Assembly: GCA_014904985.1 (NCBI GenBank)
Contig: MU128947.1
Span: forward strand, 245,269-309,268
Direction: 5' to 3'
Origin: Hydnum rufescens UP504
Lineage: Eukaryota; Basidiomycota; Agaricomycetes; Cantharellales; Hydnaceae
DNA length: 64,000 nucleotides
In this document: piece by piece, positions 1-64,000 of the stretch
Numbering within the stretch: position 1 is the first letter of the stretch
How the letters are laid out: the number at the start of each line of letters is the position of its first letter
The notes under the pieces: generated by a model
Told to the model about the DNA's origin: nothing
The model's input: only the letters and a program-made list of their open reading frames with translations
The model's database searches: none
Program-made: the position numbers and the translations under genes

Positions 1-268
1 GCGATTTACTCAGTCACAAAAGTCAGAGCAGTCCGAAAACAGTCCTTTGACCTTTGCAGACCCGGTCTCCACAACACTAGGGCTCGGAAAAAAGTAGCTG
101 AGATGCATGACTACAGTCGAAGTAGGGCAGTTAGCGTTGCCCAAACTCGGCTCGATTCCGCTTGTACGCTGCCTGCAGATTAGTACTGAAATCATTACGA
201 ACTGTGACTAACTCAAATTTAGTTTCTTCTGGAACGTATGAACAGGCATCGATGTATCTTTCAAGTTG

Positions 269-900
269 ATTTAGGCAGCGAGCTCTAGGTGAACCGGTAT
301 CCCAATTCCGGTATTTTGAGGTCGATTTTGTCCGAAAACATGGGAGTAAAATTTCAGGATTTGGCAAAAAAAAACGGCCTAAACGATGGATGCAGTTCCG
401 GGATTGGTTCCCATGTGATGGAGGAACCTAGATGTTGAATTCCGGTTGGCTGCGAGCAAGGGGGCATAGGTTAGGTATAGTGGTGGCTGTGGAATGTCGG
501 AGGAACCTCCGGGTTCAATTGTCGCAGGTTGCTGGTTTTGGGCTATTTGTTTTGGGTTAGGGAAACCACCCTTGTTTGGTTAGATCTGAATGGGATATTG
601 CGATCAATGAGGAAAAGGGGTGAAAATCTACATGGTAAGCAGCCGGAGGAAGGGGATGAAACTGAGGGAGAGGAGAGCTGAGGCTTTCCGGGCAACTTTC
701 AAGGGTCTGGAGCAGTTCTGGGGGGTTGGCGGGCGCCTGGGAGCGCCCGGAAGCAATTTCGGGGGATTGGGAGCTCTTTTGGTGGGACCTAGGGGCTAAA
801 TTCACGTATTTTGGGAGCAAATTTGAACTAAAAATTCCGGTGTTCTTGAGGGAGATCCCTGATGGGCCGGATACTGGTTCACCTAGAGCTCGCAGGGGTC
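269..900. repeat. MITE-like unit with terminal inverted repeats
   Basis: About 25 bp at 269-293 (core GAGCTCTAGGTGAACC followed by GGTATCC) recur in inverted orientation at 874-900 with one or two mismatches. The roughly 600 bp between them hold no convincing reading frame. This is the layout of a small non-autonomous DNA element. I could not see a clear target-site duplication, so the identification is tentative. Confidence 0.4.
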
Positions 901-2639
901 CTATTTAGGCCGCGGCATCATCACTTCCGGAACCATCGGGATAGCCGAACATATCGAGTTTCATGAAATATTGCAATGTGAACGCGCTTTCATTGGCCCA
1001 CTTAAAGTACGAACATACCTTGATTGGAACTCAATATTCGGAGATGGTGGGAGGAAAAAACTAGGGAGAAGATACTGAAAGATACCTTGTCACTCGAGAA
1101 GTGCGAAAATGTGATCGATTGGCGGTTTGTTGACGATGGCTGTGCACGGCTCGGGCTTTATTTCCTTGCCGATAGAGACGGGTACTGTCAGTATTGGCAG
1201 GGTTTCGAAAGCGCGCTCTGTTGATCTGCCTTGACATATGGGTGCAATTCGGTTCCGTGTTGTATTTTTTGAAGATGCGATCGGTCCTGACCGGCATTCC
1301 CTGTAGTGGGACTCGTGGCGCCATTGGCGCTCATCCGTTTTCAATCCTGCTGTGCCGCCGCAGCACCATGAGGATGCTATGAGTATATAATACGAGGGAA
1401 AATTCATCCACCAGATTGGGCAGCTTTGTCCGGCGGTTTCTCGTAGTTTCTGGGTGCAAAGCACAGGGAAGAAAGGAACCATCTTGAGAAAGGAAGCACA
1501 ATTGAAACTCCCATAAATAGGTTTTACTCCATGCGGTATGTTATGGGTCTCCCTTTCAACACCAAACATTCTAGCGGGGGAGCGTGGTTCATCACTCTCA
1601 ATTGTTTAGGTTGTACCTTCGGTCACCTCCAGTGGGTCCGGCTGTGGTAACGAGAACTGTTCCATTGTATTCTCGAACTTCCGATGGAACATGCGATCTT
1701 TTGGCAATGAGACAACCCTTCACCGCTTCGGAAGTTGTATGTTGGTGGGTGGGAACATTACCAGAGGGTTGTTGTATCGACTGATCTGTGTTTCCGGAAA
1801 TCAGACTTCGTCGTTGGTTTTCAGAAGGACTGCGTCCGTGGTGTTATCTATTACACTTGTTTGTGTAGAGATTCGATTATGTGGTTTTACGGGGGCGAGG
1901 AATGTGGATGCGTCCACCCTTCTCCGAGCTGATAAAGCCACGGTTCCTGAAGGCTCTGAGGGGTCGCGAGTAGTATTCACAAAGAACAAGCACCGCAAGA
2001 CCCCGATTCTGCGAGAAGGTGAGTGGCTTGTCCATGGGAATGTGGATGGTCGATTAATCTCCCCCGAGGCACCACGTACTCAGCCGAAATGACACTAGCG
2101 CTCATGCAAAATTCGGCGCTTCTTTTGGGCACCACTTTCCCAATCGTCGTTGGTTCTGAGGCTTATCCAATGGAAATACCAGTCCACAGCGTAAGCATCC
2201 TCGATGTCAACTATGTTGGGAGCCAGACCCTGAAGTTTTGCAAGAACGCCATACTCGCCTCGACTTTGGTGAAGCCTCTTGAGTACAGGGAAAGAGAGAC
2301 CATTATCATGAACGCAATTGAAGAGCCCGTGTTGTATGATCCCCTCAATAGTCGCCTCCTCTGGTCATGACCAGGGATATCTTCATCAACGGGTTGCATC
2401 TTTTGATCCCTCGCTCCAGAAAATGCCGGGAACCAAGGAGCGTAAGCATGCCGGGACGAGTGCGTGAGCTTAGGTGAGCACAAGGTCAACAAATCGTTTA
2501 GAAAAAACGAGATCCATCAGGGTTATCACCTTGTGGCTATGCGAGAAACTGCAGCCATTATGCACTTGGCTATTGGCGGTGGGATAAGTACAAGTAAACC
2601 CAATGGCATTTTCAGTACAACTTTATCTTCCTCTATAGC
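901..2639. other. No recognisable gene; short open stretches only
   Basis: Several open frames of 60-130 codons occur on both strands (for example 2023-2370 on the plus strand). None shows a domain, signal peptide or consistent exon chain that I recognise. The 2023-2370 frame has protein-like composition and could be an exon of a decayed gene. I see no repeat structure here. Confidence 0.3.
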
Positions 2640-4260
2640 ATGGGTTGTTCACCTTCGCGTCTTGGGCTGTCTCCTCGCCAAGTAGAGGGGAATGGCAAAA
2701 TGCGTTTGGATTCTGCCAATCGTTCTCGGACACCACCGATTAACTCGGGGAGTAGTCATCCCCAGAACGCACCGAATCCCTCTATCCATGATTCAGATTA
2801 TGCGAAGATAGGTCAACGGTACCACACTTCATCCCGGTATCCCGCTCCATCTCTCCTCATTGAGAGCATTCAATCTGCCCCGCCTGTGATCCAAATGAAC
2901 TTCGAGGACGTTTCTTCGCACCCTGGAGGTTTGGAGCGCCCATGGCATCCAGGATTGGATCCAGATCTAATCGTAGGTTAGCTTCACTCTGACCACTGTC
3001 GGTATCTAAGTGCAATATCTCGAAATAGGCTGTTTCCCCTCGGACAGATTTGAATGATGGCGCACCACATCACCCAGCGCATCGCTCTCATAGTCTACCA
3101 AGCAGCTCAATCAATTTTTCTTCACTCTCCGTGCAATCGAATTTGTTCACTCACTCATGGCATCGCCCTTCTTCCATGGCCCTTATCGATCTAGCCTCGT
3201 ACATCCATGCGAGTGCTAACGCTCATGTCATTCTCTTGAAGTGGTGCAAGGATTTAAAAGGAGTCCCCACGATTTCTTACTCCTGAACGTCGAATTCCAG
3301 GGCCCCGATAGGAAGACCTTGTGGCTTCGTCTTGACAGGCGATCTCATCGAGAGGCAACCACCTCGCAATTAATTTCTTCGACTTCTGCATCAGCACACT
3401 GTGCACCCTCAATTACTAATATGATCCGTATATAGATAGGCTACCTCAGCTGATCAAGGGCTCGCGATACTTGCAGGGGACTGTGTGCGAGATTGAAGAC
3501 CCGCTGTTAGACAGCACGCGACACCGCATTGAAGTTCAAACCACATTCACAACCCCACCACCTTTGGAGACGCTACGTGATCTGCTACTCATCCTGATGG
3601 AAGAGTCTCCTAATTACAAACTACTGCCTGTGCGTATCAGCCTTCGCATTTGAGCGCGATCTACTGATGCGGCTGCTGGCTCCAGGAGAACTGCTTCTTT
3701 TCTGTTCTGTGATCTATGAGAATCTGGTTTCCCTTGGTGGAGGAACGAACATCAGCATGCCGAGGAGATTTTCCATGTCCCTTGCCCCTATGGTTCGAGC
3801 GAAGATCAAGAACCGCAGACAAACGTATGTTTTCATCCCTCCGGCCCTCTCTCGAGTATCCCCTCTAAGTCGCCCATGTTCCTTTGTAGCATGCCGTCCT
3901 AGCCCGAAGACTTTCCTCGTGTGTCTTGTGATTAAGATAGTATGCTCCCCCCCCCCTTTCTCCGGGAACCACGGTCGAAGTTCATCGATACATTTCCTAG
4001 CCCCAAATTCTTTACCTCCAAACGGGTCCAGGCTCTCTCTGCCGTTTGCGGGGCCTTAGGCTCGCTGGCCGAGCCTCACAGCATGTAAACACCGTCTCTG
4101 AAGACCTCACCCGAGTTATAGGGGCTACAATCCCTTAGAATGAGAAATGTATTGTTGTCATAATTTCGATTTTAACCGCCCTTCTGCAGGGATACCCAAG
4201 TCCGCGTGGATGGGAAAGAATTAATCTCTGATTTCCCTGAGGTGAATAGAATGCATCTTT
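2640..4260 (+). pseudogene. Probable decayed gene of unknown function with N-terminal MGCSPS
   Basis: The frame opening at 2640 begins MGCSPS, a consensus for N-myristoylation plus palmitoylation. A low-complexity Ser/Pro-rich stretch follows. Further exon-like frames appear at 3050-3280, 3260-3420 (containing HDFLLLNVEFQGP and LWLRLDRR), 3471-3633 (ending ESPNYKLLP), 3667-3830 (LLLFCSVIYENL, then a GGT and SLAPMVRAKI) and about 4190-4240. The order of these motifs resembles a basidiomycete family of uncharacterised proteins known to me only by pattern. Between the 3050 and 3260 frames the reading phase changes by one base near 3275 without usable splice sites, so I call it a pseudogene. A missed intron or sequencing error is possible. 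I assign no function. Confidence 0.4.
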
Positions 4261-4954
4261 CATCGTGTTGCTTTCCGAGGCGTGTTGTTCTGCATATTGT
4301 TGCCGTTGTGGTTCTTACGTTAATCGGAAAAGACCACGAATTGACTTGGGGTGTACACTACGAGAAGTGGTCGGAGTTTTTTCCATTCCCCAATAAGGTC
4401 TGGATGGATAGTGGCCAGTTGGCTAGGGGGATCATTGTGCTACAGAAAGTGATAATGTGCATACCAGTGTGGAACAGAAAATACTTAAACATATATCTGT
4501 AAGATGAGACCGTCGGGAGGGACGGGTCCCTAATATATTGTGGCGAATGGGCGGAAATACTTGTCAAGGTATAATGTATGGTTCTAATGCAACAGACGCC
4601 TGAGGGAGATGGCCATGTAGGTGCCAGCAGTATTTTTGGATCATATGTGATCTATCTGTGCCCAGATTGCAGAAGGTGCACGCTCCTTTTTCGGTAGGCT
4701 GAACACAGCCACTCTATTAAAATCATCCTTGCTCGCATTCAAAGTCAGCTTGCACAATGCATTATTTCACCCCACCTCAATAATACAAGATTATAATTAT
4801 CACCTTCTTCTACAAAACGTTACAAACAGATCATCTTTTCCGGTTGTACCTAAACTGAGATTTTCGGAGCGGTAACACAAATCCAGCCTAGATTTAAGAA
4901 ATCTGTTCGTAACGTTTTGCAGAATAATTGTCAAAATCTCGCAGCAGGCCCCAT
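4261..4954. other. Intergenic, nothing recognised
   Basis: AT-rich sequence with no supported coding frame. A short frame at 4206-4502 overlaps its start but lacks recognisable motifs. Confidence 0.3.
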
Positions 4955-7900
4955 TTACTCAAAGACATGCCGAGGGGACCGCAACTCCAATGGGATTAAA
5001 GTGGTTCGGTGCCCCGCTGTATGCGTTTCGTACGAGCTCTCGCCCGATCCCGGCCGGGGAGGATTGGAGTCGTGTCGTCTGAGGAATCTGGACGTCCTGG
5101 ACGGTACGTGAAGCACGTCCTTAGGACACCGGGTTAGAGTGAATTTGTGCTTCTACTTGGACGACTAGGGCAGGCTCTAGTACCAGCTGTCTGGGATTGA
5201 TCTCGGCCAAATTTTTCAATCTTAATTCCCCTGGCGGTCTAGGGATCATGGGCGATACTGGTCCTATCCTTTAAACTTGAACTGATGCACAGATCTGCTC
5301 TTCCGGTACGTCAGATTTGTGCAGTACCCTTGAAGTCCTCTTTGCAAGACTCAGCGTACCGCTGAATCACTCGTTGAATGGAGATTTTTATGGCGGGTTT
5401 TCCCCTCCCTGGATCCTCTGTGGAAGAGAACACAGGATCTCGGCATGTAGGACATGTGGGGACGGAGGAGAGCACCATCGGATTGTGAGAGGCGAATCCG
5501 CCGTACGAGAGTTTACGTAACGAGGTGAAGAAGATCATGGACGCAGAAGGACCATCCCACAATATTTCTTATTCTGGTGGTTGTAGTGTTTGTTGCCTTG
5601 GGGTAACTTTAATATTCAGTCAATTCGTCACCCTTGGCCGCATTTACCTGATAGTTCTCCGTATATACGAGAGGATGGGCGCATCATTTTGCATCCATCC
5701 CACCTTATATCTCAGGGCAGCATCAAGGGTGAAGTGCCTTTGGTTCTAGTGTTTCCAGCACCAGGTCCCTTGTATGCACCAGCACGTGATCGTGAATGTA
5801 AAGAAAAGCTCAGGCTGGAGCGGCACTCACTGGTTACGAACAATTCTGATTAGCCTAATCGTGTCTGCCTCCATACAAAGGAGCGTAGGTGGAATAGTAG
5901 ACCCGGCCTTTACTTTAGTTGCCTAAAAGCTATATCTCGGATTCCTTGCCGAGACATTTACGCGAAATTTGACGGTTACAGATATATACAGGTGTTTTGG
6001 AATCAAAACTTTCTCGTGCCGCCTCCAGATCTGAGTCGGGACGTCCAGCGACGGACACCACAAAACAGACCCTTCGGCGGATAACTTAATCATATTGGGG
6101 CGGATAAGCGCCGCCTTGGGCGCTCGCCGCCCCTACAGATTTTGTTCGATTCGCCGAAGCGAATGTTGACGCTGTCTGGCGGATGGCAGAATGTCAACAT
6201 AGCATCTCTCATCCTCATATCTAGCCGTGTGAATGACTCACGGCCACCTTCCACCTTGCCATCATCTTCTCCATCTGGGGATACTCGCATGGATGACAAG
6301 TCCTACCAACCAAGACCAAGGTCAGTAACATCTCCCTCGCCTTCTTTCCATCCTCTCACTTGTTCAAGTCCGACGGTAGAAATAATAGATCCACCGCCAG
6401 ATCCTCCCGTGTCCGCGAACTCCACGCTCGCTCCGAGGTCCCCAGCTGGCGAGTTCCTGCGTTGTTGTCGTGCAAACTCAATGGTTTCCAACTAACGGGT
6501 GGTCATTGTATGCTATCAGCACCCTTCACCGCATCCCATACACATCCGTTACTCACATCTGTTGATGTTTGGGGTGCGTAGAAAATGGCGCGGAGACCTC
6601 GCCTGGAGTTTAGACCGTGCATCAGGGTATTTGACCATACCTATATGAGAGCGGGATACGCGACGCGGCGTAGGTTAGCCAGGCGAGACCCACAGGCATG
6701 ATCGAGATCTGCGTGCCTTGCCAACGATTATGGCCATTACAATCGACACATGGAATCTTTGCTGTGCCGATTTCGGATTATAAATCGATGTTTGGGATCG
6801 CATGGACGGAGCTCAGATCAGAGCGGTACTTACCAAAAAGAGATAACTGATCAAGTCAGTCGTGGTCACCAACATCAGCGGTACATGAATCCGTGTCTAC
6901 AAATGTCAATGATCCACACGCCATGAGCCACAATTGCATTCGCTAGGCTCCTTGCGAACCGGGCTCACGGAAATCAGCTGGAAGTCTACCAGCAATTCTT
7001 TCTGTATCCGGGATCTCCAAACGGGGTTATTGCGAATGAAAAAGATCATAGAGACCAGGACACAAGCTGAACACAATGTGGCTCCTATCGTGCACAGCAG
7101 TGTACCTGCCATCATCATGCCACTTCCTACCCTGAGATCCACACTGTACAGAGCGGAAAGTCAGCTTATCATGCCATATTCCGTAATAGAATACTAGGCA
7201 GGATGAGGGAACGCACCGTGATTTCGCTGTCGTGATCCCAACGGTCCATATGATGGAGCCCACTTTACTCGAGGCACGTGTCAGTCAATTATACTTCAAT
7301 TATGCGGACACGCATGATGTGATTCTTACCTATTTGGGTAAGCGCCAGTGATGCGATAACCAAGGGAATCTTCCATGAACCCGTCAGACGTAGGATCCTA
7401 TAAGAAATTCACATGGAATCTCCGTGGGGACGAACTTGAACTGGAAAGAAGAGGGCATACTGGAAGGCGTAGAAACCTGGACCAGTAAGATACATTGTGG
7501 GATACTGGATTAATTATAGGCACTCTGAGGTGGAAGAGAGCGATCGCGACGAACCGTACACGGCAGCAGATATTGGCGCATTCCATGACCGTATAGTGGC
7601 GTAAAGCCTCAGAAATGTTTGCGGATCTATATGGGGGGTAAATGTATGATGTATAGAATATGGAGTGGGCACGTACGAAGGAATTCAGCCACGGTATTCA
7701 AAGCGAGGCATGCCATCGTCGCTAGCCAGGACGCAGAATAAGGGCCGTAGAACCTCAAAATACGGCGAAGGAAACACAAATGCGTACCAGTGTGGAGAAA
7801 ATCGAAAATCGAAAATGAATAAACAATTACGCGTAAAAAGACTGGATCGGTGTCTGCAAGGACACTGGAGTAAATCCCTAGTTGCATGAAGTATGCGGTA

Positions 7901-8045
7901 TTTAGGGCTATATTTAATGCGTTCGCAACAAGCAACGCGACAACACTGTAGGAAAACCGCAATGAGGGTAGTGCGGGGGGAGGAATTAAAGCACTAGTAC
8001 TGACAAGCCGCCCATATTGATGTAGAATAGGTGGTGATCTTCTAG
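4955..8045. repeat. Segmental duplication, copy I
   Basis: This block is collinear with 8776-12190. Landmarks repeat in order: ACATGCCGAGG near 4963 and 8789, the CTGAGGAATCTG stretch near 5080 and 8910, the ACAAAACAGACCCTTCGGCGG stretch near 6060 and 10265, and the minus-strand membrane-protein exons at 6300-7960 and 10520-12168. The copies differ by many substitutions and small indels. Outside the minus-strand gene (5000-6290) I see no supported coding region. Confidence 0.85.
6303..7962 (-). CDS. DUF6534-like seven-helix membrane protein, copy I (5' exon unresolved)
   Basis: A multi-exon minus-strand gene. In order: ALLVANALNIALNTAYF and QLGIYSSVLADTD, followed by LRVIVYSFSIFDFLHT (7700-7925); an exon with LRTSANISEALRHYTVME near 7560-7650; ILRLTGSWKIPLVIASLAL near 7340-7400; GSIIWTVGITTAKS near 7222-7262; a helix with GATLCSACVLVSMIFFI near 7040-7120; and a Gly/Ser-rich tail GGSGGGSIIST near 6380-6410. 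Alternating hydrophobic helices, the FDxxHT motif after helix 2 and the cytoplasmic tail match basidiomycete DUF6534 proteins (about 300-350 residues, function unknown, probably plasma membrane). An acceptor (CCTACAG) just upstream of the first listed frame shows that a 5' exon is missing from my model. Exon ends are read from GT..AG sites; most junction phases agree with copy II. Confidence 0.6.
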
Positions 8046-8775
8046 ATCTTGCGGGGTTTGCCGAAAGTGTTGAGCAACTCTTTCTGTGAAGCAGCGCTTA
8101 CTGGTCTTCGATGTTGTGCTGTCGAAAATGAAATGCTGCCGCCCAACCCATGCACAGGCACAGAAGTTCTGCGTGTGAGCGCTGGCCGCGGCGGCACCAA
8201 ACCTCCACGTATTCCCTTCTTCGCCTCATATTGAGTATTCTTCAAAATATCTCCTGTTTTCTTGACTATCTGTGGGTTCGTATCGAATTGCCAAGCGTCT
8301 GGGTCTTATGTTCAGTCTTTCCGTATACTCAGGAATTTTGACTTCGAAATCCTATTCAGACAGCGCAAGTTCTGGGGGGACAACTTGTCTACAGTATTTT
8401 ATGTGTATATCTACTATTCTGATTTTCATTGGGGTGTGAGCTCCCTGCTGCCTACATATCGGTGATACTCACTTCCTGACGTGTTTCAAGTAATATTGCC
8501 TCGATTGGCAGGCAGATACACTGTCTCCTTGCCCAAGGTTTCCTCAAGGGTCACTCCCGAGCGACTCTTTCCGTGGATCAGCATCGATTCTTCAAGCTTG
8601 TGTGCCTGAGAATGGGGTTACTGCCCCAAGATCTACCGCCCTTCAGGGATTCTGATGTTGCCGTGAATGCCTCGCTCGTTCCAACACGAACCCAAGCTGA
8701 GTCCGGCACAGGAACGGAAGCTCCTGACCTGCAGGGGTGTAGTTGTCGTCCTATGGTGAATAGACGTCGATTTCC
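8046..8775. other. Spacer between the two duplicated units
   Basis: About 730 bp, with overlapping short open frames on both strands at 8042-8245. No motif or domain seen. It is not part of the collinear duplicated block. Confidence 0.3.
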
Positions 8776-9719
8776 TTTACTCAGAGGCATGCCGAGGAGA
8801 CTGCCACTCCAATCAAATTGAAGTGGTTCGATGCCCCATTGTATGCGTCTCCCCAGCTTCGAACTCCCACCCGATGCCGGCTAGGGTTGGAGCAGTGTCC
8901 TTATCGTCTGAGGAATCTGAACGTCCTGGACTGCACATCAAGCACGTCCTTGGGACACGGGGTTAGCGCGAATCCGTACTTCTACTTGGACAACTTTGGG
9001 AGACTCCGCCGGCCACCTGGGATCGATCTCGGCCAAATTTCTCAATCCTAATTCTCCCGGTGGCCTAGGCATCCATGAGCGATGCTGGCCCTATCACTCA
9101 AACTTGCCTCATATCATCTCTCTGGCCCTCTTAATTCCTTTCAGAATTTATGCACAGATCTGTTCTTCCGGTATGTCAGATTTCTGCCTCTGTACCCTTG
9201 GACTCCTCTGACTTAACATACGGCTGAATCACTCATTGAATGGAGATTCTATAGCCGATTTTCTCATCCCTGACCCTCTGGAAGATAACGCAGGATCCCA
9301 CCATGCTGGGTATGTAGGCACAGAGGAAGGTGCTATCGGATTGTGAGAGGCGAATCCGCCGCACAAGAGTTTACGCAATGGGGTGAAGAAGATCGTGGGC
9401 GGAGAAGGTCTGGCGCCACTATAGTGCAATCTCTCATTTCAGCGGCCACAGTATTTGCTGCATTGACCTAACTCTAATTCGTTACCCTGGGCTGTATTTA
9501 CCTGATAGTTCTCCCTATGTATGAAAGGATAGGTGAACCGTTTTGGTGCCCCTACTATCCATCCCACCTTATGTATCGAGGCAGCATCAAGGTCAAGGTG
9601 CCCTTAGTTCTAGTGTTTCCGTTACCGGGTCTCTTGTATGCTTCAGAACGCGAGGGAAAAGCTCTTGCTAGACTCAGTGGCTACGAACAATCCCGGTTGG
9701 CCTATTTGTACCTGCCTCC

Positions 9720-10350
9720 ATGCAAAGGAGTGTAGACCCGGCCTTCGCCTTCCTACAAATGCTATATCTCGGCCGAGACAATTATGCGAAATTTGGATGG
9801 TTACAGGTATATATACAGGTCCAACCTCCCAAATCTTCTCCTGCCCCCTCCAGATCTGAGTCGCGCTGTCCAGCGACAGACGCCACAAAACAGACCCTTC
9901 GGCGGATAACTAATCATGCTGGCGCGGATGAGCGCCGCCTGCGGCGGGCCCGCCTCTTTTGGCGTGATCTTGTTCCGCCTAAGCCCACGTATGTGGTGTC
10001 TGGTGGATGGCAGAATGTCAACATCACATTCCTGATTTCCTATCTCACGCTGGGGCAGTACTCAGCGGTTGCAAACAATTCCGATTGGCCTAATTGTAGG
10101 TGGAATAGTAGACCCAGCCTTTGTTTTCCTAGTTTCCTAAATCCTATACCTCAGATTCCTTGCCGAGACATTTACGCGAGGGGGTTACAGATATATACAG
10201 GTTTTGGTTCCAACCTCCCCCAACCTTCTCGTGCCCCCTCCAGATCTGAGTCGCGACGGATGCCACAAAACAGACCCTTCGGCGGATGACTTGATCATAT
10301 CGGGACGGATAAGCGCCGCCTTTGGCGCTCACCGCCCCTACCGATTTTGG
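9720..10350. repeat. Local duplication inside copy II
   Basis: Two related stretches, about 9720-9935 and about 10080-10350, share TAGACCC.GCCTT, a ..CCTCCAGATCTGAGTCGCG stretch and AAACAGACCCTTCGGCGGAT in the same order. In copy I the corresponding stretch (about 5880-6110) occurs once. Confidence 0.7.
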
Positions 10351-10524
10351 ATTCGCTGAAGCGAATGTTTACGCTGGTTCGCGGATGGCAGAATGTCAAC
10401 ATGGCGTTTCTCACCCTCATATCCAGCTGTGTGAATGACTCACGGTGATTTTCCATGTCACCAACATCTTTTCCACCCCCGGATAATCGCACCGACGATA
10501 GGTCCTACCAACCAACGTTAGTAA

Positions 10525-12168
10525 CATCCCCGGGCTTCTCTCCACCCTCTCACTTGTTCGAGTCCGGTAGAAATAATAGATCCACCGCCAGATCCTCCCA
10601 TCTCCGTAAGTTCCATGCTCAATGTGTGGACCCCAACTGGCGAATTCCTATGTCGCCGTGGTGGTGCAAACTCGATAGTTTCCAACTAATGTGTGGTCAT
10701 TATATGGCCATCAGCACACCCCACTACATCCCATACACATTCATTACTCACATCCGTCGCTGTTTGAGGAGCATGGAAAGTTGCGCGGAGACCTCGCCTG
10801 GAGTTTAGACCGTGCATCAGCATGTTTGACCATACCTATATGAGAGCAGATTAAGTGTCACTGCAGGTTAGCCGGGTGAGATTCACTGGCATGATCGAGA
10901 TCTACGTACCTTGCTAACAATTATGGCCATTATGATCGACACATGGAACCTTGGCTGTGCCGGTTTCGGATTATAGATCCATATTTGAGATCGCATGGAG
11001 AGCCCAGAGTGGTACTTACAAAAAAGAGATAACTGATCAAGTCAGTCGTGGTCACCAAAATAAGCGGCACATGCAGGCGTATCTACGAATGTTAACGATC
11101 CATGTATCAGCAGCCACAATGGCAATCACTTGCTCCTGGTGAAGCAGGCTTACGGAGATCAGCTGGAAGTCGATCAGCAATTCTTTCTGCATCCGGGATC
11201 TCCAAAGAGGATTGTTACGAATGAAAAAGATCATGGAGACCAGGACACATGCTGAACACAATGCAGCTCCCATTGTAGAGAGCAGTGTACCCGCCGTCGT
11301 CATGCCACTTCCTAGCCCCAGATCCACGCTGTACAAAGCAGGAAGTCAACTTATAATGGCATATTCCCTAATAGAATACTACGCGCGATGAGGGCACGCA
11401 CGGTGATTTCACTGTCACGGTTCCAACGGTCCACATGATGGAGCCCGCTTCACTCAGGCTAGTCAATTATGCGGATATGCAATGCAAAGCACGACGTGAT
11501 TCGTACCTATTTGGGTAAGCACCAGCGATATAATGACCAAGGGAATCCTCCATGAACCCGTCAGACGTAGAATCCTATAAGAAATTTGCATGGATTGTCC
11601 ATGAACGAACTCGACCCAGAACGAGGAGGACATACTGGAAGGCGTAGAAACCTGGAGTAGTAAGATACATTGGGAGATAATGGATTATGGAGCACTCTGG
11701 GACCAGAGAGAGCGATCGCGACGAACCGTACACGGCGGCAGATATTGGCGCGTTCCATGACCGTATAGTGGCGTAAAGCCGCAGAAATGTTTGCGGATCT
11801 ATATGGGGGGTAAATGTATGATGTATAAAATATGGAGTGGGTACGTACGAAGGAATTCGACCACGGTATTCCAACCGAGGCATCCCATCATCACTAGCCA
11901 GGACGGGAATAAGGACCCTCAAAATACGGTGAAGGAAACACAAATGCATACCAGTGTGGAAAACATCGAAGATAGAGAATGAATAAACAATTACGCGTAA
12001 AAAAGTGGGATCGGTGCCTGCAAGGACACCAAAGTAAATTCCTAGTTGTAGGAGGTACGCACAATTTAGCGCTATGTTTAGTGCGTTCGCAACAAGCAAC
12101 GCGATGGGACTGTGGGAAAATGGTAATGAGGATAGTACGGGGGAGGAATTAAAGCACTCACAAGCCAC
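10525..12168 (-). CDS. DUF6534-like seven-helix membrane protein, copy II
   Basis: Paralogue of the gene at 6303-7962 with the same exon order. An acceptor (CCCACAG) precedes ALLVANALNIALNCAYLLQ, then LRVIVYSFSIFDVFHT. A 60-bp intron gives VMMGCLGWNTVVEFLRT. Next come SANISAALRHYTVMERAN, then FYAFQILRLTGSWRIPLVII, then GSIMWTVGTVTVKSPVD, then GAALCSACVLVSMIFFI (about 11205-11330). TTDLISYLFF near 11020-11050, FHVSIIMAIIVSK near 10910-10950 and the tail GGSGGGSIIST near 10570-10600 complete the fold. The chain of seven hydrophobic segments followed by a Ser/Gly-rich tail fits DUF6534. Function is unknown; a plasma-membrane receptor-like role is inference only. The long single frame at 11575-12168 reads through introns and is not itself the protein. 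Confidence 0.65.
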
Positions 12169-12190
12169 CCATACGTACTTGATGTAGTAG

Positions 12191-14347
12191 GAAAAACGCG
12201 AGGTGATCTTCGGTTTTGGACTGGGCCGGCAATTTCCCGGATCATGGAATCAACTAGACTTCATCTTCACAACGCCATTGTCCCGTCTCCTTTGATGCCT
12301 CGGAGCGAGTTTGCTTGCGGATGCGAATGTTCATCCCTCGTCTCGACGTTGCTTACAATGATGGTTCCATCACAGGTGTAGAACACAAGATCGGAGGTGT
12401 AGTTGATATCGCATGCGATATTCATATCAGCTCGCACTCATGCCGCTATTAACTGGCCTTCACAGGCCATTCTCAATGCCAATCGGTGTTAGATCCTTTG
12501 GCCAATCCAAGGCTTTCCTCTCGAGACGGGTTGACTCACTTCATTATCTCATCCATCTCCAAGGAAGGTGCAACTATCAGAAATAAGGTACTACTGTATT
12601 TTGTGGTGCTTATCGGAGGGTAAGATCAAGAGAGCTCGGGTGAGGGGTGGTCCTCCCTCCCCCCCCTACTGATGCTGAGTGGAGTCTTCTCATTGCGCTT
12701 TGCCCCTCCGTGTAATATTGCACGGGAAATACAAGAAGCAAGCAGACCCGATGGTTTGAGGCTGAACCCCTGGTTGATCCGCATCCCAATAACTGGGCCA
12801 TGCTGGTGTCCACGCCGAACCTCGAATCAACTCAGGTAACTCTATATTCTGTGCACCACGATCTGTCCGGATACGAGACATTATCTCATCATCGCAGGGG
12901 GTCGACCTTAACACTTCTTCTCACGGTGAACCGATCCTAATCGTATAGCTCCCTGGGCCCTTACCACGTGCTGAGACGGCAGCACGGCCGATATTTTAGT
13001 TTCTAAGACTTGTGCGATCAGAATATTCTTTCTCGTCTTCTCCAGTGCATATGATCATTCTGGTCGACTTGTGATCAAGACAATCATAAGTCAACCAGAA
13101 ACCCGAAATATCTCTGGTGTTTGACAAGCGATCAAGCCTCATCGCATACGGCGCTTTGTGTTCTCTCCAACCTAGTGATTCAGGAGGACATTCGTTCTTG
13201 TGTCGAAACCAACCTCGCTGATCCCACGCGCTGAATATTGGCGTTCCTGCTACGGCCTTTGTTTTGTTCTCTTGCGTCATCTGCTGCCCACACCGGGACT
13301 CCAGCCTGTCGTGTTGTATCATGCCGTATGTGCCCTACTATGATCTTGCTTCGTTGGTAAAATGTTACTGTCGCACTTACGGAGATGCCTCGAGACTACT
13401 GTAGTGTTTCTACGACTGGCACGTAGGGTGAGTAAAATCGGGTCGCGGGCCCTTTTTTTCCCTCTGAGGCGCCCTTTTGCATTTCAACCGACAGAGGTCG
13501 ATAAATTTGAGGCAGATAGTGATGTAATGGTGCACCTTCAAGTTTCGAAATACACACCCCTGCACGGCCGTGGGTCCAGAAAAATCCAACGATAGAGCAA
13601 AGGCCATCAAGACCATTACTTGTGTTTTATTTCTCCACACGTCAAATCCCATGCAAACCCTAGGGTTCCGATGACAATAGGAATGATTTTCCCTGGGCTT
13701 CGAGCCCGGCGATAAAATTTCCAAAGCCCTACGCGTACGCTGATACATGGATGTAAGTATGACGTACGAGGTAGATCAAGAATTAGTGGTGAGAAGTCGT
13801 TTGGGCTAGTATCGAATGACCGCAAAATACCCTTGTACTAGGTGGGACCACCAACTCCCATTACAGGTCACAGGGGCCTGGGGGGTGACCCTCAGACCTC
13901 TCACCCTAATTGCCTAACGAATCCAGGGTGCCCAAGGCTTGACAAAATGCTGCCTCTGAATATGGTTTGATGCAAGTCCGCTTCCAATGCGAAGCAACCT
14001 TCTTTGACCGGTTGACCCGTGACTAGGTGACTCATCATTGTCTCACCGGCTAGTCACAATGGGCCCCGGGATCTCCCGGGCATATTGTGCCTGGCTTAAT
14101 ACATTGCAATTGCGTGGATGTTGAGGCTGCTGAGGGATGGTTCGTCACAGCTTGCATGCAAACGTGCACTTCTCGCATAACGGAAACGGAGAACCGAATT
14201 TCAGCCGAAGCGAGTCCCTCGGCAACTCCCGTCGACGCCAAACCGCATTAAAGGCACAGGTTGTCTTTTTATAGAACGGCAACAATCATTTCTCCCCCAA
14301 CTAGTTTTTGAACGTCCCTCCTTGGCCAACCACACTCTCATTTCACT
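12191..14347. other. Intergenic with one unassigned open frame
   Basis: Minus-strand frame 12996-13322 (108 codons) has balanced composition (for example FSAWDQRGWFRHKNECPPES) and could be an exon, but it matches nothing I recognise and has no partner exons that I could find. Overlapping frames at 13362-13825 look incidental. A run of Cs near 12657 and GT-rich stretches carry no evident signal. Confidence 0.3.
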
Positions 14348-15372
14348 ATGCTGTTTACCGCTGCGTTGCTCGTGCTTCCCTTCGGGCTCGCCGTCGCAGC
14401 GCCCAGTGCAACAGTGGTCAGTGGTGGCAGCGACGCGTCGGGGTGTTCGTGGAGCATTGGACTGATCTGTTTCTTGTTCTTTGACTAGCCCGGACCTAAC
14501 GATAAGTATACTGAAGGTGGCAATTGCACCATCGCTTGGACGGCAGATACCTCCGGATTATGGACCACGATGAACATCGGTAGAAAACCTTCTGAGATGT
14601 CTCACACCCTCTAACGGCTGATCGCATCCATTCTTAAGAATTGATGACTGGACCCAACTCACCCATGGTTCACCTGAGAAGTGCGTGATTTTGGACATCT
14701 TTTGATATTGCGGTTTGGAGACCGAGAAGATTTCTAATAATCGTTAGCCGTTGCAACTGTTAATGCCCAAACGACCACTTCATTCTCATGGCCTTGTCCC
14801 ATGGTACGCCTTTCCGGATACCTCGATCAACTAGGATTCTGACAATGTTCTTTCAAGGTATCTCCCAACTCCGCCATCTACTTTTACCAATTTTCATCGC
14901 AGCAAGATCAAGCTAACACCAACTGGGCCACCCGATTCCTCATCGCTGCTACCGATGGCTCGTCAACCCCACCTACGGACGTGACTAGCACTGGGGTCGC
15001 CTATGGTCTTGGCTCCCTAGTGGATCCAACCTTGTATAATGCCCTCCAGCGTATTTGATCGGTAACGGCCAGGTCGTTGGCGCACCGAACACCACGGCGC
15101 CTGGGCCCGTCTCTTTGGCTGCCTCGTCATCATCTACCAGTTCTAGTTCTAGTACCGATACCGCGTCTTCGCTGTCACTGTCCGCATCCCGTCCCCAATC
15201 CCCTTCGACCATATCCTCCAGCCAGTCTTCTACGTCGACTTCTTCGGCATCCACGTCAAGTGCCACAAGTGGTAGTATTCGCAAAGCCACCGCAACCATC
15301 AGTGGGGCATCATTATGGGTCATTACCGCATCGGTCGCTTTACTCGGCACAATCGCCGGAACTTTGCTATAG
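14348..15372 (+). CDS. Secreted GPI-anchored Ser/Thr-rich protein with Kre9/KNH-like domain
   Basis: The start ATG at 14348 begins a signal peptide (MLFTAALLVLPFGLAVAA). Splicing at GT..AG sites joins: 14348-14416 (ends APSATV); an exon starting PGPNDKYTEGGNCTIAW at about 14489 and ending TMNI; ELMTGPNSPMVHLR; VATVNAQTTTSFSWPCPM; then VSPNSAIYFYQFSSQ, continuing to FLIAATDGSSTPP and DVTSTG. The last exon, from about 15050, carries a long Ser/Thr-rich stalk and a hydrophobic C-terminal tail (LWVITASVALLGTIAGTLL), the pattern of a GPI-anchor signal. The beta-sandwich motif order (GGNCTIAW ... YFYQFS ... FLIAATDG) is that of fungal Kre9/KNH-type extracellular proteins linked to beta-1,6-glucan and wall biology. 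The exact donor of the last intron (14990-15010) is ambiguous. Confidence 0.8.
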
Positions 15373-16627
15373 TTGATTTGGTTCTTATAATATGGTGTTT
15401 TCCTTAGGGCGAGCGGGTTCTTCTTTCATAAGTCGCTGGTTAATGTTTTTTGTCCCTTTTTGCTTTTTGTCAATTTGGACAATACATCGCATTCTTCATG
15501 CACTCTTAACTTCCAATCCCAGTGCTTGCAGAGAGAAGAGAAGGGAATTTTTTGGCTTCAGAAATCCCCCAAAGTGAGTAACTTGCTCAATCACACAATA
15601 CCGAGGATCCGGTTTGGAAACACAACAACATTGAGAAAGAAGATCGTCCGCCCATAATCAGTGCAGGTGTCCGCATCGAGCGCCTTTAGTGTCTGTAAAC
15701 CATATTTTCCCTACTTGATCTCAATTACACACCGCCGGGGTTGCGCTGGTGAAACCTGGCGCTCGAACCCCCACGAGGTCTGAGTCTGTTTGAACTTTGA
15801 TCCGTCACTAGGGGTTGCCCCTCTAAAATCCGGGACATCTGGATCTGGTCACCTACTGAGCTCGAACATACGTGCATGCATGTTAGTATCCAAGTCGCCA
15901 CTTCCTCCGCCGGGAAGCCACAACCATGGCGAGGCCCAGAGGTCAAAAAATTGCACTGGGAATAAATCGAACTGGGGCCATAATTGGCAATATACTGCTG
16001 CACCACCCTGCGCCACAGGCACCCGAAAGCCGCTCGCACCCCCCACGGGGTCGAAATCCGTGGCTACTAAATGATCATTTTACCGGATCCAAATCAGACC
16101 GCTTTGGCTAGTTTGGCTGTGGAAAAAACTGACGTCACGACTAGGAAGTTTCGCCGCCACAGGCTAAAGGCAGTGCGCGAGACTAGAGGCCAACCAGCCA
16201 TTCCGGGCGGGGTTCCAGAGGGCGGGAGGGTTCTCACGACTAAGCCAGCCGACAACGGGTGGGGCGACAGGCGAGTAGCAGTGATGTCACCAGCTGTCAC
16301 ACGCTCGAAAAGGCAAGCGGCAAACTCCGCGTCCTCTCATGCGCATCGTCTGGCGACTCGAGCAATTTCCTCTTTGTTTGTCTGCTATTGTCTGAGTGTG
16401 TGATGTGGGAGGCGGCTTCTGTTAGTGCCAAAAGTCTCGCCGCGTGTGCGTCATTCCCATCAATGATTGGGCTCGCTCTGTCTCGAAATGAGACGGCACT
16501 TCTCCCGCAACAGTGACGGGAGCGTAGGAGGATTGGGTGTGGGGCCATAAGACCTTCCGTATGAAAGGCCTTTTAATACGCCTTTTTTCTTGCGTTTTTC
16601 TCATCCTCCACTCGTCCTCCGAACATC
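15373..16627. other. Intergenic, no gene seen
   Basis: Overlapping short frames on both strands near 15725-16110 and 16071-16550 lack motifs and appear incidental. The final roughly 80 bp (TTTTAATACGCC, pyrimidine-rich CGTTTTTCTCATCC) probably belong to the promoter/5' leader of the gene at 16628. Confidence 0.4.
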
Positions 16628-17502
16628 ATGCGCTTTTCAACTTACCTCCTCACTGGACTTGCTACTGTCGCAGGTCTCGCCATTGCATCTGCAACCATCG
16701 ACAAACGCTCCTTCCGCGCCACATGCGGCCATATCGATCAGAATCTAGTGATCAAGGGCCGAAACTTTGGACACATCGAGAGCTGCACTTGCCTGGGAGG
16801 TCTTCCCGGTGAGATTCTCTTCGCACGGGGTTCTTCTCATTCTTCTCTGTATTGAAGTGTTTCGACTCTAGATTTTATCAAGTCAAACTCTGTGGCAAAG
16901 CGCGCCGCGCAGGCCACCAGTACTCGGAGGGTTAAAGATATTCTATACAATGTCATCTCTGCCGTTACCCGTGGTACTTGCACCTACCCCGAGCACTCTA
17001 TTCCAAATTGCACTGGAAGATGTGGATATCGCTGCAAGGTCATGGCTCTTAATTCATTGTGAAGAGTAACCATGCTCATATCGTGGGGCTTGTAGGCTGG
17101 GTACGCCAAACGAGACGGACATTGCGTTCTCTCCCCGAGCGCGCGCGCGATCAAGCGCGAGGAGGATGTTGACAAGAGATGTCCCTTCGCTACCACCAAG
17201 TGCGGTATCTATGATCAGACGGCCTCCCGCACTGGTTTCGAGTGCATCGACACCAAGACTAGCCTGGAGAGCTGTACGTCAACTTCTTTGACCCTTTCTT
17301 ATAGCGTCTTCGATATAACTCTCGAAATCGTTTGACAGGTGGAGGCTGCACGATAGGGTTTGGTTCGGAGCCAGCCACAGGTGTTGATTGCACAAACATC
17401 CCAGGTGCCAGTGATATTGAGTGCGAAAAGGGGGTTTGTGTCGTCAACGCCTGCAAGGAAGGATGGTCGCGCGTTGGCACGTCTGGTTGCGAGCAAACAT
17501 AA
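16628..17502 (+). CDS. Secreted cysteine-rich protein with CPL1-like domain
   Basis: Four exons: 16628-16808, 16872-17038, 17096-17273 and 17339-17502. All introns are GT..AG (63, 57 and 65 bp) and all phases close, giving one continuous frame of about 229 codons. A signal peptide (MRFSTYLLTGLATVAGLAIA) is followed by KR dibasic sites, suggesting Kex2 processing. The C-terminal half has regularly spaced cysteines: CPFATTKCGIYDQ, FECIDTKTSLESCGGC, GVDCTNIPGASDIECEKGVC, then NACKEGW. The SLESCGGC and DCTxIPG motifs define the CPL1-like domain found in basidiomycete secreted proteins, first named in Cryptococcus. A role in wall/capsule biology or host interaction is family-level inference. The upstream half has its own cysteine cluster (CTYPEHSIPNCTGRCGYRC). 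Confidence 0.85.
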
Positions 17503-20386
17503 AGTCATCCGCCTCTTACGACTTGTTTTTCCCCTTTTTCTTCGTTTCCTTCCTCCACTGAACGTTTCCTTATCATAATCACATTACATAATCCTCCCTA
17601 ATAGTACTCTCATTCCCATTCACTTTGTTTTGATATAATCCACATACTGTTTCCAGCAATAAATACGGTCAAGTTGCCCGTGATCACGCAGTCTTCGGGA
17701 GATTGTTCCATTCTATCCAATCCAGATTTCGGCGCGTTGGGGAATGGAGACACCCTTATCCGCGCCTGCGGGTTAATCGTAACCCCCCGCAAATTGGATC
17801 TTGATTTCACCACGATGTACAACAACCAATGTGTAGAAAAAGTTTGGCCCTGCAGCTTCATCAGGTTCGATCAACTCAATCCTTGATTTGTGAGGTGACA
17901 GCCGCACTTTCATGTGCCAAATCTAGAATTTAGGCGCCGCGCGCTTCACAATTCGTTAGAGATTGCCTTCAAATGCATGAACATGTAAGCTGATGTTTGG
18001 CTTGCTGCTTTGTATATACATTCGTCTCCATGAGATCTAGGGGGTGTGGTTCCTCCCGCTTTCCATTTCGGTAGGTTTGAAGCCAGCCCTACTTGCCTTT
18101 CTCCAGTAAAAGACGATAGACAGACATCAGAACTCCATGCATTTTATTGTACCCCTTGTATCCAGGGGCCCGATCAAGGCCGCGGCGTTTCAGTGGTTCC
18201 TTTTACGTGTTGCGAGAGTTTGTCGAACCGGAGACACCCAAGTGCTATGATCCGCGGAATTTGTGCTCGGCAAGACCCGCTGCTACGGCTGCGCTGAACA
18301 AGATTCTCTTCATGTCCTCACTATCTCGGGGCTTTTCATTTTGTTGGAGGATCGAGTGAATTCGAAACTAGAGTGATAGGCGAAGCCGGGTCAGGGATAG
18401 CACCATGTGTCCCTGTGAGTGCGCCTTGATGGCTGTATTCCAGTCCGCCGCCGTTGGGCACACATCGCCAGATTCAATACTGAAAGGGAAATAGCCGATG
18501 ATGGGAGGGTCATTAACGCTGTTCTCGTCAGAGGGCCCTCGCGAACCTGATCGGGCGAAATCCCGGTACCTGGCACAGGCCAGAATTATCGGCTCGGTAT
18601 TATCTCGCGCATCTACCATGGAGTTGGGCGTCGATGAGCTTGACACCCCTTTCTCTAACCGGAATCGATCCAACTGATTTGATTATCTGACTCGGCCTGG
18701 GGATTTGTCCCGACCACCAGCACTGCCCCCAAGCTTGCTCTCGGTGAGCCAGGATATCTAATTCCATCGTGTTGTGTTGGGCGTAGCGCCCCGGAGCAAG
18801 CCTTGCAATTCCGTCAATTCCCGACACTGTTGAACAGGCAACGGTGTTTAAAACCCCCGAATTGAACCTCCCAATTGACCCCGCATTGGAACCGCAGTTG
18901 TTTAGGGAAGCTGGTTTACCCACGTCGTCCACTTACAGTAATCGCCTCCATGCCGGTGCGCCGCATGCGGTAAGCATGAGTGCCTTAATGTGCCCATTCT
19001 TTAGGATCCTATGAGTCGGCTCCCAACGTGGCCCTCGTTGTCCGATCTATATTCACAATTGAACTTGTCGCTAACATTAGGATCTCTTGGGATGTGCATC
19101 AAGCCCTTGAACTCTTGGACTGGGCGGTACCGCCCTATTCATGGTGAGGATCCGGACGTGGAGCATATTCTCAACAATATTATTCTGAAAATCTTTTAGA
19201 CATCTTGAGTAATTGTCTCTGCTCTCCCCCCGAAATCCACCGAATCTTGATTCGGCCAGGCGCGTGACAGATGCGTATTTGTCAAATTTCATGTGCGTGA
19301 CCCCAAATACAAACACACTTACGACCTCCTGTATCCCGCCTCAGCGACGGATTGGTAGTGGGTGCGATCTGGCCACACAGCGGATAATAATATATTGTGG
19401 GGGAATATACTGGGAATATAGTCCAACCTGTTGTCCTAGGGTGATGCCCGATATGAGTGGGTTAATGTAGTTGTTTCTTAGTGCCTTGTGACTGGCGGGT
19501 GGCGGTGTTGCTTAGTTCATCATGGTCGATGAGGAGTGATTGCGTTGGGAGTGCTTTTCTCTCTCCCAACTCGATATGGGATATGGATCCTGGTTTCTTG
19601 AAAGACACTAACACATAGTGGATTCATTAATTCAGGAGGTTTAATGAGTCCAGAAATTTACTCAATGCCAGGGACTGTGATGGCCGTCAGTCTCGGTGAT
19701 GTTACCCCTCCTGGCGCACAGGTGTCACTAATGACATTGGCGTCTCTGGGCCATGTGATGGGCTCTCGATCCATCCTTCAAGACATGTCGCGCCGGTGGC
19801 GTCATGTGCCTTCAGATTTGGAGGAAGGTTTCGTTTCACTGGCAGTGCTAGCGGACCTATCCGTGTAACCACCTCTTGAAACATACATCTGTAGATCTCC
19901 AACGCAATCGTTCAGTGGGAAAATCATCACCACACGGCCTATCTAAATTCCCAGGCGCATAACCAAGTATTTTTCAAGGTTTCAAATTCTGGGAAGCCAA
20001 CCTAGATGCAGTAATATTTCTTGGAGCTGTTTTGATGAGACCTATGGAACGTGATAACTGCTTGGAAGAGGGTGGATGGCTATACGTTCGTTCGAGCGGT
20101 TTTGACTGTCTTGACGGGTACAGCCTTCTAGCCAAATGAAATGATAATTGGTTCGAAAGGGCCGCGAGATTTCCATTCTCAGAGCAATGCCGCTGCATTC
20201 GTGGCTCCCTCGAATAGAGAATAATGAAAGAAAGCACTTCACAGTCTTCACCAACCTGAGTCTCCGTTCATTGTGTACGCAGGGGCGTTAATTGTATCCA
20301 TGAATGTCAAAAAATTCGGAATTTAAGACTTACATAAGTGGGCCCGCGAACTACCGATCACCCTTTCTTCTCATCCCTCCCCTACC
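17503..20386. other. Long intergenic stretch without a supported gene
   Basis: Frames of 60-110 codons at 17674, 18046, 18600, 19213 and 19644 have no domain, signal or splice partner I can support. The 17520-17640 part is AT-rich and pyrimidine-rich, consistent with a 3' flank. The sequence just upstream of 20387 is pyrimidine-rich (CCCTTTCTTCTCATCCCTCC), typical of a fungal core promoter/leader. Confidence 0.35.
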
Positions 20387-23300
20387 ATGGACAAGCTGCG
20401 CAAGAACTTCTCAAAATCCTCGACGTCGGGTCGCTCAACGCCAATGAGAATAAATGCAGACCCGTCCGCCCCTTCCTCCCTTTTCACTGGCTCTGGACCG
20501 TTCCCGTCAGCTTCGTCGAGCCATCACCCATATTCAGTACATCAATCAGACACCCTCCCCGTCATTTCCATCGACACACATCCAGAGGACGATGAGGCCT
20601 GCCCCGTCTGTCTCGAGTCCCTCAGCTTCAGTTTCAAGCTTCCAGGCGAGAAACCGCACATTGTACCTGAATGCGGCCATGCTCTACACGAGGCCTGTTT
20701 TACGGCTGTATATGGGCCAGTGGTCCGTGGTGGGATGCGGCAAACGAGTCTTGGTCTTTGTGGTGTTTGTCGCCGTCCAATGAAACTGAGCGATGGCGAT
20801 AATAACAAAGGAAATAGTAAGCTACCTGATTCTCACCTCGGGAGCTTTTCCCTCTACTGAAGAGGATCCTCGTGTCAGAGCTCGCTTCTCTCACCGGTAT
20901 GGCAAGCGCTACCAACCAAGTTTACTCTGGACGAGAAAAAGGAGGCACCTACAGGCCTTCCAACGGTCGCTTAAATTCCAACACTCCAACTCCTTACGAT
21001 CCTTTCGAAGACGATCCTGTGGATCATTCCGGCTCAGTTACATCTGGCTCTTCCGACCCATCTCCCTATGTTGTTACCCCTGCAATCCAAGTTCGCCCCG
21101 AATTCTCTTCGATAACGCGATCCAATACCCAAGCTACACAGCCTCTCACGTGCATTGTTGTTGTCGAACTCGCCAGTCGACGAGTCCCTGGACCTTCTTC
21201 TGGGGCGAGCCCCATGACCGACGCGTATTCTCCTTCAATCGGCTCCTCATACCAGGCTGCCTCTTCAAGACCAGAAGCCATACCTGAAGAATCCGAAAAT
21301 CTGCATACCCCTTCCTCTTCCTCTTCTAAATATTCTCATGGGGATGGAAGCGATAGTGCAGACTCCTCGTCCTCTGCCCCGTTCATGTACAACACGACAC
21401 CGTCCGCGCTCGAAACCCCATTCGCCAGTGTCGTCGCTGATTTGCGAAATCGCATGTTCGATTGGAAAGGACACGCTCTAAGTGGCCTCGGTCCGCTTAA
21501 AATGTACGACATCTTGAGCGTGAGGAGAGACGCGCTGGTACGCGAGTTTTACGTTTATCTCTTCAAGGAGGCAATCATATGCGTCCTGGAAGAAAAAAAG
21601 AAAACCCTAGGTCGCCTGTTGCACTCCTCCTCGAGCGCCAACGCGCCATTTGGTGAAGGAGGCGGAGGCGGACAAAACAAGGGTGTTCTGCGACTCAAGG
21701 GCCGCATATACGTACGTCACATCAAGCGTGTTCTGGACACGTCGGCCTCCGGCGAGCTTAGTCTCACGATCGACATGGAAGACGAACGATTAGAGTCATT
21801 CATCTTGATCTTCAAAGAGCGTTCTTCGCTTGAGGCATGGAGGACGTGCATATCTGAACTCGTTGCACTGTTCCAAGACGCGATGCGATGGAATCGCCCC
21901 AACACCCCATCCGGTATACATGGCAATGACATGGAGGAATTTGGTAGCCGGACCAAAACCGCCCGCATTTTCAGTGTAGCTTCTGGAGAGACGAGCTCGA
22001 CCCAAGTCACGAGTCACGACAGCCTATTGGGCTCGTCCCAGCGTTCCACTATTTCCTCTGCTACGACTTCAAGTACCGCGAATTTCTCTCGCTCTATCCG
22101 TGGGAAATATCTGTCCAGTAATCATGATCAACCCGGGGTCGTAGCGTATCATCAGCCACCGCTTCCTGTCGTTACCCCACACTTCTCCAGTGGCACAAGC
22201 AATTCCCTCCACCCTGTGGCGCACACCCCGCTCGATCTTATTTGCGTCATCTCAATCCCACCTCCCACTGCCAGTGCCTCAACTGCAGCTCTCAAAATAC
22301 GCCTGATCAAGACAACTTTAGATTTTGTTATCGCATCTATGGGCTCCAAGGATCGGCTTTCTCTCGTCAGCTTCGAGGTTGGCCTTCACGGTCGTGTGCG
22401 CAAAACCCCGTTCCTGTGCCTCGGCCGGTCGCAGAGCCAAAAACGCCTTACAAAGTTCGTAGATACTCTCTCTGATGGAAATGAAGGAGACGAATTTCTC
22501 GTGCCTTCTGGTAAGGATGAGAAGACCGACGTGGTTACTGCTGTCAATCACGGTGCGATTGGAGTCATTTCTGTCCAATTCTTGTGGTATATTGAATCGT
22601 CGTGCTGCAATAGGTTTAGATGTGGTGACTCCAACGGAAGAACAAGAATCCTTTATCGGGAATGATCCTCGTGAGCGATGCAGCGGACAGTGCCCGGCGG
22701 GCTCAAATGGATCTTGTATTAGCTCGTGCAGAGGCAGCGAAGTGAGTTGGTGTAATTGCCATCCTTTAACTGACGACTAATAACTTGTATTTCTATTAGC
22801 GTCCCCATACACTCTTTTGGATACGGTAAATCCCATGATCCGGCATCCCTGTGGCTCATGTCGAATCACACCAGCGGAACGTACACGTTTGTCAAGGACT
22901 GGTATGACCTACGGGACTGCCTGGCAGGCTGTCTTGGGGGAATGATGTCTATTGCGCTCACGAATGTCAAACTTCACTTACGCGTTGTGGATAACGTGCT
23001 TTTCCGCATGCGCAAGATCTCTGGGGCGCCGCAAGCGATCGTTGCCTCGGACGGTCGTGATGTGCACGTGGAGATCGGTGAATTGCGATATGGCGAGAGG
23101 AAAGAGATGCTTGTCGAGCTCGAGTTGGATAACGCTTCGGATCGACATGCCACAGGAGAACACCGGGGTAATTCTGGCTCTCTCAACGCGACAGATCAGT
23201 TTGTCCAAGGACTCGGCTCGTTGAACCTTGACGGCTCGACACCTAATCTGGTGGATGGAGTGATGGACCGGATGATCGACGAGGTGCCGGTCTTTGAACT

Positions 23301-23968
23301 TGATGGCTCATTCTACGATCCTGCAGTTGGAAAGGCCGCCTCTCGTCTGGCAAATCCCGTTCTGCTTACGGTGACCCTTATGCCACCGACAGCCTCTGTC
23401 AGGGCCCAACCGACAGGAATCTCGGACGTGGTGATCGTGCGTCGGCGAATGGAACTTCTCGCGTCTGACATGATCACGCGGGCCCTGGTGCTGATCAGCC
23501 GGAAGAATTTTTCGCAGGCTCAGAAGATTCTAGAGGAAACGAAGCGGATTCTGCAGACCGTCCTGCAGAATGTCTCGCATAGTTTGAGCCCCGTGGCGAG
23601 TCAGGGCGCAGTGCGAAGTCGCAAGGAACTTTTGAGCCTTTCGGCGGTGCGGACGTTACAGTCTGTTCTGCAGGATCTTCAAAGTCTTGTTGATGCTCTT
23701 GAAGAAAACATGGATCTGTTTCAGCACGACTATCGCAATTTTGGGGCACAGCAGGTACAAACTATTTCATATCATACTTCGTACCCGGTGATTGGTCATA
23801 CTTATCCAAATCTTTTTCACCCTTCAGGCAATGATACTTCGAGACCAAAAGAGTTGGACCGGGCGAACGCCGACCGAAAAACTGTTCTGGGTTGCAGATA
23901 ATTCACTCGAGCTGGTCTCGCGGAGTCACGACTGGGTTGCGAACGTATCTCGGGAGTCCGACTCATGA
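20387..23968 (+). CDS. RING-H2, PH and VWA domain protein (Ste5/Far1-like architecture)
   Basis: Five exons: 20387-20816, 20879-22552, 22614-22741, 22800-23754 and 23828-23968, all GT..AG introns of 58-73 bp. The protein of about 1,100 residues starts with a Ser-rich leader. Next is a RING-H2 finger (CPVCLESL, then ECGHALHEAC, then CGVC; residues about 65-130). A long Ser/Pro-rich linker follows, then a PH-like domain (GPLKMYDILSVRRDALVREF through LEAWRTCISELVALF) and a VWA domain (DLICVISIPPP, LSLVSFEVGL, GMILVSDAADSARRAQ, PIHSFGYG). A helical C-terminus ends VSRESDS. RING, PH and VWA in this order is the composition of yeast Ste5/Far1 scaffold proteins of the pheromone MAPK pathway; a scaffold or ubiquitin-ligase role is inference. 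The MIDAS-like site is degenerate (DLICVIS rather than DxSxS). Exon 3 carries a one-base insertion near 22628 that breaks the frame. Confidence 0.8.
22622..22631 (+). other. Single-base frameshift in the VWA exon
   Basis: After the acceptor at 22613 the frame reads GLDVV (22614-22627 with the preceding G). The next conserved VWA sequence (LQRKNKNPLSGMILVSD) is in the +1 frame from 22629. Deleting the A at 22628 would join them; no splice site can do so. It is either a sequencing/assembly error or an inactivating mutation. Confidence 0.7.
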
Positions 23969-24653
23969 CACCGTCGACATCGTCTTTTTCTCTTCATGTT
24001 CTACCGTCAGTCTTTCTCAGTTTGTAGCTGTATTCTTATGCCCTGCAGCCTTGTGCATCGATCCATTCGTTTGGCTTTTCCCTAATTAATGTACCTGAAT
24101 GTGTCTGTGTGTGTGTGCGTGTTTTTTTTTGTTCTCCCCGCACCTACTTAGGCGCCTATTCGCGTTTCGCGCTCTCTCCCTTCAATCTTCTGTTCTCCTT
24201 GGCTCCCGTCCCTGATTTTTGCGGTGCATAGAACATCACTTCGTGATTGCATCTCAAGGAAATATAATTAAGGGGCCTTCGAAATTACCGAGGGAGTTGT
24301 CGCCAACTGCATGCGGCCTAAGGGGGCTGCTATAATTCCTGTTCCTGCGAGTAGATATTGAGTATTCTTATACAGTACAGTATATGGTCTTCATGCGATC
24401 GATCAAGTCTGAGGCACAATTAGGTGCACATGGAGTAGCAATAGATACTGCTATGAGTAAGGCCAAATCATTGTCATCATTAAAATCTCCCGCCCCCACA
24501 CACACTAGAGCAATTGCATAGACGGGATCAGTTCTTATGATATCGATCGATCAACTGGGAATACTTGTAATACGAAATAGTAAGGTGCACCTTTTACTTT
24601 ACATAATCACTCGACTTTTGCTTGTTTGCTGTGTGGTTGGTGATGTATGACTG
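23969..24653. other. Intergenic 3' flank
   Basis: GT-rich and T-rich stretch (TGTGTGTGTGCG near 24105, then T9) after the RING-PH-VWA gene, then AT-rich sequence. No gene seen. Confidence 0.4.
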
Positions 24654-24869
24654 CTACCGAGTGCGGGATTCGGGATTCGGATTCGGGTTCGGGTTCGGGT
24701 TCGGGTTCGGGTTCAGACGACGGGATTCCTCCTGCTTCATGCGTTCGAATCGAGCATCCCAGCGAGCGCGATGGATTGAGCTTCGAATGTACAGACCGAG
24801 GACGATTGCCATCGTGAAAGCGGCAACGGGTGCGACGTAATGTCTGGGGCCTCGATGTCCAAAGGCCAT
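24654..24869 (-). CDS. Small single-pass membrane protein with Asn-Pro repeat tail
   Basis: A 71-codon frame reading MAFGHRGPRHYVAPVAAF then TMAIVLGLYIRSSIHRARWD. It has one hydrophobic segment (residues about 12-30) followed by a basic, charged region (ARFERMKQEESRR) and a C-terminal (Asn-Pro)n tail encoded by a hexanucleotide repeat. Short proteins with a YVAPV start to the helix and an arginine-rich flank are common in basidiomycetes and often mitochondrial or ER, but I cannot name this one. The start is the first ATG after a T-rich (minus strand A-rich) leader. An intron at the tail cannot be excluded. Confidence 0.5.
   Translation of the reverse strand: MAFGHRGPRHYVAPVAAFTMAIVLGLYIRSSIHRARWDARFERMKQEESRRLNPNPNPNPNPNPNPESRTR
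24666..24717. repeat. TTCGGG hexanucleotide microsatellite
   Basis: Tandem TTCGGG/ATTCGG units, about eight copies, lie inside the 3' end of the small minus-strand gene, where they encode alternating Asn-Pro. The unit resembles a degenerate telomere unit (TTAGGG) but lies in gene space. Confidence 0.85.
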
Positions 24870-25896
24870 TTCAGTTTTTTTTTCTGCACCCTCCTCCCCC
24901 TTCTCCCGATCCTGTGGAGGGATTCTCCTATCGCTTGGTCACCGCGTCGTTGCGTTGGATATGGGCGAAGCGGGAGTGAGACTATAGACTCAGAAGATGC
25001 CAGAGGTGTGCGAGGTCGTGTAGCGGTTCGGGATGCAACGATGTAGGTCCGGAAAGATACCGAATTGATTCCGGTTCGTAAGCTTCCAGCTTACTTCATA
25101 CGCACGACGGGAATGATTTGGCGCGTCCATGGCCACACAATAAGCATATCTTCAAGATCAGTGTTGACGACTGAATGAAGGCAAAGTACTTCTTGACTTC
25201 ATGGGGAATTCCCTCCACTATCCAGCACATGTTGTCAACGTTCAAAGTAGGGCCAATTCTTACAGTAATTCATTTATAATATCTCGGAAGGAGTTTCAGG
25301 CTGAGAAGAGTGAGGGTGAATCAAAATATCCATAGGCTCTGCAGGGATCAGCCAGCCAGAAGGGAAGAAGAATCGTTTTGCGAGTGGACAAAACAACCAT
25401 GCATGCCTGATATTCCCGCTCGTGTGGATTATGCAGTATTCTCGGTGGCAGACCCCTAGATATCTAAATGTCCGGGGGGTCGGAATCAATAGGCAAAGGA
25501 TTCCAGCGGCTCAAGTTCGCCAAGGCCAATGAAGTAGTCTCGGAACGGGTCCGTCTGACGACGGTCTGGTGAAGAATTGGGTTGGGGTCGTCAGGCCCGG
25601 ATCCCTCCGGCGGCAAGGCCTGACATTTGAGGTGGCCAACTTGCTCGAGCAATGACATCACACAATCAAAGCATTTTTGGATGTGTAGTAGAGTCATATT
25701 GCCGATCATGGCTTATCCCTTCTATTATCTTGTGCATCTCCTCGAAACACGGGTATCTTACGGCTGGAATTTTTAGAGCTACATACAGCTAATCAGGCAA
25801 GGCCGCCTCCCTCCCAACGGTCGCCATGACTAATATTTATATAGTCACAGGCGAAATATACTCCAGGAAGAATCATTAGTCAAAGTGGGTGAGATT
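24870..25896. other. Intergenic, no supported gene
   Basis: A minus-strand frame at 25464-25709 (81 codons, with MTLLHIQKCFDCVMSLLEQV) has protein-like composition but no partners or domain. Nothing else was recognised. Confidence 0.3.
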
Positions 25897-25998
25897 CACA
25901 TCAACAAAACAAAAATTGTTTCAGAGGCTCCAAAGGGCCAGAAGTTGCACTTCTGCCCCTTCGGAGCCTCCGAAGCCATTTTCGTTTTGCTGATGCAC
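25897..25998. repeat. Palindromic hairpin element upstream of 26077
   Basis: Arms of about 48 nt: CACATCAACAAAACAAAAAT and GAGGCTCC.AAGGG.CAGAAGT pair with ACTTCTGCCCCTTCGGAGCC and the downstream ATTTTCGTTTTGCTGATG, with only a few mismatches around a 3-nt centre. It is a compact MITE-like palindrome and ends about 80 bp before the start of the downstream gene, where it could form a cruciform or affect the promoter. Confidence 0.75.
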
Positions 25999-26076
25999 AA
26001 TGATCTTATATGCGTGCAGTAAGTGAGGTAGGATCCACCCTACTCAACTCTCCTTCCTCTTCGTTCCACCCACACC

Positions 26077-28137
26077 ATGGCTGAAAAGGTCATCCAGAAA
26101 TTTTTCGACGATGCCGTGGCCCAGGGTCTCGCCCCTGGCTTCCAATTCGTTGTTTTCGACAAGGATTCTCTCATTGCAAGCGGTGCCTCGGGTGTAGTCG
26201 ATGTAGGCTCAGCCACCGCATTCCGGAAGGATCACCTGCTTTGGTTGGCATCCTGCAGTAAGATTTCGATCTCGATCATGGTCCTTCGTATCTTGGAAAA
26301 AGGGTTATGCCCGAACGGAATGACTCTCGCCGATTTGGACAATCATGAGAAACTGGTCCAAGTCCTTCCAGAGTTCAGACGTGGTTCGGACTCTCCTGTC
26401 TCCAAAATCATCATCGGCTATGAAAAAGAGCTCGATCCTGATGGGAAGAAAGTCCCGATTCTCCGTGATTACGAAGGGAAGGTGACTTTGCGCATGCTAC
26501 TGACGCACACGAGTGGTCTTGCATATTATGTACGTCTTTCATGTTACGCTTAGTGCGATTCAGCAGAACCTGATCGTGTTATGTAGTGGAACCATCCCTT
26601 TATGGTTGAAATGGTGCTTGAGTCGTTTCATCTTGTGTGCTCGAACCCACCATTGAGATCGTGTCCCTCAGTACCAACCAACCGACGGCACTCCCCCTCT
26701 CAAGCAATTCCCATTTGCAACGGGCCTGATCGAGGATTTTTCGGTGCGACCGCTATCTCAGCCTTTCCCGATTGTTGTTTATACTGAACACTGGATTTGC
26801 GAAAGTGCCCGCTTGTCCAAGAACCTGGGACTGGATACATGTAAGTGGCCTTTATCATTTACGCGCCTTCGAGTGGTGCGTACGATGACGATGCGTTCCC
26901 AGTTACGGGGCATCAGCAGGTTTTACCAAGATCATGTTTTTATGCCCCCGAGGTGGAGGGTGAACTAACTACCCTCGAATTTTATGCTAGACTGGGTGGG
27001 CCAATTCATTATTCGGTGCACGGGAATCAACTTGCGTCAAGCCTTCAAGAAGTATATTTTTGAACCCCTCGAAATACCGTCTTCAGAATTGGATCTGTAT
27101 ATCCCTCCAGAACATGCGGCGAGGAGGGCAGCAATGCATGCTCAGTCCCCTACAGGATCTGGATTTATCTCGTGAGTCGTCGATTGATTGCTTTCCGTTC
27201 TCCATACCACTGATCTTTCCTTTCGCCGCATCCTTGCAGGATTCCTTTCGATATATATATGAGTGAGGGGGACCCGGCCGAGGGATACGCGTACTTTGCT
27301 AGTGGGCCCTTGTTCGGCACAATCGAAGCTTACACCAAGGTTCTTCAAGCCGCTCTTCGTCATGACCCGAGGATCCTCGCGGAAACTACGTGGCAGTTAG
27401 CGGTCAGAGATGCTCTCACGGAGCAAGGGATTAAATTGAAGCCCCGAAAGGTGACCTCTTGTCTACTCGCTTTGGCACAACATTTTCGGTAAAGAATTCA
27501 TGGAAAGCTTGACGTATTGCGTTTGACAGACTATTGCCCCGTTATCTCTGAGTACACTACCATTTCCGTTAATTTTGGATCAGTCATAATCAGGGAGGAC
27601 TGACGCGGTGCCTTTAATTAGGCCTGGCCAGATCTTCAAATCCACTGTTCCAGGTGAAGGTACGGGGATCAATCTACTTCAATGTGAAGTTGCGATAGCA
27701 CCCGTAAGCATTCATCCTCATGCAATCATTTCTTGGACTTCTTATTCTAATAGAATTTGCCTCCCAGACGGTCTCTGGACGTCCACCGGGAAGTTACGGG
27801 TGGTGTGGGCTCCCCAGTACGCCACTATTCTTCTCATACATTGTTGATATCAGACGTCTGACTGACCACGTGCTTAAGGTGTATGGTATGCCATCGACGA
27901 GGCCACAGGGAAGGGGTACATGCTCGGCACCCAGGTGAGCTATAATCAGGGACCCCACCCGAGGTTCTCGGCATACTTATTCACATTTTCTGTATGCGCG
28001 TGCAGCTCCTCGTTCCTTTTAGTGATTCCCCATTAATGGACTTGAAGGACGAGTTCGAGAAGCTTGTGTGGTCCACCATTAAGACACCGGGTGGAGGAGA
28101 CCTCGGGGGCCTCGATAAAAAGCTTGGGGCAACTTAG
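26077..28137 (+). pseudogene. Serine beta-lactamase/esterase-like gene, probably damaged
   Basis: Exons: 26077-26529, 26587-26613, 26672-26743, 26806-26840, then about 26986-27171, 27240-27450, 27530-27700 and three 3' exons ending at TAG 28137. Family motifs: WLASCSKISISIMVL (the SxxK nucleophile motif, Ser near residue 66), LTHTSGLAYY, EPGTGYM, LDWVGQFII, YIFEPLEI, GPLFGTIEAYTKVLQA, SHNQGG, GEGTG and GSYGWCGLP, with a C-terminal LVPFSDSPLMDLKDEFEKLV. This is the class C beta-lactamase/transpeptidase-like serine hydrolase fold used by fungal esterases and lovastatin-type acyltransferases. Two joints do not close: 26841-26990 is off by one phase, and 27580-27610 contains an in-frame TAA bracketed by +1 and +2 shifts. 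Either several sequence errors or a decaying gene would explain this. Confidence 0.65.
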
Positions 28138-28739
28138 TAGAGCCTCGGTGTGCTGTGGCACTTTTGGCAAGGACTGAAATAGTAAGGCCCATCAGGTGGC
28201 TAAAAAGGTGCCATTTTCAAAATTCGATACGTGTCCCTGATTGTACACACCTGCAGATTTAGCTGCGTAGTGTCATGCATTGGTTATATTTCCAACTCGG
28301 ACACTTTTCTATGCTTTGTCACACGCGCCGGCCGCACGGCTCAACTTTTCGTGGCTTAACTTGCGCCTACAACATGTTTAGGTGAAGTATTTGGCATTCC
28401 GAGGATTGTAGTCACTAGAATGTGGCATCGGCTGTATCTCTCATCCTGTAATAATTCCACAGGGCATTCTTTGACGAACGGGGAAAGTAATCGATGTAAA
28501 TCCGGCTATTGCACCGAGAATTCGAGGATGTTAAATGCGATTAAGATCTGGATTCCTATACCTAGCACTCATCGAGAAAACAAAGAAAAGAAAAGAGGCA
28601 TCATTCGAGGGGGAAACTCTTCGCGCCCGCCCGCGAAGGCCGCCGTTCACTACTCGGTCCCTATCAGATCGCTGTGCCACCGAAGGCGTCTCATCAACCC
28701 AAGGCCAACTCTTCCGCACCTTGATTAAACAGGAACCTG
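28138..28739. other. Intergenic, no gene seen
   Basis: Short overlapping frames at 28420-28777 on both strands show no motif. Confidence 0.35.
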
Positions 28740-30330
28740 CGAACCGAAATAAACCTGAGAAGTCCCCCTCAGATTAGGGATTCGTTGGGATACCGGGTTT
28801 CGAAAGCCATGTCAGTGTCGGCGGAATAAACAAATGAAGGCCACCATGCTGCAGATCTATCGAAATGAGATGATGGCATGTAGGCTTTTTTGAAGGTGTG
28901 ATAGTTCACGCCCCGGGTTGACAGATAACCGGACCACCAAGACCGGGAAAGACGACCACCAAGACGAGGGAAAGAAGGGAGCGACGGCTGCAGGTTTACG
29001 CGTCCCATCCGTGTCTTCCAATAAGTCTTATGCGATAATCACTAAGGTGCCTAGTAGAATTAGCCTCGCCTCCGGGGGATAGGAATAAGACGGGCTATCC
29101 TACCAGAGCCGTGGCTTTCGCCTCCAATCAGTATGGTCATACAAACATCTGTTCAGTTGCGGCTAGGAGCCCATGTTAGGGGACATGTACATTCTTATTG
29201 AATGCAGAAATCTCAAGTTCCCAGACCTGATGTTATTAGCGATCCAGTCCCCAACCGAGTTAATTCGCATCAGATGAACTCGGCAGGAGCCTCGGGCCCT
29301 CATGGTGGAACCCACAGCCTAGACGATTATTACGAGACCACAACAGCCAAGAACACCCCACCGATTCCAAGGACAAATTGGATGAGTCAACCATTCTCGC
29401 GCATATGTATGTCACGAGAACGGTATGGCTCCTCAACAGCCCCATTGCGCTGACTCGTGGGAATGGAATCAGTTGACGGGATGAGTGCTACAGAGTCCTC
29501 GGGGGGTGAGGCGAACCCACCATGTTCGCCCCACAGGGAAACGATAGCTACGCCGATATCGCGACATCCACAGGCCACGCCAATAAATGAAACGCACAAG
29601 TAGGGACCATGCCATTGTACTCACATGGTAACAGGGGATAGGGTTGATTTCTGAACAGGTGAGGCGCCTAGAATAGGTTTAGGAGACTGTCTCCTGGACC
29701 CGCGCAGTGCGTGTAGACTCCTCAAGAAATGACATGCCGTGGACGCGTACAATTACAATTCACAATTGACGATATCAATCCATGGGTGGTTCTGTTTGGT
29801 ATAGTACACCATCAAATCGAAAAGCGTGTTAGAGCATCAAGGGAAAAACCCGGATTCCATTGCTCGAGTCACCCCGTGACGTCACGAGAAGCACCCTGGG
29901 AAGCATAAATGAAGTATTCGAGGACAAGGGGTCAGGGCAACTACCAGAGTTATTTAGCGTTGAATATTTCTCCTAAACGGGATCGGCGCATGGTAGACTG
30001 GAGTGTGGTTTCCTCTAGTAGGGCGGTCCTCGCCTTCTCTGACTCCATCACACTTGCTCTAACCGCCTTTTATCTTGTTTATGGAGAGGATTCATCACGT
30101 ACCCAACACACGGACACGAATTGGCCGTATACATCTGGGAAGGAATCCGAGCCTCCCCCTGGACAGATCAGTAGGTCATGTGGTCCACAACGCTATCACG
30201 TCCATTCAATGTACCCCAGGTAAAAACGAGGAGGAATTGGATGATTTATGTATGACAAGTTATGGATGATGATGGGATATGGGGGGATGTACCGTACAGA
30301 TGCACTGTACATGATGGTCACATATTGTAC
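28740..30330. repeat. 3'-flank block A, copy 1 of the TPR duplication
   Basis: This block is collinear with 36715-38350: GATTCGTTGGGATACC (28789 and 36760), the TCCTACCAGAGCCG stretch (29098 and 37097), CACCCCACCGATTCCAAGG (29355 and 37355) and ATTATGGATGATGA-like sequence near 30260 and 38285. A minus-strand frame shared by both copies (29387-29599 and 37389-37614, with SFIG.ACGC.DIG..IVSLWG) is conserved at protein level and may be an exon of an unidentified gene. Confidence 0.75.
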
Positions 30331-30334
30331 ATGT

Positions 30335-33300
30335 CTAATCGCGAAGGGCTTCCGCTTCCTTTTGTGCCAGCAGCGCATCCTCGTGACATCCCACATCTGA
30401 ATAGCGACGAGAAAGAGCGGCGAGGGACCTTCCGAGGTCGCGAGAAAAGACGGCAGGAAGATCTGTTGCAAGGTGTCTGTATAAGCGCACTGCTTCTTGC
30501 ATGGTCAGAAGAGCCTCAGGCATGCGATAGAGAGTGGAAAGAAGATCGGAAAGGTGGGTGAGAGCGTGGGCTAAACCTGGATGAAACATAGCAGGCCGCT
30601 GAGCCGCCAGTGGGCGATAGATGCTCACTGCATCCTCGATCACCTGGAGTGCTTCCTCATGACGGCCAAGGCTCGAGACACAATAGGAGAGGCCACGGAG
30701 TGACAGAGCAAGATGCGGAAGGAATACATTGGGTTGTTCTGCGGCAAGGGGACGATAGATGCTCATGGCTTCTTCAATCATCTGGAGTGCTTCCTCACGA
30801 CGGCCAAGATCCAAAAGGCAATTGGAGATGCCACGGAGCGAGGCAGCAAGATTTGGGCGGAATACGGTCGGTCGTTCTGCGGCCAGGGGTCGATAGATGC
30901 TCACGGCATGCTCAATCATCTGGAGGGCTTCTTCACGGCGACCAAGAGCCAAAAGACAATTGGAGATGCCATTAAGCGAGGTAGCAAGATTTGGACGGAA
31001 TACATTGGGCCGTTCGGTGGCAAGGGGCGATAGATGCTCACTGCATCCTCAATTATTTGAAGTCCCTCCTCACGGCGGCCAAGATCTGAAAGACGAAGAG
31101 AGAGATCGAGGAGTGACGCAGCAAGATTTGGACGAAATACATTAGGTCGTTCTGCGGCAAGGGAGCGATAGATGCTCACGGCATCCTCAAGCATCCGGAG
31201 TGCTTCCTCACCACGACCAAGAGCCGAAAGGCAATTGGAAATGCGATAGAGTGACAGAGCAAGATTTGGACGGAATACATTTGGTCGTTCTGCAGCAAGG
31301 GGGCGATAGATGCTCATGGCATCCTCAATCATTTGGAGGGCTTCCTCATGACGGCCAAGAGCCGAAAGGCAATTGGAAATGACACAGAACGACAGAGCAA
31401 GGTTTGGACGGAATACATTGGGTCGTTCTGCGGCAAGGGGGCGATAGATGTTCATTGCATCCTCAATCATCTGGAGTGCTTCCTCACGACGGCCAAGAGC
31501 CGAGAGGCAATTGGAGATGCGACAGAGCGATTGAGCAAGATTTGGACGGAATACATTGGGTTGTTCTGCAGTAAGGGGGCGATGGATGCTCACTGCATCC
31601 TCAATCATCCGGAGTGCCTCCTCATGGCGGCCAAGGGCTGATAGGCAATTGGAGATGCGACAGAGCGATTGAGCAAAATTTGGACGGAATACCTTGGGCT
31701 GTTCTGTGGCAAGGGGCGATAGATGCTCACCGCATCCTCAATCATCTGAAGTGCCTCCTCATGGCGACCAAGAGCCGAAAGGCAATTGGAGACGCGACAG
31801 AATGACTGAGCAAGATTTGGACAGAATACATTGGGCCGTTCTGCGGCAAGGGGGCGATAGATGTCCACAGCATCCCCAATCATTTGGAGTGCTTCCTCAT
31901 GGCGGCCTAGATCTGAGAGACAAAGAGAGAGATCATGGAGCGAGGAAGCAAGATGTGGATGGAATGCATTGGGCTGTTCCGCAGAAAGTGGGCGATAGAT
32001 GGTCACGGCATCGTCAATTATCTTCAGTGCTTCCTCGTGGCGGCCAAGATCTGAAAGACGACAAGAGAGATCGTGGAGTGAGGCAGCAAGATTTGGACGG
32101 AATGAATTGGGCCGCTCCGCGGCAAGGGGGCGATAGATGCTCACAGCACCCTCAATCGCCTGCAGTGCTTCCTCACAGTGGCCAAGGTGTGAAAGATGAA
32201 GAGAGAGATAATCGAGCAAGCGAGCAAATTTCGGACCGAATACGTCGGGGCGTTGTGCCATAAGGGGACGATAGATACTCACAGCATGCTCAATCATCTG
32301 GAGTGCTTCCTCTCGGCGGCCAAGATCCGAAAGACAATTGGCAATGCGACAGAGCGAGAGAGCAAGATTTGGCCCAAATACATCAGGTCGTTCTGCAGCA
32401 AGGGGATGATAGATCTTCAAGGCTTCCTCTATCGTCCGCAGCGCTTCCTCACGGCGGCCAAGATGTGAAAGACAATTAGAGAGCCAATGGAGTGAGGCAG
32501 CAAGATTTGGCCGGAATATATCGGGTTGTTCTGCGGCGAGGGGGCGATAGATGCTCACGGCATCTTCAATCATCTGGAGTGCTTCCTCGCGGCGGCCAAG
32601 ACCTGAAAGACAATCGGAGATGCCATGGAGTGATGCAGCAAGGTTGGGACGGAATACACGCGGTCGTTCTGTCGCAAGGGGATGAAGAATGCTCACAGCA
32701 TCCTCCATCAGCTGGAGTGCTTCCTCATGACGGCCGACATGACAATGACAATAGGAGAGGTGGTGAAGTGAGGCAGCAAGATTTGGACGTAATGCAACCG
32801 GTTGCTCCAATGCTAGTACCCTGCACATACTTACAGCCTCCTCAGCGGGACGGAGCGCTTCCTCATGCCGACCAAGCTTTGCAAGTGCCACGGAAAGGTT
32901 GAAGACAGAACTAAGAAGGCGTGTCGGGTCTCGTCCCGTCCGGCACAGCTCTACTACTGTGGTCTGCACCTTGAAACCCTCCTCCAGAACACCCAAATCA
33001 AACAAATTCAACGACAAGTTTGTTAATTTGTTTGCCAGGGTTGCCGCATCAAGTTTCGTCCGAGGAGTCTTATGTAGTTGATTCAACAGTTGCATTGTCG
33101 CCAATATTGTTTCGCGAAGTTGCGGCATTTGGTTCCCGGTCTGCTGGTGATGAACTTTCCATGTCGACATTGGCTGACGGTGAACACCCCATCTCGCAAG
33201 CCACAAGCGAACACTCCATTTCACAATCCGCCGATTGGGTGGTGGGGAAATCGCAATATCCGGCAAGATACCACCAATCTCCACTGTCAGCTCTGAGATC

Positions 33301-34437
33301 TGACCAGTGAGATACGAAACGTGCCAGTTGTGCCCAGTACGTAATGTAGTTATTGCTGGAGATCTGTAACATTCGGATCAGTGGCTTATGTGTGCCTTGA
33401 ACCCAGGTTTAGAGGCACCTTCGGCCCTGCAGGGGTCAGTATTCTCTGGAACCCAAACCCCTCCAACCGTTCTTGCGAGGCTACTCCGATCTGGTCGAAC
33501 ACTGCCTGGCCCGCCGATGCTGGAGGAGATCATGCATACTGGCGGAAGAGATTGAAGACTAGATAATGGCATTGTTGTTATCCATGAACAAAGCTCTGGA
33601 ATACATATGGCTTACAGCAGGGTCCCTCCGACAGTCTCCACTGATCCGTCTCCCTGAGTTGGGAGTACTGATGGGCCAGGGTGTGCACTCATGTCGATAA
33701 AATTCGCCACACTTATCAGCGTAAGAATCTTCATGGCAATTTCAGCATGACTTCGCTTCATAAGAATGACAGTGTTAGACGTGCACTCGCCTGAAAGGTG
33801 CTGACGCAATCCATTAGATTCTCTCTGTGTCTTGATATCGCCTCTTTAATCTCCCCACTCTTTAAGTAGCCACCCAACACTCCCAAACGGGACCAGCGCT
33901 CCGTATCTTCTTTGATTGCCATCAAGTTGCTAGCATGCATCTGAGCAAGGAGGATATGTAATGGCGGCGGAAAACCCACCTCCTGAGAGCAAATAGTCTC
34001 GCCGCGGTTGGCGTACCATCGAGGATAGGCACACTACTCGTCCTCAAATCGTCTACTAGAGATTCGAGGAATTTCACGACCCGGTTTATAAGGTGTGCAC
34101 AGTCATTCCTGTTTTGGCGCATGAGCTTGATAGTGCGGATGATTTCCGATACGACATCCACAACTTGCCCCAGGGGAGCAGCAATCGACAATGGGAGAGC
34201 AGGAATGTCATCGAGTATGGAGCCCATAGCGACAGCAGCATCCCAGCCGGGGGCGCTGGAGTGGCTGTTGATGTAGTCCGGATACATTCTCTGAAGGGGT
34301 GGCGGGTTTTGAGGGACCGGAAACTCGGGAAGACGAGCTGGAGTGTTGGTGGCAGGTCGAGACGAGGTGACAGCATTGGGTGTTGACGATGATAGGACCG
34401 AAGGTCCTTTCACCATCCAGGATGTCCTCGGTGGCAT
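30335..34437 (-). pseudogene. MLKL-NTD/HeLo-like plus TPR-array protein gene, copy 1 (broken)
   Basis: The minus-strand gene starts at ATG 34437 with a Pro/Ser-rich leader. A helical domain follows (WDAAVAMGSILDDIPALPLS, VVDVVSEIIRTIKLMRQNRN, HLINRVVKFLESLVDDLR, then EDTERWSRLGVLGGYLKSGE), resembling the MLKL N-terminal/HeLo-type four-helix bundle. The last exon encodes about 17 TPR repeats of 46 residues (consensus ALGRREEALQMIEDAVSIYR then PLAAEQPNVFRPNLA). No NACHT or NB-ARC P-loop is seen. Lesions relative to copy 2: a 10-bp deletion after the first acceptor (about 33950), a one-base loss near 33520, and loss of one G from GGGGG runs at about 31713 and 31023. The second intron uses a GC donor (GCGAGT). 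Proteins of this build occur in large fungal NLR-like repertoires; a signalling or cell-death role is inference. Confidence 0.65.
30390..32940 (-). repeat. 138-bp TPR-coding tandem array, copy 1
   Basis: About 17 tandem units, each exactly 138 bp (46 codons) apart, are recognisable on the plus strand by GTGCTTCCTCACGGCGGCCA-type blocks (for example near 32031, 32169, 32307, 32445 and 32583). Adjacent units are very similar, consistent with expansion by unequal exchange. Confidence 0.9.
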
Positions 34438-35965
34438 AGGGAGCTGGTTATTCGAGGCGAAGAAGTAGGAGGAGTTAATGCTATATATCTCGGCGCGCGA
34501 AGGCGATGCAAATCACATCCTCGGTCCCATCTGTGGGAATGTACCTATTTTGACATCAGTCACGCATCGCAGTAACTTTTCTGACCCCCGGAAATTAAAT
34601 GTGCTCCGAGCCTTATCGGGGTTCAGATGGGGAGTTCCTAAAAAATACATTCCGTCATCGGCCATGGTCAAAGTGGTACACAGCATTGGTCGATATTTCC
34701 TGTCAAATGATGATATTAGCGAAGAACCAACACCTCTCTTACAGTGCTCTTGTCGGGATTGAAGTCAACCCCCCAACGAACCTTGTGCTCCTAGTTGGTT
34801 GAGGGCACGTGACCCCCAAAAGGAGGCAAATTCCGAGCCGCCCTACTATGAAATAACCATCCCGACATATATCCTGAGGTGCTGATGCTTAGGTCCCTAT
34901 CTAAATGATAAGTTTTGACCCAAGCTGACTCACAGCCACATTGAGCTATTTTCCGTTTCCAGTCCGGGTTCCATTTCGTGTATGTCTAAATTCTTACCCA
35001 AAGTTCGAAAAATGGACAGTTCAAGACCAAAATTTCCCTAATTGTGTGGCCGTCCCTGGAAGTCCTTCTGCTCGACTCCTCCCTGTGATCCATCTCTCGG
35101 ATCTTCGATCCCCTCCCTCTCCAGAACTTGCAAATTCCTCGCAGTCTCGTGTCCCGATGCCTTCTAGAAGCCCAAACTTTCAGAAGTCTTTACAGTAATT
35201 ATTCCGTATCCTGATGCTTCTAAAACGAAGGTATCCCTCACCTCACCTTTGCAAACTATCACACATCATGAGCGCTCAACGCGCATCCGTCAAGGCTTCC
35301 CCCGAGTGCTTTGCAGAGGAATCCGCTGTCGCACATATACGCGTGGGGTTGATCCATCTGATTCCTGTTCTCTCTATTTTGAATGCCTGCTAATATAGCC
35401 ATCGTCTTCCAAGGGTTCAGGAGATGGCCTACTATACGGTACAGGCCGTGGAACCCTCGAGAACTATGATAGAGACGGTCTGCAATAAGTGTTCTACATC
35501 AACGTTCGGATTGGTATAAATCACCATTGGTCAAAAGGCCACGCACGCCAGGGTGACAAAAGACGTCTAGGTTCTACCTCCCCATACCGCAGAGGCGAGG
35601 TACCTTGTCACTTTCAAGTCTCAAATTACACTGTGGCCTCGTACCCGTAGGTAGGACTTGAATCATATTGCATGAGATTTGGCCACAGCGGGTGAAACAT
35701 GAATGCGGGCGGCAAGTGAGGGAAGCGAGCCATTGAGATCCTCTAAATGAGCTAGCTTGAATAATTTCGGTTCCCGGACAACGCATTCTCGACGACACTC
35801 TCGCTCCTCGTTATGGCCTATTCCCTCGACAGATCAGGAGATCGCGTGGTGCGCTGTGCCACCATACCCAGGAGGTGCAATGGAGATCAGGTCATCCCAT
35901 AAGGAGTCCATGGACGATGGTTACAGGGTATGGGGCGAGTCACAAGATACATCGACGTAGGGACT
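34438..35965. repeat. 5'-flank block B, copy 1
   Basis: Upstream flank of the TPR gene, recurring at 41630-42960. Shared landmarks include ATGATAAGTTT, AAATGGACAGTTCAAGA versus AAGATGGACCGTTCAAGA, and the ATAGCCATCGTCTTCCAAGG stretch (35395 and 42400). No gene seen. The first few hundred bases before 34437 should contain the promoter. Confidence 0.7.
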
Positions 35966-35979
35966 ATGCCCACGTACTG

Positions 35980-36660
35980 TGCCTGCCGGTGGTGGTCTTC
36001 TGCATCTTTTTGAACTAAACGGATATCCTCGTGACGTCCCAGTGGCAACGAGACAGGATCCCGAGCGACATTACAAGGTCGTAGGCGAAGACAGCGGGAT
36101 ACTGCACTGCGAGGTGTCTGCGCAAGTCGACTGCCTCTTGAATGGCCAGAAGAGACAGCGAAGAGAGGAAAGTACATCGGAAAGGTTAGTGAAAGAACGG
36201 ACTAGACCTGGACGAAACACCAGGTGTCGCTCTGAGTGGACGATGAATGCCCATGGCCTTCTCAATCATCTGGAGGGCTTCCCCGTGGCGGCCCAGATTC
36301 AACACACAAAAACACAGGCGGTTGAGAATGACAGAGCAAGATCTGGGTGGAATATATCGAGTCGCTCTGCTGGTAGTGGGTGGTATATCCCTATCACGTT
36401 CTCAACCACCCGGAGCGCGGCCTCGGGGTAGCCAAGATCTGAAAGCAATGGAAAAGTTGGGGAGCGGCATAACCAGATCTCGACGGAATACACCTATCTG
36501 GCCAATCCGCTGCTAGTAAGAAGTACATCCTGATGGCGTCCTGAACCTGCTTCAGGGCATCCCCATGGTGAACGAGTCCCGAAAGACATTTGAAGAGGCC
36601 ATTGAGCGAGTCACCAAAGATTCGGGCGGAATACATCGGGCCTCTCCGTCGCTGAAAGAT
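35980..36660 (-). pseudogene. Truncated third TPR-array relic
   Basis: Between the two full units, minus-strand fragments still read as TPR repeats. Examples are PEAALRVVENVIGIYHPLPA then ERLDIFHPDLALSF at about 36330-36440, a GRHGEALQMIEKAMGI-like stretch near 36250-36290, and a C-terminal QKDAEDHH-like end near 36000. All frames are interrupted. It represents about four or five decayed repeats, with no N-terminal part. Confidence 0.6.
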
Positions 36661-36714
36661 GTACTGTATGGCGAGGCTGCCATCCGGTCGAGGTGCCGCT
36701 ACTGAACAGGAAGC

Positions 36715-38350
36715 TGCGAACTGAAGCCGATCTGAAAGCCCCCCTTATATCAGAGATTCGTTGGGATACCAGGTTTCAAATGCTATGTCGGTGTCGGCGG
36801 AGTGACCAAATGGGGGCGGCCGTGCTGCAGATCTACCGAAATGAGATGATGACCTGTAGACTCTCTGAAATGTGTGATAGTCCACGCCCCGGGTTCATAG
36901 ATAATCCTCTTAGCCGGGTTACGAAGACCGGGAAAGATGATCTCTGAGACGAGAGAAGGAAGGAGGCGACATTGGAGGGTCATGAGCCCTATCCCCCCCA
37001 ATAAGCCTTGTGCAGTGACCACCAACGAGCCTAGTAATGCTGTAGTAGGATTAACAGAGCCCTCGCCTCCGGGAGATGAGAATAAGACGAACTATCCTAC
37101 CAGAGCCGGGGCTTATACCCACGATCAGCATGGTCATACGCGCCAAGTAGCGGCTAGCAAGCTGTGATATACTTACTGAACGCAGAAATTCCTAGTTTCC
37201 ACACCATGGCGTGATGCTCTTAGTGGTCCAATCTCCGACCGAGCTGTTCATTCTATACGATTTGCATCTGATGAACTAGACGAGAGAGCCTCTGGATGCT
37301 CTGATACGGAACCCGCACCCTAGACAATTATTACGAGAGCCCAGGGAGTCAAGGACACCCCACCGATTCCAAGGACAAATTGGAAGGGTCAACCATAATC
37401 GCGTATACGTATGGCACGAACGGTATAGCCCATCGATAGCCCCATTGCACTGACTTGGTACTGAATAAGATAAGTTGATGGGATGGGAGCCACAGAGTCC
37501 TGTGGGTATGAGGCGAACCCACCAGGCACATTCTTCACAGTCACCCCACAGGGAGACGATGGACATGCCGATATCACCACAACCACAAGACGCGCCAATC
37601 AGTGAAATGCTCAAGTACGCAATGTGAACCCCAATAAAGAAGACCGCGTGGCTACAAATGGGCCTGCTTGGCGATGGGGATCCAAACCCTACATATTATC
37701 CTCTCATGGAACAGAGCCAGTGATTGCCCACGCCAATGTACTCACTTGGAAATAGGGGGATTTTCTGAACAGCTGAGGTGCCTAGAATAGCTTTAGGGAA
37801 TTCTCTACCGGCCCCATGGACATGTGCTCGAGAAATATCATGCCGTGGACGTGCACAACTGCAATCAGGAGTTCTGTTTGGCATAGCGCAGATGTCACGT
37901 CACAGTGTGACATCACAGGAGAAATAGTGAATTCGAGAAGGACACCGAGCATAAATAAAAGTATGCGAGCACAGCAGGTAACTACAAGTACAAGTGTCAT
38001 CTAAACAGGCGAGCTTGAATATTTTAGAATCCCAAGCGGCATCGGTGCATGGCAGGCTTGAATGTGGCTTCCTCTAGAGCGGACCACGCCTTCTCTATGG
38101 CTCCATCATGCTTACTCTAACCGCTTTCTCTCTTATTTACCGAGACGATCCATCACATACCTGATACACGGACATGAATTGGCCACATACATCTTCGAAT
38201 GAATCCAGGCTTCTCCCTCGATAGGATGTCCATCCACTGCGCCCCAGGGAAAAACAAGGGATTGGGTGATGTATGTAATGACGAATTATGGATGATGACG
38301 GGGACACGGGGGCACATACCGTACGGAAGTACTGTACATGAAAATCACAT
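36715..38350. repeat. 3'-flank block A, copy 2
   Basis: Second copy of the 28740-30330 block, in the same orientation and directly downstream (on the minus strand) of TPR gene copy 2. It is diverged by many substitutions and indels. The block-A minus-strand frame at 37389-37614 starts with SISLIGASCGCGDIGMSIVS. Confidence 0.75.
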
Positions 38351-38361
38351 ATTATGTGTAT

Positions 38362-41300
38362 CTAACCGCGAAGCGCTTCCGCTTCCTTTTGCACCAGCAG
38401 CGCATCCTCGTGAGATCCCATATCTGAATAGCAATGAGAAAGGGAAGCAAGGGATGCCACAAGGCCACGAGAGAAGACAGCGGGATATTCTGCTGCAAGG
38501 CGTCTGCATAAGCCCACTGCTTCTTGCATGGCCAGAAGAGCCTCAGGCAGACGATGAAGACTAGAAAGAATATCGGAAAGGTTGATGAGAGAGTGGGCTA
38601 AAGCTGGGTGAAATACAGCAGGTTGCTGAGCCGCAAATGGGCGATAGATACCCATGGCCTCTTCAATCATCTGGAGTGCTTCCTCATGGCGGCCAAGACT
38701 TGCAAGACATTTGGAGATCTGATAAAGCGAGGCAGCAAGGTCCGGATGGAACACCACGGGTCGTTCCACTGCAAGGGGACGACAGATGCTCGCAGATTCC
38801 TCAATCATCTGGAGTGCTTCCTTATGGCGGCCAAGACCTCCAAGACATTTGGAGAGTTGTTGAAGCAAGGTAACAAGATTTGGATGGAATACATGGGGTC
38901 GTTCCACTGCAAGGGGACGATAGATGCTCACGGCTTCCTCAATCATCGGGAGTGCTTCCTCATGGCGGCCAAGATCAAAGAGATGAATGGAGAAGCACCA
39001 AGCGAGCGAGCAAGATCTGGCCGGAATACATTGGGTTGTTCTGCCGCAAGGGGGGCGATAGATGCTCACAGCATCTTCAATCATTCTGAAGTGCTTCCTC
39101 ATGGCGGCCAAGACCTCCAAGACATTTGGAGATCTCATAAAGAGAGCAGCAAGGGTTGGACGGAATACATCAGGTCGTTCTGCGGCAAGGGGATGATAGA
39201 TGCTCACAGCATCCACAATCATCTGGAGTGCTTCCTCACGACGGCCAACATGTGAAAGATAATAGGAGAGGGCATGAAGCGAGGCAGCAAGATCCGGATG
39301 GAATACATTGGGTCGTTCCAATGCAAGGGGACGATAGATGCTCACAGATTCCTCAATCATCTGGAGTGCTTCCTCATGGTGGCCAAGACCTCCAAGACAT
39401 TTGGAGAGTTGTTGAAGCAAGGTACCAAGATTTGGATGGAATACATGGGGTTGTTCCACTGCAAGGGACGATAGATGCTCACGGCTTCCTCAATCGTCGG
39501 GAGTGCTTCCTCACGGCGGCCGAGATTAAAAAGATGGATGGAGAGGACACCAAGCGAGCGAGCAAGATCTGGCCGGAATACATTGGGTTGTTCTGCGGCA
39601 AGGGGGCGATAGATGCTCACAGCATCCTCAATCATCTGGAGTGCTTTCTCGTGGCGGCGAAGACCTCCAAGACATTTGGAGATCTCATAAAGAGAGGCAG
39701 CAAGATTTGGACGGAATACATCGGGTTGTTCTGCGGCAAGGGGGCGATAGATGCTCAAGGCATCCTCAATCTTCAGGAGTGCTTCCTCATGGCGGCCAAG
39801 AAATGAAAGACAATAGGAAAGGCCATGGAATGAGTCAGCAAGATCTGGGCGGCATACATGGGGCTGTTCCACGGCTAGTTGGCGGTAGATCCTTACGGCC
39901 TCCTCAATAGCCTGGAGTGCGTCTTCCCGGCGGCCAAGGCCGAAAGACATATAGAGAAGTTGCGGAGCAATGCAGCAAGAGTTGGGCTGGATACACCGGG
40001 TTGCTCCGCTGCTAGTATTCTGCACATACTTAAGGCCTCCTCAGTAGGACGGAGTGCTTCCTCATGCCGACCAAGTTTTACAAGTGTGGTGGAAAAGTTC
40101 CAGAGAGAACGAATAAGGCTTCGGGCGTCTCGTCCCGCCCGGCACAGCTCTACCACCGTGGTCTGCACCTCAAAAGTCTCCTCCAGAACACCCAAATCAG
40201 ACAAATTCAGGGACAATTCTGTCAATTTGTTTGCTAGTGCTGCCCCATCAAGTTTCATCCGAGGGGTGTTTTGTAGCTCGTTCAAAAGTTGCAACGTCGC
40301 CGACACCGTTTCACGAAGTTGTCGCATTTGGTTCCCAGTTCGCGGGCGATGGGTTCCCCATGTCACCACTTGCCGCCGGTGAACACCCCATCTCACAAGC
40401 CGCCTTTTGGGCTGTGGGGCTACCGAAATATCCGGCAAGATACCCCCAATCTCCACTGTCAGCTGTGAGATTTGACCAGTGAGATATGAGACATGCCGGT
40501 CGTGCCCAGTACGTAGTACAGTCATCGCTGGAGATCTGTTAGATTCGAATTAGTGTCTTATGTGCGCCTTGAACCGAGGTTTGGAAGTACCTTCGGCCTG
40601 AGGGTGTAGGTATTCCCCGTATCCCAAACTCCTCCAATCGTCCCTGCACAGCTACTCCAATATGCTCGAACACTGCCTGGCCCGCCGGAAGCTGGAAGAG
40701 ATCATGCATGCTGGCCGAAGAGATCGAAGGCTAGATAATGGTATTGTTGTTACCCAGGAACAGAGCTCTAGAACGCAAATTGCTTACGGCAGGGTCATTG
40801 ACGGTCTCCACTGGTCGTTCCCCATCACCTCCCTCAGTTAAGAGTACTGATGGACCAGGGTGTGCACTCGCATCCGCTCTGTCCACAAAATTCCCCACAC
40901 CTATCAGCGTAAGGATCTTGATAACAAGCTCAGTATGACTTCGCTTCAAGAATGACGGTGTTAGGCACTCACCTGAAAGGTGCTGAAGCAATCCATCAGA
41001 TTGTCTGTGTGCCTTGATATTGCAACTTTAATCTCCGCACTCTTCATGTAGGCGCCCAGCACTCCCAAACGGGACCAGCGCTCCGTGTCTTCTTGGATTG
41101 ACATCAAGTTGCTACCACCGAAAGAGATGGATCTGAGCGAAGAGGATATGCAATGACAGTGGAGAACCAACCTCTTTAGAGCAAATAGCCTGGCCGCGGT
41201 TGGCGTACCATCAAGAATAGGCACCTTAGTCATCCTCAAATCGTCCACCAGAGATTGGAGAAATTTCAGGACCCGGTTTATAAGGTGTGCACAGTCATCC

Positions 41301-41626
41301 CTGTTTTGGCGCATGTCCTCGATAGTGCGGACAATCCCTGATGCAACATCCACGACCTGACGCAGAGGACCAGCAATAGAAAGCGGAAGAGTAGGAATGT
41401 GTTCGAGCATGGAGCCTATAGTGACAGCAGCATCCCAGCCGTGGGCGCCGGAGTGGCCGTTGATGTACTCCGGATACATTCGCCGAGGTGGCGGGTTTGG
41501 GGGGACCGGAAGCTCGGGAAGACGAGCTGGAGTGGTCGTGGCGGGCCTAGAACAAGAGGCAGCATTGGGGGTCGACGATGACAGGGCAGTAGGTCCTTTC
41601 GCCGTCCGTGATGCCCTGGCTGGCAT
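38362..41626 (-). pseudogene. MLKL-NTD/HeLo-like plus TPR-array protein gene, copy 2 (5' half intact)
   Basis: Exons on the minus strand: 41626-41172, 41132-40973, 40916-40788, 40730-40591, then 40535 onward. All donors and acceptors are GT..AG and all phases close, so the N-terminal half is intact. It contains WDAAVTIGSMLEHIPTLPLS, VVDVASGIVRTIEDMRQNRD, HLINRVLKFLQSLVDDLR, SFGGSNLMSIQEDTERWSRL, ILTLIGVGNFVDRAD and HDLFQLPAGQAVFEHIGVAV. A linker leads to about 11 TPR repeats. The array is interrupted by a one-base loss near 39938, loss of one G at about 39465, gain of one G at 39050-39055, and two small compensating shifts near 39090-39140 and 38990. The first frame ends in QKEAEALRG as in copy 1 (QKEAEALRD). 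No NTPase domain is seen between the bundle and the repeats. Confidence 0.7.
38500..40100 (-). repeat. 138-bp TPR-coding tandem array, copy 2
   Basis: About 11 units spaced about 138 bp apart (for example near 38818, 38956, 39094, 39232, 39370, 39508, 39646 and 39784). Groups of three units recur (the CLGGLGxHEEALQMIEES type), showing block duplication within the array. It is shorter than copy 1 by about six units. Confidence 0.85.
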
Positions 41627-42965
41627 AGGGGGCTGGTTATTTGGCGTTCAGAAGCAGAAGGAGTCAGCGCTATGTATCGCGGGAGACACGCAAAGACTGG
41701 GCGAAGGCGAAGCAAATCGGATATATCTGTGCACTGCATTGGTCGATATCGCCTGATGTCAAATGATAATGTCAGCGAAGAACTGCAACGCACTGTCAAA
41801 GTGTTGTCGTCAGGATTGGATTCGACCCCCAACGAACCTTGGTTGTGTCTCCAGTACAGTATAAGATCCACAATGTCCTTCGACAGGTCGTAGTGGCGTG
41901 GAGGGCGCGTGACCCCCAAAGCTAGTCTCCCAACTGGTCTAGTGCTTCACTCTCCTGTGAGATATCCACCCCGATAGATATCCCTGGGTGAGCTATGTTT
42001 ATTTCGGATAGATTAACGACCTAATCAACGCTTATCGCAACCTATCTAAATGATAAGTTTGGACTCAAGCTGACATGGAGTCTACAGTCCGGATCCCATC
42101 GCGTGTATGTGTCTAAATTGTCCCCACAAGTTCGAAAGATGGACCGTTCAAGAAAAATCTCCTCCAATTTGCGTGGCTGTCCATTGAAGTCTTTCTGGCT
42201 CTCCTCTCATTGGTCCATCTCTCCGATCTGATTTATAAACTGTTTTATTTAAAATCTCCCTCCCCCTCCCCAGAACTTGCAGATTCTTAGCTCTGCAAGC
42301 TCCCAGAAGTCTCTAATTACAGAGGAATTTGCCGTCGCACACATACGTGTGGGCTTGGGGCTTTGGGTTTCTCTTCTCTCTATTTCCAATGCCTGCCAAT
42401 ATAGCCATCGTCTTCCAAGGGATAAAGAGATCGCCTGCCATGCGGTGCAGGCCATAGGGCTCTCGAGGGTTATGGTAGAGACAGTCTGCGATAAGTGTTC
42501 TACCTCAACGTTCGGATTGGTATAAATTACGATCGTTCAATTGCAAAAGGCCATGCCCTAGGATGAGAAAAGACATCTGAATTCCACCTGCCATACCGCA
42601 GAGCCGGCGCCTTGTCACGTTTAAGTCCCAAATCACACTATGGCCTAGTACCCGGAGATAGGACATTGATCACATTGCGTCAGATTTGGATAGAAACCAC
42701 AGCGGGTGAAACATGAACATAAAGCACGCAGACGGCAGCTGACGGAAACAAGCCATTGAGATCCTCTAGATGAGCAAACTTGAATATTTTCAATGCCCGC
42801 ACAACGCATTCTGCACGCTCCTCGTATGACAGGATCATCACGTACCCAACGCACAGATGTGGACGGGACGGTTTCTCAAGACACCTTCGAGGGGATCCGG
42901 GCCTATTCACTTGACAGATCAGGAGATCACGTCGTGCGCTGTGCCGCCATGTGAGAGGATATCGG
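41627..42965. repeat. 5'-flank block B, copy 2
   Basis: Second copy of the 34438-35965 block. Collinearity ends near 42965, after CGCTGTGCCGCCATG versus CGCTGTGCCACCATA in copy 1. No supported gene. Confidence 0.7.
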
Positions 42966-43377
42966 TCGATACTATTAGTTATGGGGTTCGTTGCCGCGAT
43001 CGGGTACTTGCCGCGACCCCTCTAGCCCCTTCAATTCTCCCCCATTGCGGCCCATATTTCATACATAGGAGCAAGCAGTATATACCTAGGGTTCTGCGCA
43101 AAAAGAATGCCAAAAATCATTGAATTGTTGGTTCTTTCCATTACATTAACCTCGAAGCGGATGAAAATTTGGTGGTTTTGAACCGCTATAATTGCTTTAG
43201 CAAGTCAAGGAGCCCTTGGATCGGGGGAATGTTGTTGTTAAACTATGGGGCACTCCTCCAGCAAGTCATCAACAAAATTCCAGGAACTTTGGAGCTGAAT
43301 TAGAGCTATAAATGTCTAATGACTAACTTGGGTTTGGAGGGCAAAACACAAATAATTTTCAAACTCCACCTACTATC
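42966..43377. other. Left flank of the transposon complex
   Basis: AT-rich sequence leading into the pogo-like transposase reading frame, presumably the 5' part of that element. I did not find its terminal inverted repeat. Confidence 0.35.
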
Positions 43378-43699
43378 ATGCCCCATCAAAAGTGCCATAT
43401 GAGTCAAGAGTACACTGAAGAGGATGTACAGAAAGCTCTTTCTGAGCTGAGAGATGGTGTCCATAAGAATGCTGCAGCTGCCACTTGAGCTCATAATATC
43501 CCACCTAGGACCCTTTGATGGCATGTCCAGCATGGTGGCAATGCATCAAGACAACAAATGCATGTGGCACAGCAGCTCCTGACACCTGCACAGGTGAGTG
43601 GTCATCAGTATCTTGTAGATATACACTCAATTTCTTATTCCAAGGAAAATGTATTGCTTGACTGGATTACTCACCTTGGCTTTCTTGCCCAGCCTCTAG
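43378..43699 (+). pseudogene. Pogo/Fot1-like transposase, 5' part, split by the copia insertion
   Basis: The frame starts MPHQKC and reads YTEEDVQKALSELRDGVHKN, then AAAAT-stop-AHNIPPRTL, then ASRQQMHVAQQLLTPAQ. A short GTGAGT..CAAG intron (about 48 bp) leads to ENVLLDWITHLGFLAQPL. This is the HTH (psq/CENP-B-type) N-terminus of fungal pogo/Fot1 (DDE_1) transposases. Two in-frame TGA codons (near 43487 and 43516) show prior decay. The frame stops abruptly at TCTAG (43695-43699), the target duplication of the copia element. It resumes at 54218. Confidence 0.8.
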
Positions 43700-43912
43700 T
43701 GTTAAGAGTGGATGTCTCTTAGCTAGAAACACTTATTATTGTCGAGCGATATGCTCGGTATTTATATACAAAATGTAATACTAGAATGTTCATTTAAGTC
43801 TGTACTCCACGGTCCGCTGACTATGCCAACTGCACTGGCTAATTTAGCTGTGTTCCAATGTTTCCGGAATGTTTCTGATTTATTTCCTTATCGGGATGTG
43901 CTCCATCCAATA
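43700..43912 (-). repeat. Copia 3' LTR
   Basis: 213 bp, plus-strand ends TGTTAAGAG and CCATCCAATA. It differs from the other LTR at eight positions, all transitions, seven of them at CpG sites. Confidence 0.92.
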
Positions 43913-43924
43913 CTCCCCCTCAGA
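43913..43924 (-). other. Polypurine tract
   Basis: The minus strand reads TCTGAGGGGGAG immediately upstream of the 3' LTR, the expected primer site for plus-strand DNA synthesis. Confidence 0.75.
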
Positions 43925-46116
43925 CTGATATCATCCCCAGATCTGCCCGGAAGCCTTCGAATTTTGGGCATGGCAAAGATTTAGTAAATATATCCATGGT
44001 CATTTCGTCGGTAGGGCACCAATAGACTGCCACAATTCCGCATTGTATTGTTTCCCGAATAAAATGGAATTGGACGTCGATATGTTTGGATCATGCATGG
44101 AATTGTGGGTTTCCCGCGAGTGCGATCACCGATTGATTATCGATATGTAATTCCGATGGTCTGGGTTGGCTAAATCCGAGAGCATTGAGGAAGTTCCTCA
44201 GCCATACTATCTGTTTCATAGCTAGAGTAGCAGCAATATATTCTGCCTCCATTGATGATGGGACTACGATCAATTGTTTCTTGGATGTCCATGAGATTGC
44301 TCTGCCACCGAGTAAGAATGTGTATCTGGAGATTGATTTCTGATCAATTTCATTTGAAGCCCAATCCGCATCCGAGAATCCGGATATGGCTATGGTGGTG
44401 CTTCCTCCGCATTGATTGTACATAATTCCCATATCCTTAGTCCCTTGGAGATACCTAAAAAGGTGTTTGATGGTGTGCCAATGCTCATTGGATGGATTAT
44501 GAGAGAATTGCGATAGGGATTGTATTGCGTAAGTGATATTGGGATGTGTTCTGATAGCAGCGTACATGAGTGAACCAATGGCTGCTCGGTATAATTCGGG
44601 TCAGTTGAATTTATTGGCATTGGTCATGACATGGAATTGAATGGATGCCGGTAGGGGTGTAGCAGCTGTGCGCTTTGCGTCATATTGAATCTTTCTAGGA
44701 TTTTCCGGAGATATTGACCCTGGGAAATTGTAGTTGATTTCCTTTCTCGGTTCCTATTTATTTCGATTCCCAAGAGTAAACATGGTATCCCCTGGTCCAT
44801 TGTCTCGAATTCCTGCTTTATTTCATTTTTAGCAGTGTCCAGTTGTGCTTTGGATGTCGATAGAAAGATGACATCGTCGACCCATATGGCAATAATGTCG
44901 AATTCTTTGCCGTTGTGCCTTATGTAAACACAGTGATCATTCGGTAACCAGGTATATTTCAAGGTACCCATGATATAGGAATTGAATTTCGTATTCCATT
45001 CCCGTCTGGACTGTTTGAGTCCATAGAGTGTATGGAGTAGTCAGGCGACTCTGTTGGTCCCGTCCTCATATCCTTCTGGCTGACACATGTATATGGTCTC
45101 CTGAAGATCTCCATTTAGATATGCACCTCGGATGTCCATTTGTCCCATTTCGAGATCAAGGATGGTGGCGATGGCGATTAGATTATGTAATGAATCCATT
45201 CACATTACAGGTGAGAATGTTTGGTCGAAATCTTGACTGGGAATCTGTGTGAATCCCTGAGCAACTAATCGGGCTTTGAATCGGGATAGATTCTCATCGG
45301 CATCAAACTTCTTTTTGAATGTCCAGCGATTTCCGATAGCGTGGCAATTCGGAGGTAAGGGTTTGAGTGTCCAAGTGCCCTTTTCCTGGAGCATCTGTAA
45401 TTCACTTTCGATAGCCTTTTCCCATTGTGGCCAGTCCAGTGACTTTTTGGCATCCTTCAGGGTATTAGGCTCATCAAATATCGAGCTCTCCCTGGATATT
45501 AGTGATCTCAAATGCTGAGTCACTTCCTGAGTCGGATTTTCTAATTCGTTGGGTTTATGCTGTTTGGGCCGGTATGATGTCTTGCCACGATGCCAGATTA
45601 TGTAATTTAGCGTAGTTTATTGTTTTATGCTCACACAAGCCTCGTCGAGTGGGCAGCGCTGTAGATTCTGGCAGGTTAGACGGTATTGAATCGCTTTGAA
45701 TGGGATCTGGTGCCGGATGCGGAGAATTGATGTCATTGTCGGGTTCCTGTGGCTCCCCCTCAATTTGAGCATTTTCCGGGTTTAAATTTGTATTACCGGG
45801 AGTGAGTGGAATGTCAAGTTCCACTTGGCGAGGGGTGTTGGGGTTGTCATTGAATTTGAAGTTCCGCGAGATTAAGATCTTGCATGTTTTTGGATTATAA
45901 TACCGAATTGCCCTTGAGCCATCTTCAATGCCGACAAAATTAAATTTGTTTGCTTTTGGATTGAGTTTAGATTGGTCGGCCTCGTCCAATACCCATACAT
46001 CGGACCCAAATTCCCTGAGGTTAGATATGTCAGGTTTGTCTCCCGTCCATGCCTCCATCGGGGTCATATTATGTAATGCCCATGTAGGACTCTGCGCACG
46101 GTGTAAGCAGGAAATG

Positions 46117-46873
46117 AAGGGAGGAATCCAGCCACAGTCCACGATATGGAATCGGAGAACGAAAAGAAGGGACCACGGGATCAATCCGAATATTGAGGCT
46201 CAAAGGAATGAAGGTCTTTGGTGATAGAAATCTAATGCTGTAAGCAACACCTGCCCAAGCAATAGAATAAAGAATGAATATGGGTCACAAAACCACACCC
46301 TAAGGCTCTCNNNNNNNNNNNNNNNNNNNNNNNNNNNNNNNNNNNNNNNNNNNNNNNNNNNNNNNNNNNNNNNNNNNNNNNNNNNNNNNNNNNNNNNNNN
46401 NNNNNNNNNNNNNNNNNNNNNNNNNNNNNNNNNNNNNNNNNNNNNNNNNNNNNNNNNNNNNNNNNNNNNNNNNNNNNNNNNNNNNNNNNNNNNNNNNNNN
46501 NNNNNNNNNNNNNNNNNNNNNNNNNNNNNNNNNNNNNNNNNNNNNNNNNNNNNNNNNNNNNNNNNNNNNNNNNNNNNNNNNNNNNNNNNNNNNNNNNNNN
46601 NNNNNNNNNNNNNNNNNNNNNNNNNNNNNNNNNNNNNNNNNNNNNNNNNNNNNNNNNNNCTGTTGAAGTGCCGCGGATACATAATAAATTGGCTCGTGCG
46701 CAAACAAAGGAATGGCGCAGATTCATGGGTATTAGACGTATGGGATTCAGGCTTGTTCTCGAGTGAATGACGGCGTGGGAATTGACGTCCGGATTGACAT
46801 AGAAAATGGTTCATTTGTTTGAAAGATTGTCCTTGGATAGGGTTTGTACGTAGTAGGGATTTGTCCCTCCAAC
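46117..46873 (-). mobile_element. LTR-like insertion inside copia integrase (contains assembly gap)
   Basis: The integrase frame breaks at AYIR (about 46874) and resumes at RAQSPTWAL (about 46116). The intervening piece starts TGTTGGAGGGAC on the minus strand and ends CTGCTTACA, with CCGT on both sides as a likely target duplication. TG..CA ends and its size suit a solo LTR. A related end recurs at 57240-57663. About half of the insertion is unknown sequence (Ns). Confidence 0.6.
46311..46659. other. Assembly gap (Ns)
   Basis: About 349 unknown bases. The true length may differ from the run of Ns. Confidence 0.99.
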
Positions 46874-49009
46874 AACGGATATATGCCACATAGGATATGG
46901 CCTCGGCCCATAGACTTTGGGGCAGAGCCTTGGCAATTATCATTGCCCACGTGAGTTCTATTAATGTCCTATTAGGTCGCTCGGCCTTTCCATGTTGTTG
47001 AGGCAAGTGAGGGGCAGTAAATTTGACTTCGATTCCTTTTTCGGAAAGCCATTCATTTAGTTCGCGATCGATGAATTCGCCCCCATTATCAAATTTGAAT
47101 GCTTTGGGAAGTTGGTTCAATTGGTCTGGATCCATGTGACATAATTCTGGATTTGTCATCATGCCTTGGACTTCTCCTTTAGGATTTAATGGTGATTCGC
47201 CTTGAATGGTCATCAATAAAAGAGATGTAATATTGCGATCTGCCAATAGAGGTGGTCCTGGCTGGTCCCCCACAGATCTGAGTGTGTGAGATCACCTGGT
47301 TTCTCAGCTCGGTTTCCACTTGATTTAGGAAAGGGCTGATGATGTAATTTCGCTTGAATACAAGCTTTGCACAATAGGATCTGACTTGAATTGGGGTCAA
47401 TAGAGATTCCCGCTACCATATCGGAATCAACTAGGGTTTTGAGCCCTGAAATTGATAAATGGCCGAATCTTTTGTGGGCTTCGTCCCATGTGATTGCTGG
47501 GGATTTCGACGTAGTGTAATTTGTAATCTCCGTCATCCGTGCATGGCCTTCCAATACGTATACTTGGTGATGTAGTCGTCCTTCTGCGATAGGTAGTCCC
47601 TGAGGACTAATTATAACCGCTTTTCCCCCTTTGTGCCTGACCTCTCCACCTGTTGAGTCTATTTTTCCCATGGACAACAGACAATTTGTTGCATCTGGTG
47701 AATAAATGACGTTACGTAAGGTGATCGCTGTCGTTTTGCTGTTGAATGGGGTTTCGATGATGATGGTGCCTTGGCCTTTTCCTTCGAGTTGCATTTGCTC
47801 CCCAACTCCTGAAATGGATTTGATGCCAGGTATAAATTGAGTGAACATTTCCTGTTGTGTGGCGATATGGGAAGTGGTTCCTGAATCGATTAACCAATCA
47901 TTTTTGGAGAATAAGGGGTCGAATGATTTCGTATTGAATACGATTTCAGGGTCCATTGAGATGCCCTGCTTCGTAGACTCGGGAGTTGAGCCATTCACCT
48001 CCTTTTCCTTCTTTTCTGTCGCGGTCCCTGTCCCTCTTTTCCTCCTCCTTTGGCCCAACATTGTTCCTTCGTATGGCCGACTTTGTGGCAATTAGAGCAT
48101 GTAGGCCCAGTAGCACGTTTGCCCCAATTTGGAATTTGTACCAAATTGGCAACTTCATTTGAATTGGATTTATCACGATGGTGGCAATCTTCATCAATGA
48201 TTAACGTAATCAATTCTGATGATTTGACTTTCAGTTCGCTGGCTTTGGATCTGAAATATGATGATGTAAACGTGTCCCATGACCAGCCCATGCTGTAAAT
48301 TTTTTGCAAAAAATGCGGTAACTTACTGTAGAAAGTTACATTAAAGTACGGTAACTTGCAGTAACTTTTTTGCATCAAGTTTTGCATCAAGCTCGGTAAC
48401 CCCATTTCATTAAACCTTTTGCATCCAGGCTATTATTTATTATTCCAGTTACATAATATATATTTTATAATATGAAAATCCCTAAATGCAGTAATTAGAT
48501 AGCCCAATAAGGAAGGGTGCATTAGATAATATCCCATAAATACTTGGATAATATCCAGTTACATAATACACTGATTCCTATTGAAAAAAAAGCTAAATGC
48601 GGAAATTAGATGAACTACATCCAGAAAAATTTTCCCCATCCAGCCCAATGGGGGCCCAGGACCAGGGGGTGGTGCCTGGGATGGATGGATGGACCCCTAG
48701 GGACCCTGATACAGTGAAAAAACCAGGCCAGGGCCACTGGTTAGTGCCTGAAACAATGAGAACAGTAAAAACAGCACTGGAACCACTGGAAATTGCCAGA
48801 AAATAACCGCCAGGCGGACATGTCTGAAATTTGGCACATGATTAGAGACTGTTAGGACGCAAAATCATATCAAAATTTCAGCCCAATCCATGCATTACAT
48901 ATGGAGATATGGGCCAAACATGTTTAAACATTAAAAATTGATTCCTCCCCCTATAAAATAGCTGGGGACTTGAAAATTGACACAGAGAAAGAGGAGAGAA
49001 ATAGTCAAA

Positions 49010-49290
49010 TAGATGAGATCACTAGGTGTCGCACCCTGAATACATTGGAATTGTGCCCAAAATATGATGGACATTTTTCTGGCACCAACCTTCCTGAACT
49101 ACATCGCCAAGCTGACCAGCCTTTTCATTCATACTTCAATACCCTAAACTCATTTCTCCCAAGGAATTGTCAGTTCCCCAGGACTGCCTTTCAGCTTATT
49201 GAAATAGTCACATAACAGTAGCTGTAGTTGAATGAGTGTGCATGCCTTGGGTCAAGGGGCTACAGAGACGAAACTTTTCTACCCACCACA
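49010..49290 (-). pseudogene. Antisense pogo-like transposase fragment inside the 5.2-kb element
   Basis: The reverse complement of about 49010-49290 matches 54340-54560 of the plus-strand pogo gene: CATGCACACTCATTCAACTA, GTGACTATTTCAATAAGCTG and TGTCAGCTTGGCG, with indels. The frame is broken. It shows that the host element had captured or received a pogo copy before inserting here. Confidence 0.75.
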
Positions 49291-49299
49291 AGGGGCTCT

Positions 49300-51600
49300 T
49301 ATTCGCTCCATTGTAGGAACCATTTCAGCCAGACTTCCAGGGATTTGCCATGGGCCAGTTTTCTCTATAGCGACAAATGGGCCCAAAACAGTACTTGGTT
49401 GACACATGAATTTGGTCTCCAGATCTGCGGAAGCATCATCCCGATAAAACATTCATACACCCTACAAAAATTCGGATCAGATTATCGTTTGCAATGGAGA
49501 CCTTGCAGAAATGTCAAGTACTATCTATCTGGGGGTCCTGAGAATATAGCAACCACACAGTATTGGTCAGTGGAAGCGCCGGGCGGGAGGGGGCTCACGT
49601 TCAGACTTATAAGGGGACAATTGTACTATCGGAGTTATTTTATTCATTTTAGAGTACCACACTACTTTCACCATTAATGGATGCCCCAAGGTGCAAAACA
49701 ATTATTTCGACTCCTAACTATTCATAATAAGTGTTTATACACGCTTGACATTGGTCACAGAGATAGTCCACCAGACTTTACAACAATTCACCCTTCCCAC
49801 GCTCTGACTATCACTTCAGCTCGAATCACACACTTCATACTATATCGACATTGTGCCTTCCTATTGTTTGTAGTCCGAGACAGCTAGGTGACACGGCCAC
49901 TAGACGATCCAATAATGAACTACGCAAGACATTACATTGGAATTAATGCTTTTCACCCCGGTAATTGATCAACAAGTTAGCATAGTGCCTAGTAACAATT
50001 GGTGCGAGTATCTTCGATGGCAGAAACATCCACAGATGAGGTCGAGCAGTTAATAAATACCATAATTTGTTGTCCGGGCTACAAAATGGAGATCGTATGT
50101 ACTTGAGTCCTACGAAAATTACGCGATTCGTCCTGAGAACGATAGAGAGCCCACATCAGAAAGAAAGAATGGAATGCCCAGGCCAGATGGAACCCTGTTT
50201 CAACAACCTGCGACCAAGTTCTACTTGGGACTGTGTACCATAAGCTTGAGATCGGTTGACTATCCCAGTCGCTCAGCAAAGGCTCCACTGGGACAAAGGG
50301 GTGGTTTCAGCCATAGGAGTTTGGCACGCAGGAGGGGAGAGGAGTATTAGGACCACAACTTGACGTGAGGAACAAAAGTGCAGTAGAAGGCGATTCATGT
50401 ACAGGCGGATGCCTGAAATGTGCTGCCGACCATCGAGGCCTCAAACAGACCAGGCCACTAAATTAGTTCCAAACAAAGTATTGTGCAGAGAGTCTAGTGG
50501 AGCCTTGGGAAGGCGCGCAACAGATGCCGTGCCTAAATTAACAAGAAACTTGAAAGTATTCTTGGCGCAAATCTCATCTATCATTGTGCACATTAGGACA
50601 TTTCCAAAAGGGCAAATATGGAAAAATTCTCCATAAGTGATATGTATTGAAATGTGATTTGGATTTTTGGGCCAACTGTGAATTTTTCAGGAAGGCAATG
50701 GATGGAAGGGCAAGAAAATCAGTGTGAGTTACGGGCGCAGAGCATTGCTAGGAATGTGTACAGCAATTTTCGCCTACAACTGAATGTCTGGTTAGGCCGT
50801 GATACAATTGGCATGAGACGTCCCATCCACACTCTCCGTCGAGTACATTACAGCTCACAATGTGAATGTCGCATATATTGCTTCTATGAGGACCATAACG
50901 AGTAAGTCTCCTCGACACTACAGTCCATGGCTTGTGCAAAGATTAATCCTTTAAATGGATTGTCCGTCTTACCATGTACCCCTCCCCCTCAATTTCAGTC
51001 CATGTTTTTGATGCTTAATGTGTCCTAGCGACATCTCAAATGCTATCTCCAGCTTGTTGTTACTCGCCGATGGAGGATTCTGTATTACTAATTCATACAT
51101 ATTGGCTTCAACGGGTGTGTGCGAGTTTTCTCTACAATTTGGAATTTTTTTGGCATGGGCCAATGTGCGGAGGGTATTTATTTCACGGATTAATTAATAT
51201 TTCGATAGCGTGGGTTTTTGTGTGAGTGTCTTTCTTCTAACAAGGACAATAGGGTGGGAGTGTATGAATTGTTCAAACCCAATGAGATTGGGCTGATATT
51301 TTCCGCTAACAATGGTATTCCATAAGTTTTACATAATACCACTAACTGAAAACTTCACTATAGACAACAGTAAGCCATAAATGACGGATATAGAGTCATC
51401 ATACATATTGACTCTCAAGGAGGAGAAATTTCTCAAGCCATCGAGAGGGTCAATTTTCATGTCCAGACTTGTTTTGGGGCTCATATCTCCATAAGTAGTA
51501 GTGCATGGATGGAGGAGAGGAGAGATCAAGGATTTCAGGGGAGTGAGGTGCTCTGGTACCTGATGTGGCCGATGGATGGAGGATTGCCACGCACAGCAGT
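49300..51600. other. Interior of the 5.2-kb element, nothing recognised
   Basis: Open frames up to about 150 codons (49228-49677) show no domain I recognise. Composition is AT-rich and comparable to the surrounding transposon sequence. Confidence 0.3.
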
Positions 51601-53045
51601 GTACCCATCGATCACAGCTGAAAAAACCAGGCAGGCCCACTGTTAGTGCCTGAAACAATGAGAACAGTAAAAACAGCAATGGAACCACTGGAAATTGCGA
51701 AATAATGCTGGGCGGACGAGTCTGAAATTTGGCATAATTGAGAGACTATTAGGATGCAAATCATATCAAAATTCAGCCCAATCCATGCATTACATATGGA
51801 GATATGGGCCAAACATGATTAGACATTAGAGATTGATTTTCCTCATAAAATAGCTAGCTCGAAAATTCACACATAGTATGAGGTCACTATTAAGTAACTA
51901 TGTGCAAAAATCAGCCCAATACATGAGCCTATAAGAGGGGGAACTGGGCAGGGGGGACCAGAACCACCGGAAGTTTCCAGAAACCTAAGCGCTGGGCGGA
52001 CGTATCTGCATGTTGGGGCCACATGTATTTTTTTCCGGGGCATCCATTTCCGAGACTGTACATTCCTAGTGCCTAGGGCACTTACTCTTGAATGTAGGCG
52101 ACGAATTAGGCTTGCATTTTATCTTTGGCACCTTGATTACTTCATAATGACTAGTGGAGAGTATCAGCCAAAGCTTAGTGAGTTATACAATTCATTTACA
52201 AGGGTCCAACTATGGCTAATTTTTTCTTCGTATGTACGCGCGGAGGAAATCAATTTTAATGTGTAACTTGTTTGGCTGCTATCTCCAAAGAATCATGGAT
52301 TGGGCTGAAACTTGTGATATGATTTTTGGTCAATAGTCTCTTTATATGTGCCAAATTTCAGACTCGTCCACTCAGTTCCTATTTTCCGGCAACTTCCGGT
52401 GGTTCCAGTCCCCCTGCCCAGTTCCCCCTCTTTAAGTGGATGGATTGGGCTGATTTTTGCACATGATTACTTCATAATGACATCATCATTGGTGTAAATC
52501 TTCAAGTGCCTAGCTATTTATAGGGGGAGGAAATCAATTTTTAATGTGTAAACTTGTTTGGCTGATATCTCCCTAAGTAATGCATGGATTGGCTGAAATT
52601 CTGATATAATTTGCATCCTAATAGTCTCTAATCATGTGCAAATTTCAGATACGTCCGCCAGCGCTTAGGTCTGGAAACTTCCGGTGGTTCTGGTCCTCCC
52701 TGCCCAGTTCCCCCTCTTTAGGCTCATGTATTGGCTGATTTTGGCACATAGTTGCTTCATAGTGACCTCATACTATGTGTGAATTTTCGAGTCTAGCAAT
52801 TTATAGGGGAGGAAATCAATTCTAATGTCTAATCCTGTTTGGCCCATATCTCCATATGTAATGCATGATTGGGCTGAAATTTTGATATGATTTGCATCCT
52901 AATAGTCTCTAATTATGTGCCAAATTTCAGACTCGTCCGCCAGCACTTATTTTTCGGCAATTTCCAGTGGTTCCATTGCTGTTTTTACTGTTCTCATTGT
53001 TTCAGGCACTAACCAGTGGCCCTGGGCCTGGTTTTTTCACTGTAT
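51600..53045. repeat. Internal inverted and tandem subterminal repeats
   Basis: Blocks with GCCTGAAACAATGAGAACAG, GGAACCACTGGAAATTGC, CATTACATATGGAGATATGG and GGCGGACGTATCTG run forward at 51610-52015 and inverted at 52350-52700 and 52700-53045. A further forward copy is at 48700-48990. Together they make nested palindromes around about 52200 and form the long inner arms of the element. Confidence 0.8.
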
Positions 53046-53456
53046 CAGGTCCCTAGGGGTCCATCCATCCATCCCAGGCACCACCCCCTGGTCCTGGGCC
53101 CCCATTGGGCTGGATGGGGAAATTTTTCTGGATGTACTGTAATTTCCGCATTTAGGCTTTTTTTCAATAGGAATCAGTGTATTATGTAACTGGATACCAT
53201 TTGGGAATCATTATATAATATTTTTAGTCACCCCAAACCCAGTATGGAAATTATCCTAAATAGGAAATGATTGGATGCAAATCCATTAAGAACCCAACTG
53301 AGCCATTGGCTGATATTAAAATGCCCGGGTTACCACAGCTGATGCAATAGCCAACCTGATGCATCAAAAACATGGTAATGGTAACTTACTGTAATCTTTG
53401 CAAAGCTCTCATGGTAACTTACTGTTTCCAATGCAAAAAGGCTACATCATCAGGTG

Positions 53457-53954
53457 CCATGACTCGGGGAGTGAGGTGACCAATAGCGTTGTGAAATCGT
53501 CATCTGCAATTGGGTGTCCCATTATATTGAGATTTTCTTTTGCCCTTTGGAAGGCAGCAATATGGTCAATTATAGGGGTATTTTCAGTAGCAACTGTACG
53601 GAATAATTTGTGCTGTGTGGCGAGCATGCCGAGGATCCCTTTAGGTTCCTTTGTTTCCCGTAGTTGTGTCCACATTTTGGCAGCGGTCTTGGCACCACTT
53701 AGGTGCACGAGCTTGGAATCACCGACAGCTAATTGTAGTAAAGACTGGGTCTGTAGGTCCCTGGCATTCCATTCTTTCTTCAGGGACTCATCGTCAGGAC
53801 ATGGGTATGTGCTGTCAACGAATTTGAATAGGTCCGCCAAAGTTAGTAATGCCGTGACCCTGGTCTTCCATGGAACCCAATTATTGCCTTTCAATTGATC
53901 AATCCGGGTGAAGCCATTTAGGGTGTTCTTATCGATTGTGCCGTGTTCGGACAT
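53457..53954 (-). pseudogene. Copia gag N-terminal part
   Basis: Minus-strand frame from ATG 53954 (MSEHGTIDKNTLNGF) with INxLKGxNW-type start (RIDQLKGNNWVPWKTRV), WNARDLQTQSLLQLAV and MWTQLRETKEPKG, ending at LVTSLPESW where the 5.2-kb element enters. This is the UBN2/Retrotran_gag arrangement of copia Gag. It continues at 48283. Up to the break the frame is open. Confidence 0.85.
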
Positions 53955-53999
53955 AGGAAATTGGAATGAGTGTTTATTGAGCGAGTGGTGCTGATAATG

Positions 54000-54212
54000 T
54001 GTTAAGAGTGGATGTCTCTTAGCTAGAAACACTTATTATTGTCAAGCAATATGCTTGGTATTTATATACAGAATGTAATACTAGAATGTTCATTTAAGTC
54101 TGTACTCCACGGTCCACTGACTATGCCGACTGCGCTGGCTAATTTAGCTGTGTTCCAATGTTTCCGGAATGTTTCCGATTTATTTCCTTATCGGGATGTG
54201 CTCCATCCAATA
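54000..54212 (-). repeat. Copia 5' LTR
   Basis: 213 bp, 205 identical to the left LTR. Its inner edge abuts CATTATCAGCACCAC on the minus strand, where the tRNA primer-binding site should lie. Confidence 0.92.
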
Positions 54213-54217
54213 TCTAG

Positions 54218-55159
54218 ATCACCAGACAGTTGGCCCATTTGTCAAGGACTTATGTGGCAAATTCCCTGGGAAGTGCTGGCTGAAATGGTTCCTACAATGT
54301 CATAAAAATGAGACCTGGTATTGCTGATCCTCTGCCCTTGACCCCAAGCATGCACACTCATTCAACTACACTACTGTATGTGACTATTTCAATAAGCTGA
54401 AGGCAGTCCTGGAGGAACATGACATTCCTTGGGAGAATGTTTATAATATGGATGAAAAGGGCTGTCAGCTTGGCGGTGGTTGCAAAGGTTGGTGCCAAAA
54501 ATACCTTTTTGGGCACAATTCTAGGGAGCGATACCATGTTTGTGATGCCAACCTTGAGCTTGTCACAGTTGTTGAGTGTGTAAGCACAGACAGTTTCACA
54601 CTCAAGCCCTACATCATCTTTAAGGGCAAACAGCTCTGGCATTCTTGGTTTGAAGCATCAGGGGCAGAGCGCACAGCTGGGTAAGCACTGTTCACAACTA
54701 CCTGTTGTAGTCACTAAGTATACAAGTCATGTCAGTATTGGTGTGTCATCAAATGGCTGGATAGATAATGATCATTGTGAGAAATGGCTCACTGTTGCAT
54801 TTCTCCCACAAGCACAAGCATGAAACATAACAGGCAAGAAGATCCTTATCCTTTGCAATGGCCATGGCTCCCATTGTGCTGGTGACCTCCTCTTTGCAGC
54901 CCACCAACACAATGTTTTGATCTTCAAGTTACCACCACATTGTACGCACTGCCTCCAGCCCCTTGATGTGGGGATATTTGGGCCATTTCAGATGACATTT
55001 GCAGACAAAGTAGACACATATGTCAAGGAGCATAAGCATGGTCTCTCAAAAATGAATTTTGTGACTATATATCTAGATGCTTGTGATGAGGCTTTTGTTA
55101 GTAGCACTATACACAAGGCTTTCCATAAATTTGGTATAAACCCTTTCAATTCAGTGTAA
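54218..55159 (+). pseudogene. Pogo/Fot1-like transposase, 3' part
   Basis: Continues the frame interrupted at 43699: HQTVGPFVKDLCGKFPGKCW, DPKHAHSFNYTTVCDY, ENVYNMDEKGCQLGGGCKGW (first catalytic Asp), RYHVCDANLELVTVVECVST, CNGHGSH (second catalytic position reads Asn instead of Asp) and LPPHCTHCLQPLDVGIFGPF. It ends FHKFGINPFNSV. Frame breaks occur near 54290 and 54680-54910. The DDE_1 motif order is clear; the Asp-to-Asn change and breaks make it inactive. Confidence 0.85.
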
Positions 55160-55401
55160 GCAGGATGGTTATTGAACCAATCCAACTACTGTCCATGAGG
55201 TTGAGCTGGGGACGAAGGAGGGAATCACAGAACTACTCTGGATGTTCAGGTCTGAGTAGGGGAAGGTCTTTTGGACAGGGGAAATTGCAGTGAGCCAACA
55301 AAGCCCAAGCAATTAAGTGAGAATGTGTCAGGATCAAATTGACATTTGCTTATGCTTAAGGACTTACCTGTTGGAGTATCATTCTTGCTTGACTCTATCG
55401 T

Positions 55402-55767
55402 ATGGCACCTACTTCCTCAAATGCTCTCATCTCCTCTCTCCCTCCATTCACTAAGGGGGTTATTGTCATCCTTGCCATTATTGGCATTTCTCTTATTATT
55501 ATTGCCCTCATTCTATCAGGCCTCAACCAGTGGGCTATGGGCTGGGTAGTCAACCAGTGGCAGCATTGGCACCCTTGTCAGCACCTGTTGTTCCCTCACT
55601 CCCCACATGAGTCCATGGAGTTGCCAATCCAGACTCCCCCTCCTCCTCCGCCCCCAGTCCCTGAATCCACACCACCCATCCCAATCCATACTCCATCCAC
55701 ATCATTACAGTCCTTTGACACTTTGGACACCTTTGGAGTACCCAGGCATACACTGCCTTGGAAGTAG
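55402..55767 (+). CDS. Small transposon-associated membrane ORF with proline-rich tail
   Basis: An open frame of 121 codons: MAPTSSNALISSLPPFTKG, then a strong hydrophobic helix (VIVILAIIGISLIIIALIL), then SGLNQWAMGWVVNQWQHW and a Pro-rich tail (TPPPPPPPVPE). A related sequence (SIAVFTVLIVSGTNQWPWAW) is encoded at 52950-53030 and, inverted, near 51610-51680 and 48720-48790 inside the 5.2-kb element. The type is therefore a recurring component of these mobile elements. Single-pass membrane topology is predicted; function is unknown. Confidence 0.5.
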   Translation: MAPTSSNALISSLPPFTKGVIVILAIIGISLIIIALILSGLNQWAMGWVVNQWQHWHPCQHLLFPHSPHESMELPIQTPPPPPPPVPESTPPIPIHTPSTSLQSFDTLDTFGVPRHTLPWK

Positions 55768-56040
55768 GCAGGGACCCCTTTGAATAGCGCTCTATGCATA
55801 ACTGATTGAATTGTTTGTTAAGGTATAAATAAATCACGTGTTTAGATGGATAGATCCATATATTCTACTTTTAGCAACATTCTGTAATGTGTGGAGTTTG
55901 CCAGAAGATTTCATCACGGGAAGTTACCAAATAAGGGTGGGCAGTGCAGTCATGTGATTTATTTGGTACCTTAATGGACAATTCAATCAGTTACACATGG
56001 AGCGCTATTCAAAGGGGTCCCAGCCTCTATATAGAGGCTG
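55768..56040. repeat. Inverted repeat with about 72-bp arms
   Basis: AGGGACCCCTTTGAATAGCG at 55770 runs through AACTGATTGAATTG and AAATAAATCACGTG to about 55843. It returns inverted at 55950-56022 with few mismatches, separated by about 105 bp. A perfect 20-bp palindrome (CAGCCTCTATATAGAGGCTG) lies at 56021-56040. MITE-like. Confidence 0.75.
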
Positions 56041-57239
56041 GTTGAGGACCTGCCTACCTTGGAAGTACATATGCTAAGGGGGATACATATGGAAGTTGGG
56101 GCATAGCCATGTGGAGGTGTGCACAGGATTCATAACATGGCTGCATCAGCTTAGTGAGGCTTAGTGATGGTGGCTGTGGAGGCTGACTGATGGGCTGTGG
56201 AGCCAGCATTCTAGGAGGATCCAGAAGGTTATGGAAGATGGTGGAAGACTCTGGAAGGCTGGTGGCTGTGTGCAGGAAATAGTATTTATAGCCTTTGCAG
56301 TTGGGGGATCACCAGTTTTGATCTCTCAGGATTCCCACTGCAATAGGTGCGAGACTTGTATGTCCCTTGTGGTGTGGTGTATACTCAGGATTCCCACTGC
56401 AATAGTGTGTGGTTAATTAATCTCTTTCCTCTTTCTGTTTGTGGCTTCAATGGCAGTGTTGCCCTGACAGAATGTGTGTTTCAGTCAAATTACCACACCC
56501 TAAGAATCCCTTCTTGAGACCTTAGTCAAAGTGTAGTTAGAATTCGCTTTTTGTAGTGAGAAATCACCCAGGGGCCAGGAGCTGTTCAAGGAGCTTCAAA
56601 CTGGAGGGAGGGGGAGAACTAATGAATTTGTGTGCTAGCTGCACCTAATATACAATACAGACTTCGACTCAATAGAAAGTGAAAAAGTCGGACTTAAGGG
56701 ACACACAGCGAAAAAAAAATGAAGTTAAAATCTTCAAAACTGATGGAGATATTCCAATTTCAAGATAAAAGGGGAGATTGACACATTACATGCTATTCCT
56801 CCTTCAAACCTGGACAAGTTCTCTTAAGGAAAAGTGGAATAGGTTTCCCTGAGGGTCTTCTCTATTGGACATAAGAGGGCTGGAAGTAATTCGCTATTTT
56901 GAATGGTGGAGCAAAGGGGGAGTCATGGGGAGGGAGTTGTCTTGTGAAAAATGGAGTTCGCATCTGCTCATTTTTTCCTTGGTACTGTTCGATGTGCATT
57001 TTCAACAGCTTTTAGGGAGTGGTACTTGTGAATGAATCTGATAAGAATTGGCTTCGAAAATCAAGAAATACTCTTTTAGAGTATGAATCATGGCAAGATA
57101 TTGTTACAGGGACCGCATTTTTGATCCATTCATTTCATGGTTGGTACCGTTCGATAGATACTATTCGTATCTTTCTGGGTGTGGTTATTTCGAGTCGATC
57201 CGATCAAAAATGATGGAGAAATTCGAAAAATACTCTTTT
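56041..57239. other. Transposon-flank sequence without recognised gene
   Basis: It contains a direct 22-bp repeat (CTCAGGATTCCCACTGCAAT at 56326 and 56389) and two copies of AATACTCTTTTAGAGTA (57068 and 57229), the latter palindromic. No coding region supported. Confidence 0.4.
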
Positions 57240-57663
57240 AGAGTAGTGTGATGGATCTGAGTCCAGAATCAGAACTAGGCCTGGTCCGCATTGTTACATA
57301 ATCACAATTTGTTGCCCTTAAGGCAGTAGGATGGCTTGGAAGAACAGACAAGCCATACAGTCTTGAGGAAGAATGGCAAGTTGAATTGCCTTGTCCAAAG
57401 AAAATGGACTTGAAGTAGGGCATAAACTGCCCCTTTTTGATGAGGACTGTTGAAGTCTGATGGATAGTCAATAAATTGACTGGTAGACATGGTAAAGGAA
57501 TGAGGCAATATTATGGGTTGGAAAGGGGTAGGAATCCAATTGATTTCTTGAATAAACAAATGACAATAAAATTAAATGAGTGTGGTGACATATAATTGAT
57601 TCATTTGTAAGGAAAATGGGCCTTGGATGAGGATTCTATGGTGTAGGGATTTATCCCTCCAAC
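57240..57663 (-). mobile_element. LTR-like relic related to the insertion at 46117-46873
   Basis: On the minus strand from 57663 it starts TGTTGGAGGGATAAATCCCT and continues with ATCCAAGG and CAAATGAATCA, matching the start of the insertion in copia integrase. It directly precedes the pogo C-terminal fragment, which it probably split. The far end is not defined. Confidence 0.5.
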
Positions 57664-58680
57664 ACCGGATGTCTTCAGTGAGGTCAACTTTGCACCAAGC
57701 CAAGCTACATCCACTATTGGCTCTTCGCATTTGCCAACCACCTTCCCAGGCTCCGAAGAGTGGGACCATGAGTCTGCAGGGAAAGACACTGATTCAGATG
57801 TGGATTATGACATTGAATTGCCCTCCAATTCTCATGAACATAATGACACCCCCACAAACCTCTCCACATTCATGTCATTGGCCACTTCCCACACCCCCAT
57901 GTCAATTCTGAATAATATTACCACATGCCTCTCCAAAAAGAACCTTGTTGCAATTGCATGTGAGCTACATGACTGCAACACCAAAGCACAAGCTGCTGTG
58001 GAGATGGCCAATGCACATGCCATTATTTTGGGCATCAGTACACGGAGTTGCAGAAACAAGTCAATGCAAAAATGAATGCACCCAAGATATCATGTCAGTC
58101 ATTCTCAACAAATGCGCACATGCTGAATACAACTGAAGCTTTGGAGGAGATTGCAGCAGAGAAGGAGGCTGCAGTTTTGGAAGCAGAGAGGAAGGAGATT
58201 GAAAAACAGGAAAGGGAAAGGAAGGCAAAAGAGGCACGTGATATGAAGGAAAGGAAAAAGGAACTAGCCCAACAAGCATGGGCAGAAAAGGCTCATCTTG
58301 CTCAGGTGGAAAAGGACGCAAAGGCTGTGGAAAGGACAGCAGCAAAGGAGGCAAAACTTTGTGCAAAGGCAGAGATTGCAGCTGCCAGGGCCACTGGAAA
58401 GACAGTCACTGGGAGAAAGAGAAAGGTCAGTGAGATTGAAAAGGGTGACAAGGATAAGGAAAATGAGGGATCCAGGGGGGGCTCACCACCAAAACAGCGA
58501 CGTACCCAATCCCTGCAACCTGTGGTTTCATCCCCACAACAATCAATCCTACAGCACTCCCCTCACCACCAACCTCAACCAAGACCTTGGCCAAGACCTT
58601 GATGGGGACAAGCCAATACCAGCTCAACAGAATTTCGTACAGAATCTAGTTCATCTTGGCCACTGCAATACATGATAGAC
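57664..58680 (+). pseudogene. Pogo-like transposase C-terminal region (second copy)
   Basis: The sequence reads PDVFSEVNFAPSQA, the usual start of the region after the DDE_1 domain. It continues with an acidic stretch (DTDSDVDYDIELPS), LSTFMSLATSHTPM, LSKKNLVAIACELHDCNTKA and a highly charged helix (EEIAAEKEAAVLEAERKEIE, then ERERKAKEARDMKERKKELA), with a basic KRK motif and Pro/Gln-rich end. The frame changes once near 58060. This C-terminal module is characteristic of Agaricomycete pogo-type transposases. Its own N-terminal part is absent here. Confidence 0.7.
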
Positions 58681-58819
58681 CAGATCACAGTATATCCAGG
58701 CCCACCACCACCTCTGGTTCACATCTCTGAGTTTGGCAAGGCTCCAGATGAAGATGCAGCAAGAGTTCTGTTGGCACTAAGCAGTGGAACTATGGTTGCT
58801 GAAGTTAGGTTACAAGCCT

Positions 58820-58960
58820 GGAAAACCTGAGTTCAAACCTGAACCTGACCCAAGTCAGGTTCCATTGGGGTCAGGTTTCATGTAATTTTCCTCAGGTCAG
58901 GTTCAGGTTTTGGGCCCCCATGTTTTCAGGTTCAGGTTAGGTTCAGGTTTAACCCAGGTT
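58820..58960. repeat. Interspersed CAGGTT-type short repeat
   Basis: Roughly ten copies of CAGGTT or its complement AACCTG occur within 140 bp, partly as tandem TCAGGTTCAGGTT. The same hexamer forms the tips of the element that starts at 59074. Confidence 0.7.
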
Positions 58961-59330
58961 CAAACCTGAAATCATGAGCCCCTTCAGACATGAGAAATAT
59001 CTGAGCTCAACACTGATTTTAACCATAATCCAGAATGAGTCATCAATTCTGGCAAGTTCCAGAATTATGTAAGCAGGTTTTTTGGTGGAGAAATAGGTTA
59101 CTTTGAAGTGAAGTTAAACCAGCCTGGTCAGCCAATTATCAGTATCTAACTAGATACTTCAAGGGTTGCATTTATATGCTCTAACTAGATATCAGACCCA
59201 GGGGGCCCCCAGGGGCCCCTGCAATTCAGTCGAGGGGGCCGGTCAAGCAGCCCAGGGGCCCCTGGGGCCCCTAGCCATTAGGATTATTTATTTATTATTT
59301 ATTCATTTATTTATTATTATTATATACACT

Positions 59331-60769
59331 AGGCTCGCCCAGTGGGGCTCACCCATGCACCCAAGAAGAGCAGCCAGAGGCTGCTCTTCTTGCGCAATGT
59401 AGCTAAGGAAAATAAATACCAGGGGGACTCACCGTATATAGGGCCACTCGTTGGGCGCATTCGGTTCTCGTCTGGTGAATTGCCATTTGTCGCCTCGCCG
59501 TTTGGCGTGTTGCCGTCCATTGTGTCGCCCTTTGGTGTGTTGCCATTTGGGCCCTTGTTCGTTTTGCGGGTTTTCATTGTGGCCACAATCTAGAGTAATA
59601 AAAGATATATTAGTACAAATATCCAAAGCAGTGCAAAAAGAGCAGCTTTCGCTGCTCTTTTTGCGCGGGTGTAGCTACTGGGGTGCGGGGACTCACCTTA
59701 AATCGTACCACACACCCGCTACGGCGGGTGTGTGGTACCTGGGGTCCTCATTTGGCGCATTTGCGTGTCTCGCATTGGTGCGTGTCGCGTTGGTGTGTGT
59801 TGTGTGTTGCGTGTTGCGTGTTGCGTGTTGCGTGTTGCGTGTTGTGTGTTGCGTGTTGTGTGTCGCGTGTCGTGTGTCATGTGTCGTGTTGGCGCGTGTC
59901 GCATTACCGCTTGGTCCCTCATTGTTTCGTGGGTTTTCGTCGTGTCTTGGACAAGTCAACCTAGAATAATAAACGAATCGTTAGTATGAATATTCAAAGC
60001 AACGCAAAAAGAGCAGCTCATGCTGCTCTTTTTGCGCCACAAGAATCAGAAATAAAAAATAAAAATAAAAACTTACCTTGGAGCACCCTACAACCGCTGT
60101 GGCGGGTGTAGGGTACTGGGAGCGCAGACTCTGGCTCGTACGTATGGGTTCTCCCTGTGCCCCGTCGTTCGGGCGTCGATAAGGGGGGGTACGGGGGGTT
60201 CTGCATCGGTATTGGTTCGCGAGAATGGTTAATACCTATAAAATAATATTGTTAAATTAGTTAAAAATTAAACACCACGCAAAAAGAGCAGCTTTCGCTG
60301 CTCTTTTTGCGTGGTTGTAGCTACTGGGGGTGGGGACTCACCTTATATGGGACCACACACCCGCCGTGGCAGGTGTGTGATTCCTGGGGCCCTCATTTGG
60401 CGTGGTCGCGTCCTCGTTTGGCGCGTTGCCATGGGTCGCGTCCCCATTTGACGTGGTGCCGTATTTCGCATCGTTGCCGTGTTGCTGTGGGTCGTGTCCT
60501 CTTTCGGCGCGGTGCCGTATCTCGTGTCGTTGCCGCGTCGCATCCTCATTTGGTGTGCTGCCGTATTTCACGCATTGGCCCCTTGCTGTGGGTTGCGTGT
60601 CGGGCTGCCATTTGGGTTCTCGTTATTTCGCGGGCTATCGTCGTGTGTTGAACGAAGCCTCAATCTAGAATAATTAAAGTCGCGTTAGTAAAAAGTTTCA
60701 AAGCAGCGCAAAAAGAGCAGCTTTCGCTGCTCTTTTTGCGCCGTCGTACCTACTAGCAGAAAAACTCAC
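59331..60769 (-). repeat. Left arm: five intron-like hairpin segments
   Basis: Minus-strand segments 60769-60665, 60341-60236, 60076-59961, 59696-59590 and 59432-59331 (102-116 bp). Each starts GTGAGT or GTAAGT and ends TTCTAG, TATAG or CCTAG; several have a TACTAAC-type branch motif. Each contains a hairpin, core GCAAAAAGAGCAGC paired with GCTGCTCTTTTTGC, at about 60705-60741, 60277-60312, 60004-60036, 59631-59666 and 59360-59393. The exon-like parts between them (157-323 bp) end with a second hairpin just before the donor. Joined frames contain stops (for example in the second exon from the centre), so a protein product is doubtful. Confidence 0.75.
59790..59892. repeat. GTGTTGC heptanucleotide minisatellite
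   Basis: About 13 units of GTGTTGC/GTGTCGT variants in tandem inside an exon-like module. On the minus strand they give a low-complexity His/Asn/Thr/Arg-rich frame. Confidence 0.85.
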
Positions 60770-60864
60770 CTTATGACCACACACCTGCGGTGGCGGGTGT
60801 GTGGTCGCGCGCTTGCCTTTCCAGGCGGTTGTTTGTTGTGGTTTCGGAGATGAGAAGAAAGATC

Positions 60865-61518
60865 CGAAATTCAATGCCGGCAATTGCCGATACTCAAGAA
60901 GCGCCCAAGTGCTGACGCTACAAGCACAATACAGATTGATAGCAAGCATGTAGATGTGGAATATAGAATATACAATAAATATTTGTTTAAAAATGTGAAG
61001 AAGAGGATAAAAATGAGCCAGAGCTCAATAAGGGACAATATGCCTCATTGAAAAGTGGATTAGATCACTTCTATGCATCAGAATTGGCCCAAATTTAAAT
61101 ATAGTGATGGTATATATATACCCTACATGGGAAACCAATTATATCAGACGATTCTGGCATTTTTCTATTTTTCACGCCTTCAATTCCCTAAATAGGGAAT
61201 TGAAGGCGTGAAAAATAGAAAAATGCCAGAATCGTCTGATATAATTGGTTTCCCATGTAGGGTATATATATACCATCACTATATTTAAATTTGGGCCAAT
61301 TCTGATGCATAGAAGTGATCTAATCCACTTTCAATGAGGCATATTGTCCCTTATTGAGCTCTGGCTCATTTTTATCCTCTTCTTCACATTTTTAAACAAA
61401 TATTTATTGTATATTCTATATTCCACATCTACATGCTTGCTATCAATCTGTATTGTGCTTGTAGTGTCAGCACTTGGGCGCTTCTTGAGTATCGGCAATT
61501 GCCGGCATTGAATTTCGC
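60865..61518. repeat. Central near-perfect palindrome, 326-bp arms
   Basis: 60865-61190 is the reverse complement of 61193-61518 with a 2-bp centre (AA) and one mismatch (CG on the left arm against CA on the right, near 60916). Both arms contain a frame reading inward and ending KKRIKMSQSSIRDNMPH, and a frame reading outward starting MLAINLYCACSVSTWALLEY. The outward arrays begin directly beyond the arms, so a bidirectional promoter here is possible. Confidence 0.9.
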
Positions 61519-61636
61519 AACTACACAGCCACACCCAGCAACAGAACAATGACGACGATGACCCACAACCGGACAACGACGACGACCCCACAACCACACA
61601 ACCACACACCCGCTGCTGCGGGTGTGTGGTCATAAG

Positions 61637-62724
61637 GTGAGTTTTGTCAGTAGATACAATAGCGCAAAAAGAGTAGCACAAGCTACTCTTTTTGCGCCAC
61701 TTTGAACTCTTATACTAACATAGCTTTTATTATTTTAGATTATGGCCTAAGGCCTGAGATGAAAACCCACCGCACGATGAGGGCCCGAACGGCAAGAGCC
61801 AAACCAAAAGAAACGATGAAGCGCCCAATGGGTGGCCCCAGGAACCACACCCGCTGCGGCGGGTGTGGTACTATTTAAGGTGAGTGTTGCCCCCCCCCCA
61901 ATAGATACAGTCGCGCAAAAAGACCAGCAAAAGCTGGTCTTTTGCGCTGAATTATAACCTTAACTAACATATATTTTGATATTCTAGGTCACGCTTTGAA
62001 CCACCATCCGCACGAGCGCCAACCGAAACTACACCAAGTGAAAACCCGACGAACACCCCACCGAACGATAAACCAATGCAAACCAGACACCCGCCACGGC
62101 GGGTGTCTGGTTATACATTCAAGGTATGTGTCCCCAATGGTGCAAAAAGAGCAGCGAAAGCTGCTCTTTTTGTGCTACTTTGAATTTCTTTACTGATTCC
62201 TTTTTAATTCATTCTAGGCCATCAAATGAAACCCCCCCAAACGACGAGGCCCAATCGGCCAGGCCCAGCGGCAACACGCAAACAGAAACCACGCGAAACG
62301 AAAACACGAGATGTGGCCATGGACCACCCGAGTGGCCGTGCGAACCACACACCCGCTGCGGCGGTGTGTGGTTCTATACAAGGTAAGTGTACCCCCAACA
62401 GCGCAAAAAGAGCAGCAAATGCTGCTCTTTTTGCGCTGGTTTTACTTTATCTAACTAATACATCCATTATTCTAGGCTGCCACAAATGAAGATCGGCGAA
62501 ACGAAACCCCTCCGAAACGATAACCTGCCCGCAAAGTCGAACGATGACACACCAAATGAAAACATGAGACGACGCCAACCCCAGATGAACCACACACCCG
62601 CAGAAGCGGGTGTGTGGTAATTTCAAGGTAAGTACGATCACACAAAAGGAGCAGCGCACGCTGCTCCTTTGCGTGGCTTTCTGTTTTTTTTTTTCTCTCT
62701 TTCATTAACATTATTTATCTCTAG
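61637..62724 (+). repeat. Right arm: five intron-like hairpin segments
   Basis: Plus-strand segments 61637-61738, 61880-61987, 62124-62217, 62383-62475 and 62628-62724 (93-108 bp). Donors are GTGAGT, GTGAGT, GTATGT, GTAAGT and GTAAGT; acceptors are TTTTAG, TTCTAG, TTCTAG, TTCTAG and CTCTAG. Hairpins lie at about 61663, 61914, 62141, 62401 and 62640. Stem variants are GAGTAGC/GCTACTC, GACCAGC/GCTGGTC and GGAGCAGC/GCTGCTCC. Exon-like lengths are 141, 136, 165 and 152 bp, so the frame is not preserved. Beyond 62724 two or three more modules remain (hairpins near 62985 and 63193) but with degenerate donors. Confidence 0.75.
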
Positions 62725-63484
62725 GCTTTAATCTCAGCCTACAAACCCCGTCAACCCCAAATAAAGACCCACCACCCCGCCAAAGACACCTGCGAGAATG
62801 GTAACCCACCCGCCAGACGAAACCCACGAGAACGGAAACCCGCCAACCCCCTAAGTGACGACCAGCCCCCGTACCAAGTACGAACCGCACGACCGCGGTA
62901 CCAAATAGTACCACATACCCACTTAGGTGGGTGTGTGGTACTACAAAGGGGTTTTTTTTTTAAATTTCGATATCTTCAACGATGCGAAGGGAGCAGCGCA
63001 AGCTGCTCCTTTTGCGTCACTTTGAATTTTTTTTACTAACTAGGATTCAAATGGAAGGACCCAAAATGCAACCCGTGCCTCGCGCTCAACGGTGAAGTAC
63101 CAAGCCATGCCCCCGGTACCACACACCCACCCAAGCGGGTGTGTGGTGCTACTAGGTATTTTTTTTTTGGAATTTCTATATGTACAGTGATGCAAAAGGA
63201 GCAGCGCAAGCTGCTCCTTTTGCGTGCCTTCGAATTTTTATTTATTAATGTATGGTATTATTGTAGAATCCAGCCGGAGCGCCCAAAACGACGACCCACC
63301 CCAACAGCAACCCGCCCAACAGTGAAGGCCATGCCCCGTACCACACACCCATCCAAGCGGGTGTGTGGTGCTACTAGATAGTTTTTTTTTTAAATTTCTA
63401 TGGACAGTACCACACAAGCGGGTGTGGTAAGTAGTTTTTTTTCTTGGATTTCTACAGACAGTACCACACCCCAGTGGGTGTGGT

Positions 63485-63620
63485 GAATTTTTAAATAAAT
63501 AAATAAATAAATAATACACAACTCAGTAAGAATGAAACATGGAAATGCCAAATGAAACCCTGCTGACTGGGGGTAGCAGTGATAATAAATAAATAAATAA
63601 TCATAAATGGAACATATTAT
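63485..63620. repeat. AAAT microsatellites
   Basis: Tandem AAAT units at 63491-63514 and 63582-63600, flanking a short AT-rich stretch. Confidence 0.8.
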
Positions 63621-63875
63621 CCCGGACAAGCGTGTATGGCCCACTGTGCAAGTCTGAGATTAGGTGACTGAAGAAGGCACCTAACCCAATATATTGAAGT
63701 TCTGTGGCCAGTCTAAGTCCCACACAGGGGCCCCTGGGGGCCCCTGCCTTGATCACGGAAATCAGGTTAGCCGGCCCCAGGGGCCCCAGCATCAAAACCT
63801 CTAGTTAGACTATATAAATGCAAGGCTTGTAATATCTAACTAGACCTACATTTGTGGCTGACTGAGTTGAGTTAA

Positions 63876-63960
63876 ACATAAAACCTCATACAAAGTTTAT
63901 ATTGACTATACATAGACTATGTATAGTCAATATAAACTGTTCATGAGGTTTTATGTATAA
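63876..63960. repeat. Hairpin beside the right terminus
   Basis: ACATAAAACCTCAT then GTTTATATTGACTATACATA pairs with TATGTATAGTCAATATAAAC and ATGAGGTTTTATGT, giving arms of about 40 nt with a small bulge. It lies just inside the right terminal inverted repeat and has no counterpart at the left end. Confidence 0.85.
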
Positions 63961-64000
63961 CTTCACTTCAAAGTAACATATTTCTCCACAAAGGAACCTG

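Follow-up and report, generated by a model that had tools for sequence, protein, structure and literature searches.

A 4,750-bp element in the genome of Hydnum rufescens UP504 is best read, with a probability of roughly 55%, as a non-autonomous DNA transposon that makes 8-bp target duplications and carries two divergent, noncoding, intron-rich transcription units as cargo. The element lies in the window, the 64,000-nt stretch studied here (GCA_014904985.1, contig MU128947.1, positions 245,269 to 309,268, forward strand). Support was found for the preliminary description of a mobile, foldback-like element in which an exon/intron cassette is the unit of repetition and the orientation is divergent. 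The inverted arms are long and internally repetitive in the window copy and in other copies, and the body plan (two back-to-back intron rows with predicted RNA hairpins) appears to be kept even among strongly diverged copies.

The element boundaries, terminal repeats and duplications come from a comparison of copies, and the surrounding repeat in part from genome coordinates:

59120 to 63869, no strand: element, 4,750 bp
59112 to 59119, no strand: left target-site duplication AGTTAAAC, 8 bp
63870 to 63877, no strand: right target-site duplication AGTTAAAC, 8 bp
59120 to 59133, plus strand: left terminal inverted repeat CAGCCTGGTCAGCC
63856 to 63869, minus strand: right terminal inverted repeat, read on the minus strand as CAACTCAGTCAGCC
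59074 to 59119, no strand: left part of an interrupted palindromic repeat, outside the element
63878 to 64000, no strand: right part of the same repeat, 123 bp, outside the element

The termini read CAGCCTGG...GAGTTG, and the terminal inverted repeats agree at 10 of 14 positions. Among 17 copies in which both ends were checked, the 8-bp duplication is perfect in 11, matches at seven of eight positions in one, does not match in one and is unreadable in four. A search for 6-9-bp duplications at the ends of L039, L040, L042, L043 and L044 gave nothing convincing. With up to two mismatches, the left 20-bp end is present at 214 places in the genome (reversed control, 0) and a 19-bp pattern near the right end at 177 (control, 0). 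The span from end to end is 3.4-5.7 kb in 27 of 34 end pairs among the first 100 matches listed per end.

The inverted CAGGTT motifs at 59074 and 64000 had been proposed as the element ends, which was not borne out; they bound a separate palindromic repeat of about 169 bp that hosts the insertion. For the 123-bp right part of this host repeat, scoring of 40 out of 141 candidates gave 39 places other than this one, and at all 39, judged from coordinates only, it overlaps a reverse match shifted by about 46 bp. Each place is thus, by its coordinates, an uninterrupted palindrome about 169 bp long and an empty site, in line with insertion of the element (59120-63869) into the host repeat.

The center of the element is occupied by a palindrome, whose halves were also aligned across eight elements:

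60860 to 61522, no strand: central palindrome with TATA-like motifs, 663 bp, putative divergent promoter

The core (61052-61331) consists of 139-bp arms that are 100% symmetric around a 2-nt center, and it is continued by 194-bp outer arms at 98%. The central palindrome had been reported as 326 bp; its presence holds and its size is corrected to 663 bp. It separates two outward-pointing rows of intron-like segments:

61637 to 61738, plus strand: intron R1, hairpin at 61660-61699
61880 to 61987, plus strand: intron R2, hairpin at about 61915-61945
62124 to 62217, plus strand: intron R3, donor GTATGT, hairpin at 62136-62179
62383 to 62475, plus strand: intron R4, hairpin at 62397-62440
62628 to 62724, plus strand: intron R5, hairpin at about 62643-62672
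60665 to 60769, minus strand: intron L1, hairpin at 60703-60744
60236 to 60341, minus strand: intron L2, hairpin at 60274-60315
59961 to 60076, minus strand: intron L3, hairpin at 60003-60036
59590 to 59696, minus strand: intron L4, hairpin at 59629-59668
59329 to 59432, minus strand: intron-like segment L5, with a hairpin, without branch consensus, no exon hairpin seen
61601 to 61630, plus strand: exon hairpin upstream of R1; further ones at 61841-61872, 62081-62112, 62342-62374 and 62589-62618
60772 to 60809, minus strand: exon hairpin upstream of L1; further ones at about 60351-60384, 60085-60114 and 59705-59738
62906 to 63371, plus strand: outer right units, hairpins retained, donor consensus lost

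The segments carry a GTRAGT donor, an ACTAAC-type branch site and a YAG acceptor. The ten segments of 93-116 bp described earlier, five per strand and pointing outward from the palindrome, are all present, as is a structured hairpin in each (10 of 10). The strict form GTRAGT...YTAG holds in eight of the ten, the exceptions being R3 (62124), which starts with GTATGT, and L2 (60236), which ends in ATAG. Most 5' splice sites have a hairpin on either side, one in the exon and one in the intron. The outer right units, like L5, make poor introns.

These motifs recur across the genome and are not confined to the locus. The exact core of the intron hairpin occurs 3,507 times in the 63-Mb genome and the exon hairpin 907 times (reversed controls, 0 in each case). 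An intron scan that was blind to hairpins, using donor, branch site and acceptor only, returned 164 segments, of which 139 are distinct, across the 30 loci retrieved; the initial 59 kb of the window, read on both strands, yielded one. Some of the 139 reflect overlapping alternative donors, and at least one (L019:4049-4169) is false. A stem of at least 12 bp is present in 126 of the 139 distinct segments versus nine when the bases of each segment were shuffled once, and 105 of the 126 also have an exon stem. The array introns conform to the donor, branch site and acceptor consensus of spliceosomal-type introns, with the branch site at a median of 21 nt. The T content is 0.11 and 0.15 in exons versus 0.35 and 0.36 in introns, and the exons consist of short degenerate repeats. 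The hairpin pattern was also seen in five stretches of a viral collection (one place each) and in at least 119 stretches of bacterial or archaeal genomes; among 80 of these listed, 78 have one place and two have two.

Units with complete splice signals would suit a source of introners, as suggested at the outset, in which individual units would escape from the array and give rise to introns within genes. This reading is very improbable. All four lone hairpin places checked (C1:334480, C1:444894, C2:7608 and C2:623909), a small sample from the listing of C1 and part of C2, belong to arrays or array fragments, for which reason the proposal lacks support. The duplications observed lie on either side of the entire element. 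Introners, as described in PMC9860276, are likewise mobile DNA with complete splice signals, and in some families target duplications and inverted repeats are present. The element differs in moving as a whole array, and no single-intron insertion was found in the small sample.

The element seems, from its reading frames, to encode no protein, transposase included. The longest spliced frame of the window copy is not above shuffles (20% and 94% of shuffles are as long), and L036 has no frame of 150 residues. It is most improbable that the exons formerly coded for a repeat protein and have since decayed. Their short degenerate repeats and a 175-residue stop-to-stop frame (59442-59969, plus strand, antisense to the left arm) would agree with such an origin, but no spliced frame of the window copy exceeds chance, exon indels in ten near copies are multiples of three in only 15 of 108 cases and exon lengths have no common phase. 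At least one open frame is found in 23 of 36 and 11 of 20 internal exons, for which chance may suffice in short, T-poor exons.

No autonomous partner with the same ends was found in the loci examined. KDZ domains are very abundant in the genome (584 candidates, 150 scored), and the two KDZ loci that were read lack the element's ends. In the close comparison made on C56, the KDZ match falls outside the intact copy (73598-78060); a truncated copy is close to it, and the 8-mer flanking that copy lacks a counterpart on the side where one would be expected. KDZ matches near element ends are also found elsewhere, for example on C142, C130, C123 and C480. The one hAT family examined beside copies looked like a partner, but it has its own end TATGGTTGC and occurs without the element too (L035). 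This family ends exactly at the start of an element fragment in L030, abuts a copy in L034 and shares a stretch with the element in L031. C106 and C48 have several kb in common that stop exactly at the element's right end, with different flanks; neither a left end nor a duplication was found for this shared stretch, and eight frames in it gave no Pfam match.

The element resembles Foldback and Galileo, which have long, internally repetitive inverted arms, transposase-less copies and target duplications (PMC3573991). The Galileo duplication is 7 bp versus 8 bp here, and what is repeated in the present element is an exon/intron unit that carries hairpins, its introns being ordered. The hAT and Zisupton (KDZ) transposons share 8-bp duplications with the element (PMC12730594), but no such transposase was recognized in the element copies examined. 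No element of such build was named in the literature searched (titles and abstract openings of mostly non-subscription papers).

Four strongly diverged copies keep some parts better than others. Identities, which come straight from the aligner and may include what the aligner itself adds, are 0.84-0.85 for intron hairpins, 0.67-0.86 for exon hairpins, 0.72-0.84 for the palindrome, 0.55-0.62 for exons and 0.54-0.68 for intron filler; splice signals (0.67-0.875) are no better kept than the hairpins. In ten near copies with CpG-type sites excluded, splice signals, hairpins, exons and introns are all at 0.977-0.990 and the palindrome is at 0.949. As the parts differ little, recent copies decay almost neutrally. 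An exon/intron difference in near copies was dropped as evidence, since it is mostly gone once CpG-type sites are excluded.

Intron order seems mostly kept between subfamilies. With the hairpins masked, seven of eight introns within 450 bp of the center (five loci with known center) match R1 or L1 best, and R1 and L1 match each other's relatives. Matching by place fails for several outer introns in L034, L036, L043 and L044 and is weak in L039. A plain satellite would consist of interchangeable, homogenized units; here introns mostly match by place, and the array is not just a satellite.

Intron-rich host genes of small RNAs have noncoding exons and a structured RNA in each intron. The element could be a passenger relic of this kind, in which an intron-hosted noncoding RNA gene was captured and inverted-duplicated in an ancestor and is now useless cargo, or in which the hairpins are the product (small RNAs). 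The noncoding exons, the hairpin in each intron, the near-neutral decay of near copies and the cross-matching of R1 and L1 agree with such an origin, which is nonetheless unlikely. Plain descent does not yield the pattern of the four far copies, where hairpins and splice signals are kept at 67-88% versus 55-62% for exons. Rfam returned 19 matches on 58000-64000, mostly microRNA models on the central palindrome, and none reached the gathering score. The element also differs from small-RNA host genes in being mobile and in having hairpins in its exons too.

Pairing itself appears to be maintained. Covariation was examined in an alignment of 42 introns, drawn from 51 introns of less than 88% identity by leaving out 12 (mostly cases in which GTGTGT inside the exon hairpin was mistaken for the donor, and one false intron) and adding three with a proper donor. 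Changes on both sides of the stem occur in 37 cells versus 9.0 in shuffles and 5-11 in slid controls. Hairpins for the wobble count were located through an arm consensus, independent of pairing. On the predicted RNA strand, G-U exceeds A-C in 85 distinct intron hairpins (66 vs. 32, p 0.0004) and in 49 exon hairpins (36 vs. 21, p 0.03), both p-values being too small because the hairpins share descent. A strand-biased mutation process could also produce the excess.

The stems may instead act at the DNA level as cruciforms or transposase binding sites, with template switching maintaining the DNA palindromes and splice motifs as by-products. Within the 13 innermost pairs of the intron stem, replacements are more often Watson-Crick (35 cells, counting the listed pair types) than wobble (22), and the central palindrome is 98-100% symmetric; secondary transposase binding sites are reported in Galileo internal repeats (PMC3573991). 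We consider this reading rather improbable, as donor, branch site and acceptor were detected blind to hairpins, the strand predicted to be RNA shows more G-U than A-C, and exons and introns differ in base composition.

Under the preferred reading of a non-autonomous transposon with intron-rich cargo, we infer transcription, splicing and RNA function of the element, and its plan of hairpins and splice signals would be kept by selection. The palindromic core would be a divergent promoter and each arm would be transcribed outward, so that the two related arms would give RNAs of equal sense rather than a double strand. The spliceosome would remove the array introns. The donor, with an exon hairpin immediately upstream and an intron hairpin downstream, would be held open by the two hairpins, which would also shorten its distance to the branch site. 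In stem-shortened yeast introns, a stem between donor and branch site reduces their distance; the element differs from stem-shortened fungal introns in that the stem is common to most introns and paired with an exon hairpin. With many efficient introns, more RNA would accumulate and the core would stay active, which would aid persistence of the element and its mobilization by a transposase supplied in trans. The benefit of introns to the element is a guess. Tentatively, and with the odds somewhat against it, the element may be a noncoding-RNA transposon whose selected cargo is a spliced hairpin RNA made in both directions from the palindromic promoter, with splicing itself keeping the family abundant and active.

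Elements that encode no protein are usually thought to need their ends alone. Should the success of this family depend on retaining its intron arrays and hairpins, splicing would be a selected trait of selfish DNA. The family would also offer a large natural set of related introns for measuring the role of stems around the donor.

The intron-like segments lie in an element that splits a palindromic repeat. The features of the window are as follows:

59120-63869 (4,750 bp): the element, which splits the palindromic repeat of about 169 bp
30612-32793 and 38642-39938, minus strand: two tandem arrays of 138-bp units that code for 46-residue repeats, TPR-like by eye
44091-48091 and 53442-54032, minus strand: pieces of a copia-type element with a masked stretch inside (gag domain at 53442-54032; the rest by eye)
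52242-52975: a 281-bp tandem repeat in 2.6 copies

The preliminary description placed the ends of the element at inverted CAGGTT motifs, but these belong to a different, palindromic repeat of about 169 bp that the element interrupts, leaving halves at 59074-59119 and 63878-64000. The genome searched comprises 63.2 Mb in 539 contigs (the window is C39:245269-309268). Its many KDZ transposase domains, its short introns with branch sites of the ACTAAC type and the overall gene content suggest that the host is probably a basidiomycete fungus. With the 123 bp to the right of the insertion as query, scores were obtained for 40 of 141 candidates. Apart from the window's own place, all 39 have an overlapping reverse match, offset by about 46 bp; by its coordinates, the repeat thus forms a palindrome of about 169 bp that is not interrupted at these places. 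This CAGGTT-ended repeat has at least 40 copies, the others being 96-99% identical over the searched 123 bp, and is probably a young miniature element.

The element itself is flanked in the window by an 8-bp target duplication, AGTTAAAC. Both ends were checked in 17 copies (13 including that of the window, one on contig C56 and three more; the remaining fetched loci are partial). The duplication is perfect in 11 of these, matches at 7 of 8 bp in locus L038, is absent from L037 (which has a long N run inside) and is unreadable in four copies whose right end is missing or masked. Allowing up to two mismatches, the left end occurs at 214 genome places and the right-end pattern at 177 (reversed controls, 0 each). 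Among the first 100 listed of each end, 34 pairs stand in the correct order less than 25 kb apart, and 27 of them span 3.4-5.7 kb. In frame and mobility the element is of a known kind, a non-autonomous, foldback-like DNA transposon; its cargo, ordered noncoding intron arrays with hairpins flanking the donor, is named in none of the papers listed by literature searches aimed at such an element.

Duplications of 8 bp are compatible with hAT and Zisupton, according to an excerpt of one report (PMC12730594). No transposase was recognised in the element copies looked at. A hAT family that adjoins some copies has ends that differ from those of the element. In L030 (C331) and L034 (C217), the hAT element with the end TATGGTTGC lies directly against a copy, and in L031 (C152) it shares a stretch with one, which points to a possible insertion preference. 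KDZ domains are extremely abundant in the genome (584 candidates; all listed matches above the cut-off, 150 scored), and the element's ends are absent at the two KDZ loci read. The stretches C106:133200-144000 and C48:105000-116850 (L032, L033, L047 and L048) have several kb in common. The common stretch, whose open frames have no Pfam match, stops exactly at the element's right end with differing flanks and is a candidate for a larger relative.

The outward-pointing intron-like segments described previously are borne out, with five on each side of a 663-bp central palindrome (inner 280 bp perfect except for a 2-nt centre). A typical unit reads, in order, exon hairpin (ACCACACACCCGC-N4-GCGGGTGTGTGGT type), 2-11 nt (measured on eight window units), AAG|GTRAGT, spacer, intron hairpin (GCGCAAAAAGAGCAGC-N4-GCTGCTCTTTTTGCGC type), a run rich in T, a branch site of the ACTAAC type and, about 21 nt after it, YAG. 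The signals are incomplete in the outer right units and in L5, the outermost left intron-like segment. Two single units fold much better than shuffled sequence (z of -8.3 and -6.3). Exons are low in T and introns high: the fractions are 0.11 and 0.35 in six near copies and 0.15 and 0.36 in eight diverged loci. No sign of coding was found: the frames obtained by joining the exons of the window copy do not exceed those of shuffled exons in length (20% and 94% of the shuffles are as long), and 15 of 108 exon indels among the ten near copies are divisible by three.

When 30 fetched loci were scanned without regard to hairpins, 164 segments emerged, 139 of them distinct; both strands of the window's first 59 kb together yielded a single one. 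Of the 139 distinct segments, 126 contain a stem of 12 bp or more; when the bases of every segment are shuffled once, the number is 9. An exon stem is present as well in 105. The exact intron-hairpin core occurs at 3,507 genome places and the exon hairpin at 907 (controls, 0). The 50 core places listed, from C1 and part of C2, fall into 12 clusters, which by extrapolation suggests several hundred arrays in the genome; all four single-place clusters in this sample are arrays or array fragments.

Comparison of window introns with those of nine diverged loci, hairpins masked, bears on the order of the units. Where the centre is known (five loci), seven of the eight introns less than 450 bp from it match best to R1 or L1, the introns nearest the centre of the window copy on the right and left (the exception is in L039), and outward runs matching L1 (or R1), L2, L3 and L4, gaps included, are found in L023, L034 and L043. 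Introns off their place are two outer right ones in L036, one in L044, single ones in L034 and L043, and both in L039. Judged by this place-wise matching, the units occupy places of their own; a homogenised satellite would not show such place-specific units. The relatives resembled by R1 are those resembled by L1, so the two arms probably derive from an old inverted duplication.

Among the ten near copies (L010-L027), 903 of 1,670 substitutions relative to the window copy are CpG-type transitions, a pattern expected where repeats are methylated. At the remaining sites, conservation is much the same in exons, introns, hairpins and splice signals (0.977-0.990) and lower in the palindrome (0.949); selection is therefore readable from older splits only. 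Four far copies (L023, L026, L036 and that on C56) were aligned against the window copy as reference. Including whatever identity the aligner added, identity is 0.55-0.62 in exons, 0.54-0.68 in intron filler, 0.67-0.875 in splice signals, 0.84-0.85 in intron hairpins, 0.67-0.86 in exon hairpins and 0.72-0.84 in the palindrome. Across 42 introns, the intron stem has 37 cells with two-sided change versus 9.0 in shuffles and 5-11 in slid controls. Constraint acting on DNA offers no reason for an asymmetry on the predicted RNA strand, where wobble pairs exceed A-C mismatches in intron stems (66 versus 32) and exon stems (36 versus 21). The hairpins counted were found via the arm consensus. Their shared descent makes the p-values of this excess too small, and a strand-biased mutation process could also produce it.

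Half-palindromes can be aligned among eight elements. Five of them have a TATATA-like run, and seven have a ATTTAAATTTGGGCCAAT-like stretch, which is exact in two; neither feature is found in the part of L040 covered by the alignment. Transcription may run outward from the palindromic core; the related arms would then yield two RNAs of the same sense, so that the element would make no double strand of its own. Stems in introns are known from yeast, and by analogy the stems here might assist the donor and reduce its distance from the branch site. In the basidiomycete Cryptococcus, most genes tested accumulate less mRNA once introns are removed, and introns act cumulatively (PMC3744415); an array of good introns could thus increase the yield of RNA from the element.
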